This document shows positions 1 to 64,000 of a stretch of DNA of 64,000 nt, piece by piece; position 1 is the stretch's first letter; every line of letters starts with the position of its first letter. The DNA comes from Ligula intestinalis (Eukaryota > Platyhelminthes > Cestoda > Diphyllobothriidea > Diphyllobothriidae). Location: positions 11,945,836 to 12,009,835 of the forward strand of contig JAYGXS010000001.1 in NCBI GenBank assembly GCA_036362985.1, in the 5' to 3' direction. Position numbers and translations under genes: made by a program. The notes below the pieces were generated by a model. The model ran no database searches and was not told the origin of the DNA. It saw only the letters and a program-made list of their open reading frames with translations.

Positions 1-937
1 GTGTGTGTGTGCCCGGGTCCGCCGTTGAGTCTTATTCCCAGGGCGTGGGTCCTTGATCGCCTGTAGCCAATCGGTAAACTGATGCAGTTTGATTGGCTAC
101 GATCTGAGTCTTTCACATGACGAGCTCAATGCCGAAACGGATTAAACCGCTAACCGAGGTTCCGTTATACATATTTTTACAGCCAATATAGTTTCGGCCT
201 CAAAAAGCTAACTGTGGACAAAAAGTCGTTTTAAAGAGACGAACACGTGGAACAGAGTTTCAAAAATATTTGATGCAGCAGAACTTTGCCAAAAAATATA
301 CAGAGCCGAACTAACAAACGGCCCGAAATTTATCCAGTTCTCTAATTTGGAGCAATTAATTTAAACCTGGCATACAAATACATGTGAGGATGTCAGCCAT
401 GTGAAAAATCATACAAATTTTGCCCAAAAAATTTTTTTAACACTTTCTGAATTCACATTTAAAGGTGCTCACTATTTAACTTTCTTGTTATTTTCGTCTT
501 TGAGGTTTTTTGTACTCTCTCTCTCTCTCTGTTGGTTGGCGGTAGCCTGGAAGACCTTTTGTAAAGCCGGTTGAAGGTAGAGATCTGGTGTGCAAATGCA
601 GGGTTATAAAGTATTCTGACCTTGAACTGGTCCCAGCGTCCTCCTCCCCCCGCCTCCTCTTCTTCGGATACATACAAATATTGTAAGATATACGTGTAAA
701 CTGAGATCAAATAGTTTCATTGGGAAGGTGGCAAATATTATTTCGGAGACTTCCAACTCAGTCTCATCAGGCTGACAACTATTTAGACCTGGTGTATAAA
801 ACAGTACTTTTATATGGATTGTGCCAACACGTAGTTGCGGTAAAACACCATTCCGTTTGGATTATCTGCTGGGTCTTTCATTTATTTCTGCGATTTCGTA
901 ATTGAAATCTCATCCGATGTGTTCATAAGTGAGTGAG
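1..937. other. No gene seen
   Basis: The stretch opens with a short GT run and carries a CT run near 517-530. The open frames here are short and show no recognisable domain. I see no splice-framed exon and no repeat that matches elsewhere in the window. Confidence 0.5.
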
Positions 938-1941
938 TCATTGGAGTGTACGGTCGCTGGAACTTCTCGAGATTTCTTGAATGAGCAGGCGATAAAAGAA
1001 GAAAGTCCCGTCCCTAAATAGGCGTGTCCGGTATCCAGCATATTTATGATGACTTTGAAGAAATTGTTTTGTCTGATTGCCATCAACCGGTCTTTGTGTA
1101 TGCGTGTACATAGTGGTTGCCATTTTACCCATCGTAGTCTCTAGTCCACTCCCCACATTAATTTTGCAGACCAAACGGCTGGGAACTTGAAAGCGTAATT
1201 TGGCTATCGGCTTCTGCGTCGCTTGTACTTGATGTTTCCTCAGCAGTGTTTTAATGAAGCTACTCAATGCGTACAAGGACTTAAGAAATTGTCGGCTTTA
1301 TTATCTGCCAGGGGCTGCCTATTTCCGTTGGTTTTTTTCCTTGTTATCTCATGTATAAACCATCTTGTCAACGAGATTTACTTTCCTATTAAACCTGCTA
1401 CGCCTCACGTTAATCCAATTAAGAAAATTTTTGAAAAACTCGTTTTGGTTGCCAGGACCTTTCTACTAACCCGAATTTTCAACAGCTTGTGAACAAGTGG
1501 GCCCAGGTGTTAAGGCATATGAGGCGGCATCAGCGATTCAGCTATGCTAAGAGAATTTAAACCAAGCGCACACAACGGGACGTATTTGAACAAACACATT
1601 TTGTGACAATTTTTCTACTCCTACCCGTCTTTGCATGAGATAGATCACAAATGAAAGCATAAAGCTGTTTGAATTTGCACAGAAATCAAAGCATAACAAC
1701 AAGGTGATTTTTCACTGCGGCGAATAATTAATCATTATATCGTCTTTAGGCTTAAACACAAGAAAAAAATATCGAGAAGGATGTTACCGACAATAAAAAA
1801 GGGGATTAAGTCTATGCTCGCGATTAGCCACCGCCTACATAGGTCTCCCTTCTCCCGTCGTATATAATAGACAGAAGGTCCGATTTGTTCGTGCACGAAT
1901 GAGTATTCAGAACTATGTTTTGAGGTTAATAAAATGATCAC
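938..1941 (-). mobile_element. PLE-derived repeat (subfamily 3), copy 1
   Basis: About 1 kb of this strand aligns by eye with 27500-28560 on the plus strand, so it is a dispersed repeat. Near 1930-1840 the minus strand encodes a fragment (HEQIGPSVYYIRREKGDLC) matching the C-terminal tail of the PLE endonuclease at 44519-45091. Further 3' on the same strand, 1276-938 encodes a segment (KMATTMYTHTQRPVDGNQ, then SHHKYAG) that resembles the PLE linker between RT and endonuclease. The order is odd, since the endonuclease tail comes before the RT linker. No frame is long enough to be functional. The link to PLE is good for the tail and moderate for the rest. Confidence 0.55.
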
Positions 1942-2763
1942 CGTCTAGCAGATTTTGTAATGCAGATAAATCTTGCTGTATGCGCTTGTTTTAAATTATG
2001 AGAATTTGCGTGTTTTGACTGTGCGAGTTTCAAGCCCTTCTGTGGAGTGTTTGCAACCCCAATCGAAGACAGACTGCTTATTCAGATGCGACAGCTTCCG
2101 GCTCCTAAGTCCACACAGGCAAAAATCTTAACAGTCATGTCATTACTGGGTGGGCCACATAAAAAGATTTACTTCGCACAGGCAGTGTGACGTCCGTGCG
2201 TCAAGTTAACATCCGCTCGCAGAATCGAATAATTCTCACCGAGATGTCAAGCGCGTTTACGACAATTTGTTAATTTATCACCCCTCAGGACTTCAGTGTC
2301 CCAATTTAATTTCACTCGAACGTGCCCTCCTGACGCATTAAAGTTGATACTGGGCAAACGGTGAATCCTTCTTACAAATCTGAGCACCGGAGTAGTCCAT
2401 CATCTCGAAATACAGCAGTTAGAATAAAAAATTCACTTTTAAATCGAAGTACTGCAAAAACCGCTAACTTATGCCAATTGAGAAGTAGGACTAAAGTGCA
2501 TCCAGTAAGTTAAACAGTATAATAATAGAACTATTAAAGCATAAACGTGAATTTCATCAGCAATTTCAAACGTTCACACGAGCAAACGGTTCTGAAAATT
2601 CACGGTTTTCCTGCAAAAAATGTCATCTTGGTTTTCAATTCCACGGTCACACATTATAGCCTGAAAATCGTTGCCAGTGAGCAGTTCGAAGCAGGTACAA
2701 CAGATGATTAGGAAGGGTTTGGTAGACCAGAATACTTCAATTGACCCAGTTGTTAAAACTTCG
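1942..2763. other. No gene seen
   Basis: This is mixed-composition sequence with no long frame on either strand and no repeat I could match inside the window. Confidence 0.5.
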
Positions 2764-2832
2764 TGGCCTCGGCAGTGTTCGAGCCCACGTCAGCAGCGAA
2801 GACTTTAGCACAGCCATCGCTTTACCAACTGA
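2764..2832 (-). repeat. tRNA-like module (SINE-B type)
   Basis: On the minus strand this reads CTCAGTTGGTAAAGCGATGG followed by a T-arm/B-box-like GTGGGCTCGAACAC, the two internal RNA polymerase III promoter boxes of a tRNA. The arms do not fold into a complete cloverleaf. It abuts the left arm of the inverted repeat that starts at 2826. I read it as part of a tRNA-derived SINE-like repeat, not a working tRNA. Confidence 0.5.
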
Positions 2833-2867
2833 GAAGAAGAAGACTCGATCGCTGGGACAATATGTTT

Positions 2868-2922
2868 ATTCGCCTGACGTTTCGATATCCATTGTGGATT
2901 CATCATCAGAGACATGAGTAGC
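2868..2922 (-). ncRNA. Hammerhead-like motif in left arm of palindrome
   Basis: The minus strand has the core box CTGATGA (2909-2903), a helix II GAATCC/GGATATC closing with one bulge, then GAAAC-GTC (2883-2876). Helix I can pair TGTCT with AGGCG across the core. Helix III would be the self-complementary ACGT, so short that a dimer is likely needed, as reported for minimal PLE hammerheads. An extra U between the core box and helix II is non-canonical. Activity is untested. Confidence 0.45.
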
Positions 2923-3189
2923 AGAAACACGTAAATAATGCACAGAAGTGTGCAGTATTTATAGATTACAGTCATTACTGCAAACATACGGCGACAATTA
3001 ACGTTAACCGCCTTCTTGTGCGTGGATTGCTTGTTGAACGGCACGCGGGCTCTGACCTGTTCAACTTTCATCACGGGAAGTGGGCTCGGGCGTGATGATT
3101 GCTCGGCAGTCTGTCGCTGTATGTTTGCAGTAATGACTGTATCCTATAAATACTGCATACTTCTGTGCATGCTTTACCTATTTCTGCTA

Positions 3190-3238
3190 CTCATGTTTCT
3201 GATGATGAATATGCGATGGAAGTCGAAACATCAGGCGA
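3190..3238 (+). ncRNA. Hammerhead-like motif in right arm, degraded
   Basis: The plus strand has CTGATGA at 3199-3205 and GAAACATC at 3225-3232. The helix III palindrome ACGT of the left arm is here ACAT, and helix II (GAATATG... ...GGAAGTC) pairs poorly. It is the same motif as the left arm in a more decayed state. Confidence 0.35.
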
Positions 3239-3282
3239 ATAAACGTATTGTCCACGCGATCGAGTCTTCTTCTTCTCAATTG

Positions 3283-3800
3283 CTTCCTGGGACACGCATG
3301 TTCGCTTGTATTGGCTTTACCAACTGAACTATGAAGGCACGCCAAGAGCCATGAATTAAATCACAGTAAGGGCGAGTAACCCGCTCAGTCTCCTGAACGT
3401 ATGGAATCCACCAATTCTTGTACAGTAACCTGACCGCCCAAGCTGGATTTCCTCCATATGCTACGATTTTTCACAGTTGGTTCATTTGAATTATTCGTAT
3501 CTGCCAAACTCTTTTTTTAATTAATAAGTTGCCACGTGGTCATTCTGGTGGATTCCAGATTATGACTTAGGAAATCATGTCTGGACAGTCGGCATACTGT
3601 ATCCGTTCGAATGGATCGCATACGTACAGGAGGCTGGGTGCGTAAATCGACCCAACTGTGATTTAATTCACGGCTCTCAACGTGCCTTCGTATCTCCATT
3701 GGCAGGATGTTGACCGTACTAAAGCCTTCTTTGTTGATGTGATTTCGAATCCCAGCAAGGCCACGTATTTTTCACAGTCGGGTCAATTTAAAATCATGAG
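3283..3800. repeat. SINE-B-type inverted pair of tRNA-like modules
   Basis: A minus-strand tRNA-like module (3342-3285, with AGTTCAGTTGGTAAAGCC) and a plus-strand one (3680-3765, with GATTTCGAATCCCAGC) face each other. Between them is ATGGAATCCACCAATTCTTG, then GACCGCCCAAGCTGGATTTC, and an inverted counterpart GGTGGATTCCA. The same block, with the same inverted arrangement, is at 36850-37348, and single copies are at 43025-43130 and 51830-52035. It is a tRNA-derived repeat family in which the tRNA part lies inside the unit. Confidence 0.55.
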
Positions 3801-3842
3801 TTTCGTGATGCCTTTAGATGATCACTTCCAGAACCAGTGATG

Positions 3843-3950
3843 AATGAAAGTCTAGACGAAGATGTCGTTGCGTTCACCGGAAACGTAATTTTATTCATCT
3901 GAGCTGTCGGGCTCTTTGGGAGTCCACCGTCAGAGGTAAACCGGCAACAA
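3843..3950 (-). ncRNA. PLE 3' segment with decayed hammerhead
   Basis: Just downstream (on the minus strand) of the PLE endonuclease fragment, 3938-3893 reads CTGACGGTGGACTC, CCAAA, GAGCCC, GACAGCTCAGA. It aligns with the intact-looking form at 40205-40252 (CTGACGC, GGACTCT, AGAGCCC, GAAAGCTCAGA). Here the GAAA box is GACA, which should abolish catalysis. It is followed by AATAAAATTACGTTTCCGGTG, shared in altered form with 40250-40280. Confidence 0.45.
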
Positions 3951-4074
3951 AAAGCGAGCAACAGTTATAGGGGTTAGGAACCAATCAACTATTAGAGGGG
4001 AAGGGGGGAGGGAGGGTGAAGAGTCGGGTGGGGGGAGGAGGAGTACGCGAGAGGAAGAGGAGAAGGGGGGGGGG

Positions 4075-4385
4075 CTCATTAATCACCAGTTTCGGTCGTG
4101 CGTAGGTGCCTGCGGAGAGCGATGTAGGCAGGCGCCAACTTAGTGCACCGGTTGACTGAGTTGTCATCCTAGGCCCAGGCTTCAAATAACTCTCTGCGGT
4201 CTTGCTGTCGGTGTGAGCAACTAGTCTTGCGGCTGCGAAGTTAAATTCGTGGCCCCTCTCATAGGTGTGGGCCGCCACTTGCGATTGTGCGTCACCTTGT
4301 CTGACAGCTAGCTTATGTTCGTACATGCGCGAACCAAGCATTCTTCCTGTCTGTCTGGTTTAATTTCGGGGACAGTTCAGACATG
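4075..4385 (-). pseudogene. PLE GIY-YIG endonuclease fragment (subfamily 1)
   Basis: The minus strand encodes the core of a PLE GIY-YIG endonuclease: YEHKLAVRQGDAQSQVAAHT, then YERGHEFNFAAARLVAHTDS and, after a frameshift, a tail equivalent to SVNR...LAPAYIALRRHLR. In PLEs this domain follows the RT and nicks target DNA. Only the C-terminal half is present. The upstream GIY part (near 4385-4345) is out of frame and has a stop. Relatives in the window are at 29590-29860, 43780-44235 and 46863-47456. It is a dead, 5'-truncated copy. Confidence 0.75.
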
Positions 4386-4693
4386 GTATAAGATGCATGC
4401 GATCAATGAAAGTTTTAGTCCTGTGAAATTCCCCTGTCGCGATTGCCGAGTACGCACCCCGTATGTTTGACGCACAGTTGCCACCCACAATCTACCCTTA
4501 ATACCCCCCCCCCTTCCCCCCCCACCCCCACCCCGCCAGCCGCGAACCCCAACGTCCTGAACAAGCCGACCCCGTCGTCATGTGGGCAGGGTGGAAACGA
4601 AAAGATGACTCCCCACTCTCTCCCGGCCCCGCTCGCCCCCCTCCAGGAATCACATAAACAGCGCACATAACTGACAATTTCAGTCTCCATGTT
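4386..4693. other. C-rich low-complexity stretch
   Basis: 4501-4545 is nearly pure C with A/T interruptions, and it gives rise to long proline- or glycine-rich frames on both strands. These are composition artefacts. I see no gene. Confidence 0.6.
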
Positions 4694-4729
4694 AGCCTGA
4701 CGGTGAATGACCGAAAACATATGTTTGCC
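4694..4729 (+). ncRNA. Hammerhead-like motif, PLE pseudo-LTR fragment
   Basis: The plus strand reads AGC-CTGACGGTGAATGACC-GAAAACATATGTTT-GCC. The helix III palindrome AACATATGTT and the 3' GCC match the motif in the pseudo-LTRs at 56127-56161 and 58925-58959. The conserved CUGANGA box is incomplete, as it lacks a clear G8-A9 before the helix GGT/ACC, so this copy is probably inactive. It marks an isolated pseudo-LTR fragment of the 56-59 kb PLE type. Confidence 0.45.
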
Positions 4730-5019
4730 AATCTAATTTGACTGTTTTTTTTAACCTGGAGCGCTGTCCTACTGCGGAGCGAAGCCAACAGCCACCTTCT
4801 GAGCGGCTTCCTGGCGGGATAGACAAGTGTGTGGTGGACCGAGATGTCATCAGTCTGCTCGAGACAGAAGGCACACTCACGAACACCCAGCGTCAGCCAA
4901 CGTCATCGCTTCAACGTCATTAGTAAATGCTGTTTTCATGTCTGCGAGGACGGTACCTGCAAAAACTAAGTTACATTACTGCCATTCAATACAGAAGATT
5001 GCCTAACTCATTAAATGTG

Positions 5020-5290
5020 TAGATCTAAATTCGGTAGGGTAGGTTAGCAGCCATTTGGGGTTGTTTATTTTGTTCATTGAATTGACTTGAGGCGCAAAAT
5101 ACTGTTTCTAGAAGAGAGTTCATTGCAGATTAGGGTATTGAAGGAAAAGGGGGGACAAAACGGTTAAAATCCAACCTTTCTTGATATTCAAGGAATTTCC
5201 TACGGTACCAAACGCTGCACAACACAATTTCTTGTCTATGCCGGTTGCAATATCGACGATATTGATATAAGCCAGAAAAGTGTTGACTAA
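5020..5290. repeat. AT-rich repeat H, copy 1
   Basis: This aligns by eye with 19745-20005: both carry TTGTTTATTTTG or CTGTTTATTTTG, GACTTGAGGCGCAAAATACTG or GGCTTGAGACGCAAAATGCTG, and TTTCTTGATATTCAAGGAATT or its variant. It is an interspersed repeat with no coding capacity and of unknown class. Confidence 0.55.
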
Positions 5291-5299
5291 ATTTTTACA

Positions 5300-6839
5300 G
5301 AGAACAGAAAAAAGTTTTTCTTTCGTGAAAATCACATAAACGCAGGTATGATAAATCGAATTGTTTAGAGGAAAGAGGGCGGTATTCAGTTTTAAGAAGT
5401 ATGTTTTTAAAATGTGCTACGTTTTGTGCCATGAAATAAGTTAATAAAATTGTGCGGATGTAGTTCAGTTTTCCATACTGAAAATAAGGACAGTAAACAG
5501 GCATATATTTTTTCTGAACAATATAGTTCTTTGGGAATTAATAATGGCTAGTTTCTCAGCTCTTCGTTAGACCAATGAGAGTTGTGCGAAAACACGATCA
5601 CGGCATGGGTAGACTTATTCAGGCTTTCGGTGTAACATCAAATTTCGTTATTCGACAGTTAATATTTTGTAAGTGTCCTGCAGCAACATAGTCCCGCCCA
5701 ATCATTGGTCAGATTACGCTGCAGATATATGTTCACCGATGTGTGGGGCCGATGGCGTATATCCGAGGAACAGACCTCTGAGGGTCTGTCACGTCGTAAG
5801 CAAAAGGTGTCTAAGTAACCTTGATTTACAATTAACTATGAACCAACACAGAAACGTGAAATTGAACGGGCAGAAGTTTGTCGGTTTTTGGAAGTCATCG
5901 TTTTATAATGATGAGTTCAGCGTCGCTAGTGTTATAATGATGACATCTGAGGTGTGTCACCGTTGAATTACGCCCTGTTGAAATCCTCAAGGAAGAAGAC
6001 AATAAGAAGGGCGTAATTCTGGAGTCCAACCGAGGAGGGTTTTCTGTGTACAAAATCCGGAGGAGCTGTCCCGGGTGGCTGTTGCCGCTGGTTGATCTCC
6101 AGCGCGCTCTTTGTCCCGCCTCGGGGGCGAACACCGGCATTGGGAGCGGACTAGCGGGTCCTCGCTATCCGATGTGGCTGCAACTCTCCCTGTCAGGAGT
6201 GATAGTGGCTTATAAGAGATTGTCTGCGCGGTCTTTTGTGGCCTGGTTGGCCGCATTGGGATAACGTCAGGCGACCAGTTGACCCTCGGGAAACAGCTAC
6301 CGGTTGTGCCTAGCGTAGGCTCGCGTGCGTGCGGTCTAAGGTCATTGTGTGTGGACAGTCATCGCATGTATGGGGTCAGAGCTAACAAACAAGGACATTT
6401 GGCTAGAAACGACGCCTTAGGAAAGCCTTCAAATGTTGCTGGAACTTGGTCTGGCTAATATCTTAACACATAGTATATATTCTATCGTTCTGTTGTGCAT
6501 TTACAAACTTAGAACGGTGGCTGGAAATTCATGCAAACGTCATGATCGATAATGAACTTGATATTTATCACATATTTGGTCATGTTATTTTGTTCTAATG
6601 CGTGAATTGAATCCTGAGAAAGCCTTTTAGTAAGGAAAGCTACCTGTCCAGTATATTTAGGGGTAACAGGCATTAATATTGGCGAAACCATATCGAAACC
6701 ATATCCTCTGCTCTTCTGTACCACAGAACTAAATCACTTTTTGTATGTGTTATGCTATGCGGGAGCGCCAATATAAGCAAAATGGGCTGAAGTATATGCC
6801 TTTCTGGACCGGAACAGTTAGTCTTAATTTTATGAAAAT
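5300..6839. other. No gene seen
   Basis: Short frames only. A GC-richer patch at about 5990-6300 has frames on three phases but none has a recognisable domain, and I could not match it elsewhere in the window. Confidence 0.5.
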
Positions 6840-7800
6840 CAGTTGAAGCCAAGTTTGAGGAATTGTGTTGATTTTCGAAAAAAAGAAGCGAGTTCAGTTT
6901 AAACTCTTTTTTGCTACAGTCTGATATGTTTTATCAGAAAACGCGGTAGGAATGTTTAGACTGCATTTGGTTTACCGCAATCAGTGATTTGGGACGGTAA
7001 CCAAAACTGCGTATATGTTGTCGGGAATATGAAGGTAAAAGCTATCTTATTAAATCTAAAAAATATGGGGAGACACTATTCTGCACCTTGTAATTTCCGT
7101 TTATGCGCATTTTAGGAACTTAACAGACTGAAGATGAGTCATTTTCGTAACGTCTTGGTGTATATTCGGCAGCTCCTTTTTGCATTCACAAGCTTAAAAT
7201 GGGTCCTGATAGGAATCAACTGGGGCGAAAAATACTCCAATATAAAGAGTAAAGTTATTTCTTTCATTTTCAGCCAAAATTGTAGCATTTATTTCCAGCT
7301 ATGCTAAAAACTGGTCAAAATTCTCCATTCTCACTTTGAAATTACTTTGAAAAAAGTTAACATGCACATATATTCCTCAGCTGAATATCTAATTGAAGCG
7401 TTTTTCAAAGAGGAAACCTATTATTGGTAGTTTTATAATTACCATTAAGCATAACACTATCAAACTTCTGTTGTGGGCTTCCTTTGCTTGACTATGAGTT
7501 TTGGTATTTTGTGGAATTTATAAATGTGACTCCATTTGCCATCTTTTATGAACTTAAATCAGAATTTCACGCTTTTGGTAAAGGCTTCTGAAAAATGTCT
7601 TACATTAAGATTTCCATTGAGACCTCTAGCAAAATCTGGATTTATGGAAGAAAGCTTGAAAAGACTAAAAGTGGTCGAAATTTGCCGGAATTTGAATGAC
7701 GAAAATTGTATTTTTAATCTAACACCTGAAGTACGTATGAAGAAATTTGAATCAAGAAAAGTTCTTTTGATATAAAGAATATGGGATATTTACCCATTAA
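6840..7800 (+). repeat. AT-rich repeat I, copy 1
   Basis: Blocks such as AAAGTTAACATGCACATATA ... GAATATCTAATTGAAGCG recur at 16300-17110 (AAAGTTAACATACGCAGAAG ... GAATATCTAATCAAAGTG) and on the minus strand at 24560-24180. The 79-codon frame at 7536-7775 has no known domain. This is a decayed interspersed repeat, probably continuous with repeat J just downstream. Confidence 0.45.
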
Positions 7801-8069
7801 AGTAACGATTGTAATTTACGTCATTGATTTACTTTATAGCAATTTTGTCAGTTCTGTGGAACTTACGTGTTTTGAAGAATGTTTTTTATTTTCTTAACAA
7901 GCAATTAGTACGCTTAAACACTTCCTTTTAGTAACAAGTTCATCTCAGGTTGTTAATTATTATCTAAATTTTTTGTACATGCGTTAATACCGGTTTGTGA
8001 GTGATTGTCAGTATTGCGCGAATGTCAGTATGTTTGTGAAATCCGACCGCAATGTAAAGCTCGATTGAT

Positions 8070-8520
8070 ACAGTCTGATATGGCAACAGTAGCTTATGTA
8101 GGCCCACTCATTAATCCCTACTCCCTGCATGTTTTCCCAAGAAAATAGTGGTTTTAGGGTTTTATGGGTGAGGAATTAGAACACGCAGTGGAATAAACTT
8201 TAATAAATGCTGAATGCATTTTTATTTTATCTTACTCAGAAATTTTTTGATTTATATCTGTAAATTTGCCTAATTTGTATTATCGTTCAATGCATTGCGG
8301 AAAAACCCAATTATCAAACTGCATGTTTCTTGAATTTCCCGAAAAATTGAAATTATGGCTAGGAGGTCGTCTACTTCAACTTACCTGTGGCCCACCTTAC
8401 CGCTCTGGAGTTAGACTAGTACAGCCCGTGGCGCGAAACGCCACGCATACCTTCAATTTACATGCGGAACAACTTACTCCCAGCGGCCACGGGAAGCAAA
8501 ATCGATTAAATTTGTTTCAA
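8070..8520 (+). repeat. Repeat J, copy 1, with conserved hairpin block
   Basis: This ~450 bp aligns with the minus strand of 23740-24170 from end to end, for example GCTTATGTAGGCCCACTCAT, then CCAATTATCAAACTGCA and TCGTCTACTTCAACTTACC. The best-kept block is GGAGTTAGACTAGT...GCGGAACAAC. Inside it, 8428-8444 forms a hairpin (GTGGCG / CGCCAC, loop CGAAA). A piece of the block also appears near 35725-35785. Class unknown. Confidence 0.6.
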
Positions 8521-8529
8521 ATTGCACTT

Positions 8530-10390
8530 ACTTCCAAAAATTTCCTTCTCTGCCTATCCTATTTCCCATCCCCCTAAACTCTATAACCACCGTTTTTGCA
8601 GGGCAAAATGCTAGGACGAGGGGTATTTGAGTGGTCTCAAATAAGCTAATTTTGCCTCTGAACTCGTTGAAGGAAGACTTCAGGTCATTCATGCACAACG
8701 AGTGAAGTGGTCTTGGCACGTTCCTTGCCGTTCACCCCCTCCACCCAGAATCTAGCGTTACCTTTCTCGATTCAACACCCTTACCCACATTGAGCGTCGA
8801 AGGAGAGGGGTACTTTGCTCACTCCGTTCAGGTGTAATAATTGAAGCTTTGACCGACCGCCCTAGTTACACCGGCCGCCTTATTTGCTCTGATAGCTCAG
8901 CCAACTCAAGGTGACTCCACCTAATCAGCTCTGGAGTGCATCAAGCGTATCTTATCTCGGACGCACTCACTCGTTCACCTGTGCCCACTCGACACGCGTG
9001 CGTGTCCAGACAGCCCCCACCACCATCACTACCGCCGCCGCGCTTGTCCCACTTGAAAACACCGTCCTTCCCTCCCTCCCCACTCCAGCATAGACCACTA
9101 GACAGACTATCCCTCGGATATTGCGAGACGCACCACGGCAGTGTCCACATCTAAAGCAGCCGACATTGCAGTCTCGCTCCATCTGTTAGCCATGACTTGG
9201 CACTGCCACTGCACGCCCTAGCTGCCTGAAACTACGACGCGGGGTTCTGTGCGCGATTACTGCCTCATGCTAATGTCTACCATCTTATCCTACTAATCCT
9301 GACTGGGTCTGATGAATGCGGTGCTCAATCTCCGGGGAAAGGGGGTGTGGAGGTGGAGTTAGGCCTTTGTGGATGGCTTCGTTGGGGTAGGGGGTCAGAC
9401 GTTGCAGTATCGGGGGGGGGGGGGGGGGGCAAAGATTTGGGACCGGCTAGTTACGGCACGATCAAAGACGCATTAGAAGAATGAGTCATTAACTGCGCCT
9501 CATCATGCATTTTGTCTAGAAGATGCAACGGAGCGGTGCAGCGAGCGCTGGGTCTGCTGATTCAGCGGTGGCATACGTGTATGCTCGCGAATTCCTCGAT
9601 ATCCTTCTTGCTTTCGATGCTTTTCCATTCAAACCCCTTAGAGTATTCCGGCGTCCTTGACTCTCGTGGTCTTCTCCCGGCCTTCAGAGTGTATTTCGCT
9701 TAGATTGATATTAGTTCATCGATGTTGTAACTTACCAAGCCAAGATGAAAGCTAACAGGCTTACACACGTGCTTAGTCGGTATTTTGCGACTGCTTGAAA
9801 CAGCTACGAGGAATCCGGCTCATCAGTGGGCCCCCCCCGCTTTCCCTATTTGCTTTCTGGTTATAATAACGGTTTTGAACGTTCAGTTTTATAATAAGTT
9901 CAATCCTTCTTCTACTGAAATTCATGTACAACCGGCACAGCATCAATGCAATGGGACATCACCCAAAACCTTTGCAAATTCACTGGAAAATACCGTTCTT
10001 GATGCCTGCGAGTACAGTACCAGCTGAATTGACGCCCTTTCAATGCCAACTCACTAAAATGCGCACAATTGTACACTATAGACTTCATAATAAAACGTAA
10101 ATCACATTGTAACTACATATTTCCTCATGTCAGTAAAAATCAATCTGAACTCGTTGATGAACGTTCACCTGACCGCTAACGGAACTCATCTGTCTCACTC
10201 TGCTTGGGCCTCAACAGAGGCCCTGACAGCAGTAACAAGTGGTAGTTGACAGATAGTATTTCACAAGAAGAAGCTCCGACCAGTGAAACAAGAAATTTAT
10301 TTTCCTGATATCTCGGATTACGTCGGGAATTCTTACTCATAGCTAATGGTAAGTTCGTCTGAGTCATACGCAGATAGTATTGCCGGTAAA
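8530..10390. other. No gene seen; G18 run at 9412-9429
   Basis: The frames here are short and compositional. 8950-9080 is CA/C-rich and gives spurious frames on both strands. An 18-base G run interrupts the sequence. Confidence 0.5.
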
Positions 10391-10394
10391 CAAA

Positions 10395-10530
10395 AGGGAG
10401 ACTGGAATGCCCATTTTTGGCCTTTTAGCCCTGACGCAAATGGCATCCCACCCGAGCCTCGATGTCGCAAATTTTTCGGTCGAAGTCAACCACCCTAACC
10501 ATTGAGCCACGAGCCCGATGTCTCGTCAGT
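10395..10530 (-). repeat. SINE-A copy (tRNA head on minus strand)
   Basis: The minus strand begins GGCTCGTGGCTCAATGGTTA (A-box like), continues to a B-box-like ACATCGAGGCTCGGGTGG, and then the SINE body ending AATGGGCATTCCAGTCTCCC. The same head-body order is seen at 27017-27165 and 54840-55105. It is a tRNA-derived SINE. Confidence 0.6.
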
Positions 10531-10986
10531 TTAGGTCAGGGGGTTATTTAAGTCGATTATTTAAGACTGCGAAAAACCGATTAAACTAGTATTGCATCAG
10601 CCTGTTTATTAAAAAGCCTCTCACATCTAGAGTATGACACACATATATTAGAAATGGAAACGAGTTGTATGCGACATATTATTTAAACAATAGAGAAGTA
10701 TGCTATTTTCCTTATGTTATAGGTATAAAATATGTATTTCGAAAATGAAGCGTTGGTTGAGGTGCAGAATCATTCAGAAATCGAAAAACGTACAGCAGTC
10801 GGCAAGGGCCATGCAAAGTTCATAATGTAATTTGACCTGGTGATTTAACCTGTATTTAGCAGCATAATTTTTATTGATTTAGTTTATTGAATGCTGCGAA
10901 AGCCTTTTACTGAGTTAAATCATCCTTTTAGTAAGGTTTATTAAGAGAAATGGCCATAAGTTTTGGGGAAATTGGGAGTAGTCTCA

Positions 10987-11086
10987 NNNNNNNNNNNNNN
11001 NNNNNNNNNNNNNNNNNNNNNNNNNNNNNNNNNNNNNNNNNNNNNNNNNNNNNNNNNNNNNNNNNNNNNNNNNNNNNNNNNNNNNN
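10987..11086. other. Assembly gap of 100 N
   Basis: Exactly 100 N, the usual placeholder for a gap of unknown length. The open frame spanning it is meaningless. Confidence 0.98.
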
Positions 11087-11696
11087 ATGGAAGGAATTTG
11101 CTATGCTATTACGAAAGAGAGAACAAAACTACACTTTAATATTGATAATACTAAGCAAGAACTCCAATTTAAGTAAAATTGGTATAGTTAATATCCCTTC
11201 CAGAACTGGAAAGGTTTATCCAAAATTGTTTCGATTGAAGTCAAGCCAAGTTAAAGGGGTCAAATTTGTTTGCAGTATCATTAAACGATTTGTATTTTAA
11301 AAATTATGTTATGCTATGCATATGTTTAGCTATGCATAAGCGCGTGCTTCAAATTGCGGTTCAAATTTCTCGTCCTGCGTGGGAAATACTATTTTCAGGA
11401 TTTTGGACCATCTAGCACTCTATCGGACACACGCTATTAGCTATTGGATTCGTTTTCACAACATCCCCAGCCTCAGAAGCCACGGCAGGCACTAGTCAAA
11501 ATGAGCAGCATCTCCGTGACCGCCTTCCGTCAAAAATTCTCAGGGATTCCAGCTATCTACAAACGGCTGAGTCGTTCCAATATCCTTTCCATACAGTTAA
11601 CCGCTTTATACATATTGCATAGAGCTTTAATATCGCTTAAATTTACTTCGATCTATGATGGGAAGCAAAATTAAACGTACAACGCAACGTGTAAAA

Positions 11697-11780
11697 AGTC
11701 TGCCACGAGTGGGATTTGAACACAAAACCCGTGGTTCGCGGGCATCGGTCGTTACCATTAGACCACGAGAGCGCACGGTT
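11697..11780 (-). repeat. tRNA-like module next to CR1 element
   Basis: The minus strand 11774-11701 reads CTCGTGGTCTAATGGTAACG (A-box like) and GTGTTCAAATCCCACTCG (B-box like) with a loop TTCAAAT. The T stem has two mismatches and the acceptor stem does not pair well, so it is degenerate. It lies directly upstream of the CR1 ORF1, so the in-frame codons before 11838 are probably not part of ORF1. Confidence 0.5.
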
Positions 11781-11837
11781 TCCTCTGATTTAATTCAGGA
11801 TAGAAGACCAAATCGCAATTTCGAGGGTAGAAACCAC

Positions 11838-12970
11838 ATGGTTGCGGCAATGAAACTGTGCCCTGCTAAAAGGCCTAGAAGTCCTCGGAGCTCAATAGAC
11901 ACAAAGTGCGAAGACCGAGATGGCATATCAGACATGGAACTTTTCAAAGCATTTTCCGTCATGCAGAAGGATATGGTATGCCTTAAAACGGAATTAGTGG
12001 AACTGAAGTCACTTTTGCATATTTTTACGCATGGTTCGATGTCGGAGACGACTGAAAGCCGAGAAAAGGCCAAGACGAAGAAAACACAGGGGGTTTCCAT
12101 ACTTCGTAAGCAAACTACAGCAGAACCAGTAGTGGAACTCGACCTAGTCGAAGAGTCGAAAATCCTCGAAAATGTAGAAGACCCGGGAGTCGAGCCCTGT
12201 ACGTCGGGCCAACAGGCAGACGGTGTCGCCACTAAACTAGCAGACCACGATGAAGGGACTGAACATTTTTCTTACTCAAATGGTGTCCTGCTTAACACAG
12301 TCCCAAAAACCAAGCAGGTGGTTTCTAAGATACCAGTAAGAACTAGTCTGGTTGCGTCGCCCAAAAAGCCCAAGACGCCACCAACTACCAAACAAAAGGG
12401 TGGCCTTGGCACAAAAGAGGAGCTGTCGGGTCCTTCCAATTTTCAAATACCGGAGCTCAGGGATCTCACAGCCTAATTCGAGGATACTCACACGTCGGTA
12501 GAGAACTCTAATAAACCTCAGAGCCCGTTATTTAATCGCAGCCTGTGGATCGTCATACAAGGCATGCCTGAATCTTCTTCGGAGACCCCAAAGAATAGAA
12601 TTGACCAGGATATGGATTTATTCCGTGGATAAATTTAAATTTTCCTACATGAAAATGAAGAAATAGTGGTCCCCGTCCTAAAAGCATTCAGGATGGGCAT
12701 GAAGAAGGGTCCATATACGGACTCGGGTCAACCCAGACCAATCAAATTTATATTCAGGCACGAAGAACAAGCGAAGCTACTAATGAACAAGAAATCGCAA
12801 CTACAGAACAAGTAAAAAATGTTTTTTTTTCAGCGGGAGTACTCGCCGGTCGAGAGGGAGAAGTGGAGTGCACTGAAAACCGAACTCCACAGGAGATCCA
12901 ATGCGGGCGAGAGGAACCTGCGAATAATGAACGGGAAAATCATCCCCGCCTCTGGAGACAGCCGATAACG
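11838..12970 (+). pseudogene. CR1-like ORF1 (gag-like nucleic-acid-binding protein), decayed
   Basis: ORF1 proteins of CR1-type elements bind the element RNA. I take ATG 11838 (MVAAMKLCPAKRPRSP) as the start, because the codons before it come from the tRNA-like module. An acidic/leucine-rich stretch (FKAFSVMQKDMVCLKTELVE) looks like a short coiled coil, followed by a low-complexity basic region up to a stop at 12474. Homology continues past that stop in shifted frames: LWIVIQGMPESSSET near 12545, AFRMGMKKGPYTDSGQPRPI near 12690, and REYSPVEREKWSALKTEL near 12835. That motif order is typical of ORF1 in this group. It has at least two stops or frameshifts. It lies immediately before ORF2, which begins at 13072. 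Confidence 0.7.
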
Positions 12971-13071
12971 CTGAGTTTTACAGACAAAAAACAGACCAAA
13001 ACTCAGGCAATAAAGTAGCTAATTCGCAGAGACCTTCCGGCTCCCTCGACCCACAAATCGCTCAGAACTCT

Positions 13072-15913
13072 ATGCCGGCGAAACTGCGCTTTCTTTATAC
13101 GAACGCACAGAGTTTGCTTCAGAAGATGGACGAGCTCAAATTTTGTATAGCTGAACTACAGCCGGATTTCATATCCATTACAGAGACCTGGCTACAGGCC
13201 GACATAATGGATGCCAAAATTGTACCCAGAGAGTACCAAGCTTTTCGTCGGGACCGAATACATAGGAGGGGAGGAGGAATAACAGTGCTTGTCAAGAAGG
13301 GTATCATCGCGTCAGAACGCAAAATTGGTTCCTCTCATGATTGTGAAGCGCTATGGCTTAAACTGTAAACGCGTGGTGCACCCACTTTACATTTCATGAC
13401 TGTCTATAGACCACCAAATCAATCTCCAGAGGGTGGCGAGACATTGTTTGGACTAATGCGTGAACTGGCTCATAATGAAAATGCGCTGATCCCTGGAGAT
13501 TTTCACGCCCCACTGATGAACTGGGATGAGCTATCAATTAAGGGTTCTCATGAGTATTTTAGCTTCCGATTCTTAAAGCTGACGGCAGAATGTTGGATTC
13601 CCAACGAGAATAAAAGAAGCACAAACAGCGAACTGTTTGGACCTCGTATTATCGAAAGACCCGATTGATACAAGCTAAATTAGGCCAATCGCGCCTCTTG
13701 GAAAGAGTGATCATGTCATGATCCTGTGGGAATATGCTTCAAACACCAATAAACCGAGAAATACGGAGGTTCGGTTAGACTACTGGCGCGGAAATTACAC
13801 AAAATGAGAAATGAACTAGCAGCAATAAATTGGTATGACCTTCTAACCGGTTGTCCGGATGCCGACTGGAACACTGTCAGGGATCTTATAAGCGAAGTTA
13901 TGCATCGAAACTGTCCGCTGAAAAAACGTAAAAAAGGCGAGCAGGCCCCCTTGGTTAAGGCGAGATCTGAAGAGCCAAATAAACCGCAAGAACAAACTCT
14001 GGAGAAGGTACGCATCAACACACCAGCCTTCACACTGCGAAGAATTCTGCCAAAAGCGGAACGAGGTTAGATCAAACATTCGAAAAGCGCAGAAAGACTA
14101 CGAAGCGCAAAAAAATCGAGCGGGCCGTAACGAAGCCAAAGGTGCTCTGCAGTTACATCAACAGCAGGCTAAAAAACAAACACAGTTGCATTACTAAATG
14201 GTGAAAATAATGAGGAAATTATAGACAATCTCGAAAAGGTCGAACACCTTAGCAAGTTTTTTGCATCTGTTTTTATCGAGGAACTGCATTTTAATCCGAC
14301 AGACTTCCATACAGAGAGTAATGTTAGAATCATGGAGTTCCTCCGTTTCAGAGAAGAAGATGTAAACGATGAACCTCTTGCGCTCAATGAAGCTAAGTCT
14401 CCGGGTCCAGACAAAATACCAGCAAACGTACTGCAAGAGCTGGCTTTGGAACTTTCCAGACCACTTCCGCACATTTTTCAGCTGTCCTTTGATAGAGGCC
14501 TCCTCCCATCCCATTGAAAAGTTGCGAACATATACCCTATTCACAAGGGTGGATCCAGAACCAGCGCAAACAACTATGGACCAGTGAGCCTAACTTGCAT
14601 CTGTTGTAACGTTATGGAAAGGATCATCAAAAAGGCCACTATGAAGTTCCTCGAAGAAAAAGACTTCTTTGATGGTGCCCAACACGGGTTTCGAGGAAAC
14701 CACTCCTGCCTGACCAATGTGCTTTATTCTATGGAGCAGTGGTCCAAGTCATTAGACGAAATATCCCCCGTAGATGTTGTTTACTTAGACTTTAAAAAAG
14801 CCTTCGATAGTGTCCCTCACCAACGGCTACTCTACTAGGTTGGTGAATCCGGGATAAGGGGCAATTTACTAAATTGGGTAGGAGATTTTCTCATAAACCG
14901 ATCGCGGTCCGCGTGCTTTGGAAACGCAAAATCCTCTTCAGTGCCAGTTGCGAGTGGAGTGCCTCAGGGCTCCATTCTTGGGCCACTATTGTTCCTAATC
15001 TACGTCAACGACTCTACAGTCAGTAATGGAGTCTTGTTTGCAGATGATATTAAGATATGGCAACCCATCAGAAACGCTTATGATAAACAAACTCTGCAAG
15101 AATGACTTGACCGCCTAGGTGAATGATCCAAAAATTGGTTAATGCGGTTTAACTTTGAGAAGTGTGTCACATGTCAGCTCAAGACGAAGAAAGTGAGCAC
15201 GACGAATGACTCACACAAGTACGTTCTCGATGGAAGGTGCCTGTCGAACGTCAATGAACAAAAAGAGCTGGGTATGCCTATTGTGCGATCCCTTAAGCCG
15301 TCTTTACAGTGTGCTAGGGCTGCCAAGAGGGTGAACAGTGTTCTGTTTGCCATTAAGCGAACTTATGTCGACATCGATAAAAAAACTATTCGGCAAAATC
15401 GATAGAACATTTATTCGCTCACATTTGGAGTATGGCGTTCAGGTGTGGCGACCATGGATGCAAAAAGCTAACCAGATTCTGAAAAGAATTCAGCGAAGGG
15501 CAACGAAAATTGTGAAGGGCCTCAAGTCCTCATCTTACGAATGTAGACTAGAAGCACTTAACGTTTACCCCCTTGAGTATAGACAAATCTGCGGCGACCT
15601 CATACAGACGTACCGCCTTGTGAGAAATCGGGAGTGTGCCCTGAAAATTGATGACTTCTTCGCCTTCGCCACTTCAACCAACATCCGTGGGAATTCCCTC
15701 AAACTGCGGGGAACCCTATCCCATCTAGAGGTCCGCAAGCAGTCGTTCTCACAACGAGTCATCGGTGCCTGGAACAGACTGCCCAAGGAGGTCGTAATGG
15801 CGAACTCCACAGATGCGTTTAAACGGAAACTGGATGAACATCTACTTAACACTTACCGTTCACATTTACAAGGAAGCAGGAATAATTTACGCCCCGGAAA
15901 TACCCATAGATAA
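13072..15913 (+). pseudogene. CR1-like ORF2 (AP endonuclease + reverse transcriptase), decayed
   Basis: This is the replication protein of a CR1/Jockey-type non-LTR retrotransposon. The N-terminal AP-endonuclease shows YTNAQSL, TETWL, RRGGG and YRPP. The usual GDFN is GDFH, which changes a conserved Asn. RT motifs follow in order: SPGPDK (~14400), HKGG, QHGFR (~14680), LDFKKAFD (~14790), GVPQGSILGPLL (~14960) and FADD (~15040). The C-terminal region has LEYGVQVW and QRRATKIVKGL. Several breaks look like single-base changes, for example a TGA where Trp is expected at ~14515 and a TAG at ~14836. Others are frameshifts (between 13668 and 13804, and around 15130-15400). The longest open piece is the C-terminal 191 codons (15338-15913). 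It is a non-functional copy in sense orientation with ORF1. Confidence 0.9.
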
Positions 15914-16150
15914 AACTTTACATTTGTATATGCTTCTCATTATTTTACAGTCACACATTTTATGTAGGATATATTGTGTACACAAGAGACTATTCTGACT
16001 GCTCACATGCACACGTTAAAATTTGTACATGTATACATGTTACTCACTTTTTATAGTGACATATTGTAGGTTGGATATATCATGCATACTGTTTTCAATA
16101 GAGTCTTCAAAGGCATTGCCTACTACCCTAAATATACTGCACTATTCTGT
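15914..16150 (+). repeat. CR1 3' flank with ~100 bp duplication
   Basis: TATGCTTCTCATTATTTTAC...TGTAGGATATATTGTGTACA (15928-15980) is repeated in variant form at 16030-16085 (ATGTTACTCACTTTTTATAG...GTTGGATATATCATGCATAC). This is probably the 3' UTR of the CR1 copy. I did not see a clean terminal microsatellite. Confidence 0.4.
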
Positions 16151-16299
16151 GAAGATTTTTTTGCACAAAATGCAGTAACAGAAGGATTTTTTTGAATGCA
16201 CCAATAAATCTCGAGTGTCCTTCAATAAAAACCAAATGCCTAACATGTTTTCGCGTATTTAAGACAAAGTAGCTTTCATTTGATGAAAGTCGTGACGAA

Positions 16300-17110
16300 A
16301 TATAGATTTTTGTATACTTTACGTTTACTTTTTGCTTTTTTTAGAATCGGAACAGACGAAAGAATAATGAGTAGTTCAAAATGGCAATGTACATGGCCAG
16401 TTTTTTTAGATTTCGTCAGTTTATAAATGGATGTGGAATAAATCTACTCAAAGTAAGGTAATCCATTAAAAAGAGAAAAGTAAGTTCTTTCCTCCCCAGT
16501 CAAATTGAATCGTTTATCTTCAGAAAACTTAAAGAAATTCTCAAAAGTATCAAATATCATTGTGACATTGCGTTGGAGAAAGTTAACATACGCAGAAGTT
16601 CGTCAACAGAATATCTAATCAAAGTGATTTCGAAAAGGTAACCTTTTATGGAAAGATTTTTATATATCGTAGGAATAGTAGTTTCACAAATCCAGTGCGG
16701 ACAAGATTTACCCTCGACAATATGTTTTGCTGTTTTGAGGCTTTTATCTAGATCAAAATCGTTGCCATATTCATTAAAACTAATATCGGAAAACACTTGA
16801 TTTCACTAAATGCTTTTTATATCGATCTTATTTAAAAAGGCTTTGGTGTAAACGTCGAACAAATGCAGAATTCATAAATTTATCAAAGACGACACTAAAA
16901 AAGGAAAATTATGACATACTTTTGTTGATGACATTGAATAAATACTTATCTTTTAAGATTACAGTTAACAGAATAGCTTAACTAAAGAAAGGTTCTTTAT
17001 ATGTATAGAAAGTGGTTGCTTCAAGTTTTGAATTTAACACAATATCTAAATTAACTGTTTTAATTTATAGCTCTTTTTTACATCTCCAAAATCACGGAAT
17101 TATCGATAAA
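16300..17110 (+). repeat. AT-rich repeat I, copy 2
   Basis: This is very AT-rich and shares ordered blocks with 6840-7800, such as AGAAAGTTAACATACGCAGA and the GAATATCTAATC block. No frame shows a domain. Confidence 0.4.
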
Positions 17111-17814
17111 ATTTTATTTTTTCTTTACAAACACTTAGTAATTCCTATAGTTCTTTGAAGTACCTAATATGCCTGATGCAGTTCATCATTATTTTTTAAT
17201 CTTCCTAAATGCATTCACATTGGTATTCGAGCAATGACCAAACTTATGCAAAATTATGAAAATTGCATGGTCTGTGGTGACTACTGTAAGTAGTCAACAG
17301 TTAATGCGTATGGTTGTTGCAGGCAGCCGCAAGGAAACTTGTTAAAAAACTGGAATTTATGAGTGAAAGGGGGGCTACGCTTTATTTTGAAAATATTATT
17401 CAACAACGTTAAGCGAAAACGACCTCAATTCAGCATGAATAAAATTTTGTACAAAAAAGCAAATAACATCAGAAGTTCACAAGCATAACATAATGTCTGA
17501 AGAATCGGATGATCAACATAATGGAGAGTCGTCCTAAAATTTGCACTAAACCATAGTTGCAAAAGGATAGGGTATTGTCCTTTAAATTTAAATTTATGCA
17601 AAATCAGACTTCCTTCAAAATGGCGCTAGCTTCGTGCGCTAGTGATCTTATTGTCGTTGTTCAAATAATCAAAGAGGGATAAAGATGGGTTCACAGTGAA
17701 CGTATTAAGCCATCTGAGGTATATACAATACAGTTCCGAATTCGTTCAACATGCAATACTGATAAAAGGTTAGCTTAGACATTTCAGCCAGGAAAGGTTG
17801 CTGGCTTTATAACG

Positions 17815-18495
17815 AGCTTCTTTCTGACATCTAGCAAAAATATATACTGTGAAAAGTGATAACATATATCGTATGCATTGTTATCATTGATTTTTGAATG
17901 CCTTTATAAATGCAAATATATTTGATGAAGACATGCACAAAAACATTCTTTCTTAGGCACGTTCGTTAGAAAATCATGTCTTCCTTAAACATTATACTTA
18001 AAGAAAGGGTATCCTTTGGTCTTAGAAAAATTTCCTATGATGAGATTTTTTACGATTGCAAGGTACTCATTCGTGATAAATCGTATCCATCATTTTATTA
18101 ATGCTGCTTATAACTTATACAACATGATCCACATCTATTTCAACATTTTATGAGAACAAGGTGACTTCCTTGTCCGTCTATAGGAAAAAGCGTATTTTTC
18201 CTTAAACAGGATGTACACAGCGCACAGTTTTTAGACCTTGAATTCAGGTGTGGCAGTCAGTAGGTCTAAAAATCATTCGGCAATTGATAAACTTGGTTAA
18301 AACCGAAAGATGTCCTTTTTAAGTATAAAATGTAAAGCAGGCGTGATTTTCTTCCAATTAAGTACAAGAAATATTCTGCATATTTTCTATAAAATATATT
18401 TGAATTTATAAAGGCAGTCAAAATCACTGATAAAAAAGCAGTCAGAATGATGCTCGTTAAAAAGACACCATCATATCGTTGCTGAAATGACATGA
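17815..18495. mobile_element. Foldback (MITE-like) repeat F, copy 1
   Basis: The left end reads GCTTCTTTCTGACATCTAGCAAAAATATA...TTTATAAATGCAAATATATTTGATG. The right end carries its inverse (AAAATATATTTGAATTTATAAAGGCAG...AAAAAAGCAGTCAGAATGATG). The terminal inverted repeats are ~180 bp, imperfect, around an AT-rich centre. A better-kept copy lies at 22785-23435, with pieces at 41870-42440, 45340-45620 and 62640-63035. No transposase is encoded. Confidence 0.6.
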
Positions 18496-18499
18496 TAAC

Positions 18500-19740
18500 A
18501 GGCTATATGATAACCAGTATTACAACCTTACTCCAGGCACGGTAGCGAATGAGCATCGATCTGTCGCAAATGTTGGCACCTTGTACGAATTCGGAAAATG
18601 GTGGCTAATTTTTAAAGACGCGCTTGATTTTATGACGAAAATATCTGAGAATTGCAGTTTATCATAATAAATAATTAAACTCTGCCAAAATATAAACTTT
18701 TAGCTAAAGAAGACACTTCATAATTTTGCTTTAATATTTCATATTATAATCTACTGACCGCATGTGTGATCAGAGAACATCTTGGCCTTCCAGGCAAGTG
18801 ATCGCTCGACAAATTTTCCTGACAACCATTTTAACTGAAGCAGCTTCCTCCTGCTTAGCACAATTTTTTGTGCATGCGGTCTAGTAAACGCATCCCTCGT
18901 CCGCTTTCTGACATTAAAAATGAGCAGAATACTGAAACGGAGACCTAACTAGTTCAATAGACATCATACGCATTGCAGCTTTTTTTTTAGTTATGCGTGG
19001 ATCTTTTTCATTTTCTCTGAACCCTGGCAAAGTCAACCCCCAGCTTTGGTGGCGGTTAGAAACGACAGCTACGTGTGAAGGGCTGAAATCCGTGGATAAT
19101 TAAGCGTCCTCTGAAATACTTATAATAACCGATTTTAATGATTGAACACTAAATACGCCTTGAAATATCATTCCATAACACTTTACTATTGTTTCAAAGT
19201 TATCGTACATCATAACTCTTTAAAACCTTACAGGTTCGCATGCATGTGAGAGGAAGTAAATCAAACTCGCTTAAAAAGGCCGCGTAAATAGCCTAATTTT
19301 TTATATTTGTTTTTGATGTCCTTTTAACTTTAAATAGAATTTGTAGAATGCGCGCACAAAAACGTACCCAGCTGCATCCGGTTTCGATAAATTACGCTTC
19401 CTTCAACTTTTATTTTCAGTGATACAATTTTATCTTTTACGATTCTAAGGAGCATTCTTTTGAAAGTCCCGGTTTACTTTGAGCCCCAACTGCTGGTCAC
19501 TTTATGCGGTTTGCCATTTTAAAAAAGTGTGCACTTTCCTTTAAATGAGTTATATATTTGACTATCACATTATATATTTCACCAGAAACTATAATAAATG
19601 TAAAAATAAAAAGGTAATATAACGGTTCAAAATTGTACAGTTATCAAATTCAGTACAGTATTTGCATAAAATGCAGCTTTGTTCAAAACGAGTACAAGAA
19701 ATGCTCATTTTGTGCATGTCTTATATTGCCTACAGTAGAT
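18500..19740. other. AT-rich stretch with a partial repeat F
   Basis: Around 19290-19470 the blocks TTTTTGATGTCCTTTTAACTT, AATTACGCTTCCTTCAACTTT and TTATTTTCAG resemble one half of repeat F. Elsewhere I see no gene or clear repeat. Confidence 0.4.
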
Positions 19741-19744
19741 CCCC

Positions 19745-20005
19745 TAACTCATGACATGTGAAGATCGAAATTTGAGATGGTGTTTTCACCCTTATTTAAG
19801 GCTGTTTATTTTGCTTATAGCATTGGCTTGAGACGCAAAATGCTGTTTTTTAGGAAAATTTCTTTTCAAATCTGCGTACTGAAGGGAAGAGTGGGCCAAA
19901 ATCAAAGTTTCTTGACATCTAAGGAATTGTCAAAGCAACTGAATGCTGTGCAACGAAACGTTTTGTTTTTTCGCGTTTTAGTATAAAATGGCATTAATAT
20001 AGGCC
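19745..20005. repeat. AT-rich repeat H, copy 2
   Basis: This is the counterpart of 5020-5290 and shares the CTGTTTATTTTGCTTATAG, GAGACGCAAAATGCTGTTTT and CAAAGTTTCTTGACATCTAA blocks. The frame 19777-19986 is not conserved in the other copy. Confidence 0.55.
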
Positions 20006-20254
20006 ATACGGACGGATAAATTCGTTTTGCAAGCAAGTGTGAAAGCAGTTCGGCCATATAAAATTACAAGCTTAAAGTCACGACCTGGAAAGAGATAATA
20101 TGTGTGCAGTTTATAGACCAGCTTGTGCGTGACTCGCCCAGGCGAGCATGTAAGCTTTGCGGGACTCATTCATATTCGACAACAACAAGATCCCATTAAG
20201 CATGGCAGTTGTGACAAAAGGTCTAATAGTACAATTCTGAAGCTGTTTCGCACT

Positions 20255-21165
20255 GCGGCTTACGTGGGCGGGAGATGGCTTTGCCAATACATGGAGCCTT
20301 CGGTTGAACCCCAGACCTGCCTGCTAAATGTTTAGTACGTGGCGCCCATAGAATAAGTGCACAAGCTGTCTCGGGTGTCCAGATGTCGAGTTCCATCTGA
20401 TCGTCTCTGCGGCCGCAAAACATATTGGACAGGGGTCACGATAGACGAAACCAAACGGCCCACCCTGATTTATTCGGACTTCGATTCAACAACAGTGGGC
20501 AGTCTGCACCTTGAGCCCCAGACAAATGCACCCATTGGTGTGTAAAGGTTTCTCCTTCTTTACCGCTAGCGTAGTGTTGTTCCGACAGGCTTTTAGGATG
20601 TCAGAGAAGCTAGACCCATTATGACGTGGAGCCAGTACACAGTAGTTTTTCCGAACCATTTCAAGTTCATTTCTCAGAAAAAAGAAAACAACTTAACCGT
20701 CCCAGCGCTCGACCGGTCTTCTGCCCTCTCTGACAAAGTACACAGCCACCGATGTTTTTGCCTCGTATTCTTGTTTTTTTTTACTACAGCCAACTATCGG
20801 TACTAGCAGATGTTTGCCAAATCACATCCCCTTCCTTCATTCATCTCGTTACGCCAAGTTATTATTTTCAGAAAACATGCGCTTTTCGTCCACAAGCCTC
20901 TGCAGCCGACCATAACTCCAGCCCAGGGGAAATCTGCCCAAAAATGCAAAACTGTCGGTTTTTCTTGCCTTCTATGTTTTTCTCAGACCGCTAGCATGGG
21001 GTCCTCCCCCTTCCCCTACCGACGAGGCGAGGTGTCGTGCAGTGCCAGGTCACCGGCAGGAATGAAAAGCCATCTATCATACGAGCATTTTGGTCGCAGT
21101 TTCCGTCTCTGTGAGATTCCGCCGTAAACAATATGAGCTAGTCTGTTCGGTCCGCAATTCATCTG
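20255..21165 (+). repeat. Repeat E, copy 1 (~0.9 kb, inverse copy at 33.4 kb)
   Basis: This aligns along its length with the minus strand of 33415-34275. Shared blocks include GGGTCACGATAGACGAA, TTGTTCCGACAGGCTTTTAG (with one change), GCTTTTCGTCCACAAGCCTC, GACCATAACTCCAGCCCAGG, GCAAAACTGTCGGTTTTTC and GTCGTGCAGTGCCAGGTCAC. No frame is conserved between copies and there is no recognisable domain, so it is an unclassified interspersed repeat. Confidence 0.65.
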
Positions 21166-21169
21166 AAAG

Positions 21170-22780
21170 AGCCTAAAGTCTGCCGGATTTCGCGAACCAA
21201 TTAAAACAAATCCATGTGAAATAAAAAGCGCTTTTTCAATAAGTGCGATTTTTAGGGTGTTCGGCACGATTTACGTTCAATGGTTGGCATCATTCTGTGA
21301 TTTGAGGGACTTTGGGCTACGCTGCACGCTTAAGTGATGTGCAAATCCACCCAAGAAATTAATTTAAACCTATGGCTCGTTTCAGGATTTAAAGTAAAGT
21401 TTCCCGACATACGTCAACTACTGGAATACAGACCACTACTCTACCAATCCTCCTGATTGACTTTTGTGTTTAAGGGACAAATTGCAGCGAAGCAATAGGT
21501 GGGGGAAGAACACTAATACATTTAGAGAGAAAAAAAATGCTTCATTTTGAGGGTAGCATCCATAGTTCCCACATGAATGGCAAACATATAAAAATGGCAG
21601 CTGAAGGGTGTAAGGAGACTTATGGTCTGGCCGTATCTGTCAATGCAGACAGCGTGTTATCAGGGTGAGTGAGCCGGTCGGCGGTGGAGCGCCCGGGAGG
21701 CTGCCATCCTACGCCCTCATAAAGTGCATCCAGTTCACTTTACCGATTAGCACTGTTTACATTTTGCGGCCAACGACAGTATCTCGTCAGTGCGCCAACT
21801 TTCGCCTCAGTAACCCCACGCTGTGGGGTCATTGCTTTGCCTTCAAGCCTACGCAGGGCGCCGAGCCGCCATTCATCTGCGTGACCGACGTCGGCGAACG
21901 CGTAATCTGCGCAAAAAATAAGCTAAACAGTATTGTCTCTTTCACCTTCCGACCCCTTTCCGTGCTGCCTACTGGACGTGAATGACCTATGATCAAATGC
22001 AAAATAGCCGACTTTCCATTCCTCTTCTGCAGCGGCCTTATATATACCTTTCATAAAAAAGTAGTTAAAGAAATTTATCCCTCCCTCCCCCTCCCCCCGT
22101 CCTCGTACAGGTCTTAACCTCCTTTCGTTGATTTTATTTGCGTCTCGTTAGGCTCGTGTAGACAAATATGTTTCATTTCACCTGGAAAAGAACCGTTGTT
22201 GATTCCGGGATCCATAGGCAAGTTTGAAGATTCCAATGAGGGTCCTTCGTCTACTAACTATCTTGGTGGAGTGCTTGTCACTGCACAGGTCCAAAAGAAT
22301 TCTCTTTAATCCGTGGCAATGTCCTATTCACGCAGAACCAGCCATTACAAGTAGCTATAAAAGTCAACATCAAATTTACGTACAATAGGAAGTATTCTGA
22401 AATTACTCAGTTCCACTACTTAAGGCGCCCTCATAAATAGCTAGTTAATTTCGCTTGAGCTTTCAAAGCAAATGTCTTACGGTTTCTGATCTATTTGCTG
22501 CAGATTGCCGAAGTTTACAAATAATTCATTATCACTCGGAAATCGACCGTAAAGCGCAAACGAAAACTTCGAAATTTAAATGAATAACCTTGCATGAATT
22601 TTATTGTCAAATTAAATAGAAAAAAGTTATACTACAGTATAGCGAGTTCTGCAAGAAAAATTCTGCAATTTGAAAAAGACTGGTAATCACTCGCAAAACA
22701 ACAGTGAGTAAGGTTGCAGTACTGCTTATCCTACAGTCCAATTTCAATTATTTTAAGTCATGCTAGGATGCTGACTCTGT
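21170..22780. other. No gene seen
   Basis: One frame (21665-21985, 106 codons) lacks any recognisable domain. 22075-22105 is a C-rich low-complexity tract. Confidence 0.45.
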
Positions 22781-22784
22781 GATA

Positions 22785-23435
22785 AGCTTCTTTCTGACAG
22801 CTGCGAAAAATTTTATTCTGTAAAAAAATGACTTCTCAAGTAGTATGCATTTTTATCATTGATTCAAATATATTATATGCAAAGCATGCACGAAAAATCC
22901 TCTTTTGTATTTTTTTTATAGCAAATTACGCCTTCTTTGAATTTTATTCTTAAAGGAAGGGTTGACGTCGGTTTTAAAAAAGGTTCTAGATTGCCCAATG
23001 TTTTTGAAACCTACCGACTGCTAGAACAGAATTCAAGTTTTAAAAACTGAATGCCATGTTCATGCTGTCCTTACCTATGGTTTGAGGAAGCGGCAGCTCT
23101 CATGTAATTTCGCAATAGACATAGGTCATGCTGTATATATCAGGGGCAGCATCAACAAATTGACGGATACGATGTATTATGAATGAACATCACACAGTTG
23201 TAAAAAGCTCAGAACTAGAATTCTTTAAAACCGAAGGATAATCTTCTTTTAAGAATAAAATTTAAAGAAGGTGTAATTAGCTTTCAAATATTTACACGAA
23301 AGGATTTAATGTGTATGCTTTCCATAAAATATATTTAAATATATAAAGGCAGTCAAAATCAATGATAAAAATGCAAAGTATTTAAGAAGCCATTTTATAC
23401 ACCATCAACTTTTTTGCAGCCGTCAGAAATATCTT
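22785..23435. mobile_element. Foldback (MITE-like) repeat F, copy 2
   Basis: The left end TTTCTGACAGCTGCGAAAAAT is mirrored at the right end by TTTTTTGCAGCCGTCAGAAAT. Inside, TTTTTATCATTGATTC, ATATATTATATGCA and TTCTTTGAATTTTATTCTTAA are mirrored by AATCAATGATAAAAATGCA, AATATATAAAGGCAG and TTAAGAATAAAATTTAAAGAA. Each arm is ~200 bp. This is the clearest copy of the family. Confidence 0.7.
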
Positions 23436-23536
23436 GTGGCGGACTGAGAAGTCTGCGCCAAGTGACTGCCAGAGTGTCTCCGGGATGATTGTGATAGCTG
23501 ACCCAGTGTCCAGTCGTAAGCTAACTGTGTGGCCGC

Positions 23537-23700
23537 AACTTACCATACTAACAGGCTAGGTACTTGCTAAAAGGCCCATTTGGGGTTGACAGGGTTTCAA
23601 CACAAATATACACCTACAATTTCGGTCTACGCCTATTGAACTTATATATACTGATATATACCGCGATCAAAAATTAATTTCTCTGGAGATTTAAAACCTG
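23537..23700 (+). repeat. Repeat K, copy 1
   Basis: This aligns with 42735-42985. Shared blocks are CTTACCATACTAACAG, ATTTCGGTCTACGCCTAT (CTATACCTAT in the other copy) and AAATTAATTTCT. This copy lacks the long hairpin present at 42735. Confidence 0.5.
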
Positions 23701-23739
23701 AACTAACTGTGTGGCCGTTTAGATGGAGATGAACGAACT

Positions 23740-24170
23740 TCCGGCGATCAGCTGTATTAACCTAGGATGTGGCCGACAGACTTAAATGATTGTAGGTTGT
23801 TCCGCATATACATTGAAGGTGTGTGCGGCGCTACGCGCCACGGACTTCACTAATCTAACTCCAGAACTGTAAGTTCGACCACAGGAAAGTTGAAGTAGAC
23901 GATATCCCAACCACCATTAATTTTTTCGGGAACTTCAAGAAACCTGCAATTTGATAATTGGGCTTTCCTGCAATAAGGTCAATTATAATACAGATAAGGA
24001 AAAATCTGCAGATATAAATCAACAATACTTTTAAATACAGTACATTTATGTAAGCATATTTCACTGTGTGTCCTAATTTTCCGCCCTTAACAACCGTTTT
24101 CGTCGAAAGTATGCAGGATGTAGGGATTAATGAGTGGGGCTACATAAGCCGCTGTTGCCCAACCTTTTTC
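23740..24170 (-). repeat. Repeat J, copy 2
   Basis: The minus strand matches 8070-8520, with GGGATTAATGAGTGGGGCTA at its high-coordinate end and the hairpin block (GTGGCGCGTAGCGCCGCAC on the minus strand) near 23825-23845. The hairpin stem differs in sequence from copy 1 but still pairs (GGCGC/GCGCC). Confidence 0.6.
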
Positions 24171-24179
24171 AACAAAGTT

Positions 24180-24560
24180 AAATTCTGCTCAATGCGTTTT
24201 TATCAAAGCCTTCATAATAAGATATTTCTCCAAAGCATTTACTAAGGAAACGTACGTTTTTGTATATTAGTTCTTATTAAAATAGCCGTTTAGGCCATAT
24301 CGGTATACTCACCCAAAAATAAAACTGATTGCTGACAACAATAAAAGTCCGCAACAATCTTCTGAGATAAATATGCCTGAGCTCAGATAAAAAACTTTCT
24401 AAAGAAAGTTGGCTCTTTAAAAAGCGCTTTACTTGGATATTCAGCTGGCGAATATCTGCACATTTTACCTTTTTCCAAGGCAACTTCGAAGTAAAGTAGG
24501 GGATATCTACCCGTATTTTTTATTTACCCCGAAGCAACTGATGCAATTTTGGCTACAAAT
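24180..24560 (-). repeat. AT-rich repeat I, copy 3
   Basis: The minus strand carries AAGTAAAGCGCTTTTTAAAG and CAGCTGAATATCCAAGTAAA, matching CAGCTGAATATCTAATTGAA at ~7380. It adjoins repeat J, as in the 6.8-8.5 kb copy, which suggests I and J belong to one element. Confidence 0.4.
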
Positions 24561-24569
24561 GAAGAAACA

Positions 24570-27010
24570 AACTATTCTCTTTATATTGTAACGTTTTTTT
24601 AACCATATTTGATTACCTTTGCTCCCTATTGCAAGATTGGAAATGCAGCAAGGAGTGGCCGAATGCATATAAAGATTTTACGAATACTAGTAATCCTCTA
24701 TTTGTTCTCTTTCTAAATTGCACTTGGCGGAAAAAATATTGTACACAATGCATTTTGCCAAATGCGTCAATGTTAATATAGACTGTTTTTGGTGTCCATC
24801 TTCAGGTATTTGTTATTGTCCGAAATTTAGGTGTGGTAGAGCAAAATCTGATCCAAAGTGTTTAAAATGTGTGAATATTTTTAAAAAATCTGGATTTGTT
24901 TCTTGATTCTGAAGAACAATGTGACCCCTTACTTTTTCTTCCTACTGATCTTCAGTAAGTTAAAATCAGATTTGTCGTTTCTAGAAGGGATTCGTTTGAA
25001 CATTCCCTGCTTATATTAATTTTCATTTTCAGCTCAACGAATGAAACAACAGGTTTTGCTCTATTCTATTAAATAGCATAGGAAATGTCTTCGATATCTA
25101 GCATCCTCCGACTTCGTCCGAAACGTAACTGTTATTCTTCAGTATAAAAAACCATTTATTTACTTTCCTTTAGTTAAAGGCGTTCTACTCTCCTCTTAAA
25201 ATCAACAAATCAGAAAGCCAAGATCAAATAGATGCTAAACTACTCACTCATATTTCAATCACGACATTGCCTGGGTTGGATTATTTACTGTACACTGCTG
25301 GATGCTCTTTAAATTCGGAAAACCAAATCAGATTTCTTATTTGAAAACCAAAAAAACATTTTTTTCTTCGAGTTGAACAACTCGTTTAGAAATATGGTGA
25401 GCGTTTGCCCGCTAAGGTTCCACCTAAACAAAGAGATTAACTTTTCGTTTTTATTTAACACTTGCTAGCACTGGGCACTGCCCGTCACAGCTTGTCAAAA
25501 GCCCTGAAAATTTGTCGAATGCTCTTCGCATTTAAGTTGCATACTTACTTTCTATGTCGCGAAAAAAAAATTTATCGTACCATAAAAAATCGGGTGACAT
25601 GAGTGGCTTTAACCGAACTGCCCTGATAATGTACAAGTCGGTCCTGTTCTAGGCTCTAAGTCCACAGCCAATGTGGGCTGTTACACAGCAATAAAACCCT
25701 TATAGGCTCAGCGCAGTTGAAGGCTTAATTAACAACTACAAATGAAGTCTCAGCACTCAACCGCTGACTGCCAGCGCTGGACAATCGGTCATCAGTCTCA
25801 TGAAATATTGGGTGAAACACTGAAGCACATTTTCGATTAGGAAGAATCGTACCTGTCTATTATACGGATCACCACGCAAACCAACCCCACCCCCCAGGAT
25901 GCTGCAATACGAGATCGAAAATAAGAAAAACAGTAAAAAAATACATAAAACCAAAAAACGAATAGTAAATAAAAGCATTACAAAAAGTTAATAGTTAGCA
26001 ACGATCAAAACGTGCGGTAATTGAAAAGTAAAACAAACAAAACATAAATTACCTAAATTATAACTAATTTAATCAATTTCTAAATATAACGTTTATTATA
26101 AAAATAAATTTCCCTTACCACCAGTCACCTTTTTACGGAATTCTGGGGTTTTTGCTTTCTGTGGTGATCAATAAAATGGGATGGTTCCAGGATTTTTATT
26201 ATTTTTTTAATAAAAATCCTAATGCATATCAGGCAAGTCAGCATGTTGGTTTTTAAGTTCACTTTCTTTTGGTCAGCAGCTTACACCGCACTTGATAAAA
26301 TGATTACTTATATCGTTTTGATTTTTCATCGTCAAATAATTTTTTTAATGTCTAAAAAGCTTAATCTACCGTAGCATTTGTAATTAAGGTTTACAGTCCC
26401 ATGTAAGGAGAAGCATACATTCTTCTAGGCCAATAAAGAGGTAAAGCATATAATTCATAAAATTTTAAATAGGCATAGAGGACGTTATTTTACTCCATAA
26501 AGAGAATTAAGAAACGGACGTACATGCTGTAATTCAAATGGAGGAAGAAGACGCGATCTACTAGAGAAGATGAGTAAGAAGAGCTGTTCCTGCGCATGTT
26601 TTCATAAAATTTATATTATTTAATAGAAGTATTTCAAATGTGTGAAAAATTTCACACTAGAAAGTTCAGCAATTTTAATCAAATAGGATCTTTGCAGACG
26701 ACCAAAACGAAGTTCATTCAAAAGCCGGCATCCTTGAAAGACAATAATGTCATGACAGGACAGTCAATAAAACAACCTCACATATGAAGGCTTTTCAATT
26801 CGAAAACACTTTTCAGAGTTTCGGTTTACTTTGTTCGACGGGTTATAGGCTCCAAGTGAGCCTTCGCCGTTCAAGTATGGGGATTAATAAAAATATTGAA
26901 ATGTTTTTGGTTTATAATCATATGCTTTTATCATGATGTGGCACCTCTCAAACATATATCCCACAGGTTAATACGAACAAAGCACGCATAGAGTATACGA
27001 TGAAGAGGAG
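24570..27010. other. AT-rich stretch, no gene seen
   Basis: This is strongly AT-rich with only short frames. 25880-25910 is a C-rich tract. I found no convincing match to other parts of the window. Confidence 0.5.
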
Positions 27011-27016
27011 CCGACA

Positions 27017-27165
27017 ATGAAGAGGAAGACCGGGGTGGCCATTTCTGGCTTGTTAGCCGTCATCAGCCAGTCAAACCCAATCCCAGGCGTAGCGATCCCC
27101 GAGGTTCGAACTCTGGACCGTTGGTCATTGAGTCCAATACTCTACCATCGCAACGCGGGTTCGTC
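27017..27165 (-). repeat. SINE-A copy with well-kept B box
   Basis: The minus strand reads GATGGTAGAGTATTGGACTC, then CAGAGTTCGAACCTCGGG (a near-consensus B box), then a body GATGACGGCTAACAAGCCAG and AAATGGCCACCCCGGTCTTC. The head and body match 54840-54960. The head is shorter than a full tRNA on its 5' side. Confidence 0.65.
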
Positions 27166-27499
27166 GCTTTTGTCGGTTGCGATCAGCAATGCGGTAACTA
27201 TACGGGTGCTCACCGATATGGTTACGGAACATGCTCGTTCCGTAGAACCCAACCTTCCCCATATTTCCGATCACAATTGGATTCACTTTGAAATTAACAA
27301 ATTGCGTCGAAATAAAAATCTGACGCCCAAGATCGTTTATGTATGAGGGAACATGGTCTAAAACCAACGGAACTATATAGTTCCTGGCTGGCGGTAAAGC
27401 CAACATCTTCGTCAAAACAGTTCGCGGAAAGGCTTGAATCTCGCACAGCCAAAATCTAAAAATTCTCATATAGTAAGAGAAGCGGATACAGCAGAATTT

Positions 27500-28560
27500 A
27501 TTGGTACAAAACATCTGCTAGGAAGTGGTCACGTTGTTGACCTAAAAACATCTTTCCGAATACGTGTTCGGGCACGAACAAATCAGACCTTGTGCCACAT
27601 AAAAGCAGTCTATATACGACGAAGAAACCCGACCTATGTAAGAAGTTAGATTACGTAGCCTTGGTAGTCGCGTGCCTAGATTTAATCACTTCATTTTTTT
27701 TTAACTCCCTTCCTCATTTTCCTTTCTTGTGTTGAAGTTTAAAGGCAACATTAGTTCCGATTATTCGCCACGTTGAACCATGATTTGCTGGTATTTGTCG
27801 ATTTCTGTGCAAATTCAAAGTGTTTTGTACTACCCTTTATTATTTTTATCATGCAAAGATGGGTGGCAGTTTAAAAGCCGGTGTGACAAATGTTTTTACA
27901 ACTAAATCATGCTGTGTGTGTTTGGTCTTAACTCTCTTAACGTATTCGAATTGTTGTGGATCGATCCACCTCCTGTTTTACCATTTGGCCTTACTTCTTC
28001 GCAATCTTTTGAAAGTTTGGAATAGTACAAAGGTCGTGAAGACTAAAAAAAGTTGTTCAATATATGCTTCTTAATTAGATAAATTTTAGACAGACCAGGC
28101 CAAGTAGCAGTATAAATCTCACTGACAATATTTGAATGCATGGGATACCAGAGGGCAAAAGCAAGAGAAATAGATAACCCCTGACAGACGGTAAAGCCAA
28201 TGCTTTGAAGAGCCTTTGCATACATTGAGTAGCTAGGTGGAAAGACTGTTGAGGAAATGTCAAATGTAAGCGACGGAGCAGCCTATAGTCCCATCACGCT
28301 TCCAAGTTGCACATACCAAGAAGAGGGCTAGCTGTTGAGATAAAAAAGAAATTGTCTGCAAAATTAATGCGGAGACTGTATTAAAGAATACGATGATTAA
28401 AATGGAAACCGCCGTCTATGTGCGTACACAAACACCAACTGACGGCAATGAGAAGAAAAAAACTTCTTCAAAGTCGTCCTAAATATGCTATATAATGGAC
28501 ACGCCTTTTAAGGACGGGAATTTTGACGTCTGCTTACTCAAGGAATCCTGAACCAGCCAG
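27500..28560 (+). mobile_element. PLE-derived repeat (subfamily 3), copy 2
   Basis: The first 150 bp encode the C-terminal tail of a PLE endonuclease (LLGSGHVVDLKTSFRIRV, RARTNQTLCHIKAVYIRRRN), matching LLGSGHSVDTNTSISVLV and RARTNRTLRYMEASYIRREK at 44519-44758. The following ~0.9 kb aligns with the minus strand of 938-1840. It includes VYVRTQTPTDGNEKKK near 28410, the equivalent of MYTHTQRPVDGNQ in copy 1. As in copy 1, the endonuclease tail precedes the RT-linker-like part. There are multiple stops. Confidence 0.6.
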
Positions 28561-28834
28561 ACACTTCAATGACTCATGCATTGATGCGGATGTAAAGGTA
28601 GATTTCATTTACGGAATTCCATAGATAATTCAAGACAGCTACTCCAAACGGGATGATGTTTTACAGTGACTACTAGCTCCAACAAGCTTATTTATAAACC
28701 ACATCTAAAAAGTCGTTGGCCTGGGAAACTTCCGTCGAAAATCTCAGAGGGAGCATTTATCACATTCCCAGTGAACCTAGTTGGCCTAAGTTTACACTTA
28801 AACCGTGTAATATAATGAAAAGGAGCTCACTGAT

Positions 28835-28970
28835 CCGATTAAGGAACATGCTCGTCCCCCTGTGTCCTGGAGTTCAATCTAGATTACGCTGCTGGCTGAT
28901 GACTGCTGATAAGCCAAAAATGACCATTCCGGTAGCTCTTGTCTTTGTCGGCATCTCTTCATCATAAATT
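28835..28970 (+). repeat. SINE-A fragment
   Basis: GGAGTTCAATCTAGATTACG, then GGCTGATGACTGCTGATAAG, CCAAAAATGACCATTCCGGT and TCTTGTCTTTGTCGGCATCT correspond to the B-box and body of the 54840-55105 copy. The A-box part is missing. Confidence 0.5.
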
Positions 28971-29589
28971 ACATGTCGCTATACGACTGCCTGCGAAGGC
29001 TCTACAGTGAGCTCCACGATAGAACGGGACGAGCATTTTCCGTAACCAGATAAGAGGACGCCCTACCACTTATCATGAGCGTATTCTAAGATAAATATAT
29101 GCGCTGTACTTTATGCTTAAGGTACTCTATGTTTAAAGTTTGTCAAGAACACCGTGATCACAGGCCTTTAGCACGCACAGGTTTTGTTTGAAGGTGAAGA
29201 TACAAATATGACCAGAACCACCAGCCATTACTAAAATTAGTGTTGGAGAAATCATCATCACGAAATATCTCAAAAAGTTGGATTCTCTTAGTCGTTCTTA
29301 ATGTTATGCGGCGACACATAGCAGCTGACTGGCAGATGCGAAAACGTTTTGATTCCTATAACTTCGCCTATATTTGCATACTTTAAAATATTCAATGACA
29401 TGAAGGAATAATTCTCTTGATGCATATAAAATATTGCGCATGCTATTACGAAAAATTTTGTTCTTCCGACATCTTCATCCAAGAAATCAAGCAACCTTCT
29501 TTTGCGTTCTCAAATCATGCAAATAAAGGGACGACCGGATGTAGATGAGCAGTCTGGTGTCGTTTATCTAACACTATGCTGAAACTGTT

Positions 29590-29860
29590 CTCGCCAGGGC
29601 AGATCGGGCGACGACTTAGGCTGTGAATAATGGAACACAAACAGGCAGTGCGGAGAGGCGACCCACTGTCTCAGATTGCTACCCACACCCTGGATGAAGG
29701 CAACAAATTTGACGTCACGAATAGTGCGAGCGCGTTACCCATACCAGAGGTACGGGTATCTGACCCCAAATCCACTAACGGAAGTGTTGATATCCCCCCT
29801 TGCTATTACGCCTTTCGTTCGCGCGACTTGCGGCCCATTTTCCAGCCAGGGACGCTCGCC
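29590..29860 (+). pseudogene. PLE GIY-YIG endonuclease fragment (subfamily 1)
   Basis: Reading on the plus strand gives IGRRLRL, a stop, then MEHKQAVRRGDPLSQIATHT and LDEGNKFDV. After a short break comes SDPKSTNGSVDIPPCYYAF. This matches the endonuclease fragments at 4075-4385 and 43780-44235 (HKLAVRQGDAQSQVAAHTYE and similar). The RT is absent and there are internal stops, so it is a 5'-truncated dead copy. Confidence 0.7.
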
Positions 29861-30149
29861 GTGACGGCTCTGGTTTTGACTTAACTTTACCACGATAGAA
29901 ACACCCACCCCCCCCCGCCATGACTCCACGCCCTTTCTCTCGCAGCTGAATTACAAAAGCACTTCAACTCTTGCTACACACCCATTGTCTCTGGAGATGG
30001 CCTCTCGTACGAAGCCGAAAGTCCAGAAAAATAAATGTTATGTCCCAGTGCTCGTGCCTTCATCCTCTTTCCCCAATGATTCATGCTTGTCTGTTACTCA
30101 GAAGCACAAATTTCAAAAATTAAAATCAAGCCAAAAACCAAAACGTTGA

Positions 30150-30990
30150 CGTAGCAGAAGCAGAAGCACCAGCTTCTTGAGCTAAAAGGGAGTTTTTCGG
30201 CTGAAAAGTACAAAACATATAAAATGGCGGCCAAGCCCACAGCCAGTTTGGAAAACTGAATTACACTGTCCAGATTTGCTTTAGAGTCCAGAAAACAGAA
30301 ATCGCGGTAAGCAAGGGTGTGCGGCAAACTGAGCAGACGTGGCAATTCCAGTAGTGGCTTTGAAAAAGACAAACAAAACCCAGTCTGTCTGATATGTAGA
30401 TAAGGATCCTGGCTCGCGGCTTCAACCTTCGGCAGAAACTTGGGCTAAAAATAGAATTGCCTCACTGCTCACGAGGAAGGAGATATGGTGCTTTTTCGAC
30501 TGACTGGTAACTTAACCGCTGAGGCAAATCCCATGACGTCCACTCGAGCTCGGCCGTTTGGTTCCGGACAAGCAGGAGAACAATTTCGGAGATGTCGCAA
30601 CCCGCTGATGTTTATGTTCTCTCAGAGGACATGCACCTGAACAGACTGAAAATCTCATTTCGATCGCAAACTGTTTTTAACGATTCTTAACATCGCTGAC
30701 ATGCGTTTTCAAGTAAAAAAATCTTTTCTAATGCAAGCCAGAAAAGTAGTTTCGCGGTAGCTTCACAAGTACCTTTGATTTAGTATATATAACACCTGGA
30801 TTTCTGTCTATCTATGCGAGTTTGCAGGTGTGTCTTTTTAGAGGCCTCAGTCTGTAGGTAGAATCAGGTCGCGCCACTTGCCTTGCGCAGACGCTAAATG
30901 CACCTGGCGACCCTTAACTGGTACCAAAATCTTATTTGTGGCTCTTCGAAGCTAGAATTGTCCTAGCGACCGCAGCTCGCTAACCACCCG
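30150..30990 (+). repeat. Repeat C, copy 1 (~830 bp)
   Basis: This aligns in the same orientation with 31540-32360 over its whole length. Shared blocks are GCAGAAGCA...GCTTCTTGA, ACTGAGCAGAC, CCAGTAGTGGCT, GATAAGGA(T/C)CCTGGCTCGCGGCTTCA, GAAAATCTCATTTC, CACAAGTACCTTTGATTT and CCACTTGCCTTG. There is no coding potential in common and the class is unknown. It has no obvious terminal inverted repeat. Confidence 0.7.
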
Positions 30991-31539
30991 ACTGGTGTGT
31001 AGTTACCTCGTATTTTTAAGCCATGTTTTCCTCGCACTCGTCTGGGGCATGTCCCGCATGTCTGGCTCTCGTGTCTACCAGGGCGTGCGCGCCAAACTGT
31101 GTCAAAGCTCCAGTCAAGGTCACGGACGTGTTAGGGCCTTCCGACCAAACACTTCTCAAGGCCATTTCATAAAGGACCTTTATGTGTGGTGACTGCTTAC
31201 GCTCAGACATTCCCAGAGCCGGAGACTTTATGGTCGGTTGCAGACATCCGGACTCGGCGACTATACCCACCGGAATGCGACTCTGGACTCCGGCCCGCTC
31301 ATGGCTGGACTGCACTCGTCTGGGAATCACTTACCTAGTTCTCCCATTCTACTCCTTCTACGCTTAAGTAAATTATCCATAACACTCTGGGCTTCCATGC
31401 TTCATTTTTCTACTAGCTTATAACCGTTGGGATATGTTCATCTTCTATCATCCGCCCGGACTACTTCGTATCCCACAGGTTTACTAACCCAGATGGTGCT
31501 ACCCAGTGCTGTTTTTTGTCTCCCCAACCGGCAATTCAA

Positions 31540-32360
31540 CAGAAGCAGAAGCAACGAGCTTCTTGAACCAAAAAGGAGTTGTTCAGGCTGAAAAGTCAAA
31601 ACATCTGATATGGTAACCAGGCAATCCAATTTGTAGGAATTTACCTGTTCTAAATGAGCTACCGCAACAGATGTTGCGGTAGGCAAAGCTGCGCGTCACA
31701 CTGAGCAGACAGGGCACTGCCAGTAGTGGCTGCGAAAAAGATGAACAAAGCTCTGTCTGCCTGATATGCAGATAAGGACCCTGGCTCGCGGCTTCAGCCT
31801 ACAGCAGTAACTTGAGCCAAAATTAGACTCGCCTCACTGCTCCGGAGGAAGGAGATATTGCGCTTTTTTGAATGACTGGAAACTTAGCTGCCGAGGCAAA
31901 TTACATGACATCCATTTGAGATCGGCCGTACGGTTCCGGAAAGGCAGAAGAACAATATCGGACTCCACTGCTTTGTGTAATCTATGATAATACACGCATC
32001 TAGGCAGACGGAAAATCTCATTTCAACCACACGCTGTAGGTAAATCCATACCTGCCTCTAAAGCGAGCTGGCATGTTTTTTTTTTTAAATAGACTGAAGC
32101 ATTCTAATGCCAGTAAGAAAGTTAATTTAATGGTAGCCTCACAAGTACCTTTGATTTGGTTCATATAAACCCCGGATTTCTGCCTGTTTGTGAGAACATT
32201 TGAAGTGCAGGTGTGTCTATTTGGAAGCCCCAGTCTGCAGGTGGCATTAGGTCGTGCCACTTGCCTTGTGCATGTTGGTGAGTGCACCTGGCAGCCCTTA
32301 ACTAGCACCAGTGATTCATAGAAGCAAGGCTGGGCCTAACGGCCACCGTTAGTTAACCAC
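31540..32360 (+). repeat. Repeat C, copy 2
   Basis: Second copy of the ~830 bp unit at 30150-30990, about 1.39 kb downstream in direct orientation. The copies are diverged (I judge roughly three quarters identical), so the duplication or the two insertions are old. Both end near TAACCACC. Confidence 0.7.
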
Positions 32361-32369
32361 CTTGACCGG

Positions 32370-33410
32370 AGGGCTAAACCAGATGATGATATCCCGCATT
32401 GTATGTGTTCCCACAACCGGGACTTCCTCTCCCTTTCCCATGCCCTCCCTCCCCGTCCACATGTTAAAGTTATACAAAGAGGATGACATACAAACCCGTA
32501 GGCGGTCCAGGCTAAGCCAGGTCGTTCTTCCAGTAAAAACAAAACCATGGCTCATAGTAGAGTTCGGTAGTTTTCTGGGATTTCTGAGCAGTCCCATTGA
32601 GTGACAGCCTGGAATATTGCCTCGCAGAGGAAGGGGTTGGAAAAGATGCTCTGAAAAAATTTCGAGGTCACTTCTTCTGCATGACAACCACGGCTGGTAG
32701 ATGCACCACTAGAGGCTGAAACAAGCTAGATAATTATGGGAACGTGCGTCTCATTTCCCCTGTCGTACCCCCTGAGTTTTTAGGGTGCGTCTGCCTACTT
32801 TATCCATCCGGAATGCTAGTTTCGAATCCCAGGAGCAACCGGTCTGAACGGTACTAGTGACTGGAGAACTAGTGTGCTGCTAGCTGACGGTGCTGTTCTC
32901 AGCGAGATCCAATTCTCTGAATAGAGTCTGCTGGAGAGGGTGGGTGAAGACTAAATCTTCTTCTGGAGCGGTCATCCAAAGGCAGAGCGACGCGACGATG
33001 GTATCGCCTTTGCCTCCTTCCCTGGATATACAATGCCCTTACAAATTTAAATATATTTCATAGATAACCATAAAAGTATTCTTTCTTGCACTCATGTGGT
33101 AGCAAATGACGTCTTTGTCAATTACTATGCTTGAAGCAAGTTAACTTTCCGGTGCTAAAAGTTTCTAGTTATGAAATTCTTCAGAGCATCTTTTCTTTAA
33201 ATTTATCAATCCTTCTTATGGAGTATACTATATGGCCCACCTTCATTGCCCACCTTTCACGTGTCCTATATCAATTCTCCCTACATGGAAAAATGTACAG
33301 TTTGTAGTTTGGAAACCCTGAATGCCTGGCAACGGTGGAATGGCTCAAATCTGGTTAAGGAGTTAGAAAGCGAAATCCCGAAGTCTTAAGCCTGTCCCGG
33401 GTGAATGGCT
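32370..33410. other. No gene seen
   Basis: Short compositional frames on both strands around 32350-32690. At 33040-33150 the sequence resembles part of repeat F (AAATTTAAATATATTTCATAGA). Confidence 0.4.
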
Positions 33411-33414
33411 GACC

Positions 33415-34275
33415 GAGCAGACTAGCTCATAATTTTTGTGGCCATACCTCAGAGACGGCAAGTTCGTTCAGAACGGCCGTATGATGAATGGCGTCTCCTT
33501 CTTGTCGGTGACCCGGCACTGCACGACGCGTCACCCCGTCGGTGAGGCGGTGAAGCTAGCAGCCTGAGGAAAGTCTGGCAGACACGAAAAACCAACAGTT
33601 TTGCGTTTTTGGGAGATATTTCCTCTGGGTTGGAGTTATGGTCGGTTGCAGAGGCTAGTGGACGAAAAGCGGATGTTTTTTTTTGTAAATAAGGACTAGG
33701 GGTCACGACATCGGGAGTAGTCATGTGCAAAGGAAAGTGATTCGGCAAAAATCTTCAAGTAACGATATCTGGCTGTAGTAAAAAAAGGATACTAGGTGGA
33801 AAAAATTGGCAGGGCAGAAGACCGGTCGAGGTCTACGACGTGTGAGTTGTTTTCGTCTTCCTGGGGACTCGAGTTAAAATACTTTTGAAAAAAAATGCCC
33901 ATGAAAAGGTTATTTGGAGTGGCACCACATCATCGCGGGTCAAGACTCTCTGTCAGCCTAAAAGCCTGTCGGAAGAACATTATGCTACCGCAAAAAAAGA
34001 AAAAAATACTTGAAAGGCCGGGGGATGCGGTTTTTGGGGAATCGAGACATAGACAGTCTACTGTTTGGAAGTCAAAGACCGAATAGGTCAGGATGAACAG
34101 TTTGTCTTCGTCTATCGTGACCCGTGCCCGATATGTTTTGCAGTGGCAGGGACGGTCAGTTGGCGATCGACATCTGAACACTCGCGGCAGGCTGTTCTCG
34201 TATTCTATGGACTGAAGCCAACAAGTATAAGGGTTCCGTTTATCGGCATAGCGACCTGCCACTGACGTACGCCAC
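33415..34275 (-). repeat. Repeat E, copy 2
   Basis: Inverse counterpart of 20255-21165 (see that entry for shared blocks). On this strand it contains GGGTCACGATAGACGAAG and CGTCGTGCAGTGCCGGGTCA. The 115- and 99-codon frames here are not shared with copy 1. Confidence 0.65.
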
Positions 34276-34499
34276 AATGCGAACCAGCTTCAGGATTGTA
34301 ACACTATCCACTTGTGTGTTTTAAAAATTCGCAATGCTCATATTCTTGTCGTATATGTGTGCGCTTGACAAAAATTACAAGCTCGTCTAGGCGAAGCACA
34401 TACTCCACATACTTTCACGTTGCCGGTCGTGGCTTTAAGCCCGCCATGGCAATTTCCAGCGCATCAAATATATTAATAATACAGCTGTATCCAGCTGCG

Positions 34500-35628
34500 C
34501 ATCTGGTCTTGCTGACCGTTTCTTACCTTTCCCAACAATCCTTCAAGCATTCCAACGTGGTATTCAACCAACCGTCTACGTCTGCCACATAATTTCCAGA
34601 TTTCTATTTCGTCCCAGACTGACACCAGCAGAAAGGTATCTTTAAGCGAGAGATACATTGGCTATTACTTTGAACATAGTAAATTCCACCGAATGATTAC
34701 TCCTGCTGGTCCTTGGTGTAGGAGAACCAATACGAACGGATAGGCCCATGCATTAGCCTCCTAGATTCGAACGAGTCAAATGCATGTTATTAGGGAATGC
34801 GCTGATCTGCCTGGGGAATATTCCCAAATGGATTTTGCAATTCTTTTCCCTCGTCAATGCAGTGATCAAGTTTTCTATCCTCTCGACCAGTTCGTAATGA
34901 GACTAAACTTAGTGGTTAGTGTTTAAGACGTGCAACCCAAGATTACGGCTGCTGGAGGTGCAATCATAGAAACGCACACGGTGGGCCAGGCTGAATACGG
35001 TTTCGGTCGAGAGCACCCACAACTTGTTAGGAGTCCACCTAACCGACTGCCAGCACAACATCGCAGGCTGTTATGATGAATAGCTCCTGTAGCCGAAAGA
35101 CAACAACAAATTCCCTGTTCTGTACACAACAAAGCCCTCATTCGGGTAGCTTACACTTCTACGCCCTTTTTGTTGTGTTGTTCATTGGGAATTCAAACGG
35201 AGCATAATCAGGCCGTGACATCTCAACTTGCAACCGTTAAAACACAACTCCGGCCGTTTTTTGGAGCCAAGCAGGCTCCTTAAAGCATCAAGCCACAGGC
35301 GTTTAAGAAGCCCCCTAGAGGTGCACAACTCTACCAGGTATGAAAAACAGTCCAAATTTTACAGGTCCTAGAAGTATATTCGTCTGTGCCGGAGTGTGGT
35401 CGTTTTTTTTCCTCCGAAATCTGCCTAAATTACAGAGGGCTGTGGAAAAGGCAAAACATTTCAGTATCGCGAAATTTTTGACTAGGTAGGACTAATTTAA
35501 CAGCCAGATAGATAGGGCGGGGGAGAAAGCGCTGGTGCATGGGAAGTATTCAGCAAAAATGTCTGTCAAACAGCTGGTCGGACATTTCGCAAGTTGAGAA
35601 ACTTGCCTCGTTGACAGTTCCTTCCCCT
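34500..35628 (+). repeat. Repeat D, tandem copy 1
   Basis: This aligns with the following unit (35629-36848 plus 37349-37690). Shared blocks are TCAA(G/A)CATTCCA(A/G)CGTG, TAGTCCTTGG(T/C)GTAG, ATAGGCCCATGCATT, CTTAA(G)ACGTG, GCCAGATAGATAGG and GTCAAACA(G/T)CTGGTC. No coding domain is seen. Confidence 0.6.
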
Positions 35629-37690
35629 TTTCTACACACCATTCAAACATTCCAGCGTGATGTGCAGTCTAACAGCTACGCGTGCCGCACAGCTGCCTGA
35701 GCACTTTACGGTAGTTGGAGTGAGTTATTTAGCCCTAATTTGCGGAGCGCCGCGCACACCTTCAATTTAACGGCGGAACAACTACCGCGGAGTAGTGCTA
35801 AATAGCTCCTTCCTCCCTATTTCGACTAAAACGGAAGTCATCAGAGAGGTATATTTGCGTGAGAGATAAGCTGGCTGATAGCTCGACCGTGGTAAATTGA
35901 ATCGAATCCTTATTCCTGTTAGTCCTTGGCGTAGAAGACAATATTGTGGCGAACGGTAACAATGCCTGCCCCCCCCCCCCTTCGTTCTGGAATGCCCGCG
36001 GCCCTCAACGTCATTTTTCTTTGCAGGCGGCTGGTCGCACTTGCTGACCTGAAGACCACTTGACCGATATTCACGCACATGCTCCACATCCGCCTGCCTA
36101 AATGCCATTTGAACACGCCAAGCCGCGGCCATGCAAAGGGGACCTTCGCAGGCAACATCCCCTCAGGCATTTGTAACACACCAATAACAGACCACCTGAG
36201 CTCGCTTCACAGTCATGTAAAAGTAACTGTCATAACCCCACACAACAGAAAGACGACTCTCTCAGGTCTCGATGGACGCAGTCAATAATAGCCTTGGCTT
36301 CTCCAGTGGCCACTACCGCCTGGAACAGCAATTGCGAGTTCTGTATACAATAAACCACTCCTTCTGGTGACTCTTGCATTTTACCTTCAATCTGGGGATT
36401 TCGACGTGATGATTGTAGTGATCCGAGTACAAACACTACTTAGACCCCTACAATAAAAACATATAGGCCCATGCATTTACCTGATAGATTCAGGCGCATC
36501 GAATTTACTTAAGCGGGGGAGTGCCCTGATTTGCCTTGGGGACATTTCCCGACGAATTCCTCCGTTTCCTCTCTCAGCTATGTACTGATCAACTCTCAGG
36601 GCCTCTCAACTAACTCATAATGTGATTGGGCTACGTGGGCAATACTTAAGACGTGTCATACACAGAATCAGCACAGCCCAATAAGAGTGAACAGTGAGGT
36701 AGCCTGAATGCCGTTTAGGTCCAGAGCACCTATAATTCAGCGTGTTTTGGGCGCCACGTAAACAGTTGGACGTCTCTAGGTGCGAGAACCCTTAAAACGT
36801 CAAACTGCAGGCATTCAAGGAATATTTGGGAAGTTTGGCATATTTACTGAATCTATTTGACTGAACTGTGAAAAAAACTCGCGGAGTTCGGTGGGAGTTG
36901 AACCCGCATAAAACGGAAGGCCTTTACGCAGCCAACGCTCTACCACTTGAGCTACAAACACCAGGCCTTGCGCCGTGAATTTAATCACACTTCGACCGAT
37001 TTTACTCGTCCAACTTTACCCCTCGCATGGAATCCACCAATACGGAACAAGCTGACTGCCCAAGTAGGATTTCCTAAGCAATCATCTAGAATCCACGAGA
37101 ATGACTAGGAGGCTGGCTTAATTATTTAGGAGGTTTGGCAGATTTGCTTAATTTAGTTGACCCAATTATGCAAAACCTCGTGGCGTTCAGCGGGTAAAAT
37201 CCAGCCAAGTGTGACTAAATTCACGGCGCAAGACGCGGTGTTTGTAGCTCAATTGGTAGAGCGTTGGCTGCGTAAAGGCTTTCCCTGCTAAGTGGATTCA
37301 AAGCCCGCGAACGCCGCGAGTTTTTTCACAATTGGATCAACTTAATTTCAAAGGTGCTTCAGTCTACCTGGTATGAAATGAGTCCAGATTTTAGGCGCCC
37401 CATATGTAGAGTGGTTTGCACCGGAGTGTGTTCATTTTTCTTATAAATCAGCTTCAATTACAGAAGGCTGTGCATGAAGCACGACAAGTCTCCGTGTCAC
37501 GAAATGTTTGACGGGCAAGACTAATTAAAGAGCCAGATAGATAGGAAGGGTGGGGAGGAAGGGACAACGCTCGTACAGACGAAGTTTTCAGCAAAACGCC
37601 TGTCAAACATCTGGTCAGGCACGAGATTTCGCCAACGACGGAGGTTTCCTTCAAGGGCGTGCGGTGGCAGTGGTCAGTAGGTGGAACCAC
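35629..37690 (+). repeat. Repeat D, tandem copy 2, split by tRNA-like pair
   Basis: The second tandem unit runs 35629-36848, is interrupted by the SINE-B pair (36850-37348), and resumes 37349-37690. Copy 1 has no insertion at the equivalent site, so the insertion came after the duplication. 35725-35785 carries the conserved block also found in repeat J. A divergent relative of the 36220-36470 part is at 63440-63680. Confidence 0.55.
36850..37348. mobile_element. SINE-B inverted pair inserted in repeat D
   Basis: The minus-strand tRNA-like module at 36965-36885 (TTTGTAGCTCAAGTGGTAGA, GCGTTGGCTGCGTAAAGGCC, GCGGGTTCAACTCCCACCG) faces a plus-strand one at 37237-37325 (TTTGTAGCTCAATTGGTAGA, GCGTTGGCTGCGTAAAGGC). 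Both have good A boxes, and the minus copy also has a good B box. A CGT sits at the anticodon position. Between them is ATGGAATCCACCAATACG and its neighbours. The flanking GAGTTTTTTCACA...GATCAA parts are also mirrored. They are SINE-like copies, not host tRNA genes. Confidence 0.65.
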
Positions 37691-37694
37691 TAAT

Positions 37695-38580
37695 TATTTC
37701 AAGAAAAACGAGAGGGGAGGCTTTCATTTTTCAGCTGGGCACGTGATCAGCCTCCTACGTTAGCACAGAAGAAGAAACGGTTGAAAATAACGACTCGTTT
37801 TTGCAAATCCCGGCAGGCCTCGTAATAGTTTGCAGGGCATTAGTGCAAATTCAATACTTAAACAACTTTGTCTCCGTGTAGGCCTCGAGTCTGGGAATAC
37901 TGGAGGCACCTCACTAAACATGTTAGGAGCAGGCTTAACGACCAGCTATTACGCGGTCTTGATTACGCGCCCAACTCTGCACTATCGATCGGTACTCGGC
38001 CGCAATCTCTTTGCCGTCCTCCCCTCCCCTAGACTGGCTCCACCACACCCTCCTCGCGTAACCATCCTCCTCTTATCGACCCCTTCCATCAAAAGCCAAC
38101 GACTCGCTTGTAAGAAAAGACGAACAGTATCGACCGCTTGTTTACCTTGTACCCCGTTTCCGCGTAACTGTAATGGCCTCAAAAGCCTACGTGTGTTCGT
38201 CAACTACTTTTCTGAAGTCTCTGGTGGGAATTTTGCAACTTGAAAATAAGTTCTGATAACGAGATCGACATCCCGACCCAATCGGAAAGCAAATGATCAG
38301 AGTACAGCAGCAGAAGCACTTTAGGATCAAACGCTGACACTGCCTAGCCGACGAACAAGGTACTTTTCTTCGTCACCTCAGCGCGTCCAACTTGGAGGTC
38401 TTCTCGACAGAGAAGGTCAACGGTGTGCCGACCCTTCTTCCCCCACACACATAAAAGTACAATTACTAACTCTGCGTTTAGTGACAGGAAAGGGTTCTCA
38501 CGGATGCGAAAATACGCCACGCTTACTGCTTGAGTAAAGAAGATCCAAATCTATCGGGGGCGGACCCGAACACAACTGGG
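37695..38580. other. Mostly unassigned; repeat L copy at 38065-38190
   Basis: 38065-38190 (CTCTTATCGACCCC, GACTCGCTTGTA, GAACAGTATCGACCGC) matches the two tandem units at 58978-59280. The 137-codon frame 37830-38243 overlaps this repeat and has no recognisable domain. Confidence 0.45.
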
Positions 38581-39029
38581 CGAGGTCGATAGTTTCAACG
38601 CCCCCCTCCTCGACGGAAGCCGAGCCTCAACAGCCGCGACAGTAGGCGCGGTACATATCGATTGCGATTTTCAGGCTGTCTGTTTGTTCAAACGTGCCAC
38701 ACTGGTTACTACGGGGGAATGTGCTGGCGTGCCACTACATCTCTCGCTCTCCTTCCACGCATCAGTCTACTTTCTTGCGCAGATTACGGACCGAACACGA
38801 AGATGGGAGAACCCAGCTCAGTCATAGGCGTCTTTGTCCGTAAACTCGTCACGGCAAAAAGTGCCCAGACTCATGCCATCAAACTTAGGCTAAAAAGGCT
38901 AGCGTGCTGCCTGATTGTATCCTAACTCCGGCTGACAAGTAAAAGTATGATTCCGGTGATCGCAACGCCTTCTACTTCTCTATCTACACACGTACCTGGG
39001 ATGCGAACATTTGCCTCAATTCGTGAGAA

Positions 39030-40110
39030 TTTTGGGCGCGAAGCGCTTCGCACAACTCGTAGCTGGGAGATATTTGCTACACGCGAGGCAGAAACGTACG
39101 AGCAACTACATTTTTTGCACCAATGCATGGAGGACGGACTGACGCCCCGATGCCTGAGGTAGAGAACTTGCGAAGAGATTTACCAAGCAGATGACGAGAG
39201 CCCTGATCGATGACTGCCACCAGCGTCTACACAAATACAAAGTTATGACTGAGCAGAAGACAAGAGTGTGCAGGTGTTCTCGCTGATCCCATAACTGAAG
39301 ACCTTGCTCATACAATCGCTGCATTGGCACATTTCAGACAAGCCAAGAAGTGAATAATCCTGGTTCAGAAGCGGAATAAGTTCCAACCATCCGACACGGA
39401 AAACTCAAACTTGATACATAACCTCTCCCTTAGGCAACTAACGGAAAAACAATTACGAGTGCTTCAGCATAAAGCTTGTTTTAACACTACCGATGCTGAG
39501 CCTGTCGACTTCACTGCAGCCCTAGAAGTTTGTGAGGACGCAAACAACGAACGACGAGAAACGCTCTATTTGCCAACGCGTCACCTTCTTGCTGATGACA
39601 CACCGTCCAGCCCAATGTGTGTCGAAGAGTGAGTCAAAAGCTATTAAAGAACTACGAACGGATGATCATATAATCATCCTGCCAGCGGATACGGGACGAT
39701 CAACCGTCGTAATGAACCGTGAAGACTACAATGAGCAAGCCAAATGTCTACTTGATGACAGAGATTTCTACAGACCAGCACACAACTGAGAAGTAAAGGG
39801 AGTAGCAAATCGGTTCAATAAATTACTTGGCGAATTCAAACGCCAAAATGTGATCACTAAGAACGATCAGAGCCTAATGAAACCGACAGATACTGCCTTG
39901 GCTCGTTTCTATGGCCTGTCAAAGGTGCATAAACCAAACGTTCCACTGCGGCCAATCGTTACCCTAAAAAGCAGCCCCACCTATAACTTGGCAAAATGGA
40001 TGCATTCGAAAATAAAATTCTTCCAAGACAACTCTGATGCCTGAGAACTCAGTCAATGGACTTATCGATCTGGCGCCGGTATACATCGCGCTGCGCAGGC
40101 ATCTCCGAAA
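39030..40110 (+). pseudogene. Penelope-like element, internally deleted (subfamily 1)
   Basis: The N-terminal part (ENFGREALRTTRSWEIFATR, TYEQLHFLHQCMEDGLTPRC) is followed, with frameshifts, by NLSLRQLTEKQLRVLQHKAC (39411 on). The PLE RT finger/palm motifs come next: ILPADTGRSTVVMNREDY (usually DKGRST), ARFYGLSKVHKPNVPLRPIV and SSPTYNLAKWMHSK. At about 40044 the RT stops before its catalytic motifs. The next bases encode, in another frame, the extreme endonuclease tail (NSVNGLIDLAPVYIALRRHL). So the RT catalytic half and most of the GIY-YIG domain are deleted. Stops also occur at ~39160 and ~39630. It cannot move by itself. Confidence 0.85.
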
Positions 40111-40204
40111 TGATGGAACTGTTGGTTGACTGTCCTCCCCCTTTCCTCCGTAACGGTTGATTGGCCCCTGCGTCCTATAACTGTTGCTTGTCTTTCGTTT
40201 ACGC

Positions 40205-40255
40205 CTTTTATCTGACGCTGGACTCTACAAAGAGCCCGAAAGCTCAGACAAGTAA
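40205..40255 (+). ncRNA. Hammerhead-like motif in PLE 3' pseudo-LTR
   Basis: This sits between the endonuclease tail and block A. The plus strand reads TCTGACGCTGGACTCT, ACAA, AGAGCCCGAAAGCTCAGA. Helix II (GGACTCT/AGAGCCC) has six pairs and one mismatch. The helix III palindrome AGCT is followed by C, the expected cleavage base, and helix I can start TCT/AGA-like. A9 is C here (CUGACGC instead of CUGANGA) and there is one extra base before helix II, so this copy may be impaired. Confidence 0.45.
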
Positions 40256-40445
40256 AAATATGATTCCGGTGATCGCAACGCCTTCTACTTCTTTACATAC
40301 ACACATACCTGGGATGCGAACATTTGTCTCAATTCGTGGTCGAGGTATATAATTTTAACGTCCCCCCTTCACCCTCCCAATAGAAGCCGAACTTCAATAC
40401 CCGCGACAGTATGCGCGCCACAAATCGGCTGTGATTGCCAAGCCG

Positions 40446-41030
40446 CACACTCCCCCACTTAACTGAATGCAAGCCACACAGAAACGAAAAATGTGTGTGC
40501 GTGTGTGCACAGAGATAGAAATAGCTGGATAAAGTCGATATACACAATGGCAGCAGACCTAGACAAATATACAACGTGGGCAGCTGAGGGGAAAAAGTGA
40601 GCAGCCGCAAACACGGGTGATTGAAATAGCATAAGATGCAGAGCAGCAGCAGCGGGTAACCGTCTTCCTCTTTTTAGCCTGCTCGTGACCAGAACGAAAT
40701 GGGGAGGAGCTGGGCGGGATAAAGTCGGGGGGGGGGGGGGGGGGGGGGGGGGGATAAGAGATTGTGACTAGTTGTGCAGATTGGAAGTTGAGGCCCAGGC
40801 AGGGGAGGAGTGCTTTGTGGGTTCAGCGAGTCCGCCTGTGACGGAAGTTGAGGGCTGCAGTAGTAGTGCGCAGTTAGGCAAAGACTGGCTGCGAGGAAGT
40901 CGCCCTCCGCGGGCTTCCGTTGCTGCGGTAGGCAGTTCGCACTTTCTGAGGATCTGTTGGCAGATAAGAGAAGCCTTCATAGTAGAGATCAGAGTGAACC
41001 AACGTTTATAGGCTAAAAATTGTGATTTGT
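40446..41030. other. No gene seen; G27 run at 40727-40753
   Basis: GT/GTGC-rich tract near 40490-40510, then a 27-base G run. No domain in the short frames. Confidence 0.5.
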
Positions 41031-41032
41031 GG

Positions 41033-41350
41033 TAAAGGTATCATTTGTAGCGCGCCTTGCATACGCTTAGCCCCAGTCTTATGTATTACGGGACCGGGTG
41101 GGCAACTAGGCAAAGGGCTTATCGTGATTACGGAAAGGGTAACGAATGGCAGTTTGGATGGGCATACGTAAATTTAAAGGCTATGGCACTACCATAAAAG
41201 TAATAGTTTCGTTCGGATGAAAAATAAAGGCTTATCACGATTATGCAGTTTTCTATACATAAGTACATAACCCTAATCCTTACCCTAACCGTAAGACAGA
41301 AACCTGGGGCTAAGCGTTTATAATGTGACCTACTAATGATACCTTTGCAG
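41033..41350. mobile_element. Small element with ~45 bp terminal inverted repeats
   Basis: AAAGGTATCATTTGTAG...ACGCTTAGCCCCAG at the left end is mirrored by CTGGGGCTAAGCGT...CTACTAATGATACCTTTGC at the right end. Interior GCTTATCGTGATTACGG and GCTTATCACGATTATGC are direct relatives of each other. The element is ~315 bp and encodes nothing, so it fits a MITE. The interior includes a few degenerate CCCTAA units (41270-41297). Only one copy was seen here. Confidence 0.6.
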
Positions 41351-41484
41351 TGATTCTCTTTGCATAAAATGTTTTATTTTCTGCTCATTCTGAAATCATG
41401 CCTCGAAAGACGATTACTGGAATAAGTGTTTTATTTGACTGGGTTTTAGGGTGCAAACTGGAATCCATCACCAGAAGATAAAGT

Positions 41485-41523
41485 GGCGAACATACGTTTG
41501 TTTTCGATAATTCTCATCAGGCC
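41485..41523 (-). ncRNA. Compact hammerhead ribozyme motif, core intact
   Basis: The minus strand reads GGC-CTGATGA-GAATTATC-GAA-AACA-AACGTA-TGTT-C-GCC. All conserved core positions are present: CUGAUGA, a G-C closed helix II (GA/TC, loop ATTA), GAA, an A15.1-U16.1 pair opening helix III (AACA/TGTT) and C as the cleavage base. Helix I GGC/GCC closes it. Flanking AAA/TTT may extend helix I past a 2-nt bulge. Such minimal type-I hammerheads are known from PLE pseudo-LTRs, and PLE coding sequence starts 12 bases away on the opposite strand. It is the best ribozyme candidate in the window. Confidence 0.65.
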
Positions 41524-41535
41524 TTTACATTTATA

Positions 41536-41760
41536 TGGTAGACTTAGACCATCGCGTGGATGCCAAAGAGGCCTTCCGAGTGATCTACAAGGTACCCTCA
41601 GGCTACCCAAAATTTCTTGGACAGCGTCTGTTGGCTACGGCAGAAGCGGCTGCCATCAGGCTACGCCGACCGGTCCTGTGCGCACAAAAGAACTTCGTCC
41701 CGGTGCCGCAGTTACCATGGTCAAAAGCTGCTAATCCAACAGCCAGCAGCTTAGCACCTC
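41536..41760 (+). pseudogene. PLE C-terminal tail fragment (subfamily 2)
   Basis: The plus strand encodes VDLDHRVDAKEAFRVIYKVP, then GQRLLATAEAAAIRLRRPVL and LCAQKNFVPVPQLPWS. This matches the tail after the GIY-YIG domain in the 56-58.6 kb copy (DTNHQVDAREAFQAIY, RVLATAEAVATRLAKPA, VHAISLPWP). Nothing upstream of it belongs to the same frame; instead there is an inverted hammerhead segment. It is a severely 5'-truncated copy. The frame 41535-41840 continues into a proline-rich tail, as in the other copy. Confidence 0.75.
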
Positions 41761-41869
41761 AGCCGACTACCAGTTCCCCCGAATGCCGAGCCGATTTCGA
41801 CCCCCCCTTTCCTTCCCCCATTGCCCACCAACCCGCATAGTTCATTTGATTAATTAGCATATAATCTTT

Positions 41870-42440
41870 TCTTGAAATATATTTTTGATGCCCTTATAAA
41901 TTCAAACATATCTTAAAGGAACAATTCACAAACACATTTCTTTCTGTAGTCGTTTGGAACCAAACCACGCCTTGCTTCAAATTTTGCACTAGAGCATATG
42001 GCATTTTTCAGTTTCTAATCATGAGATTGCTTAAAACCGGGAATTTGTCACTCACAAAGCATCTTACTAGTACATTTAGTGATCCGCTTTTTAAAGTATA
42101 CAAAATGATCCAAAGCTACCACACTACGAGCTGGATACCTGATTTTGATTAGACGGCATGCATACAATTTTAAGTTTTTAGTATTCCGGCATAGACAGGC
42201 AAACCGCAGTTTAGCTATTTCGTTTGTAAATCCTGAATGCAATTGTAACGGCGGGTCAAGTTTAAAATTATTCGGCCATTGAAAAAAAGGTTTTTTAAAA
42301 CCGAAAGACACTTCTTTCCCCTAAGAGAAAACTCTACGATGAGGTAATTTGCTGCCAAATGACTACATTAATCTATAAATATGACTATGACTGGCTGCCT
42401 GGTGACGGCTACTAAGCTAGGGTTCAGATAGTCTTGTCGG
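41870..42440. mobile_element. Foldback repeat F, partial copy
   Basis: TTTTTGATGCCCTTATAAATTCAAACATA on the left and AACCGAAAGACACTTCTTTC with ATTTGCTGCCAAATGACTAC on the right match the two halves of repeat F. The arms are diverged and the inverted pairing is weak. Confidence 0.45.
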
Positions 42441-42725
42441 GAACTACAGCTGTAAATAGACAGATAATATTGCCGGCAAACTTTCCTCAACAAGCTATAG
42501 TTCATCCACCCACTTTATGAGTCTGGAATGTTCCCCCCGAATCCGAATAGCAGCCGCCCGGAACGGCACTAGTGGCTGCATTTTAGGTAAACACTAGAAT
42601 CCATTACCAGATACAGATATGGGTGTTGTACACCGGGCTGCTGTATTTATAGGATTCAATGTCACTGCCTACCTACTACAATTAGCGCCCCTGTATCCAT
42701 CGTATCTGATGCAATTATTGCTTAA

Positions 42726-42990
42726 TTGATGCTGTAACTTACCATACTAACAGCCCAAGTACTAGCTATCGAGCCTTTAGCTAGTACCTGGGCTGTTAGT
42801 GGAGTAAGTTTCAACATCAATATATACTACTACAATCTGCCCATTGGCAGCATGTGCATATTACGCAGTGGGTGACGCGATTTAGCCCAAATATGCACTT
42901 ATAATTTCGGTCTATACCTATAGACTTTAGATATATTCATGTATACTGCGAACAGAAATTAATTTCTAGGGAAATTAAAAAGCTGAAATT
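42726..42990 (+). repeat. Repeat K, copy 2, with a strong hairpin
   Basis: This aligns with 23537-23700. At 42736-42812, CTAACAGCCCAAGTACTAGCTA pairs with TAGCTAGTACCTGGGCTGTTAG almost perfectly across a 9-base loop, and the flanking AACTTAC/GTAAGTTT also pairs. The hairpin is absent from copy 1, which retains only the left arm. Confidence 0.55.
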
Positions 42991-43024
42991 GCTTAACTGC
43001 TCGCAGCCGGGTCACTGCCCGTCA

Positions 43025-43130
43025 AGTTACCCACCCAGGCTGCTAAAACGTAAGGAGTCCACTAATTTTGATACAGTCAGTTGACTTCCCAAGTAGGATC
43101 TGCCTAATTTTGTGATTTATTCAAGAAAAT
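43025..43130 (-). repeat. SINE-B fragment without tRNA part
   Basis: GGAGTCCACTAATTTTGATACAG, TGACTTCCCAAGTAGGATCT and TTTGTGATTTATTCAAG match the non-tRNA block beside the tRNA-like modules at 36990-37090 and 51970-52035. Confidence 0.45.
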
Positions 43131-43134
43131 TTCT

Positions 43135-43779
43135 GCACAATGTCGGCAATTGCAGTCTTTGGCCACTAAGCATCACCTATTATTCCCTCACGTTGTGCTG
43201 TTTGCATATCTTATTTTATCCGCGATGAATGGAGGACTTTTTTTGCTGAAAATTTGAAATGATATTTTCAAAACAAAACGTATCTCTCCCTCTCTAAGTA
43301 AGCAGTCTATAACCCATCCAATAACTACCAGGCTCATTTCCTCAATAGGAACTTTTGACTCGGCCTCGGCGGGATTGGTCTCTGATCTAAAACAAACAGA
43401 GTTCTAACACAACAATGGGGTAGGGGGCCTGCTGTACAAATTCCAACTTTCAAGGCGTGCCGCTGAAACTTGTTTTCAGTTCGAAAAGATTGTATATGTA
43501 GGGTTGAAATATTAATTATTGTGCATCATAACTCCAAGATATTTTGGTCACGTCAGGATGTCGGCATTTGAAAGTGTTTATTTTTAGCCATCTGTAAAGA
43601 CTGCTATTTTTTAATGAATATTGAAGTAGAATGTTTATTGTTGCATTAATTTCAACGTCCTTAGAAATTCAGATATAGTTTACAGAAAACATTTCAAAAA
43701 GCATTTCTGGGAAGAAAATTAAGTCTTCTCCTATTTTTACACTAGAGCATAGGGGTTTGTTGGGTTTCTTGAGTTTCTA
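43135..43779. other. No gene seen
   Basis: AT-rich. The right part (43670-43790) resembles one half of repeat F (ACACTAGAGCATA...GTTTCTAATTATGA). Confidence 0.4.
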
Positions 43780-44235
43780 ATTATGAACAGCTCATTTATA
43801 GGGCATCATATAAGAAGAAGGCTCGTCGTTCGCCGAAAGTATGGATTCATTCGTCTGAGCTCTCGCTGGAGTGCATTTTCTGCGATAAAAGCGGCAACAA
43901 ACCAAAATGCAGTTATAAGGGGGAGGGGGGAGGTAGGCAACAATAAAACATCAGTGACGCCGGTACAGAGACGACTGCGCAGGGCTCTGTATGCCGGCAC
44001 CACATAGATAAATCGATTGACTGCGTTTTCATCTGAGGCCCAGGTTTCAAACAATAGCCCGGTGGTGTTGCTTCTGGCGGGGGCTATTATCTTCGCGACT
44101 GTGAAGTTAAACTTGTGACCGGGTTCATAGGTGTGGGCAGTTACTTCACCCCGTCTTACAGCCAGATAATTCTCGTGTATGCGCATGCGATCGAAGCATG
44201 CATTCAGTCTGCCCTGTGTAGTTTAGAGGACTCGG
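43780..44235 (-). pseudogene. PLE GIY-YIG endonuclease fragment plus 3' region (subfamily 1)
   Basis: The minus strand encodes MRIHENYLAVRRGEVTAHTY, EPGHKFNFTVAKIIAPARSN and, after a small break, ASDENAVNRFIYVVPAYRAL. This is the C-terminal endonuclease of the same PLE subfamily as 4075-4385. Downstream on this strand, 43900-43800 aligns with the 3' segment at 3843-3950, including the position of the hammerhead, but the CTGANGA and GAAA boxes are gone. It is a dead copy with no RT. Confidence 0.7.
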
Positions 44236-44479
44236 ACGGATAAAGCCATAATTTAAGGCATTTTTCCTCGGGATTAATTTGAAGCAAGACGAAATAGCAC
44301 AATTTATTCGCGCGAATAAATTTCGAGAGCGCTTTTCAGCTGCTTCCGCTCCGTGCCTGAATAACAAAATATGTAGAGAACACATCAATTTGAATTTACA
44401 CAAAATCGATAAAAGCAAGGTAGTGTCAACGTGGCAAGTGGTCAATAGTTATGTCAACTGTCAAGAGTAGGGAGGGGAT

Positions 44480-45190
44480 TTAAAAAAATAAAATTGTGGT
44501 ATATATTTACCAGGGCAATTAAAGATTGACTACATGGTCTAGTTGCTTACATAGGTCGGGTTTCTCCCGCCGTATGTAGGATGCTTCCATGTAACGTAAG
44601 GTCCGGTTTGTTCGTGCTCGAACAAGAACGCTGATAGATGTGTTAGTGTCAACGGAGTGACCACTGCCTAGTAAGTGTATTTTAATACATGAGCGTGGTA
44701 CTTTGTTCTCCTGTTTTGAAAGCCAAGTAGGCAAATGTTCAGCAGCCCTGGTTGCCAATTGTCTTTGTGTACGGCCAATTTACTTGCATCCGCAAGTGCA
44801 GTTGAATTCACATACGCAGTTTGAGGTGGCGTGCAAAAGCAAGGCTTCTTTTGGCCGGTTAATTGGGAGGTTTTTAGTTGGAGTGAGGAAAACAAGTTCA
44901 GCTGCATAATAAGTTCTTTGTATAGAAGAAAGTAGTCTTTGCTCGATTGTATTCGCGATTTTGTCTCCTTTAAAGGGTAAGGATATAAAAATGGGCTTTC
45001 TCGGAACCGAATGGTCCGTAAAGGTCTGCGGCATTTTTGAATGAAACGCAAGGGGTAGCCACGCTTGTGTAGGGCCTCTTTTTGCAGGCAAACTCTGCTG
45101 GTAGGGTCTCGCTGGAGCAGATATTCCAGGCTCTCTGTTATTTTGTCTTGATTAAAAAGCTATAATCCTAGCGAGCGAAGAGCTTTGTTG
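44480..45190 (-). pseudogene. PLE RT C-terminus and GIY-YIG endonuclease (subfamily 3), one stop
   Basis: The minus strand has an open stretch 45091-44780 (PIFISLPFKGDKIANTIEQR, LVFLTPTKNL, CVCEFNCTCGCK). After a single TAA it continues in the same frame to 44519 (IGRTQRQL, ATRAAEHLPTWLSKQENKV, LLGSGHSVDTNT, SYIRREKPDLCKQ). The stop falls exactly where the tyrosine of the YIG motif is expected, C-K-Y-I-G-R-T being the family pattern. Upstream, 45190-45095 encodes the end of the RT linker (ITESLEYLLQRD). Apart from this stop and the 5' truncation the domain is well kept. Confidence 0.8.
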
Positions 45191-45199
45191 TATCTTTTT

Positions 45200-46110
45200 T
45201 TCTTATACGAACTTCTGGAATGCGAAAATGTGCCGCAATGCGTAAAGCATCGCATTTGTACATTTAGTAGTTCTGCTTGTACGATGTACGACATGAGCCA
45301 AACGCACTGAGCACATTCTGACTTTTTCTAATAACGTAGAGATAAATGTGATCTTTCTTAGACGGAATGTATACAGCTTCTACTTTGACAATCTTGAATG
45401 CAAGTCTAATGGCTGAGACGACTAAAAATTATTAGAGAGTCGATGTTTTTTGAAACCCGAAAGACACGCCTTCCTCGAATACAAAAATTAAAGAAGGCAT
45501 ACTTTGCCATTAAATGAGTACATTAACATATTTCCCTGCATTTTTTCTATATGTTTAAATTTATAAAATAGTCAAAAACTTCATTCTCCTTTTTTTCCCA
45601 GTGGAGCCTGCAGCCGACACCCTGAAGGGGCTGAAATAGCATGGGATTGTGCTGCGGGATAATTAATATAATAAACTGACTTTGGTAATCGTTTTACAAT
45701 CGAACAAAAAACATCTTTAAATGTCGATTAACATCTCCTGAGATAGGCCACACGCCTATTTTAAATTTTAAAAAGGATCTAAATATTGCAGAGAATTTTA
45801 TGCGCTCCGCCAATCATAAAATTGAAAGAAAAGCAGCCAAGGCGTAGGAGAGACTGGGTATACCTTCAGAAGTGTCCTTAAGTGAGGCAATAAGCGGGCT
45901 GTCTGTGCGCAGCACAACCGTTCGTCCAGCTGTCATGAAAGCACACACGTCCACAGACCCCAGGTGGGAGCAGCAGCAGTATCATCAGCAGCGGGTGGAA
46001 ACTAGTCGCCTGCCTGACCCATAATCGTAATCCCAGGGCAGATAACCGATCCCTCGGGACACCAAACTGGGTGACGGCAGCAGCAGAAGCAACGACGGAA
46101 AAGACACTCT
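45200..46110. other. Partial repeat F at 45340-45620; otherwise no gene
   Basis: 45340-45620 holds the right half of repeat F (AACCCGAAAGACACGCCTTC, AAATTAAAGAAGGCATAC, TTTAAATTTATAAAATAGTC, GCAGCCGACA). The rest has short frames without domains. Confidence 0.45.
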
Positions 46111-46114
46111 GGTG

Positions 46115-46720
46115 CAAGCAAAAGAAATGCGCTTTTACATCCGTCAACTTCGTGTCACCGCCTGTCCGGGCAGGGCAGCACATCAGCACCGAGGTAAGAC
46201 GGAGATAACCCCTCCCCCCCGCCACCCTGAATTCAGGACAGATCGGTGTAGGTCAGCCCCGTGAAACATGACGGGGAGTCACAGTTTACAGTGGGAGAAC
46301 GTTGCTACTGCTCAACTTCGGGCTGCAGTCGGGGCGAGAGCGAGCTGATAACGACGTAAGATCCGGAAAATTAGTCCCCAAGTGTCTCCGCATTTGCCGG
46401 TAAAATTGGCGGACTTCAGGTTAGCCCGTGGTCAGCAGTTTTTGCACTATGGTACACTGAGCGTTGGTAAGACCTGACAGTTGGAACGTCGGGTTCGAGA
46501 ATTCTCACGGCCGGCTTCACAACAGGTGGACAGTAAGCGCGGTAATTTGCGCGTGGTGGTACACCACGCTAGCTCTTTTTTTCTCACTTTTGTACCCGTC
46601 AACTTCGGGTCACCGCCCGTTCGGGCGGGGGAGTACACCGACACTAACAGCACCGAGGTACGACGGAAACGACCGCCCGCCTACCGTTCTGAAGCCAGGA
46701 TAGATCGGTGTAGATCAACC
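46115..46720 (+). repeat. Direct repeat, ~150 bp, units 46115-46265 and 46565-46720
   Basis: CCGTCAACTTCGTGTCACCG, CCTGTCCGGGCAGGG, AGCACCGAGGTAAGACGG and GACAGATCGGTGTAGGTCA recur as CCGTCAACTTCGGGTCACCG, CCCGTTCGGGCGGGG, AGCACCGAGGTACGACGG and GATAGATCGGTGTAGATCA. The GC-rich hairpin (GCCTGTCCGGGCAGG / GCCCGTTCGGGCGGG) pairs in both units. Unit spacing is ~450 bp. Confidence 0.6.
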
Positions 46721-46862
46721 ACGCGAGACTGAATATCCTCAGCTTCAGTCGACATGGTCAGCAGTGTTGGCACTGTGGAAGGTGAGGTGTTGCTAAAGGC
46801 CGCAAGACGCGAACTTCAATAAGTCTTGACAATTTGATCGTGAGCTTGACTATGGCCATTGT

Positions 46863-47456
46863 TTGTTTTACAGCAGGAGAGAAAACGCGGTGAATTTGTT
46901 TGAAATGAGAGCAGACTTGCGCTGCATCTACCACACTCCCCCTCTCTCTTTCTTTTCGCCCACAACTCTGTCCGATGTCAAGACAGAGACCGAAGGTGAG
47001 ATCCGGCGCAGGTGGCTGGCGCGGCGAAATCTACAACTAAGCGCACCACCACGCCCCCTGATCCACAACACGCAATTGACCTGTAGTATGAAAGGAATAG
47101 CAGAGCGTTTTTTCGACGATTACCACGCTTTAGCCGTTAATGCGCAGTTGCTTTCGTACCGAATAGTTTGTACATCTACCGGCAGACCTCTCAAGACACG
47201 AATTGCCGAACACGCGGCAGCAGTACGGCGAAATGATGCTAATTCTCGGGGTGCGGCTCATTCGACGAGACCCGGCCACACATTCAAATGTGATGAGGCC
47301 GAAATTCTCGCAAGAGGTGACAATCGGGTGAGCCGAGAATTGCTTGAGTCATGGTTCAGGGGGCCCCAATCCACCAACAAGCGCAACGCGTTGCCCAATC
47401 CATATTCGGTGCTGAGACCAAATTTGGCCAAAGCAAGTCACCGCTCAGGGAACTGA
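46863..47456 (+). pseudogene. PLE GIY-YIG endonuclease C-terminus (subfamily 1 relative)
   Basis: Open for 197 codons, but only residues ~100-190 are recognisable: TGRPLKTRIAEHAAAVRRND, then HSTRPGHTFKCDEAEILARG, SRELLESWFRGPQS and NPYSVLR. These are the second half of a PLE GIY-YIG domain with its conserved ELLESW glutamate region. The first ~95 codons show no RT and have no clear counterpart, so the long frame is probably fortuitous. The plus-strand sequence downstream to ~47700 is likely the 3' part of the same element. No catalytic GIY half is visible. Confidence 0.7.
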
Positions 47457-47869
47457 CACCCCAGCGCATAATCCTTTGCTAACACCGCAGGGCCAGATGG
47501 TCATTGCCGACAGGCTGCTGAATCCAACCCCGAAAGGCACTTTCGTAGCGCATATTCATTTCGGTCGTGTGCGCCCCGAGTACGAAAGGGGCGCAGCATG
47601 GGAGAGACAGGACGCAGACCGATATAGCGATTTATGTTTAGGTATTAGAGCTACAGAGGACATTGCAGATATCCTGGGCTAAAAGGGGCTGGTCAGCTGA
47701 TTCGTAAGTAAACATGTAATGAGGTTTCTTGGGGATGTTATATACAGGCGGGTCCGCAACGGCCGCTCGGATTCTCTGTTCGAGTTTGCCTCCTCTAGCA
47801 CTTTGGCTCAAGAACCTAACCACAACGTAGTGATATAGATGTGAATGCTGGGCTGTGCGCACTAAATAT

Positions 47870-48320
47870 GAGGAAAGACTAGAGGTCTTTGACCATCGGT
47901 GCCTTAGAAAAATCCTGCAAGTATAGCGACTTCATCTCGAATGAGACAGTCCGCACCCCCTGCGATCGTACCACGAGGATATCTCAGGCCATTGAAGAAA
48001 GACGACTGAGGTGGTTTGGACACGTTCTTCATCGTCCGCCCCACGAGCTTAGCTATGTTACCCTCGACCCGGCGCAGCAGCTCTTCTGGAAACGTTGAAA
48101 AGGAGGGCAAGTTAAGACTTGGCTCGAAACCGTCCGCCAATACATGGAAGCAGTTCTTGGACCTTCTATCTTCGGTCTCCGTGACTGGAGAAAAGACTCG
48201 ATTGATCTCTCCAGATCCGCTGCCACCAATCGTCACGCATGGAGAGGTACCGTTTGTGACATCACTGAGGCCGGCCAGATCAGGCATGATTACAGTCGTA
48301 ACAAGTACAAGACCAGCTGA
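47870..48320 (+). pseudogene. RTE-type non-LTR retrotransposon, 3' end of RT ORF
   Basis: The plus strand encodes the typical C-terminus of RTE-family polymerases: RLEVFDHRCLRKIL, (frameshift) FISNETVRTPCDRTTRISQA, EERRLRWFGHVLHRPPHE, a TGA in frame after FWKR, then KTWLETVRQYMEAVLGPSIF, LSRSAATNRHAWRGTV and CDITEAGQI. The family core motif RRLRWFGHV is intact. All RT catalytic motifs are missing, so it is a 5'-truncated insertion with one frameshift near 47925 and one nonsense change at ~48096. It lies just downstream of the candidate host exon, tail to tail. Confidence 0.85.
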
Positions 48321-48493
48321 TTGAATTGGGGACTTCGTTGATCGGTAACACAGGGTCTTAACAGTGAAAGCCGTTTGCGATTGGTAAAAACTCACAGACA
48401 TACACACACACTTCTCGCTACGCGGTGTTAAAATCAGAAGAGGAGGAAGATGAAAAATAACGCAATCGATGCACAGGCAGGCATCAAGAAAAG

Positions 48494-49112
48494 TTAACTA
48501 ACGCCTTGAGGCTCCACGGTGACCTTCACGTTCCTAAAACGAGCGCGCGTAGAACCGGAATCGGCAAGAGCCGACGACGGATGCGCGGCTTCTCCTTCGG
48601 CCTGCTTCCGTTGCTGTTGCTGTGAGGAGGACGCAGATGACATGCTACCGGAAGATGACGAGGATTTTGGAAAACCCTTGATGATACCGCTGGGTTCAAG
48701 CTCAATGGTTTTAGCGATGCGGTTGGAGTAGGCGCGGGAATCGCGCCAGGAGCAGCGCACAGCCCCACCGCCGCCACCGTTACGTCTGCTTCGAGAATGA
48801 TGCTTGTGGTAGCGGGAGATGCCGAGGGCCTCGGACTTTGTGCTCTGCTGCGCTATACAGTGATAGGGGTGGTGATGGACATGGCGTTGGTAGCCGTGCG
48901 ATGCACAGGACTGGTACCCATCGAAGGGGGGAGCGATGTAGCGCTGGTAGGCACCGCATCCCGAGAGCAGAGGCTGGCGAGAGCAGGCCACAGATGAACA
49001 GGACTTCTGCTCGGTGGTGGTTGTGGCGGCGGCTGTGGGAAAACCTATGGAGGCCAGGGTGTTGGCGAAGAAGCGCACGGCCCTCATCAGCGGTTTAGAC
49101 GCCCCCGGATCT
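48494..49112 (-). CDS. Candidate terminal exon of an unrecognised host gene
   Basis: A 200-plus-codon frame ends at TAA 48496-48494. On the minus strand it is preceded by a pyrimidine-rich tract and TGCTTGCAG, a good splice acceptor at 49113, so the exon probably starts at 49112. It begins DPGASKPLMRAVRFFANTLA. It then has a Cys/Ser-rich part, a His/Tyr-rich part (YQRHVHHHPYHC), a basic RSRRNGGGGG, and a Ser/Gln-rich tail (SSSSSGSMSSASSSQQQQRK). The Ser and Gln runs use mixed synonymous codons, so they are not simple microsatellites. I recognise no domain and see no upstream exon with certainty. It could be the disordered C-terminus of a regulatory or receptor protein, but that is a guess. 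The plus-strand frames overlapping it are shadows. Confidence 0.4.
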
Positions 49113-49149
49113 CTGCAAGCAGTGTGGAAAGACAGAAACAAAAATAAAT

Positions 49150-51397
49150 GGCTGGCAAACTGAAGAAAACGTACTGAACCAAGTGTATAGGGCAGAGATT
49201 ATTTGTGTGAGATGAGGATAAACCGATAGGGAGGGGGGGTAGAATGTTGGTGTTGCTTTGCCTGGAAAAGGTGTATTCCACTGGGATAAATGCCAGCAAA
49301 GACCGCATTGGAGAAGGCTCGGTGTTAGGATATCAATAATTTATCGGTTCGGTTGCTGTGTGTGTGTTTTCGCACCGAATAGCGTACGTGGTCTCACAGA
49401 ACTTCTTAATCCCCGGCCGTATGAAAAGTAGCGTTACCACAGCGGTGACAGAAATGGAACATTATCTAGCTGAGGTCGAGACTTAACTAAGCCTCCACAC
49501 AAATAGATATTGAACCTATTTTGTGTCGGTAGTTTCAAGGTAGTGTACGATTTAAAATGGAGGTGAATGGAGGGGGAGCTATATCTCGTAGTTGGACATG
49601 GGAGGGGGAGCAACTGCGCTGTCACACCAGACGACAGTTCGACCGTTGGTTTCAACTGTTCCCACCATATTCTCCACTACAGGGTGGTGCAAGGACGGTG
49701 ACTTCTGCTGGATAATGGTGAAAGTAGAATTGAAGGGCAGCCACTACCTCATTCTACCCCCACCCGGGTTGGGTGTCAACACAAGACCGGAGTTGGGAGA
49801 GTGTATCTAGATCACAAGAGGTACTGGCAATTTGTCCTATTCGCGATTATATCGGAGTCACTAACGGACCATATTTCATTCAGGACCGTAATTTAAATGG
49901 CATGGTGTTGAAACTGACCACCAGCTACTTCAGGGAACATTTTATTGGTTTCCAAGTTGCTTCTATGGGGGTGACCTACCCATCGACCGCTTTGGTCTAC
50001 CCAGCTCAAACTACTTCGGAAACAAAACTCATTTTTTCAATACTAGGTAAACTTCTACTAGCGCTTGACCAGTGTGAAGTTAGCTATTTCTAATCAGAAA
50101 AGGTTTGCAGTTCTTTTACTTCACAATATTCGTTTTGAAAAAATAAAGCCTGCCATAAATGTAATATTGAAACAATTATGTGTGCAAATTATGGATCGCA
50201 AGATGCGCGTTTACAGATCTCGGAGTTTTTGAACAAACTGGGATGCCGATTCCTTGACCACCACCGCCTGTTGACAAAATAGGACGTCAAAATAGATTAT
50301 CCGGAAGAGCTGTCGTAGTTTGAAACAGTGTCCGAAGCAGAAGACTCCGTAAGGCACTAAATTCGAGCTCAGAAAGTGTGGCTATGTAGCGGATCAAAGT
50401 CCCTCGCGTCAACAGCAGGCGAGTTTTGAGCTGACCTCTCCTCAGCGTCTCCAGACGGGCAGTGGCGCTGGATCGACGGTAGGAATGCTGGTGAGTGCAC
50501 GAAGGCAGTCAGTGTCAACATGGCTATCTCTGACCCAACATTCATTAAGATTCCCCCTAGAACCGAGCTGACACGTCACGCGTCCTCGAGAATGTTGGCT
50601 GATGCAGCAGACGCAGTGCTGATGTGAGTAATCCCCTCTCATTATCTACGCCAAGGGGAATACAGTAAAAGACATCAACACCACTCCTATCAGGAGGCGC
50701 GTAGGGGGGAAGGCGAAAGAGGGAGCAGTTGGGGCCTCGACCGACGACTCCCCGCACAAACGGTGGAAATGGCTGGTCTGCTGACGCACTCCTCGGGCTC
50801 CACTAGCAGTCGAGACAGACGCCTGCGTCATCGCCTGGCGCCCTCCTACCTGATGTGTGCTGAAAATACGAAGCAACCATCGAAAATGGAGGGGGGAGGG
50901 GGAAATCGCCCCATCCCCCCCCCCAGCCCCGCAAGAGGGTGGTCAGTGCTGTTCGCACATCGAAAACCGACAGCAGGGGCGCCACCGATAAGGGGTCCAC
51001 TAGCACGGGAGCATGGGAGAACTTTGGAAGTTGGAAAAAATTGCATTATTCGTCTTAGGCATGAGTCAGAGAACCGGTTAAGTATATGCAAAGGCAAGGC
51101 GCGCACAGGAGCCGTGTCTCAGGCAGTTGGTGCGCTTAGATAATTTATGCGACAATAACATTCAAAAATGCTCAGGTCTAAAAATAAGGCTGATCTCAGT
51201 CGTGCTGTAGGACATTAGATTTTTTACACTTCCATCTAAACCCATGAGCCACATGCTTGGCGGTTACGAGACAACTCGGCTCGCACCGTCCGGTTTAGGT
51301 TGTGGACAGCGCAGTAAGTCTTGATGACGATGCGACTAGCTTTCGAGGGAAGGGGGTACATCGACACAAAACGGTTCTCATTCTCTATCCTCTCTCA

Positions 51398-51428
<31 letters not shown>

Positions 51429-51830
51429 CCACCCGCTAATATAGCCTAACCGGTTTGGACCTGGCAGATGGCCGTTAAGGCTGCTACCTCTTCTAGCTGC
51501 AGCGGCGACAGAGAGTGCCAGATGGCGAAACACTAATAAACTTCGGTTGTGAGAAGTGCTTGCGACCCATCTGATAGACGTCGTTTGTGAACGACCATCT
51601 GTGTGTGTGTGCGCGCGCGCGCGTACCAGACGATAAAAGCCCTGAAATGCGCCTGCACTGACTCACTCGCAGCTCTATTATGACCGGCTTCGAATACTGC
51701 AATGTGCCTGGAGCAATCAGCTTACTAATGCATTTGGTAGTAAATGGTATGTATATTCCCACAAACACACCTTCACTATTAGTAGACCGCTTGGGCATAT
51801 TCAGATAATTCAGTTACCCAGCTTGTGGCG
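49150..51830. other. No gene recognised; C28 run and GT/GC tract
   Basis: Frames of 66-126 codons overlap on both strands around 50440-51140 but carry no domain. The sequence there is G/C-rich. 51398-51425 is a 28-base C run and 51600-51623 is an alternating GT/GC tract. Upstream exons of the 48494-49112 candidate could lie here but I cannot point to one. Confidence 0.4.
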
Positions 51831-51834
51831 AACG

Positions 51835-52035
51835 CGGCGGCCTCGCTAGGATTCGAACCAACGCGGGAAGGAGGAAGGAAAAGGCTTTAGTGTAGGCCAA
51901 CGGTCTAGTCAACTGAGCTACGAGACCCCCGCCGGCAGCCTACTTGGGACAACTTACCCATCCAGTCTACCGCGACGTATGGAATCCATCAATTCTGATA
52001 CAGCTTGCTGACTGCCCAAGCAGGATTTCCTAAAC
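51835..52035 (-). repeat. SINE-B copy with tRNA-like module
   Basis: On the minus strand, 51930-51845 reads GTCTCGTAGCTCAGTTGACT (A-box like), then CGTTGGTTCGAATCCTAGCG (near-perfect B box). On the plus-strand side follow TATGGAATCCATCAATTCTG, ATACAGCTTGCTGACTGCCC and AAGCAGGATTTCCTAAACAA, the block shared with 3400, 37030 and 43060. The anticodon region carries an insertion (CTTTTCCTTCC), so it is not a functional tRNA. Confidence 0.65.
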
Positions 52036-52039
52036 AATC

Positions 52040-53385
52040 AAAGGACAGCAAGTCGCGAAAGGGGATGCGATTAGCCAAAGACGACATAATAAAGTAATTC
52101 AAAGTCAACTCACTTTCTTCACTTCGATCAGACAAGGCCTGGCGGTCAAAATGGTCAGCGAAGTGCTCGCGAGCCAGTAAAAAACCTCCAACGTCTATCC
52201 AGGGGGCATTCTCGTAACTTCATCGAACGCAGCAGGCAGCCTGGGACAAACCGAAGTTCAGTGACAGAGCGACAAAAAACGATGAGCGCTTCCATACATT
52301 AAGGGCTTTTCTGGGACGGGCTCCGGTCTGTTAAGACGGCTGGAGATCGGTATCACCCACTGGCCGAAATAAACAATTCGACATCTAGTCAGGAGACCTA
52401 AGCCCCACACCCCCTCCCCCTCCACCCACCGCGTGAGGTTAAACCAGACACGTCATTTACCGGGTTCAGTGCAACTCCTGTGAAGTTAAATACATTAAAG
52501 AGACCAGCCAAGTACTGCAGAACCGTGCCGGAGAACACACTAAGATGGCAAGCGGGGGTAGGACCGTTGTCTCTGGGGGGGGGAGGGGGGCAGATACCTA
52601 CGCAGACGCTGGACACACATTTGTCTTCATTTGTCGAGGAACTGACCACGTAGCCATGGTAACAACCGAGGCTTGGCGTAGGGGACAACCTCCATAAACC
52701 ATTATATGACAATTGCTTTAGACGACCAACCCCCCGCCCCCGCCCGACCCTCAGACACAGTTGAATGAATAAAAGATCAAACGTGAAACTAGGCTAAACA
52801 TAGTCGATGGCCCATGGCGGGCACGCACGTAGCAGCAGGAGAGCGTCGTCCCATTCACCAATTAGGCAGATGAGAAAACAGACGGTTGCAGGAGCGTAAA
52901 CAATATTGCCAGACTAGGACGACAGCTGAGATCTATGCAGGTATGAGCTGCTGCCGCTAACGTTTAAACGCGGCTCCGACGTAAATTGAGAACACTCCGC
53001 CAGCCTCACCCTCTCGGTCCACCACGGGCCTCTGCGCACCCGGATGATTACTATCAAAGTCTAAACAATGCTCCCCTCCCCCTCATCAGGCAGCATGATG
53101 ATTGAGGACACCCCTGCCTGCCGGTCTGAATGCGTAAGTAAACCAGTCTTAACATGACTGCAAGGCGCGGTATCACACCCTTCCGAAAATGGAAGTTTTT
53201 CTACTTTTTAAACGTCAGGACAGTACAATGATACGCTCATGAGACCCTCTGGTACTCAGTAAATAGTGCAGTAGAGCGCACCCATGCTACATGCATAATT
53301 ACTAACCTAGCATGTAAGTAAACTACTTCAGATAATCAAACGAAAACAGTTTCTGATATGAACCGTAGGGTACTCACCGGTCTGA
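52040..53385. other. No gene seen
   Basis: GC-moderate sequence with C/G-rich tracts (52410-52440, 52575-52600, 52730-52750). No domain in any frame. Confidence 0.45.
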
Positions 53386-53389
53386 ATAA

Positions 53390-53525
53390 GGAAAATGCTC
53401 GTCCCGTTCTGCCTTGGAACTCGATCTAGAGTCCTCGCAAGCAGTCACATACCGACTTCTAGTATATTATGAAGTGGAATCGAGACGGACAAGGGAGACC
53501 GGAATGGCCATTTCGGTCTTCTTAA
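53390..53525. repeat. SINE-A fragment
   Basis: AATGCTCGTCCCGTTCTGCC, GGAACTCGATCTAGAGTC and GACAAGGGAGACCGGAATGG, CCATTTCGGTCTT match parts of the SINE-A copies at 28835 and 54115. It is rearranged and partial. Confidence 0.4.
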
Positions 53526-54109
53526 ATGGTTACTGTGTCGCTTAAGTAATCTTCTGTAGTTTTGGATGAGAATTACACAATTTCAGGACAGTTGTGGGTA
53601 GTGTGCAGTTAACAGACAGTGATAAATCAAGTTCAAGTCAGAAAACTCTATCAAGTTAATCGTTGTAAGAGCGGTAGGTCCTCTGCAATAATTGAGTCGG
53701 TTCTCGATGTGTGTGTCGGCTTAACTTTGGTCAAGGTCGAGAGTTGGCGTGAGCAGTTCGGAAGGCTTTTCGATTTTAAGACCAATTCATCCGTATCTTC
53801 ATCTCTACAAGCCGTTTTATCCATATTCGGCTAAGTCTACATCCAAGGAAGAAACTATCGATGCACCCGGACTACAACGCGTACTTGAAAGCCTCTGATT
53901 ACGTCAAAAAACTACAGTGCGCCTTATAACACGGCCTGGTTACTTATCTCGAAGCAATTTTGTGTGGTAAACGGCGCTGCGGTAATCCGTAGTGTCGTTT
54001 TTTTGAGAAAATTAAAGGCTTATATTTGCGCCTTATAGTCTGGAAAATACGGTAATACATAGGTTTCTGGGGGATTGTACTCGCGCTGAAGTTTATGCAG
54101 TGCATTTCG

Positions 54110-54295
54110 GCTGAAGGAGATTACCGACAGACAAGGGCGAATAGGATGGCCATTTCCGGCTTATTAGCCGTCGTCAGACAGTCATTCCCCGATCCAAGTG
54201 GTGTCCCAACCGAGCCTCGAAATTTCGACCTCAGGTGTAAGCTCCAAAGGCACCGTAGACGAATGAATGTGCCCTCTAACTGATCGGTGTACCCC
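54110..54295. repeat. SINE-A composite
   Basis: The left part (GATGGCCATTTCCGGCTTAT, TAGCCGTCGTCAGACAG, CCGAGCCTCGAAATTTCGAC) is the body and B-box side on the minus strand. The right part (GCTCCAAAGGCACCGTAGAC, CTAACTGATCGGTGTACCCC) is the plus-strand tail seen at 55030-55095. The two are joined in opposite orientation. Confidence 0.5.
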
Positions 54296-54839
54296 TATCT
54301 GCCATAGTGTATTCCCGATCAAAAACCGGCAATACAACGAGCTCTTAACTCACTGTGTTGTAACCTAGTGTGTTCCTGTGTCAACACCGGTTATGTTCCC
54401 CAGTGCGTGTTAGGAAGAGAAGACAGAATGGGATAACAACTAGTACTTTACTGTCACTGGTACTTGTACATCAACTCTGGGTCGTGTATCCAGCAGTAGT
54501 CTTCTGTGGTCGACCTCGTCTAAGCAACAGTGTCCTGTAGTCGGCAGCGTGTACACAACAGAGTCTCTGTTCTTCTAGCGCCTCTCTATTTAAGGGGCAG
54601 CCGTCATTGCTCCCCATTGGCTCTCCCAGTGCGCATGCTCGCTATGCACGTGCATGCGTCTGTCCTCGCGTGACCTCATTCGGCTCCCGGCCGGCCGGCT
54701 GTGGCAGCAGTCCGCCTCCACTGGCCGCCTGACTTCTTTGTCCTAGCCTAGTCGGCCCTTTGACGGTCGCTCGTTGTGTATGCGTCGGACTGGCCTCATG
54801 TGACCTCGTACTGTCTGACGTCCACTCTGACACAATGGT

Positions 54840-55105
54840 TAGGGCGTTTGACTCTGATCAGAGAGGTCGCGAGTTAGAGGCTCGGGCGGGACACCACTTT
54901 AGTCGGGGTATGGCTGGCTGACGACGGCTAACAAGCCAGAAATGGCCGTCATAGTCTCCCTTGTCTTTGTCAGTAATCTCTTTCTGCCTATATCACTAGC
55001 AGCCGTGCGGCGTAGACTCGATTGTGACTCCAAAGGCACCACAGACATGCGAGTGTGTCCACTAACTGATTGGTGTACGCGTATCTGCCACAATAAATTT
55101 CCTAA
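54840..55105 (+). mobile_element. SINE-A, most complete copy
   Basis: Head ACAATGGTTAGGGCGTTTGA (A box) and GGTCGCGAGTTAGAGGCTCG (degenerate B box). The body is GACGACGGCTAACAAGCCAG, AAATGGCCGTCATAGTCTCC and CTTGTCTTTGTC, and the tail GACTCCAAAGGCACCACAGA, CTAACTGATTGGTGTACGCG. It gives the head-body-tail order for the family. The copy ends near CCACAATAAATTTCC and I see no poly-A. Confidence 0.6.
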
Positions 55106-55164
55106 CTCACTAGATTTCTACCGAAATTCTGAAATTTGCTTTCGAGTTTAACAAATTAGAAGAT

Positions 55165-55212
55165 TGGTTAGCGAGCATACACGTGTTTTCAATAACTTCT
55201 CGTCCGGCGAAT
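55165..55212 (-). ncRNA. Hammerhead-like motif, degraded, inverted to PLE
   Basis: The minus strand reads CGC-CGGACGAGAAGTTATT-GAAAACACGTGTATGCT-C-GC and aligns base by base with the 41485-41523 motif. U4 of the core is G (CGGACGA for CUGANGA), helix III has a mismatch and helix I is two pairs, so it is probably inactive. As at 41.5 kb, it points against the PLE coding strand next to it. Confidence 0.4.
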
Positions 55213-55289
55213 ACATTCATATGGGAACGGCAACTGAACTTCTAAGAAAACGCCCTGACCAAGTCGTGTCACGAGAGTTCAGATAATAT

Positions 55290-55790
55290 TCTCGGCCGAC
55301 CTGGTTTTGCACGGAGAATATAAGGAGAAGTTGTCAGCTCCGATCCCATTCGTGTGCATCTACTCATTTGCTTGCACAAGTTATTATATTCGCACGAGTC
55401 CGCACCTATCCAAAAGAATAAGGGAACACCTTCCGGCATGGCTGAAAAAAGGTGAAGTCAGAAGCATAAACAGCGCTTTTCTCAGAAATCGGGTGAACCC
55501 CAACGAAGCCCTCCGGATGATTTAAAAGGCTCTACCAAGCCCCCGGGACAGCATCTACTAGCAACAGCAGAAGCTATTACCATCAGGTTGAGGAAGCCGG
55601 TCTTGTACGTACAAAAGTACCTCCTGCAAAGCCCATGCGCAGTACGCTTAATATGGATTCTTAAGTGTATACACGCTGCCAGGCTTTCGTTCCCGCCTCC
55701 ACAAAACCTCCCGGTCACGCAATCAGGGGAACCACAGCACACGCGTCTTCTTCACGTCCCCCCACAAGCCCTCACGGCGGCCAAGGTCTG
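55290..55790 (+). pseudogene. PLE GIY-YIG endonuclease fragment, upstream tandem unit (subfamily 2)
   Basis: The plus strand encodes PFVCIYSFACTSYYIRTSPH, LSKRIREHLPAWLKKGEVRS and NPNEALRMI, then a stop. Downstream, in another frame, ATAEAITIRLRKPVLYVQKY-type residues match the tail of this subfamily. The equivalent in the next unit is at 58215-58560. RT and most of the upstream ORF are missing. It leads straight into the left 225 bp pseudo-LTR. Confidence 0.75.
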
Positions 55791-55953
55791 CTAGACCGAT
55801 CTCCCTACGGTGGATCTATCTCCCCTCCTCTCTATCTGTTTTTTTCATGACGGAGCAGCCCCTGCCGACCACGCTGCTCCGACTCCTCCTCCTCGCCGCC
55901 AGGATTGAGGCCAATCCGGCGGGACTCCTGATCTAACAAGGGCTACTAGCCAG

Positions 55954-56178
55954 CCGTTCCACACGCGTGACAACCCAACGTCCTCGGCATGCTGAGTCCG
56001 GCTCGCAGGAGACGAGGGAACCACGAGATGACTAATTACCCCCCTTCCCCCCCCCACCTCAAGAACTATATTAGCACTGTACCGAACTGCCTGCTTTAGT
56101 CGCCTATTTTTTCATGTCACTGTAACGGCCTAAAGCGAATGACCGAAAATAGCTGTTTGCCAACACGACTTTTCAATC
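55954..56178 (+). repeat. Left pseudo-LTR of the 56-59 kb PLE
   Basis: 225 bp, nearly identical to 58752-58976. By eye they differ at about eight positions, several in C or T runs. PLEs carry such direct repeats because copies are joined head to tail. It begins CCGTTCCACACGCGTGACAA and ends with a hammerhead-like motif just before the coding region. Confidence 0.85.
56127..56161 (+). ncRNA. Hammerhead-like motif in left pseudo-LTR
   Basis: GGC-CTAAAGCGAATGACC-GAAAATAGCTGTTT-GCC. The GAAA box, the palindromic helix III (AATAGCTGTT, one mismatch) and helix I GGC/GCC are kept, but the CUGANGA box reads CUAAAG. Probably inactive. Confidence 0.45.
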
Positions 56179-56187
56179 GTAAACGAA

Positions 56188-58660
56188 ATGCGAATTTTCG
56201 CCGAACTAAGACAATCCAAAGACCCCTCGGTGTTAAAGGAAATCAATGACTTCCTAAAGTTCGACACCAGACTTGCGGAGGCAAAGGTGAATTTTGAATT
56301 CATATCAGGCTGTATGAATCGCGGAGAATACCCAAAACACTATTGGAGGAACCTGCGCAGGAACCATATCACGCCTACTGCAGCTGCTCTACAACGATAT
56401 GCAGAAAGTCATATGGAGACAATCAACGCCAAAATTCAGGAGCTTCAATGGAATCGTTGCCAGAAGACCACGGCCCTCGACCGTCTCGGAAGTGGAGAGA
56501 AACTAACCTTCGAAGACTACGTCCAGACAGTCAGAAATAGGAGAACTGAAGTCAGGTGGACAAAGCTACTACGAAGCGTCCAACTAGTGTAAGCGCAGAC
56601 CGTACTTCCCAATAATCCGAAGCGGTACGTGCATAATTATTCTTCAGTACATCTTGATAAAACGCTCCTAGAAGCACTTTCTCTGGGCCCCAAGTTTTGC
56701 ATGGCACAACGCAAGCAAAAACAACTAGAACTAGAAATTCAATTCGAAAGTCTCTTCAGTCAGACTTCCGATCTGAAACCCTCCGAGCCCAGAGAAGTTG
56801 ACTATCTTAAGTCGACCCTAGTCAACTGCTGTCAACAGTACTTAAGAAAGACTCCAAGACCTATAGGTCCTCTAACCAAGGCCCATCTGGATAGTCTCAA
56901 TGAGCTTCGCCGAAATGAAAATATTTTGCTTACTAGACCGGACAAAGGATCCGGGATTGTACTACTAGATAAGAAAGACTATGTTGCTAAACTAGAACAA
57001 ATTTTATCGGATCGCACAAAGTTTTCAAAATCCGATACAGACAAAGACCGGACAGAGGCCGTTGAAGGCCACCTAACAAAACTACTTAAAGTACTTCCCA
57101 AGGAAGGATATTTATCGGACAAAGAGTTGGAGGGACTAAGACCCGTAGGTACCACAATACCTCGAATGTATGGTGTACCCAAAATTCATAAACAAGGCGT
57201 GCCGCTTCGTCCTATCTGGGACATGAGGAACTCGCCCTAACACTCTATTGCAAAATGGCTTGTTGAAAAGCTAAAGCCGCTTCAGAGTCGTCTATACCCT
57301 AGAAGCCTGAAAGATACCTTTGACTTCGTCGAAGCGACCAAGGATGTTAACATAAGAAAACTGAAAGTGTTGTCATTAGATGTATCTTCATTGTTTACTA
57401 ACGTACCGGTAGTGGAAACCATTGAGTAATTATGCGACTTTATACATCAGACAAACCACCAGATAGGGGTGCCAGTAGAGACGCTAAAGGAACTATTGAC
57501 GTGCTGCACGCAAAACGTACAGTTCCTCTGCAATGGCCAGTTGTACAGACAAATAGACGGTGTGGCCATGGGCTCACCACTTGGACCATTCCTCGCGAAT
57601 GTCTTCATGGGCAAAGTCGAGGAATCGAACCTCAAAGACAATATCAACAACTTTGAGTTCTATGGTCGTTACGTGGAGGATATTTTTTGCCTGACGACGC
57701 AGACTACCGATATAGATGGCGTAGTTTATACGTTCAATACGGCCCACGCAGCACTAAAGTTCACTGTAGAAACGGAGGTGAACAACGAAACGGCGTTCCT
57801 AGATGTCCTCCTGCACAGAAAAGAAGACGGTTCAATACATTAATTTCAACAGTTTTGTTCCCCTTCATCTGAAAAGAAACTTAGTCCAGGGATTCGCAGC
57901 CAGAACACGACGCATCTGCTCTCCTGAAGTAGTTGAAAGAGAACTGCAGCAGCTACAGAACACAGTCCGTGAAAATGGTTATCCAGAAAGGTTCATCCTT
58001 CGTAACATTAAGGAGCGTGTCGCAAAGCCTGCTGTAGCAACGGCAGAAAAGAAAGACCTTTTCATAAGACTGCCCTTCCTAGGAGACGCAGCAAGCGAAC
58101 TAGTAAGACGACGTCTAAGGACAGTAGTCACGAGTGCTTTCCCGGCGGCTAACTTACGCGTATTCTTCACAAACTCTCCCCTTCTGCGGATGGGGGGTAA
58201 AGACAGACTACCGCTACAGGCCACTTTCATGTGCATTTATTCCTTCACCTGCTCCTGTGGGGCGGGAAAAATCGGCCGAACAACGAGACGTCTGGAGAAG
58301 AGGATACGCGAAACCATACCAGCCTGGTTAGGTAAAAGGGGAAAATCGATCGATCTCAAGCTCAATCCTCGCACACCTGATCGATACAAATCACCAAGTT
58401 GACGCGAGAGAGGCCTTTCAGGCCATATACCAGGCACCCACGCTCTACTCTAAAGGCCTGCGTAAACGGGTGCTAGCCACAGCTGAGGCAGTGGCAACTC
58501 GTTTAGCAAAACCCGCTCGCTGCTGTCAAAAGACGCTGGTACATGCCATCTCCCTCCCGTGGCCGACCGCATACAAGGATCCCGCACCGCCAGAAGCCAC
58601 TACGTCAGAACTCACGACGTCAGAAGCTACGCAGCCCGAAACCATACTACCCACAACCGC
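56188..58660 (+). pseudogene. Penelope-like element ORF (RT + GIY-YIG), nearly full length, broken
   Basis: This is the RT-endonuclease polyprotein of a PLE, a eukaryotic retroelement class whose RT is related to telomerase. One frame runs 56188-57843 with three stops (56590, 57238, 57430). It contains the N-terminal region, TRPDKGSGIVLLDKKDY, RMYGVPKIHKQGVPLRP, LSLDVSSLFTNVP (motif A Asp present), GVAMGSPLGPFLANVF and GRYVEDIF, where the catalytic YVDD is YVED. A deletion of the expected SVYRKPTWTG-type segment shifts the frame at ~57835. The linker and endonuclease follow (ICSPEVVERELQQLQNTV, CIYSFTCSCGAGKIGRTTRR, RIRETIPAWLG) to 58402. A second frameshift near 58360 leads into the tail (DTNHQVDAREAFQAIY to about 58660). 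It lies between pseudo-LTRs and is non-functional. Confidence 0.92.
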
Positions 58661-58751
58661 AGAGAACACGCAGTGCGACCATGCTGCTCACAGTCACAGA
58701 GAGCCCGCTGCGCGTATGACGTATGACGTAGATCGTGGGAACGTCCCTCCC

Positions 58752-58976
58752 CCGTTCCACACGCGTGACAACCCAACGTCCTCGGCATGCTGAGTCCGGC
58801 TCGCAGGAGACGAGGGAACCACGAGATGACTAATTACCCCCCTCCCCCCCCCCCACCTCAAGAACTATATTAGCACTGTACCGAACTGCCTGCTTTAGTC
58901 GCCTATTTTCCATGTCACCGTAACGGCCTGAAGTGAATGACCGAAAACAGCTGTTTGCCAACACGACTTTTTAATC
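58752..58976 (+). repeat. Right pseudo-LTR of the 56-59 kb PLE
   Basis: Direct copy of 55954-56178. It follows the PLE tail by about 90 bp and is followed by repeat L. The pair defines a head-to-tail unit of about 2.8 kb. Confidence 0.85.
58925..58959 (+). ncRNA. Hammerhead-like motif in right pseudo-LTR
   Basis: GGC-CTGAAGTGAATGACC-GAAAACAGCTGTTT-GCC. Helix III is a perfect 10-base palindrome (AACAGCTGTT), which favours pairing between two molecules. CUGA and GAAA boxes and helix I GGC/GCC are present. The second half of the CUGANGA box (G8-A9 then helix II) is not cleanly met, so activity is doubtful. Confidence 0.5.
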
Positions 58977-58977
58977 A

Positions 58978-59290
58978 GGATCTCTTATCGACCCCTCCTT
59001 CCCTTTTCCCACGACTCACGAAATTATTGACCGCATGTTTAACTTTGACCCCGTTCCCATATAAATGTACTGGCTTCGCGCCGAGCACGACCAATAGTAG
59101 CTTAACAGCATTCACTCTCTCTATACCTCCCCCCTTCATCTACACTGGTTTGGTCAAATCCACCCCGCGTATCCAGCCTTCTCGTATCGACCCCTCCCCC
59201 CTACTTCCCACGACTCGCTTGTATGCTAAAACGAACACTATTGACCGCATGTCTGACTTTTCAGCCCATTCCCATTTAGTGTGGCGGAGG
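58978..59290 (+). repeat. Repeat L, two tandem units
   Basis: Unit 1 (58985-59090: TCTTATCGACCCCTCC, CCCACGACTC, ATTATTGACCGCATGTTTAA, CCCGTTCCCATATAAATGTA) and unit 2 (59180-59280: TCGTATCGACCCCTCC, CCCACGACTCGCTTGTATGC, ACTATTGACCGCATGTCTGA, CCCATTCCCATTTA) are ~195 bp apart. A third copy lies at 38065-38190. They directly precede the CR1/Jockey remnant, but also follow the pseudo-LTR, so ownership is unclear. Confidence 0.55.
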
Positions 59291-59319
59291 GAGCTGTATC
59301 TATATTAAGCAGCCACTTG

Positions 59320-61930
59320 CATTTCTCCCGTTGGACTATCCACAATTCACAGCGGTGGAGGAGAGCTGCTGGCTACGAGTTGTTCTAAAAAACAAATACT
59401 CCTTACTTGTTGGCTGTGTTTATCGCCCACCTAATGCCAATGCAGACTACGATCTTTGTGTCTCGCAGGCATTTCATGCCGCAGCTGACTTGAATCTTAA
59501 GTATTGCTTGATTGCAGGCGATTTTAACCTTCCTGACGTGCAATGGTTTCCACCATCCGGTCCTTCAAAGTTCGAGAACTTACTTGAGGCAATAGATATC
59601 GGCATGTGGGATCAGGATGTCGATTTTCCCACTCGAGGAGCAAACATGCTCGACCTTACTTTTTGTAGGGGATGCGAACCACTTTCAGTGTCATCCTTGG
59701 ACGCACTTGGGAGTTCAGACCATCTTACAGTTGTTAGTGAACTAGCACTGGAGGCGGATGAAACATTTTCCCAAAAGTATAGTTTTATCATGACTTCCGA
59801 TCAGCAAACACGGCTGACCTACTGGCACATCTAAACGCTCTCGACTTTTCTGAATTTTTCCAATGTTTGGATGTGAATGTTTGTACCGATGCACTGTACA
59901 AAGTGTTGGATCCACTCATCCTCCACTTTGTCCCCCGTAAGAAAGTAATACATGTCAAGGATGAAGTGTACCTTCCTCTGTCTTTCCGTCGTAGGCTGCG
60001 TAAACTCTCTCGTCGTTTGCATCGGCAGAACGACACTTCCGTTCTGCCCTTGATCACACTGATCTTTGAGCAGGCCAAGAAGCTCTCCGAAGAAAAGCAG
60101 ATAGCCGATGAGGCCCACTTTGCTGAAAATCCTTGCCTTAATTTTGCGAAACTCTCTTCGCGTACAGTAAAAGCGCAGAGGAAAACGCAACACCCCATAC
60201 TTCAAGATGCTTTAGGAAACCCCATAGCTGACGCTAAGTTGACCGCCGATAGCTTCAATGCGTTCCTATCCAAAACGTTTAGTGAAAGCTTGTTCGCTGC
60301 ACCTCCGGTTATCCGGGCTTGGACGAGTGCCATACTCGAAACCATAAGTTTTACCGTCTGGGATGTGACTGCAGCCATTCGTCGTTATCGTCAATCCTAT
60401 AGTCCAGGACCAGATGGCGTCCCAGTTAGCCTTCTAAAAGCTGAAGCGAATGATATCTTTCCGTCTATTCTTTGTAAGGTATTTAATCTTGCTCTTGAGA
60501 GCGAAAACTTTCCTTCGTTGTGGAAGGAATCGCACATAATGCCTATTCGCAAGCATGGCCGATCGACATCATTCGACAACTTAAGGCCAATAAATACACT
60601 TCCCGCAGCCTCGAAGATCTTGGAGACCTTAATCAGAGAAAATATGATGCGTCACTTGACAGAGAACAACCTGCTCAATACAGCTCAGCATGGCTTTATC
60701 GAGAAACGATCTTGTGACACCTGTCAGCTCTCTTTCTTTGATTATGTGCTGCAATCTAGAGACAGCGGTTTTGCCACTTATAGCGTCTATTTTGATTTTA
60801 CTAAGGCCTTTGATCGGGTCGATCATAACCTCCTCCTTCTGAAACTAGCCTCCATCGGCATAGGTAGCAAGCCACTGAAATTCATATCTTCCTATTTGGG
60901 TGCTTGCACACAACGAGTAAAAATTTCCAATGTTATCTCCAACCCCACGCATGTGAGGAGTGGAGTTATACAGAATAGTGTACTGGGTCCGCTCCTATTT
61001 TGCCTGTTTGTCAACGACGTTTCAGATTGTTTTCAGTATGGCAGACCCTTCATGTACGCTGATGATTTAAAAGTCGCTTATCGATATAAACCGGCAGATC
61101 GCAACATCGTGCTCGAGCTGATAAAAAAGGATCTTCAAGCCTTCGCCCAGTGGTGTTGCACATGGCGCCTCACCCTTTCATGGCACAAATGTTCCGTTAT
61201 GGTTGTTGGCGACGATCATCAACCGGAATTAAGCATTGACGGCCACGAATTAAATGTCCCAGGAGTTATCAAGTATTTGGGCATATCCTACTCTAATAGT
61301 CTCAATTTGTCAGAGCACTGTGCCCTGATAGTCTCGAAAGCACGCCGAACCACCGGATTTATCCTTATAAATTTTAAGACTATCAAGGTTAGAACTAGCC
61401 TTTATAATATGTACGTGAGACCTAGTCTTGAATACTGCTCGCCTCTATTCAGTCTTCTGCGCACTAGTGAACGGAAGAAAATAGAATCGGTGCAGCACTT
61501 CTTCACTAGAAGAGTTTTCACTACAGAACACCGTAACTTAACCTACCAACAAAGGTGCGAACTTATAAAGCTGGATCTCCTGTGGCTTCGTCGATTGCAG
61601 AAGGGTCTTTTTTTACTGTTTAAACTTTTGAATGGTCAAACCTTTAATCTTCTTAGTACAATAAGGCAGCTTGAGCACTCTCGACGCGCCAGTCATCGAG
61701 ACGTATTTTTATTTCGTCCTATGGCACGTACAGTTAAGTACCGGCAATTCTTTTCAGTAAATGCCATATCAATCTGGAATAAGCTGCCCAAAAGTATTAA
61801 AACCCAGCAAAACTACCCTATATCTAAGAGAGCTATAACTAGTTATCTACATTCAGGGCAACTTTCAGGAATTTTGGGTGCTGACTCGGTGGAATCTCTC
61901 TTTCACTCTGATGGCGTTCGTGGACTTTGA
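59320..61930 (+). pseudogene. CR1/Jockey-type retrotransposon ORF2, 5'-truncated, one frameshift
   Basis: 59331-59834 encodes the C-terminal half of an AP-endonuclease (VGCVYRPPNANADY, LIAGDFNLPDVQW, LGSSDHLTV). The N-terminal half is missing. A one-base-type frameshift near 59790-59820 moves to the frame that is then open to 61930. Codons upstream of 59867 in this second frame (ADLLAHLNALDFSEFFQCL) belong to the protein, so 59867 is not a real start. RT motifs are SPGPDGVP (~60400), AQHGFIEKRS, YFDFTKAFDRVDH (~60790), SGVIQNSVLGPLLF (~60960, where PQG is usual) and YADDLK (~61056). The C-terminus has LEYCSPLF and NAISIWNKLPKS. The RT catalytic aspartates are intact. It is the youngest-looking retrotransposon here. 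Confidence 0.92.
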
Positions 61931-62392
61931 ACCCCGCCAGGCTTCATGCTGAAGATAATGCTGCTGAAGCAGCAGCCCGCAGTCTGCTAACCCTTCAGCC
62001 GATAGCGCGCAACTTTTGCCGACAACCATTGAAGGAAGACTGAGAACACTGTGTTCTTGTGCCAACCCTCTCCGTCTGGAACTAATGTTTTTAAACGATA
62101 TGAAACAGTTCTCCTGCTGATGAGTCAACTCAGCTTACAACTGTACATTTATTCCGTTTGTATTATACCTTTGAAGGCAGGTTTTTTTCACTTGAAACAA
62201 ACTCTATCTCGCCCAGTATTGACAAAACAAAAAACCTGAAACAAAACCAATACTGGCCGCAACATAGGGAGTTTGTTTTAGATTTTTTCTGGTCTTCGAG
62301 GTGTTGGAAGGCGCCCAAGAGGTGCATTACCAACTCTTTACAATTGCCTGTAAACTGGCATAATAAGCATATTATTATTATATTATTATGTA
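61931..62392 (+). repeat. 3' UTR of CR1/Jockey copy ending in (ATT)n
   Basis: About 430 bp of non-coding sequence follow the stop and end in an AT-rich ATT/TTA microsatellite at 62358-62392 (CATATTATTATTATATTATT), the kind of tail many CR1/RTE-type elements have instead of poly-A. Confidence 0.5.
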
Positions 62393-62399
62393 TGAGAAT

Positions 62400-63035
62400 T
62401 TACCGAAACCTCACGTATGCTCGCCAATTGCCCTTACGATGAGAATTTACTGAAAACACGCGTATGTACGCCAAGTGGTATTGTGATGGGAATTTTCGCA
62501 ACTCCTGAACAGTCCTTAAGCAGGGTTTTAATACGGACTATCGTGAAGCCCAATCCCAAAATTTTTCAGTTACCTCAGGATGGTAACATATTCTGTAAAA
62601 AATAGCTATATAAGTGGAATGTATTTTAAGATATTATTTCCTGCACTTGTCTGGTAGAAAATTACGCCCTCCTCCAATCTGACGCTTCAAGAGGGTACTT
62701 TTCGGATCTTAAGCATGTTTCTGAATTGCCGAAAATTGGTGAACATTGCCGGCTGTATTCAAGGTTTCTAAACATGCTGCAAACATTCCGCCTAAGGAAA
62801 ATCATACATTTCTCTGCACCGTGAAAAATAGGTAACATTGTCCGCATTAAATTTTGTATCTTTTATAGATAACATTTATAATTTGAGGGATAAGATGTAT
62901 TATGAATGAAAAGTTTAGAGTCTTAAACAATTTCATGATTGATAACTGTTTTAAAACCGAAAGATGCTCCCTCTTCCAGTATAAAATTGGAAGACGGCTT
63001 ATTTGCTACCAAAAGACTGCAGAAAAAAAAGTTTA
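62400..63035. mobile_element. Foldback repeat F, partial copy (62640-63035)
   Basis: AAAATTACGCCCTCCTCCAA on the left and TTTTAAAACCGAAAGATGCT, CCAGTATAAAATTGGAAGAC and TTATTTGCTACCAAAAGAC on the right correspond to the inner halves of repeat F. 62400-62640 has no gene. Confidence 0.45.
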
Positions 63036-64000
63036 AACTTATAAGCACGGTGAAAATTAATCAAAAAGAATGCACACCTCTTTCGGTAGCCATACGAAAA
63101 TCAATATTACAAACCTGCCTAAGTGATTTGTTGGAATCTAAAGCATATTGGAGTTAGCTCGCAGTCAATATTGCTTTGTCCGGCGTCCTTGTTCAAGGCC
63201 AGCTGCCTCAAGGTCATTCACTATCTCAGTCAGCGCTGTCGGACGCACTGACCTGCAGAGACTTGACCGACCTCCACTCGGACACACACACACACACACA
63301 CACGCACGTGCATCCAGCTGGTCGTGGCTGACCAAGCGCCACCTGGACACGCCCCTTTCACTCACCCCCGGCCGACAGAGCCTGCGCCACCAGACACGAC
63401 ACCCTTCCGGTAGTGTCCCACGCACCAATTAGAAAACACTTGAACCTGCTCTGCAATCCTACTTAATCAGCTGTCTCATTTTACTCTCGGGCCTGGCTGG
63501 ACGCAGTCGGCACTAGTCCTAACTTCGCCAGTGGGAGTTTTGTATATAATAAATCCTACTCTGGATTTTGGCCTGATGATTACAGTGCCCTAAGCACACC
63601 CATTACTCAGACGCTAGTTGACAGTCTTATGTACCCCTACCTGAAGTGAACGCTCGCCTAGATGCCCAGATTGAGATTGAGGGAATATGAGCCCAGCGCT
63701 GACTTAATCAGCACAACTTCTGACAAATGGTAGCATCGGTGTTAGTACCAGTACTACTAACGTGCAGCTAGCTACATTGCTAGCTAGCTAGTAGTAGTAG
63801 CAGTAGAAATGGTAGTAGCCGTATCCGTCTCGGCCGCCTTGAGCCTGTCTTGACACCTACTGAAGGCGAGTGAGGGTAGATAGTACGGTAGTACCTGCGC
63901 AAAGTCTACTGTCAGTTAACGCTAGGTTATGCGGCTTTTTCTGGCTTGCATTGGAAAAAGCGGCCAACGGCGGATCCAATCTGGTCTTCTTGACCCATAG
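63036..64000. other. No gene; microsatellites and a repeat D relative
   Basis: (CA)n at 63281-63304. 63440-63680 resembles 36220-36470 of repeat D (CTGGACGCAGTCGGCACTAG, GCCAGTGGGAGTTTTGTATA, ATAATAAATC). 63765-63830 has a self-complementary CAGCTAGCTA...TAGCTAGCTAG and a short AGT/GTA run. Frames across the CA run are spurious. Confidence 0.5.

What the first reader, a model, noticed from the sequence alone, without database searches (positions are those of the whole stretch)
41485..41523. Minimal hammerhead ribozyme with intact core, next to PLE debris
The sequence shows every conserved hammerhead position on the minus strand: CUGAUGA, G-C closed helix II, GAA, A15.1-U16.1, C at the cleavage site, and GGC/GCC helix I, in only 39 bases. 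Hammerheads in PLE pseudo-LTRs are established knowledge; that this copy is active is inference. Helix II has only two pairs, which makes it unusually small.
Basis: partly seen in the sequence, partly recalled or inferred. Interest (0 to 1): 0.75.

Follow-up and report, generated by a model that had tools for sequence, protein, structure and literature searches.

The report
Tapeworm retrotransposon hammerhead ribozyme, inverted copy
A 39-base stretch is a real hammerhead (self-cutting RNA) motif, one copy of a family that sits at the ends of Penelope-like jumping genes in this flatworm genome; the kind is already known, and this copy lies in a broken remnant.

Summary
The motif is as described: at 41485-41523, minus strand, every conserved hammerhead position is present. 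Rfam reports no hammerhead there, and at first it looked like a chance match antisense to Penelope-like element (PLE) endonuclease code. The host genome overturned that: of 40 other places found by the neighbouring endonuclease fragment, 38 carry at least part of the motif segment. In 24 loci examined closely, 29 of 40 segments lie sense and downstream of the endonuclease (median 59 bases), the pseudo-LTR position, and 8 lie antisense and upstream, as in the window. The window copy is thus an inverted pseudo-LTR tail on a 5'-truncated element. Related motifs lie in both direct pseudo-LTRs of a PLE remnant in the window and of one PLE elsewhere. Helix I is longer than noted (family: 8 pairs in 10 positions); helix II has 2 pairs; helix III has 4 and is nearly palindromic, which suits action as a dimer. 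Covariation and core-specific constraint were tested and are not significant; cleavage is untested. Two sister PLE families have altered cores. The host is probably a diphyllobothriidean tapeworm. New member of a known kind; modest interest.

The parts
41485..41523 (-). Hammerhead motif as reported: core, helix II (2 pairs), helix III (4 pairs), inner helix I (GGC/GCC)
   Evidence: exact 39-mer found 10 more times in 9 of 11 fetched loci
41472..41536 (-). Full family motif including distal helix I and the 3' end of the pseudo-LTR
   Evidence: alignment A1 of 34 sequences; model R1 95.1 bits (R1 was built with this sequence in it)
41488..41488 (-). Predicted cleavage after C17
   Evidence: position in the hammerhead core; not assayed
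41472..41540 (-). Inverted pseudo-LTR tail fused to a 5'-truncated PLE fragment
   Evidence: 8 of 40 segments in 24 loci are antisense and upstream in the same way
41505..41729 (+). PLE endonuclease C-terminal remnant
   Evidence: tblastn E 4.6e-20 to the PLE remnant at 58332 in the same window
41536..41826 (+). Endonuclease/pseudo-LTR fragment repeated through the genome
   Evidence: 40 other long matches, 82-91% identity
39571..39978 (+). PLE reverse transcriptase remnant upstream
   Evidence: tblastn E 1.2e-17
55157..55222 (-). Degenerate related motif as an inverted tail of another PLE fragment (pieces at 55277-55992)
   Evidence: model R1 46.7 bits, E 1.4e-8; endonuclease fragment
55954..56178 (+). 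5' pseudo-LTR of the PLE remnant, with related motif at 56114-56174
   Evidence: 96% direct repeat with 58752-58976; R1 21.7 bits, E 0.027
56143..58793 (+). PLE open frames (N-terminal part, RT, endonuclease), broken into pieces
   Evidence: RVT_1 match E 5.8e-6, below Pfam's cut-off; relative in Dibothriocephalus latus
58752..58976 (+). 3' pseudo-LTR of the same PLE, with related motif at 58912-58972
   Evidence: R1 30.7 bits, E 1.5e-4

Best explanation
It is a type I hammerhead ribozyme of a Penelope-like retrotransposon, carried in the pseudo-LTRs, and this copy is the inverted pseudo-LTR tail of a 5'-truncated dead element. Shown: the sequence family, its place downstream of the endonuclease in sense orientation in most copies examined, direct pseudo-LTR repeats with related motifs around PLE frames, and inverted-tail copies. 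Inferred: in RNA from a tandem element the motif cuts after C17, about 25 bases upstream of the first ATG of the family's downstream sequence, and so trims read-through or multimeric transcripts to unit length. The near-palindromic helix III and weak helix II suggest that it works best as a dimer of two pseudo-LTR copies or with the element's protein bound.
For: Core complete. 38 of 40 other places found by the endonuclease fragment carry at least part of the segment. In 24 loci, 29 of 40 segments are sense and downstream, 8 antisense and upstream, 3 other. Direct pseudo-LTR repeat (226-column alignment, 96%) around PLE frames in the window, each with a related motif. Another PLE (L050 with L004) has a 111-base 98% direct repeat with a motif on each flank. 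Inverted ends with 12-13 base target-site duplications, read by eye, in 4 of 6 family B loci looked at (L033, L040, L043, L048; not clear in L030, L038). 27 of 43 full-length copies keep all 12 core positions. The helix III segment is predicted to pair with a second copy at -8.6 kcal/mol. In print: minimal hammerheads in PLE LTRs (PMC6155905, passages; PMC7761336, passages), direct plus inverted pLTRs with target-site duplications (PMC3846280, passages), a protein-assisted PLE hammerhead (PMC11167929, passages).
Against: No Rfam hammerhead match at gathering scores or at E up to 10. As a monomer the hammerhead fold is predicted at +1.8 kcal/mol (window) or -1.2 (family) against a best fold of -4.8. 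No significant covariation inside the family or across related motifs. Lower core divergence looked notable in 34 rows (252 of 20000 random column sets as low) but not in 43 rows (1080 of 20000). 2 of 40 places lack the segment. Sister families have altered cores: position 9 is U in 27 of 27 family B rows (25 distinct copies, since L040 and L041 overlap), and position 4 is C in both L050/L004 copies.
Confidence: 0.85

Rival explanations
1. The pseudo-LTR element descends from a hammerhead but is now kept for another reason, such as a protein-binding or reverse-transcription start signal at the element end; cleavage is weak or lost.
For: Altered cores in sister PLE families: U at position 9 in 27 of 27 family B rows (25 distinct copies), U4 changed to C in L050/L004. 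Similarity after the cleavage site stops either at 17-25 bases or at 38-44 bases in 42 of 43 rows, one at 32 (the comparison strings were only 44 and 42 bases long). In the Anolis PLE, hammerhead mutants did not affect insertion in vitro (PMC11167929, passages). Weak monomer fold.
Against: The family containing the window copy has an entirely canonical majority sequence.
Confidence: 0.25
2. Chance resemblance: the antisense strand of decayed endonuclease code happens to read as a hammerhead.
For: Antisense to, and overlapping, the endonuclease remnant; 0.027-0.21 matches expected per window by chance; no Rfam match.
Against: The segment is a separate repeat, mostly sense and downstream of the endonuclease (29 of 40 segments); a PLE in the window and one elsewhere carry related motifs on both flanks.
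Confidence: 0.02
3. It belongs to a non-autonomous retrozyme-like repeat rather than to a PLE.
For: Many short copies with only the end of the endonuclease plus the motif, some in close inverted pairs.
Against: L006 and L085 hold RT, endonuclease and motif in order on one strand; the short copies look like 5' truncations.
Confidence: 0.06

Closest known systems
Hammerhead ribozymes of Penelope-like elements (Cervera and de la Pena 2014; Lunse et al. 2017; neither held here; known to me from reviews and recall)
   Same: Type I layout, location in pseudo-LTRs, small size, likely dimer action (PMC6155905, PMC7761336, passages)
   Different: Reviews describe them as usually lacking helix III; here helix III has 4 pairs and helix II only 2
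Anolis PLE 'PAc' hammerhead (PMC11167929, passages)
   Same: Motif at the pseudo-LTR/ORF junction of a PLE with RT and GIY-YIG endonuclease
   Different: There stems I and II and loop II are described and the cut lies 26 bases downstream of the start codon; here the first ATG of the family's downstream sequence lies about 25 bases after the cut
Bdelloid rotifer Penelope elements (PMC3846280, passages)
   Same: Direct pLTRs plus an inverted pLTR, optional tail, target-site duplications
   Different: The word hammerhead does not occur in the main text (count 0)
Type I hammerheads of animal retrozymes (PMC7229834, passages) and of the schistosome Sm-alpha element (PMC6155905, passages)
   Same: Same catalytic core, type I
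   Different: Retrozyme hammerheads lie in short tandem repeats, many with typical helix sizes and loop-loop contacts; Sm-alpha is a non-autonomous retrotransposon

Membership tests
Hammerhead ribozyme, type I | Conserved core CUGANGA, GAA, A15.1-U16.1, H17 | tested here: met
   27 of 43 full-length copies have all 12 core positions
Hammerhead ribozyme, type I | Three helices around the core with helix I open | tested here: met
   Pairs form in 90.5% of cells against 31.8-48.1% when slid; helix II is only 2 pairs. The structure was derived from these sequences, which favours it
Hammerhead ribozyme, type I | Covariation supporting the helices | tested here: inconclusive
   Not above shuffles in A1 or A2
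Hammerhead ribozyme, type I | Match to an Rfam hammerhead model (diagnostic, not defining) | tested here: not met
   none either in L010, L076 (this family) and L050 (related motif). No known hammerhead was run as a positive control
Hammerhead ribozyme, type I | Loop 1 - loop 2 tertiary contact | not tested
   Mismatches in helix I could be the site; no model made
Hammerhead ribozyme, type I | Self-cleavage after position 17 | not testable with these tools
   needs an RNA assay
PLE pseudo-LTR hammerhead | Linked to a PLE with RT and GIY-YIG endonuclease | tested here: met
   L006 and L085 carry RT, endonuclease and motif in order, by similarity to the window's PLE frames. Pfam support is weak: RVT_1 E 5.8e-6 below cut-off, GIY-YIG E 0.082 in another fragment at 52443
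PLE pseudo-LTR hammerhead | In both direct pseudo-LTRs, sense strand | tested here: met
   Met for relatives only: window family B and L050/L004. For the window copy only the inverted tail is seen; its own 3' side was not traced by a call
PLE pseudo-LTR hammerhead | Inverted pLTR and target-site duplications of the insertion | tested here: inconclusive
   Seen in 4 of 6 family B loci looked at; not shown for the window copy

The most novel reading that the evidence does not exclude
Within one tapeworm genome PLE families carry the same pseudo-LTR motif in states from fully canonical (this family) to core-altered (U at position 9 in family B, C at position 4 in L050/L004), which would mean that the hammerhead fold outlives its cleavage and serves PLEs chiefly as a protein-recognition and reverse-transcription start signal.
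Probability: 0.15. Interest if true: 0.6.

Novelty: new member of a known kind. Interest (0 to 1): 0.35.

Why it matters
The role of PLE hammerheads is described as unknown (PMC7761336, passages). This genome holds PLE families with canonical and with altered hammerhead cores side by side, so the need for cleavage could be tested by comparing them. It also shows motifs that Rfam's models did not report here but that repeat-based searches find.

Tried and rejected
Chance motif antisense to endonuclease code was my first reading; the own-genome search overturned it.

Rfam: the whole window at gathering scores gave one match, a tRNA at 36883-36961; the candidate region and four loci at E up to 10 gave no hammerhead. 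Single-strand folding does not favour the motif.

Selection on the core: with 34 rows the core looked less diverged (252 of 20000 random sets as low over all columns, 556 over the motif columns). I then added one row that I had dropped and eight further copies; the effect faded (1080 and 1681 of 20000). I do not claim constraint. One search was a first version in which the eight new rows were not picked up because of a faulty text pattern.

Sampling: the 20 stretches (L009-L028) were picked from places where one search had already shown a segment match, so 'segment in 24 of 24 loci' is no independent rate; the fair count is 35 of 40, 38 of 40 after fetching the other five. Some of the 35 are partial matches, the shortest about 30 bases. 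The three copies found last were not added to the 43 rows; by eye one of them has a canonical core.

Rows dropped: of 49 BLAST rows, alignment A1 uses 33 plus the window; left out were 6 from duplicate loci (L009, L017, L019), 3 very short spurious hits and 7 truncated or damaged copies (L005 minus, L011 plus, L013 plus, L022 plus, L024 minus, L025 plus, L027 at 528). L027 was added back; two of the ten copies (L055, L061) were left out there as truncated. Alignment A3 uses 20 of 25 rows plus two window copies. One search uses 24 of the 27 loci L002-L028, without the duplicates.

Literature: 'hammerhead ribozyme' with 'Penelope-like' gave 22 papers, 15 listed; 'hammerhead' with 'Penelope' and 'cestode' 0; 'hammerhead ribozyme' with 'Schistocephalus' 0, with 'tapeworm' 3, by title and abstract start not about PLEs, with 'platyhelminth' and 'retrotransposon' 5 (listing; of these only PMC7229834 was looked into). 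The two key PLE hammerhead papers are not held, so whether tapeworm copies are already listed there is not known.

Full report
Observation. The minus strand of 41485-41523 carries every conserved hammerhead position, with cleavage predicted after the C at 41488. My descriptor scan found it as the only match in the window; first-order Markov sequences gave 0.21 matches per window at the loosest cut (helices I, II, III of at least 3, 2, 2 pairs), 0.087 at 3, 2, 3 and 0.027 at 3, 2, 4 pairs (150 sequences each). Rfam found no hammerhead in the window at gathering scores, nor in 2 kb or 131 bases around the motif at E up to 10. Folding the strand alone gives no support (z 0.41 to 0.59).

First reading and its reversal. 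The motif overlaps, antisense, a remnant of a Penelope-like element (PLE) endonuclease at 41505-41729 (E 4.6e-20 to another PLE remnant in the window), which suggested chance. The own genome (644 Mb, 2377 contigs; window at C1:11945836-12009835) says otherwise. A search with 41300-41860 returned 93 rows from 40 candidates scored out of 3784. Of 40 other places with a long match to the endonuclease part, 35 also have at least a partial match to the motif segment alongside; I fetched the other 5, and 3 of them carry it, sense and downstream, while 2 do not. In 24 loci looked at closely, most picked because the segment was there, 29 of 40 segments lie in sense orientation downstream of the endonuclease fragment (median 59 bases, range 43-219), 8 lie antisense and upstream as in the window, and 3 are other. 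A search with the segment itself gave 43 rows from 40 scored of 1298 candidates, at 91-100% identity; these are best matches, so identity there is biased upward. The exact 39-mer was seen 10 more times in 9 of the loci L075-L085. Only the best candidates are scored, so the copy number in the genome is not known.

Anatomy. Alignment A1 (34 sequences) shows that helix I continues beyond GGC/GCC: AUGUAAAGGC with GCCAUUUCAU, 8 pairs in 10 positions, with A-A and U-U mismatches. In the window copy one of these 8 pairs is lost. Helix II is G-C and A-U with a four-base loop; helix III is AACA/UGUU with loop AACGUA, nearly a palindrome. As a monomer the hammerhead fold is predicted at -1.2 kcal/mol (family) or +1.8 (window) against a best fold of -4.8, while the helix III segment pairs with a second copy at -8.6. 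This suits the dimer action proposed in print for PLE hammerheads (PMC7761336, passages).

The element. In the window a broken PLE (frames between 56143 and 58793) lies between direct repeats, 96% identical over 226 columns (55954-56178 and 58752-58976), each with a related motif near its end on the sense strand (E 0.027 and 1.5e-4). Upstream of it lies another endonuclease fragment with a degenerate inverted motif at 55157-55222, the same layout as the candidate. Elsewhere, L050 plus L004 (neighbouring stretches) shows a PLE between 111-base direct repeats (98%) with a motif on each flank, and L049 plus L006 shows a 235-base inverted repeat of the pseudo-LTR (95%) fused to a truncated RT. In 43 rows of two families, similarity after the cleavage site stops at 17-25 or at 38-44 bases, with one row at 32; the comparison strings were only 44 and 42 bases long, and the overlapping loci L040 and L041 count twice. 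In 4 of 6 family B loci looked at (L033, L040, L043, L048) 12-13 base target-site duplications can be read by eye; in L030 and L038 none is clear. Direct plus inverted pLTRs, an optional tail and target-site duplications were described for rotifer PLEs (PMC3846280, passages). So the candidate is best read as the inverted pseudo-LTR tail of a 5'-truncated PLE copy. The host is probably a diphyllobothriidean tapeworm: the best named relatives of the PLE proteins are from Schistocephalus solidus (69% identity over 48% of the query) and Dibothriocephalus latus (69% over 86%); this is inference from two searches.

Tests that did not support. Covariation is not above shuffles in the family or across related motifs. 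The core seemed less diverged in 34 rows but not significantly so in 43 rows. This fits copies that decay freely after insertion from a canonical source: 27 of 43 full-length copies keep all 12 core positions. Sister families differ: U at position 9 in 27 of 27 family B rows, 25 of them distinct, and C at position 4 in the two L050/L004 copies. The effects of such changes on cleavage are recalled as strongly negative and come from no call.

Mechanism. Most likely the motif cuts PLE transcripts at each pseudo-LTR, about 25 bases before the first ATG of the family's downstream sequence, giving unit-length RNA; shown are sequence, place and orientation, inferred are cleavage and role. In an Anolis PLE the hammerhead cleaved only with protein and was not needed for insertion in vitro (PMC11167929, passages), so the role is open.

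Novelty. PLE hammerheads are established (PMC6155905, PMC7761336, passages). What may be new is the tapeworm family with a firm helix III and a 2-pair helix II, and sister families with altered cores. I could not check the two key papers.

Noticed in passing
54906-54968 (+), 54127-54189 (-), 27016-27078 (-), 28884-28946 (+): A second hammerhead-like motif family: CUGAYGA core, GAAA, 6-pair helix I, 4-5 pair helix II, palindromic helix III AUGGCCAU, in a dispersed repeat (43 rows from 40 scored of 3168 candidates). In 22 copies 83.9% of pair cells form against at most 47.6% when slid; shuffle controls are borderline (28/500 paired, 47/500 covariation). The first helix II pair is mostly C-A. The sequence upstream looks like a polymerase III box B (recalled, not tested), so it may be a SINE with a hammerhead. 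Rfam gives no hammerhead match in the two copies searched closely.
   Followed up: partly
56114-56174 and 58912-58972 (+): Family B motifs: in 27 of 27 rows from fetched loci (25 distinct) the core has U at position 9, and the majority helix III is the perfect palindrome AACAGCUGUU; the window's 5' copy at 56114 differs further in the core.
   Followed up: partly
62380-62438 (+) and 4689-4734 (+): Two weak matches of model R1 (17.7 bits, E 0.28; 14 bits, E 2.3). The second overlaps a 37-base 89% match to the family B motif.
   Followed up: no
741-770 (-): CUGAUGAG...CGAAA string with a 5-pair inverted repeat that is out of hammerhead register (by eye); no family check made.
   Followed up: no
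41034-41091 and 41289-41346: 58-base inverted repeat (79%) with 197 bases between, left of the candidate insert.
   Followed up: no
59783-61930 (+): 715-residue open frame that reads like a non-LTR reverse transcriptase (by eye, not searched).
   Followed up: no
42725-42821: 44-base inverted repeat (86%) with a 9-base loop.
   Followed up: no
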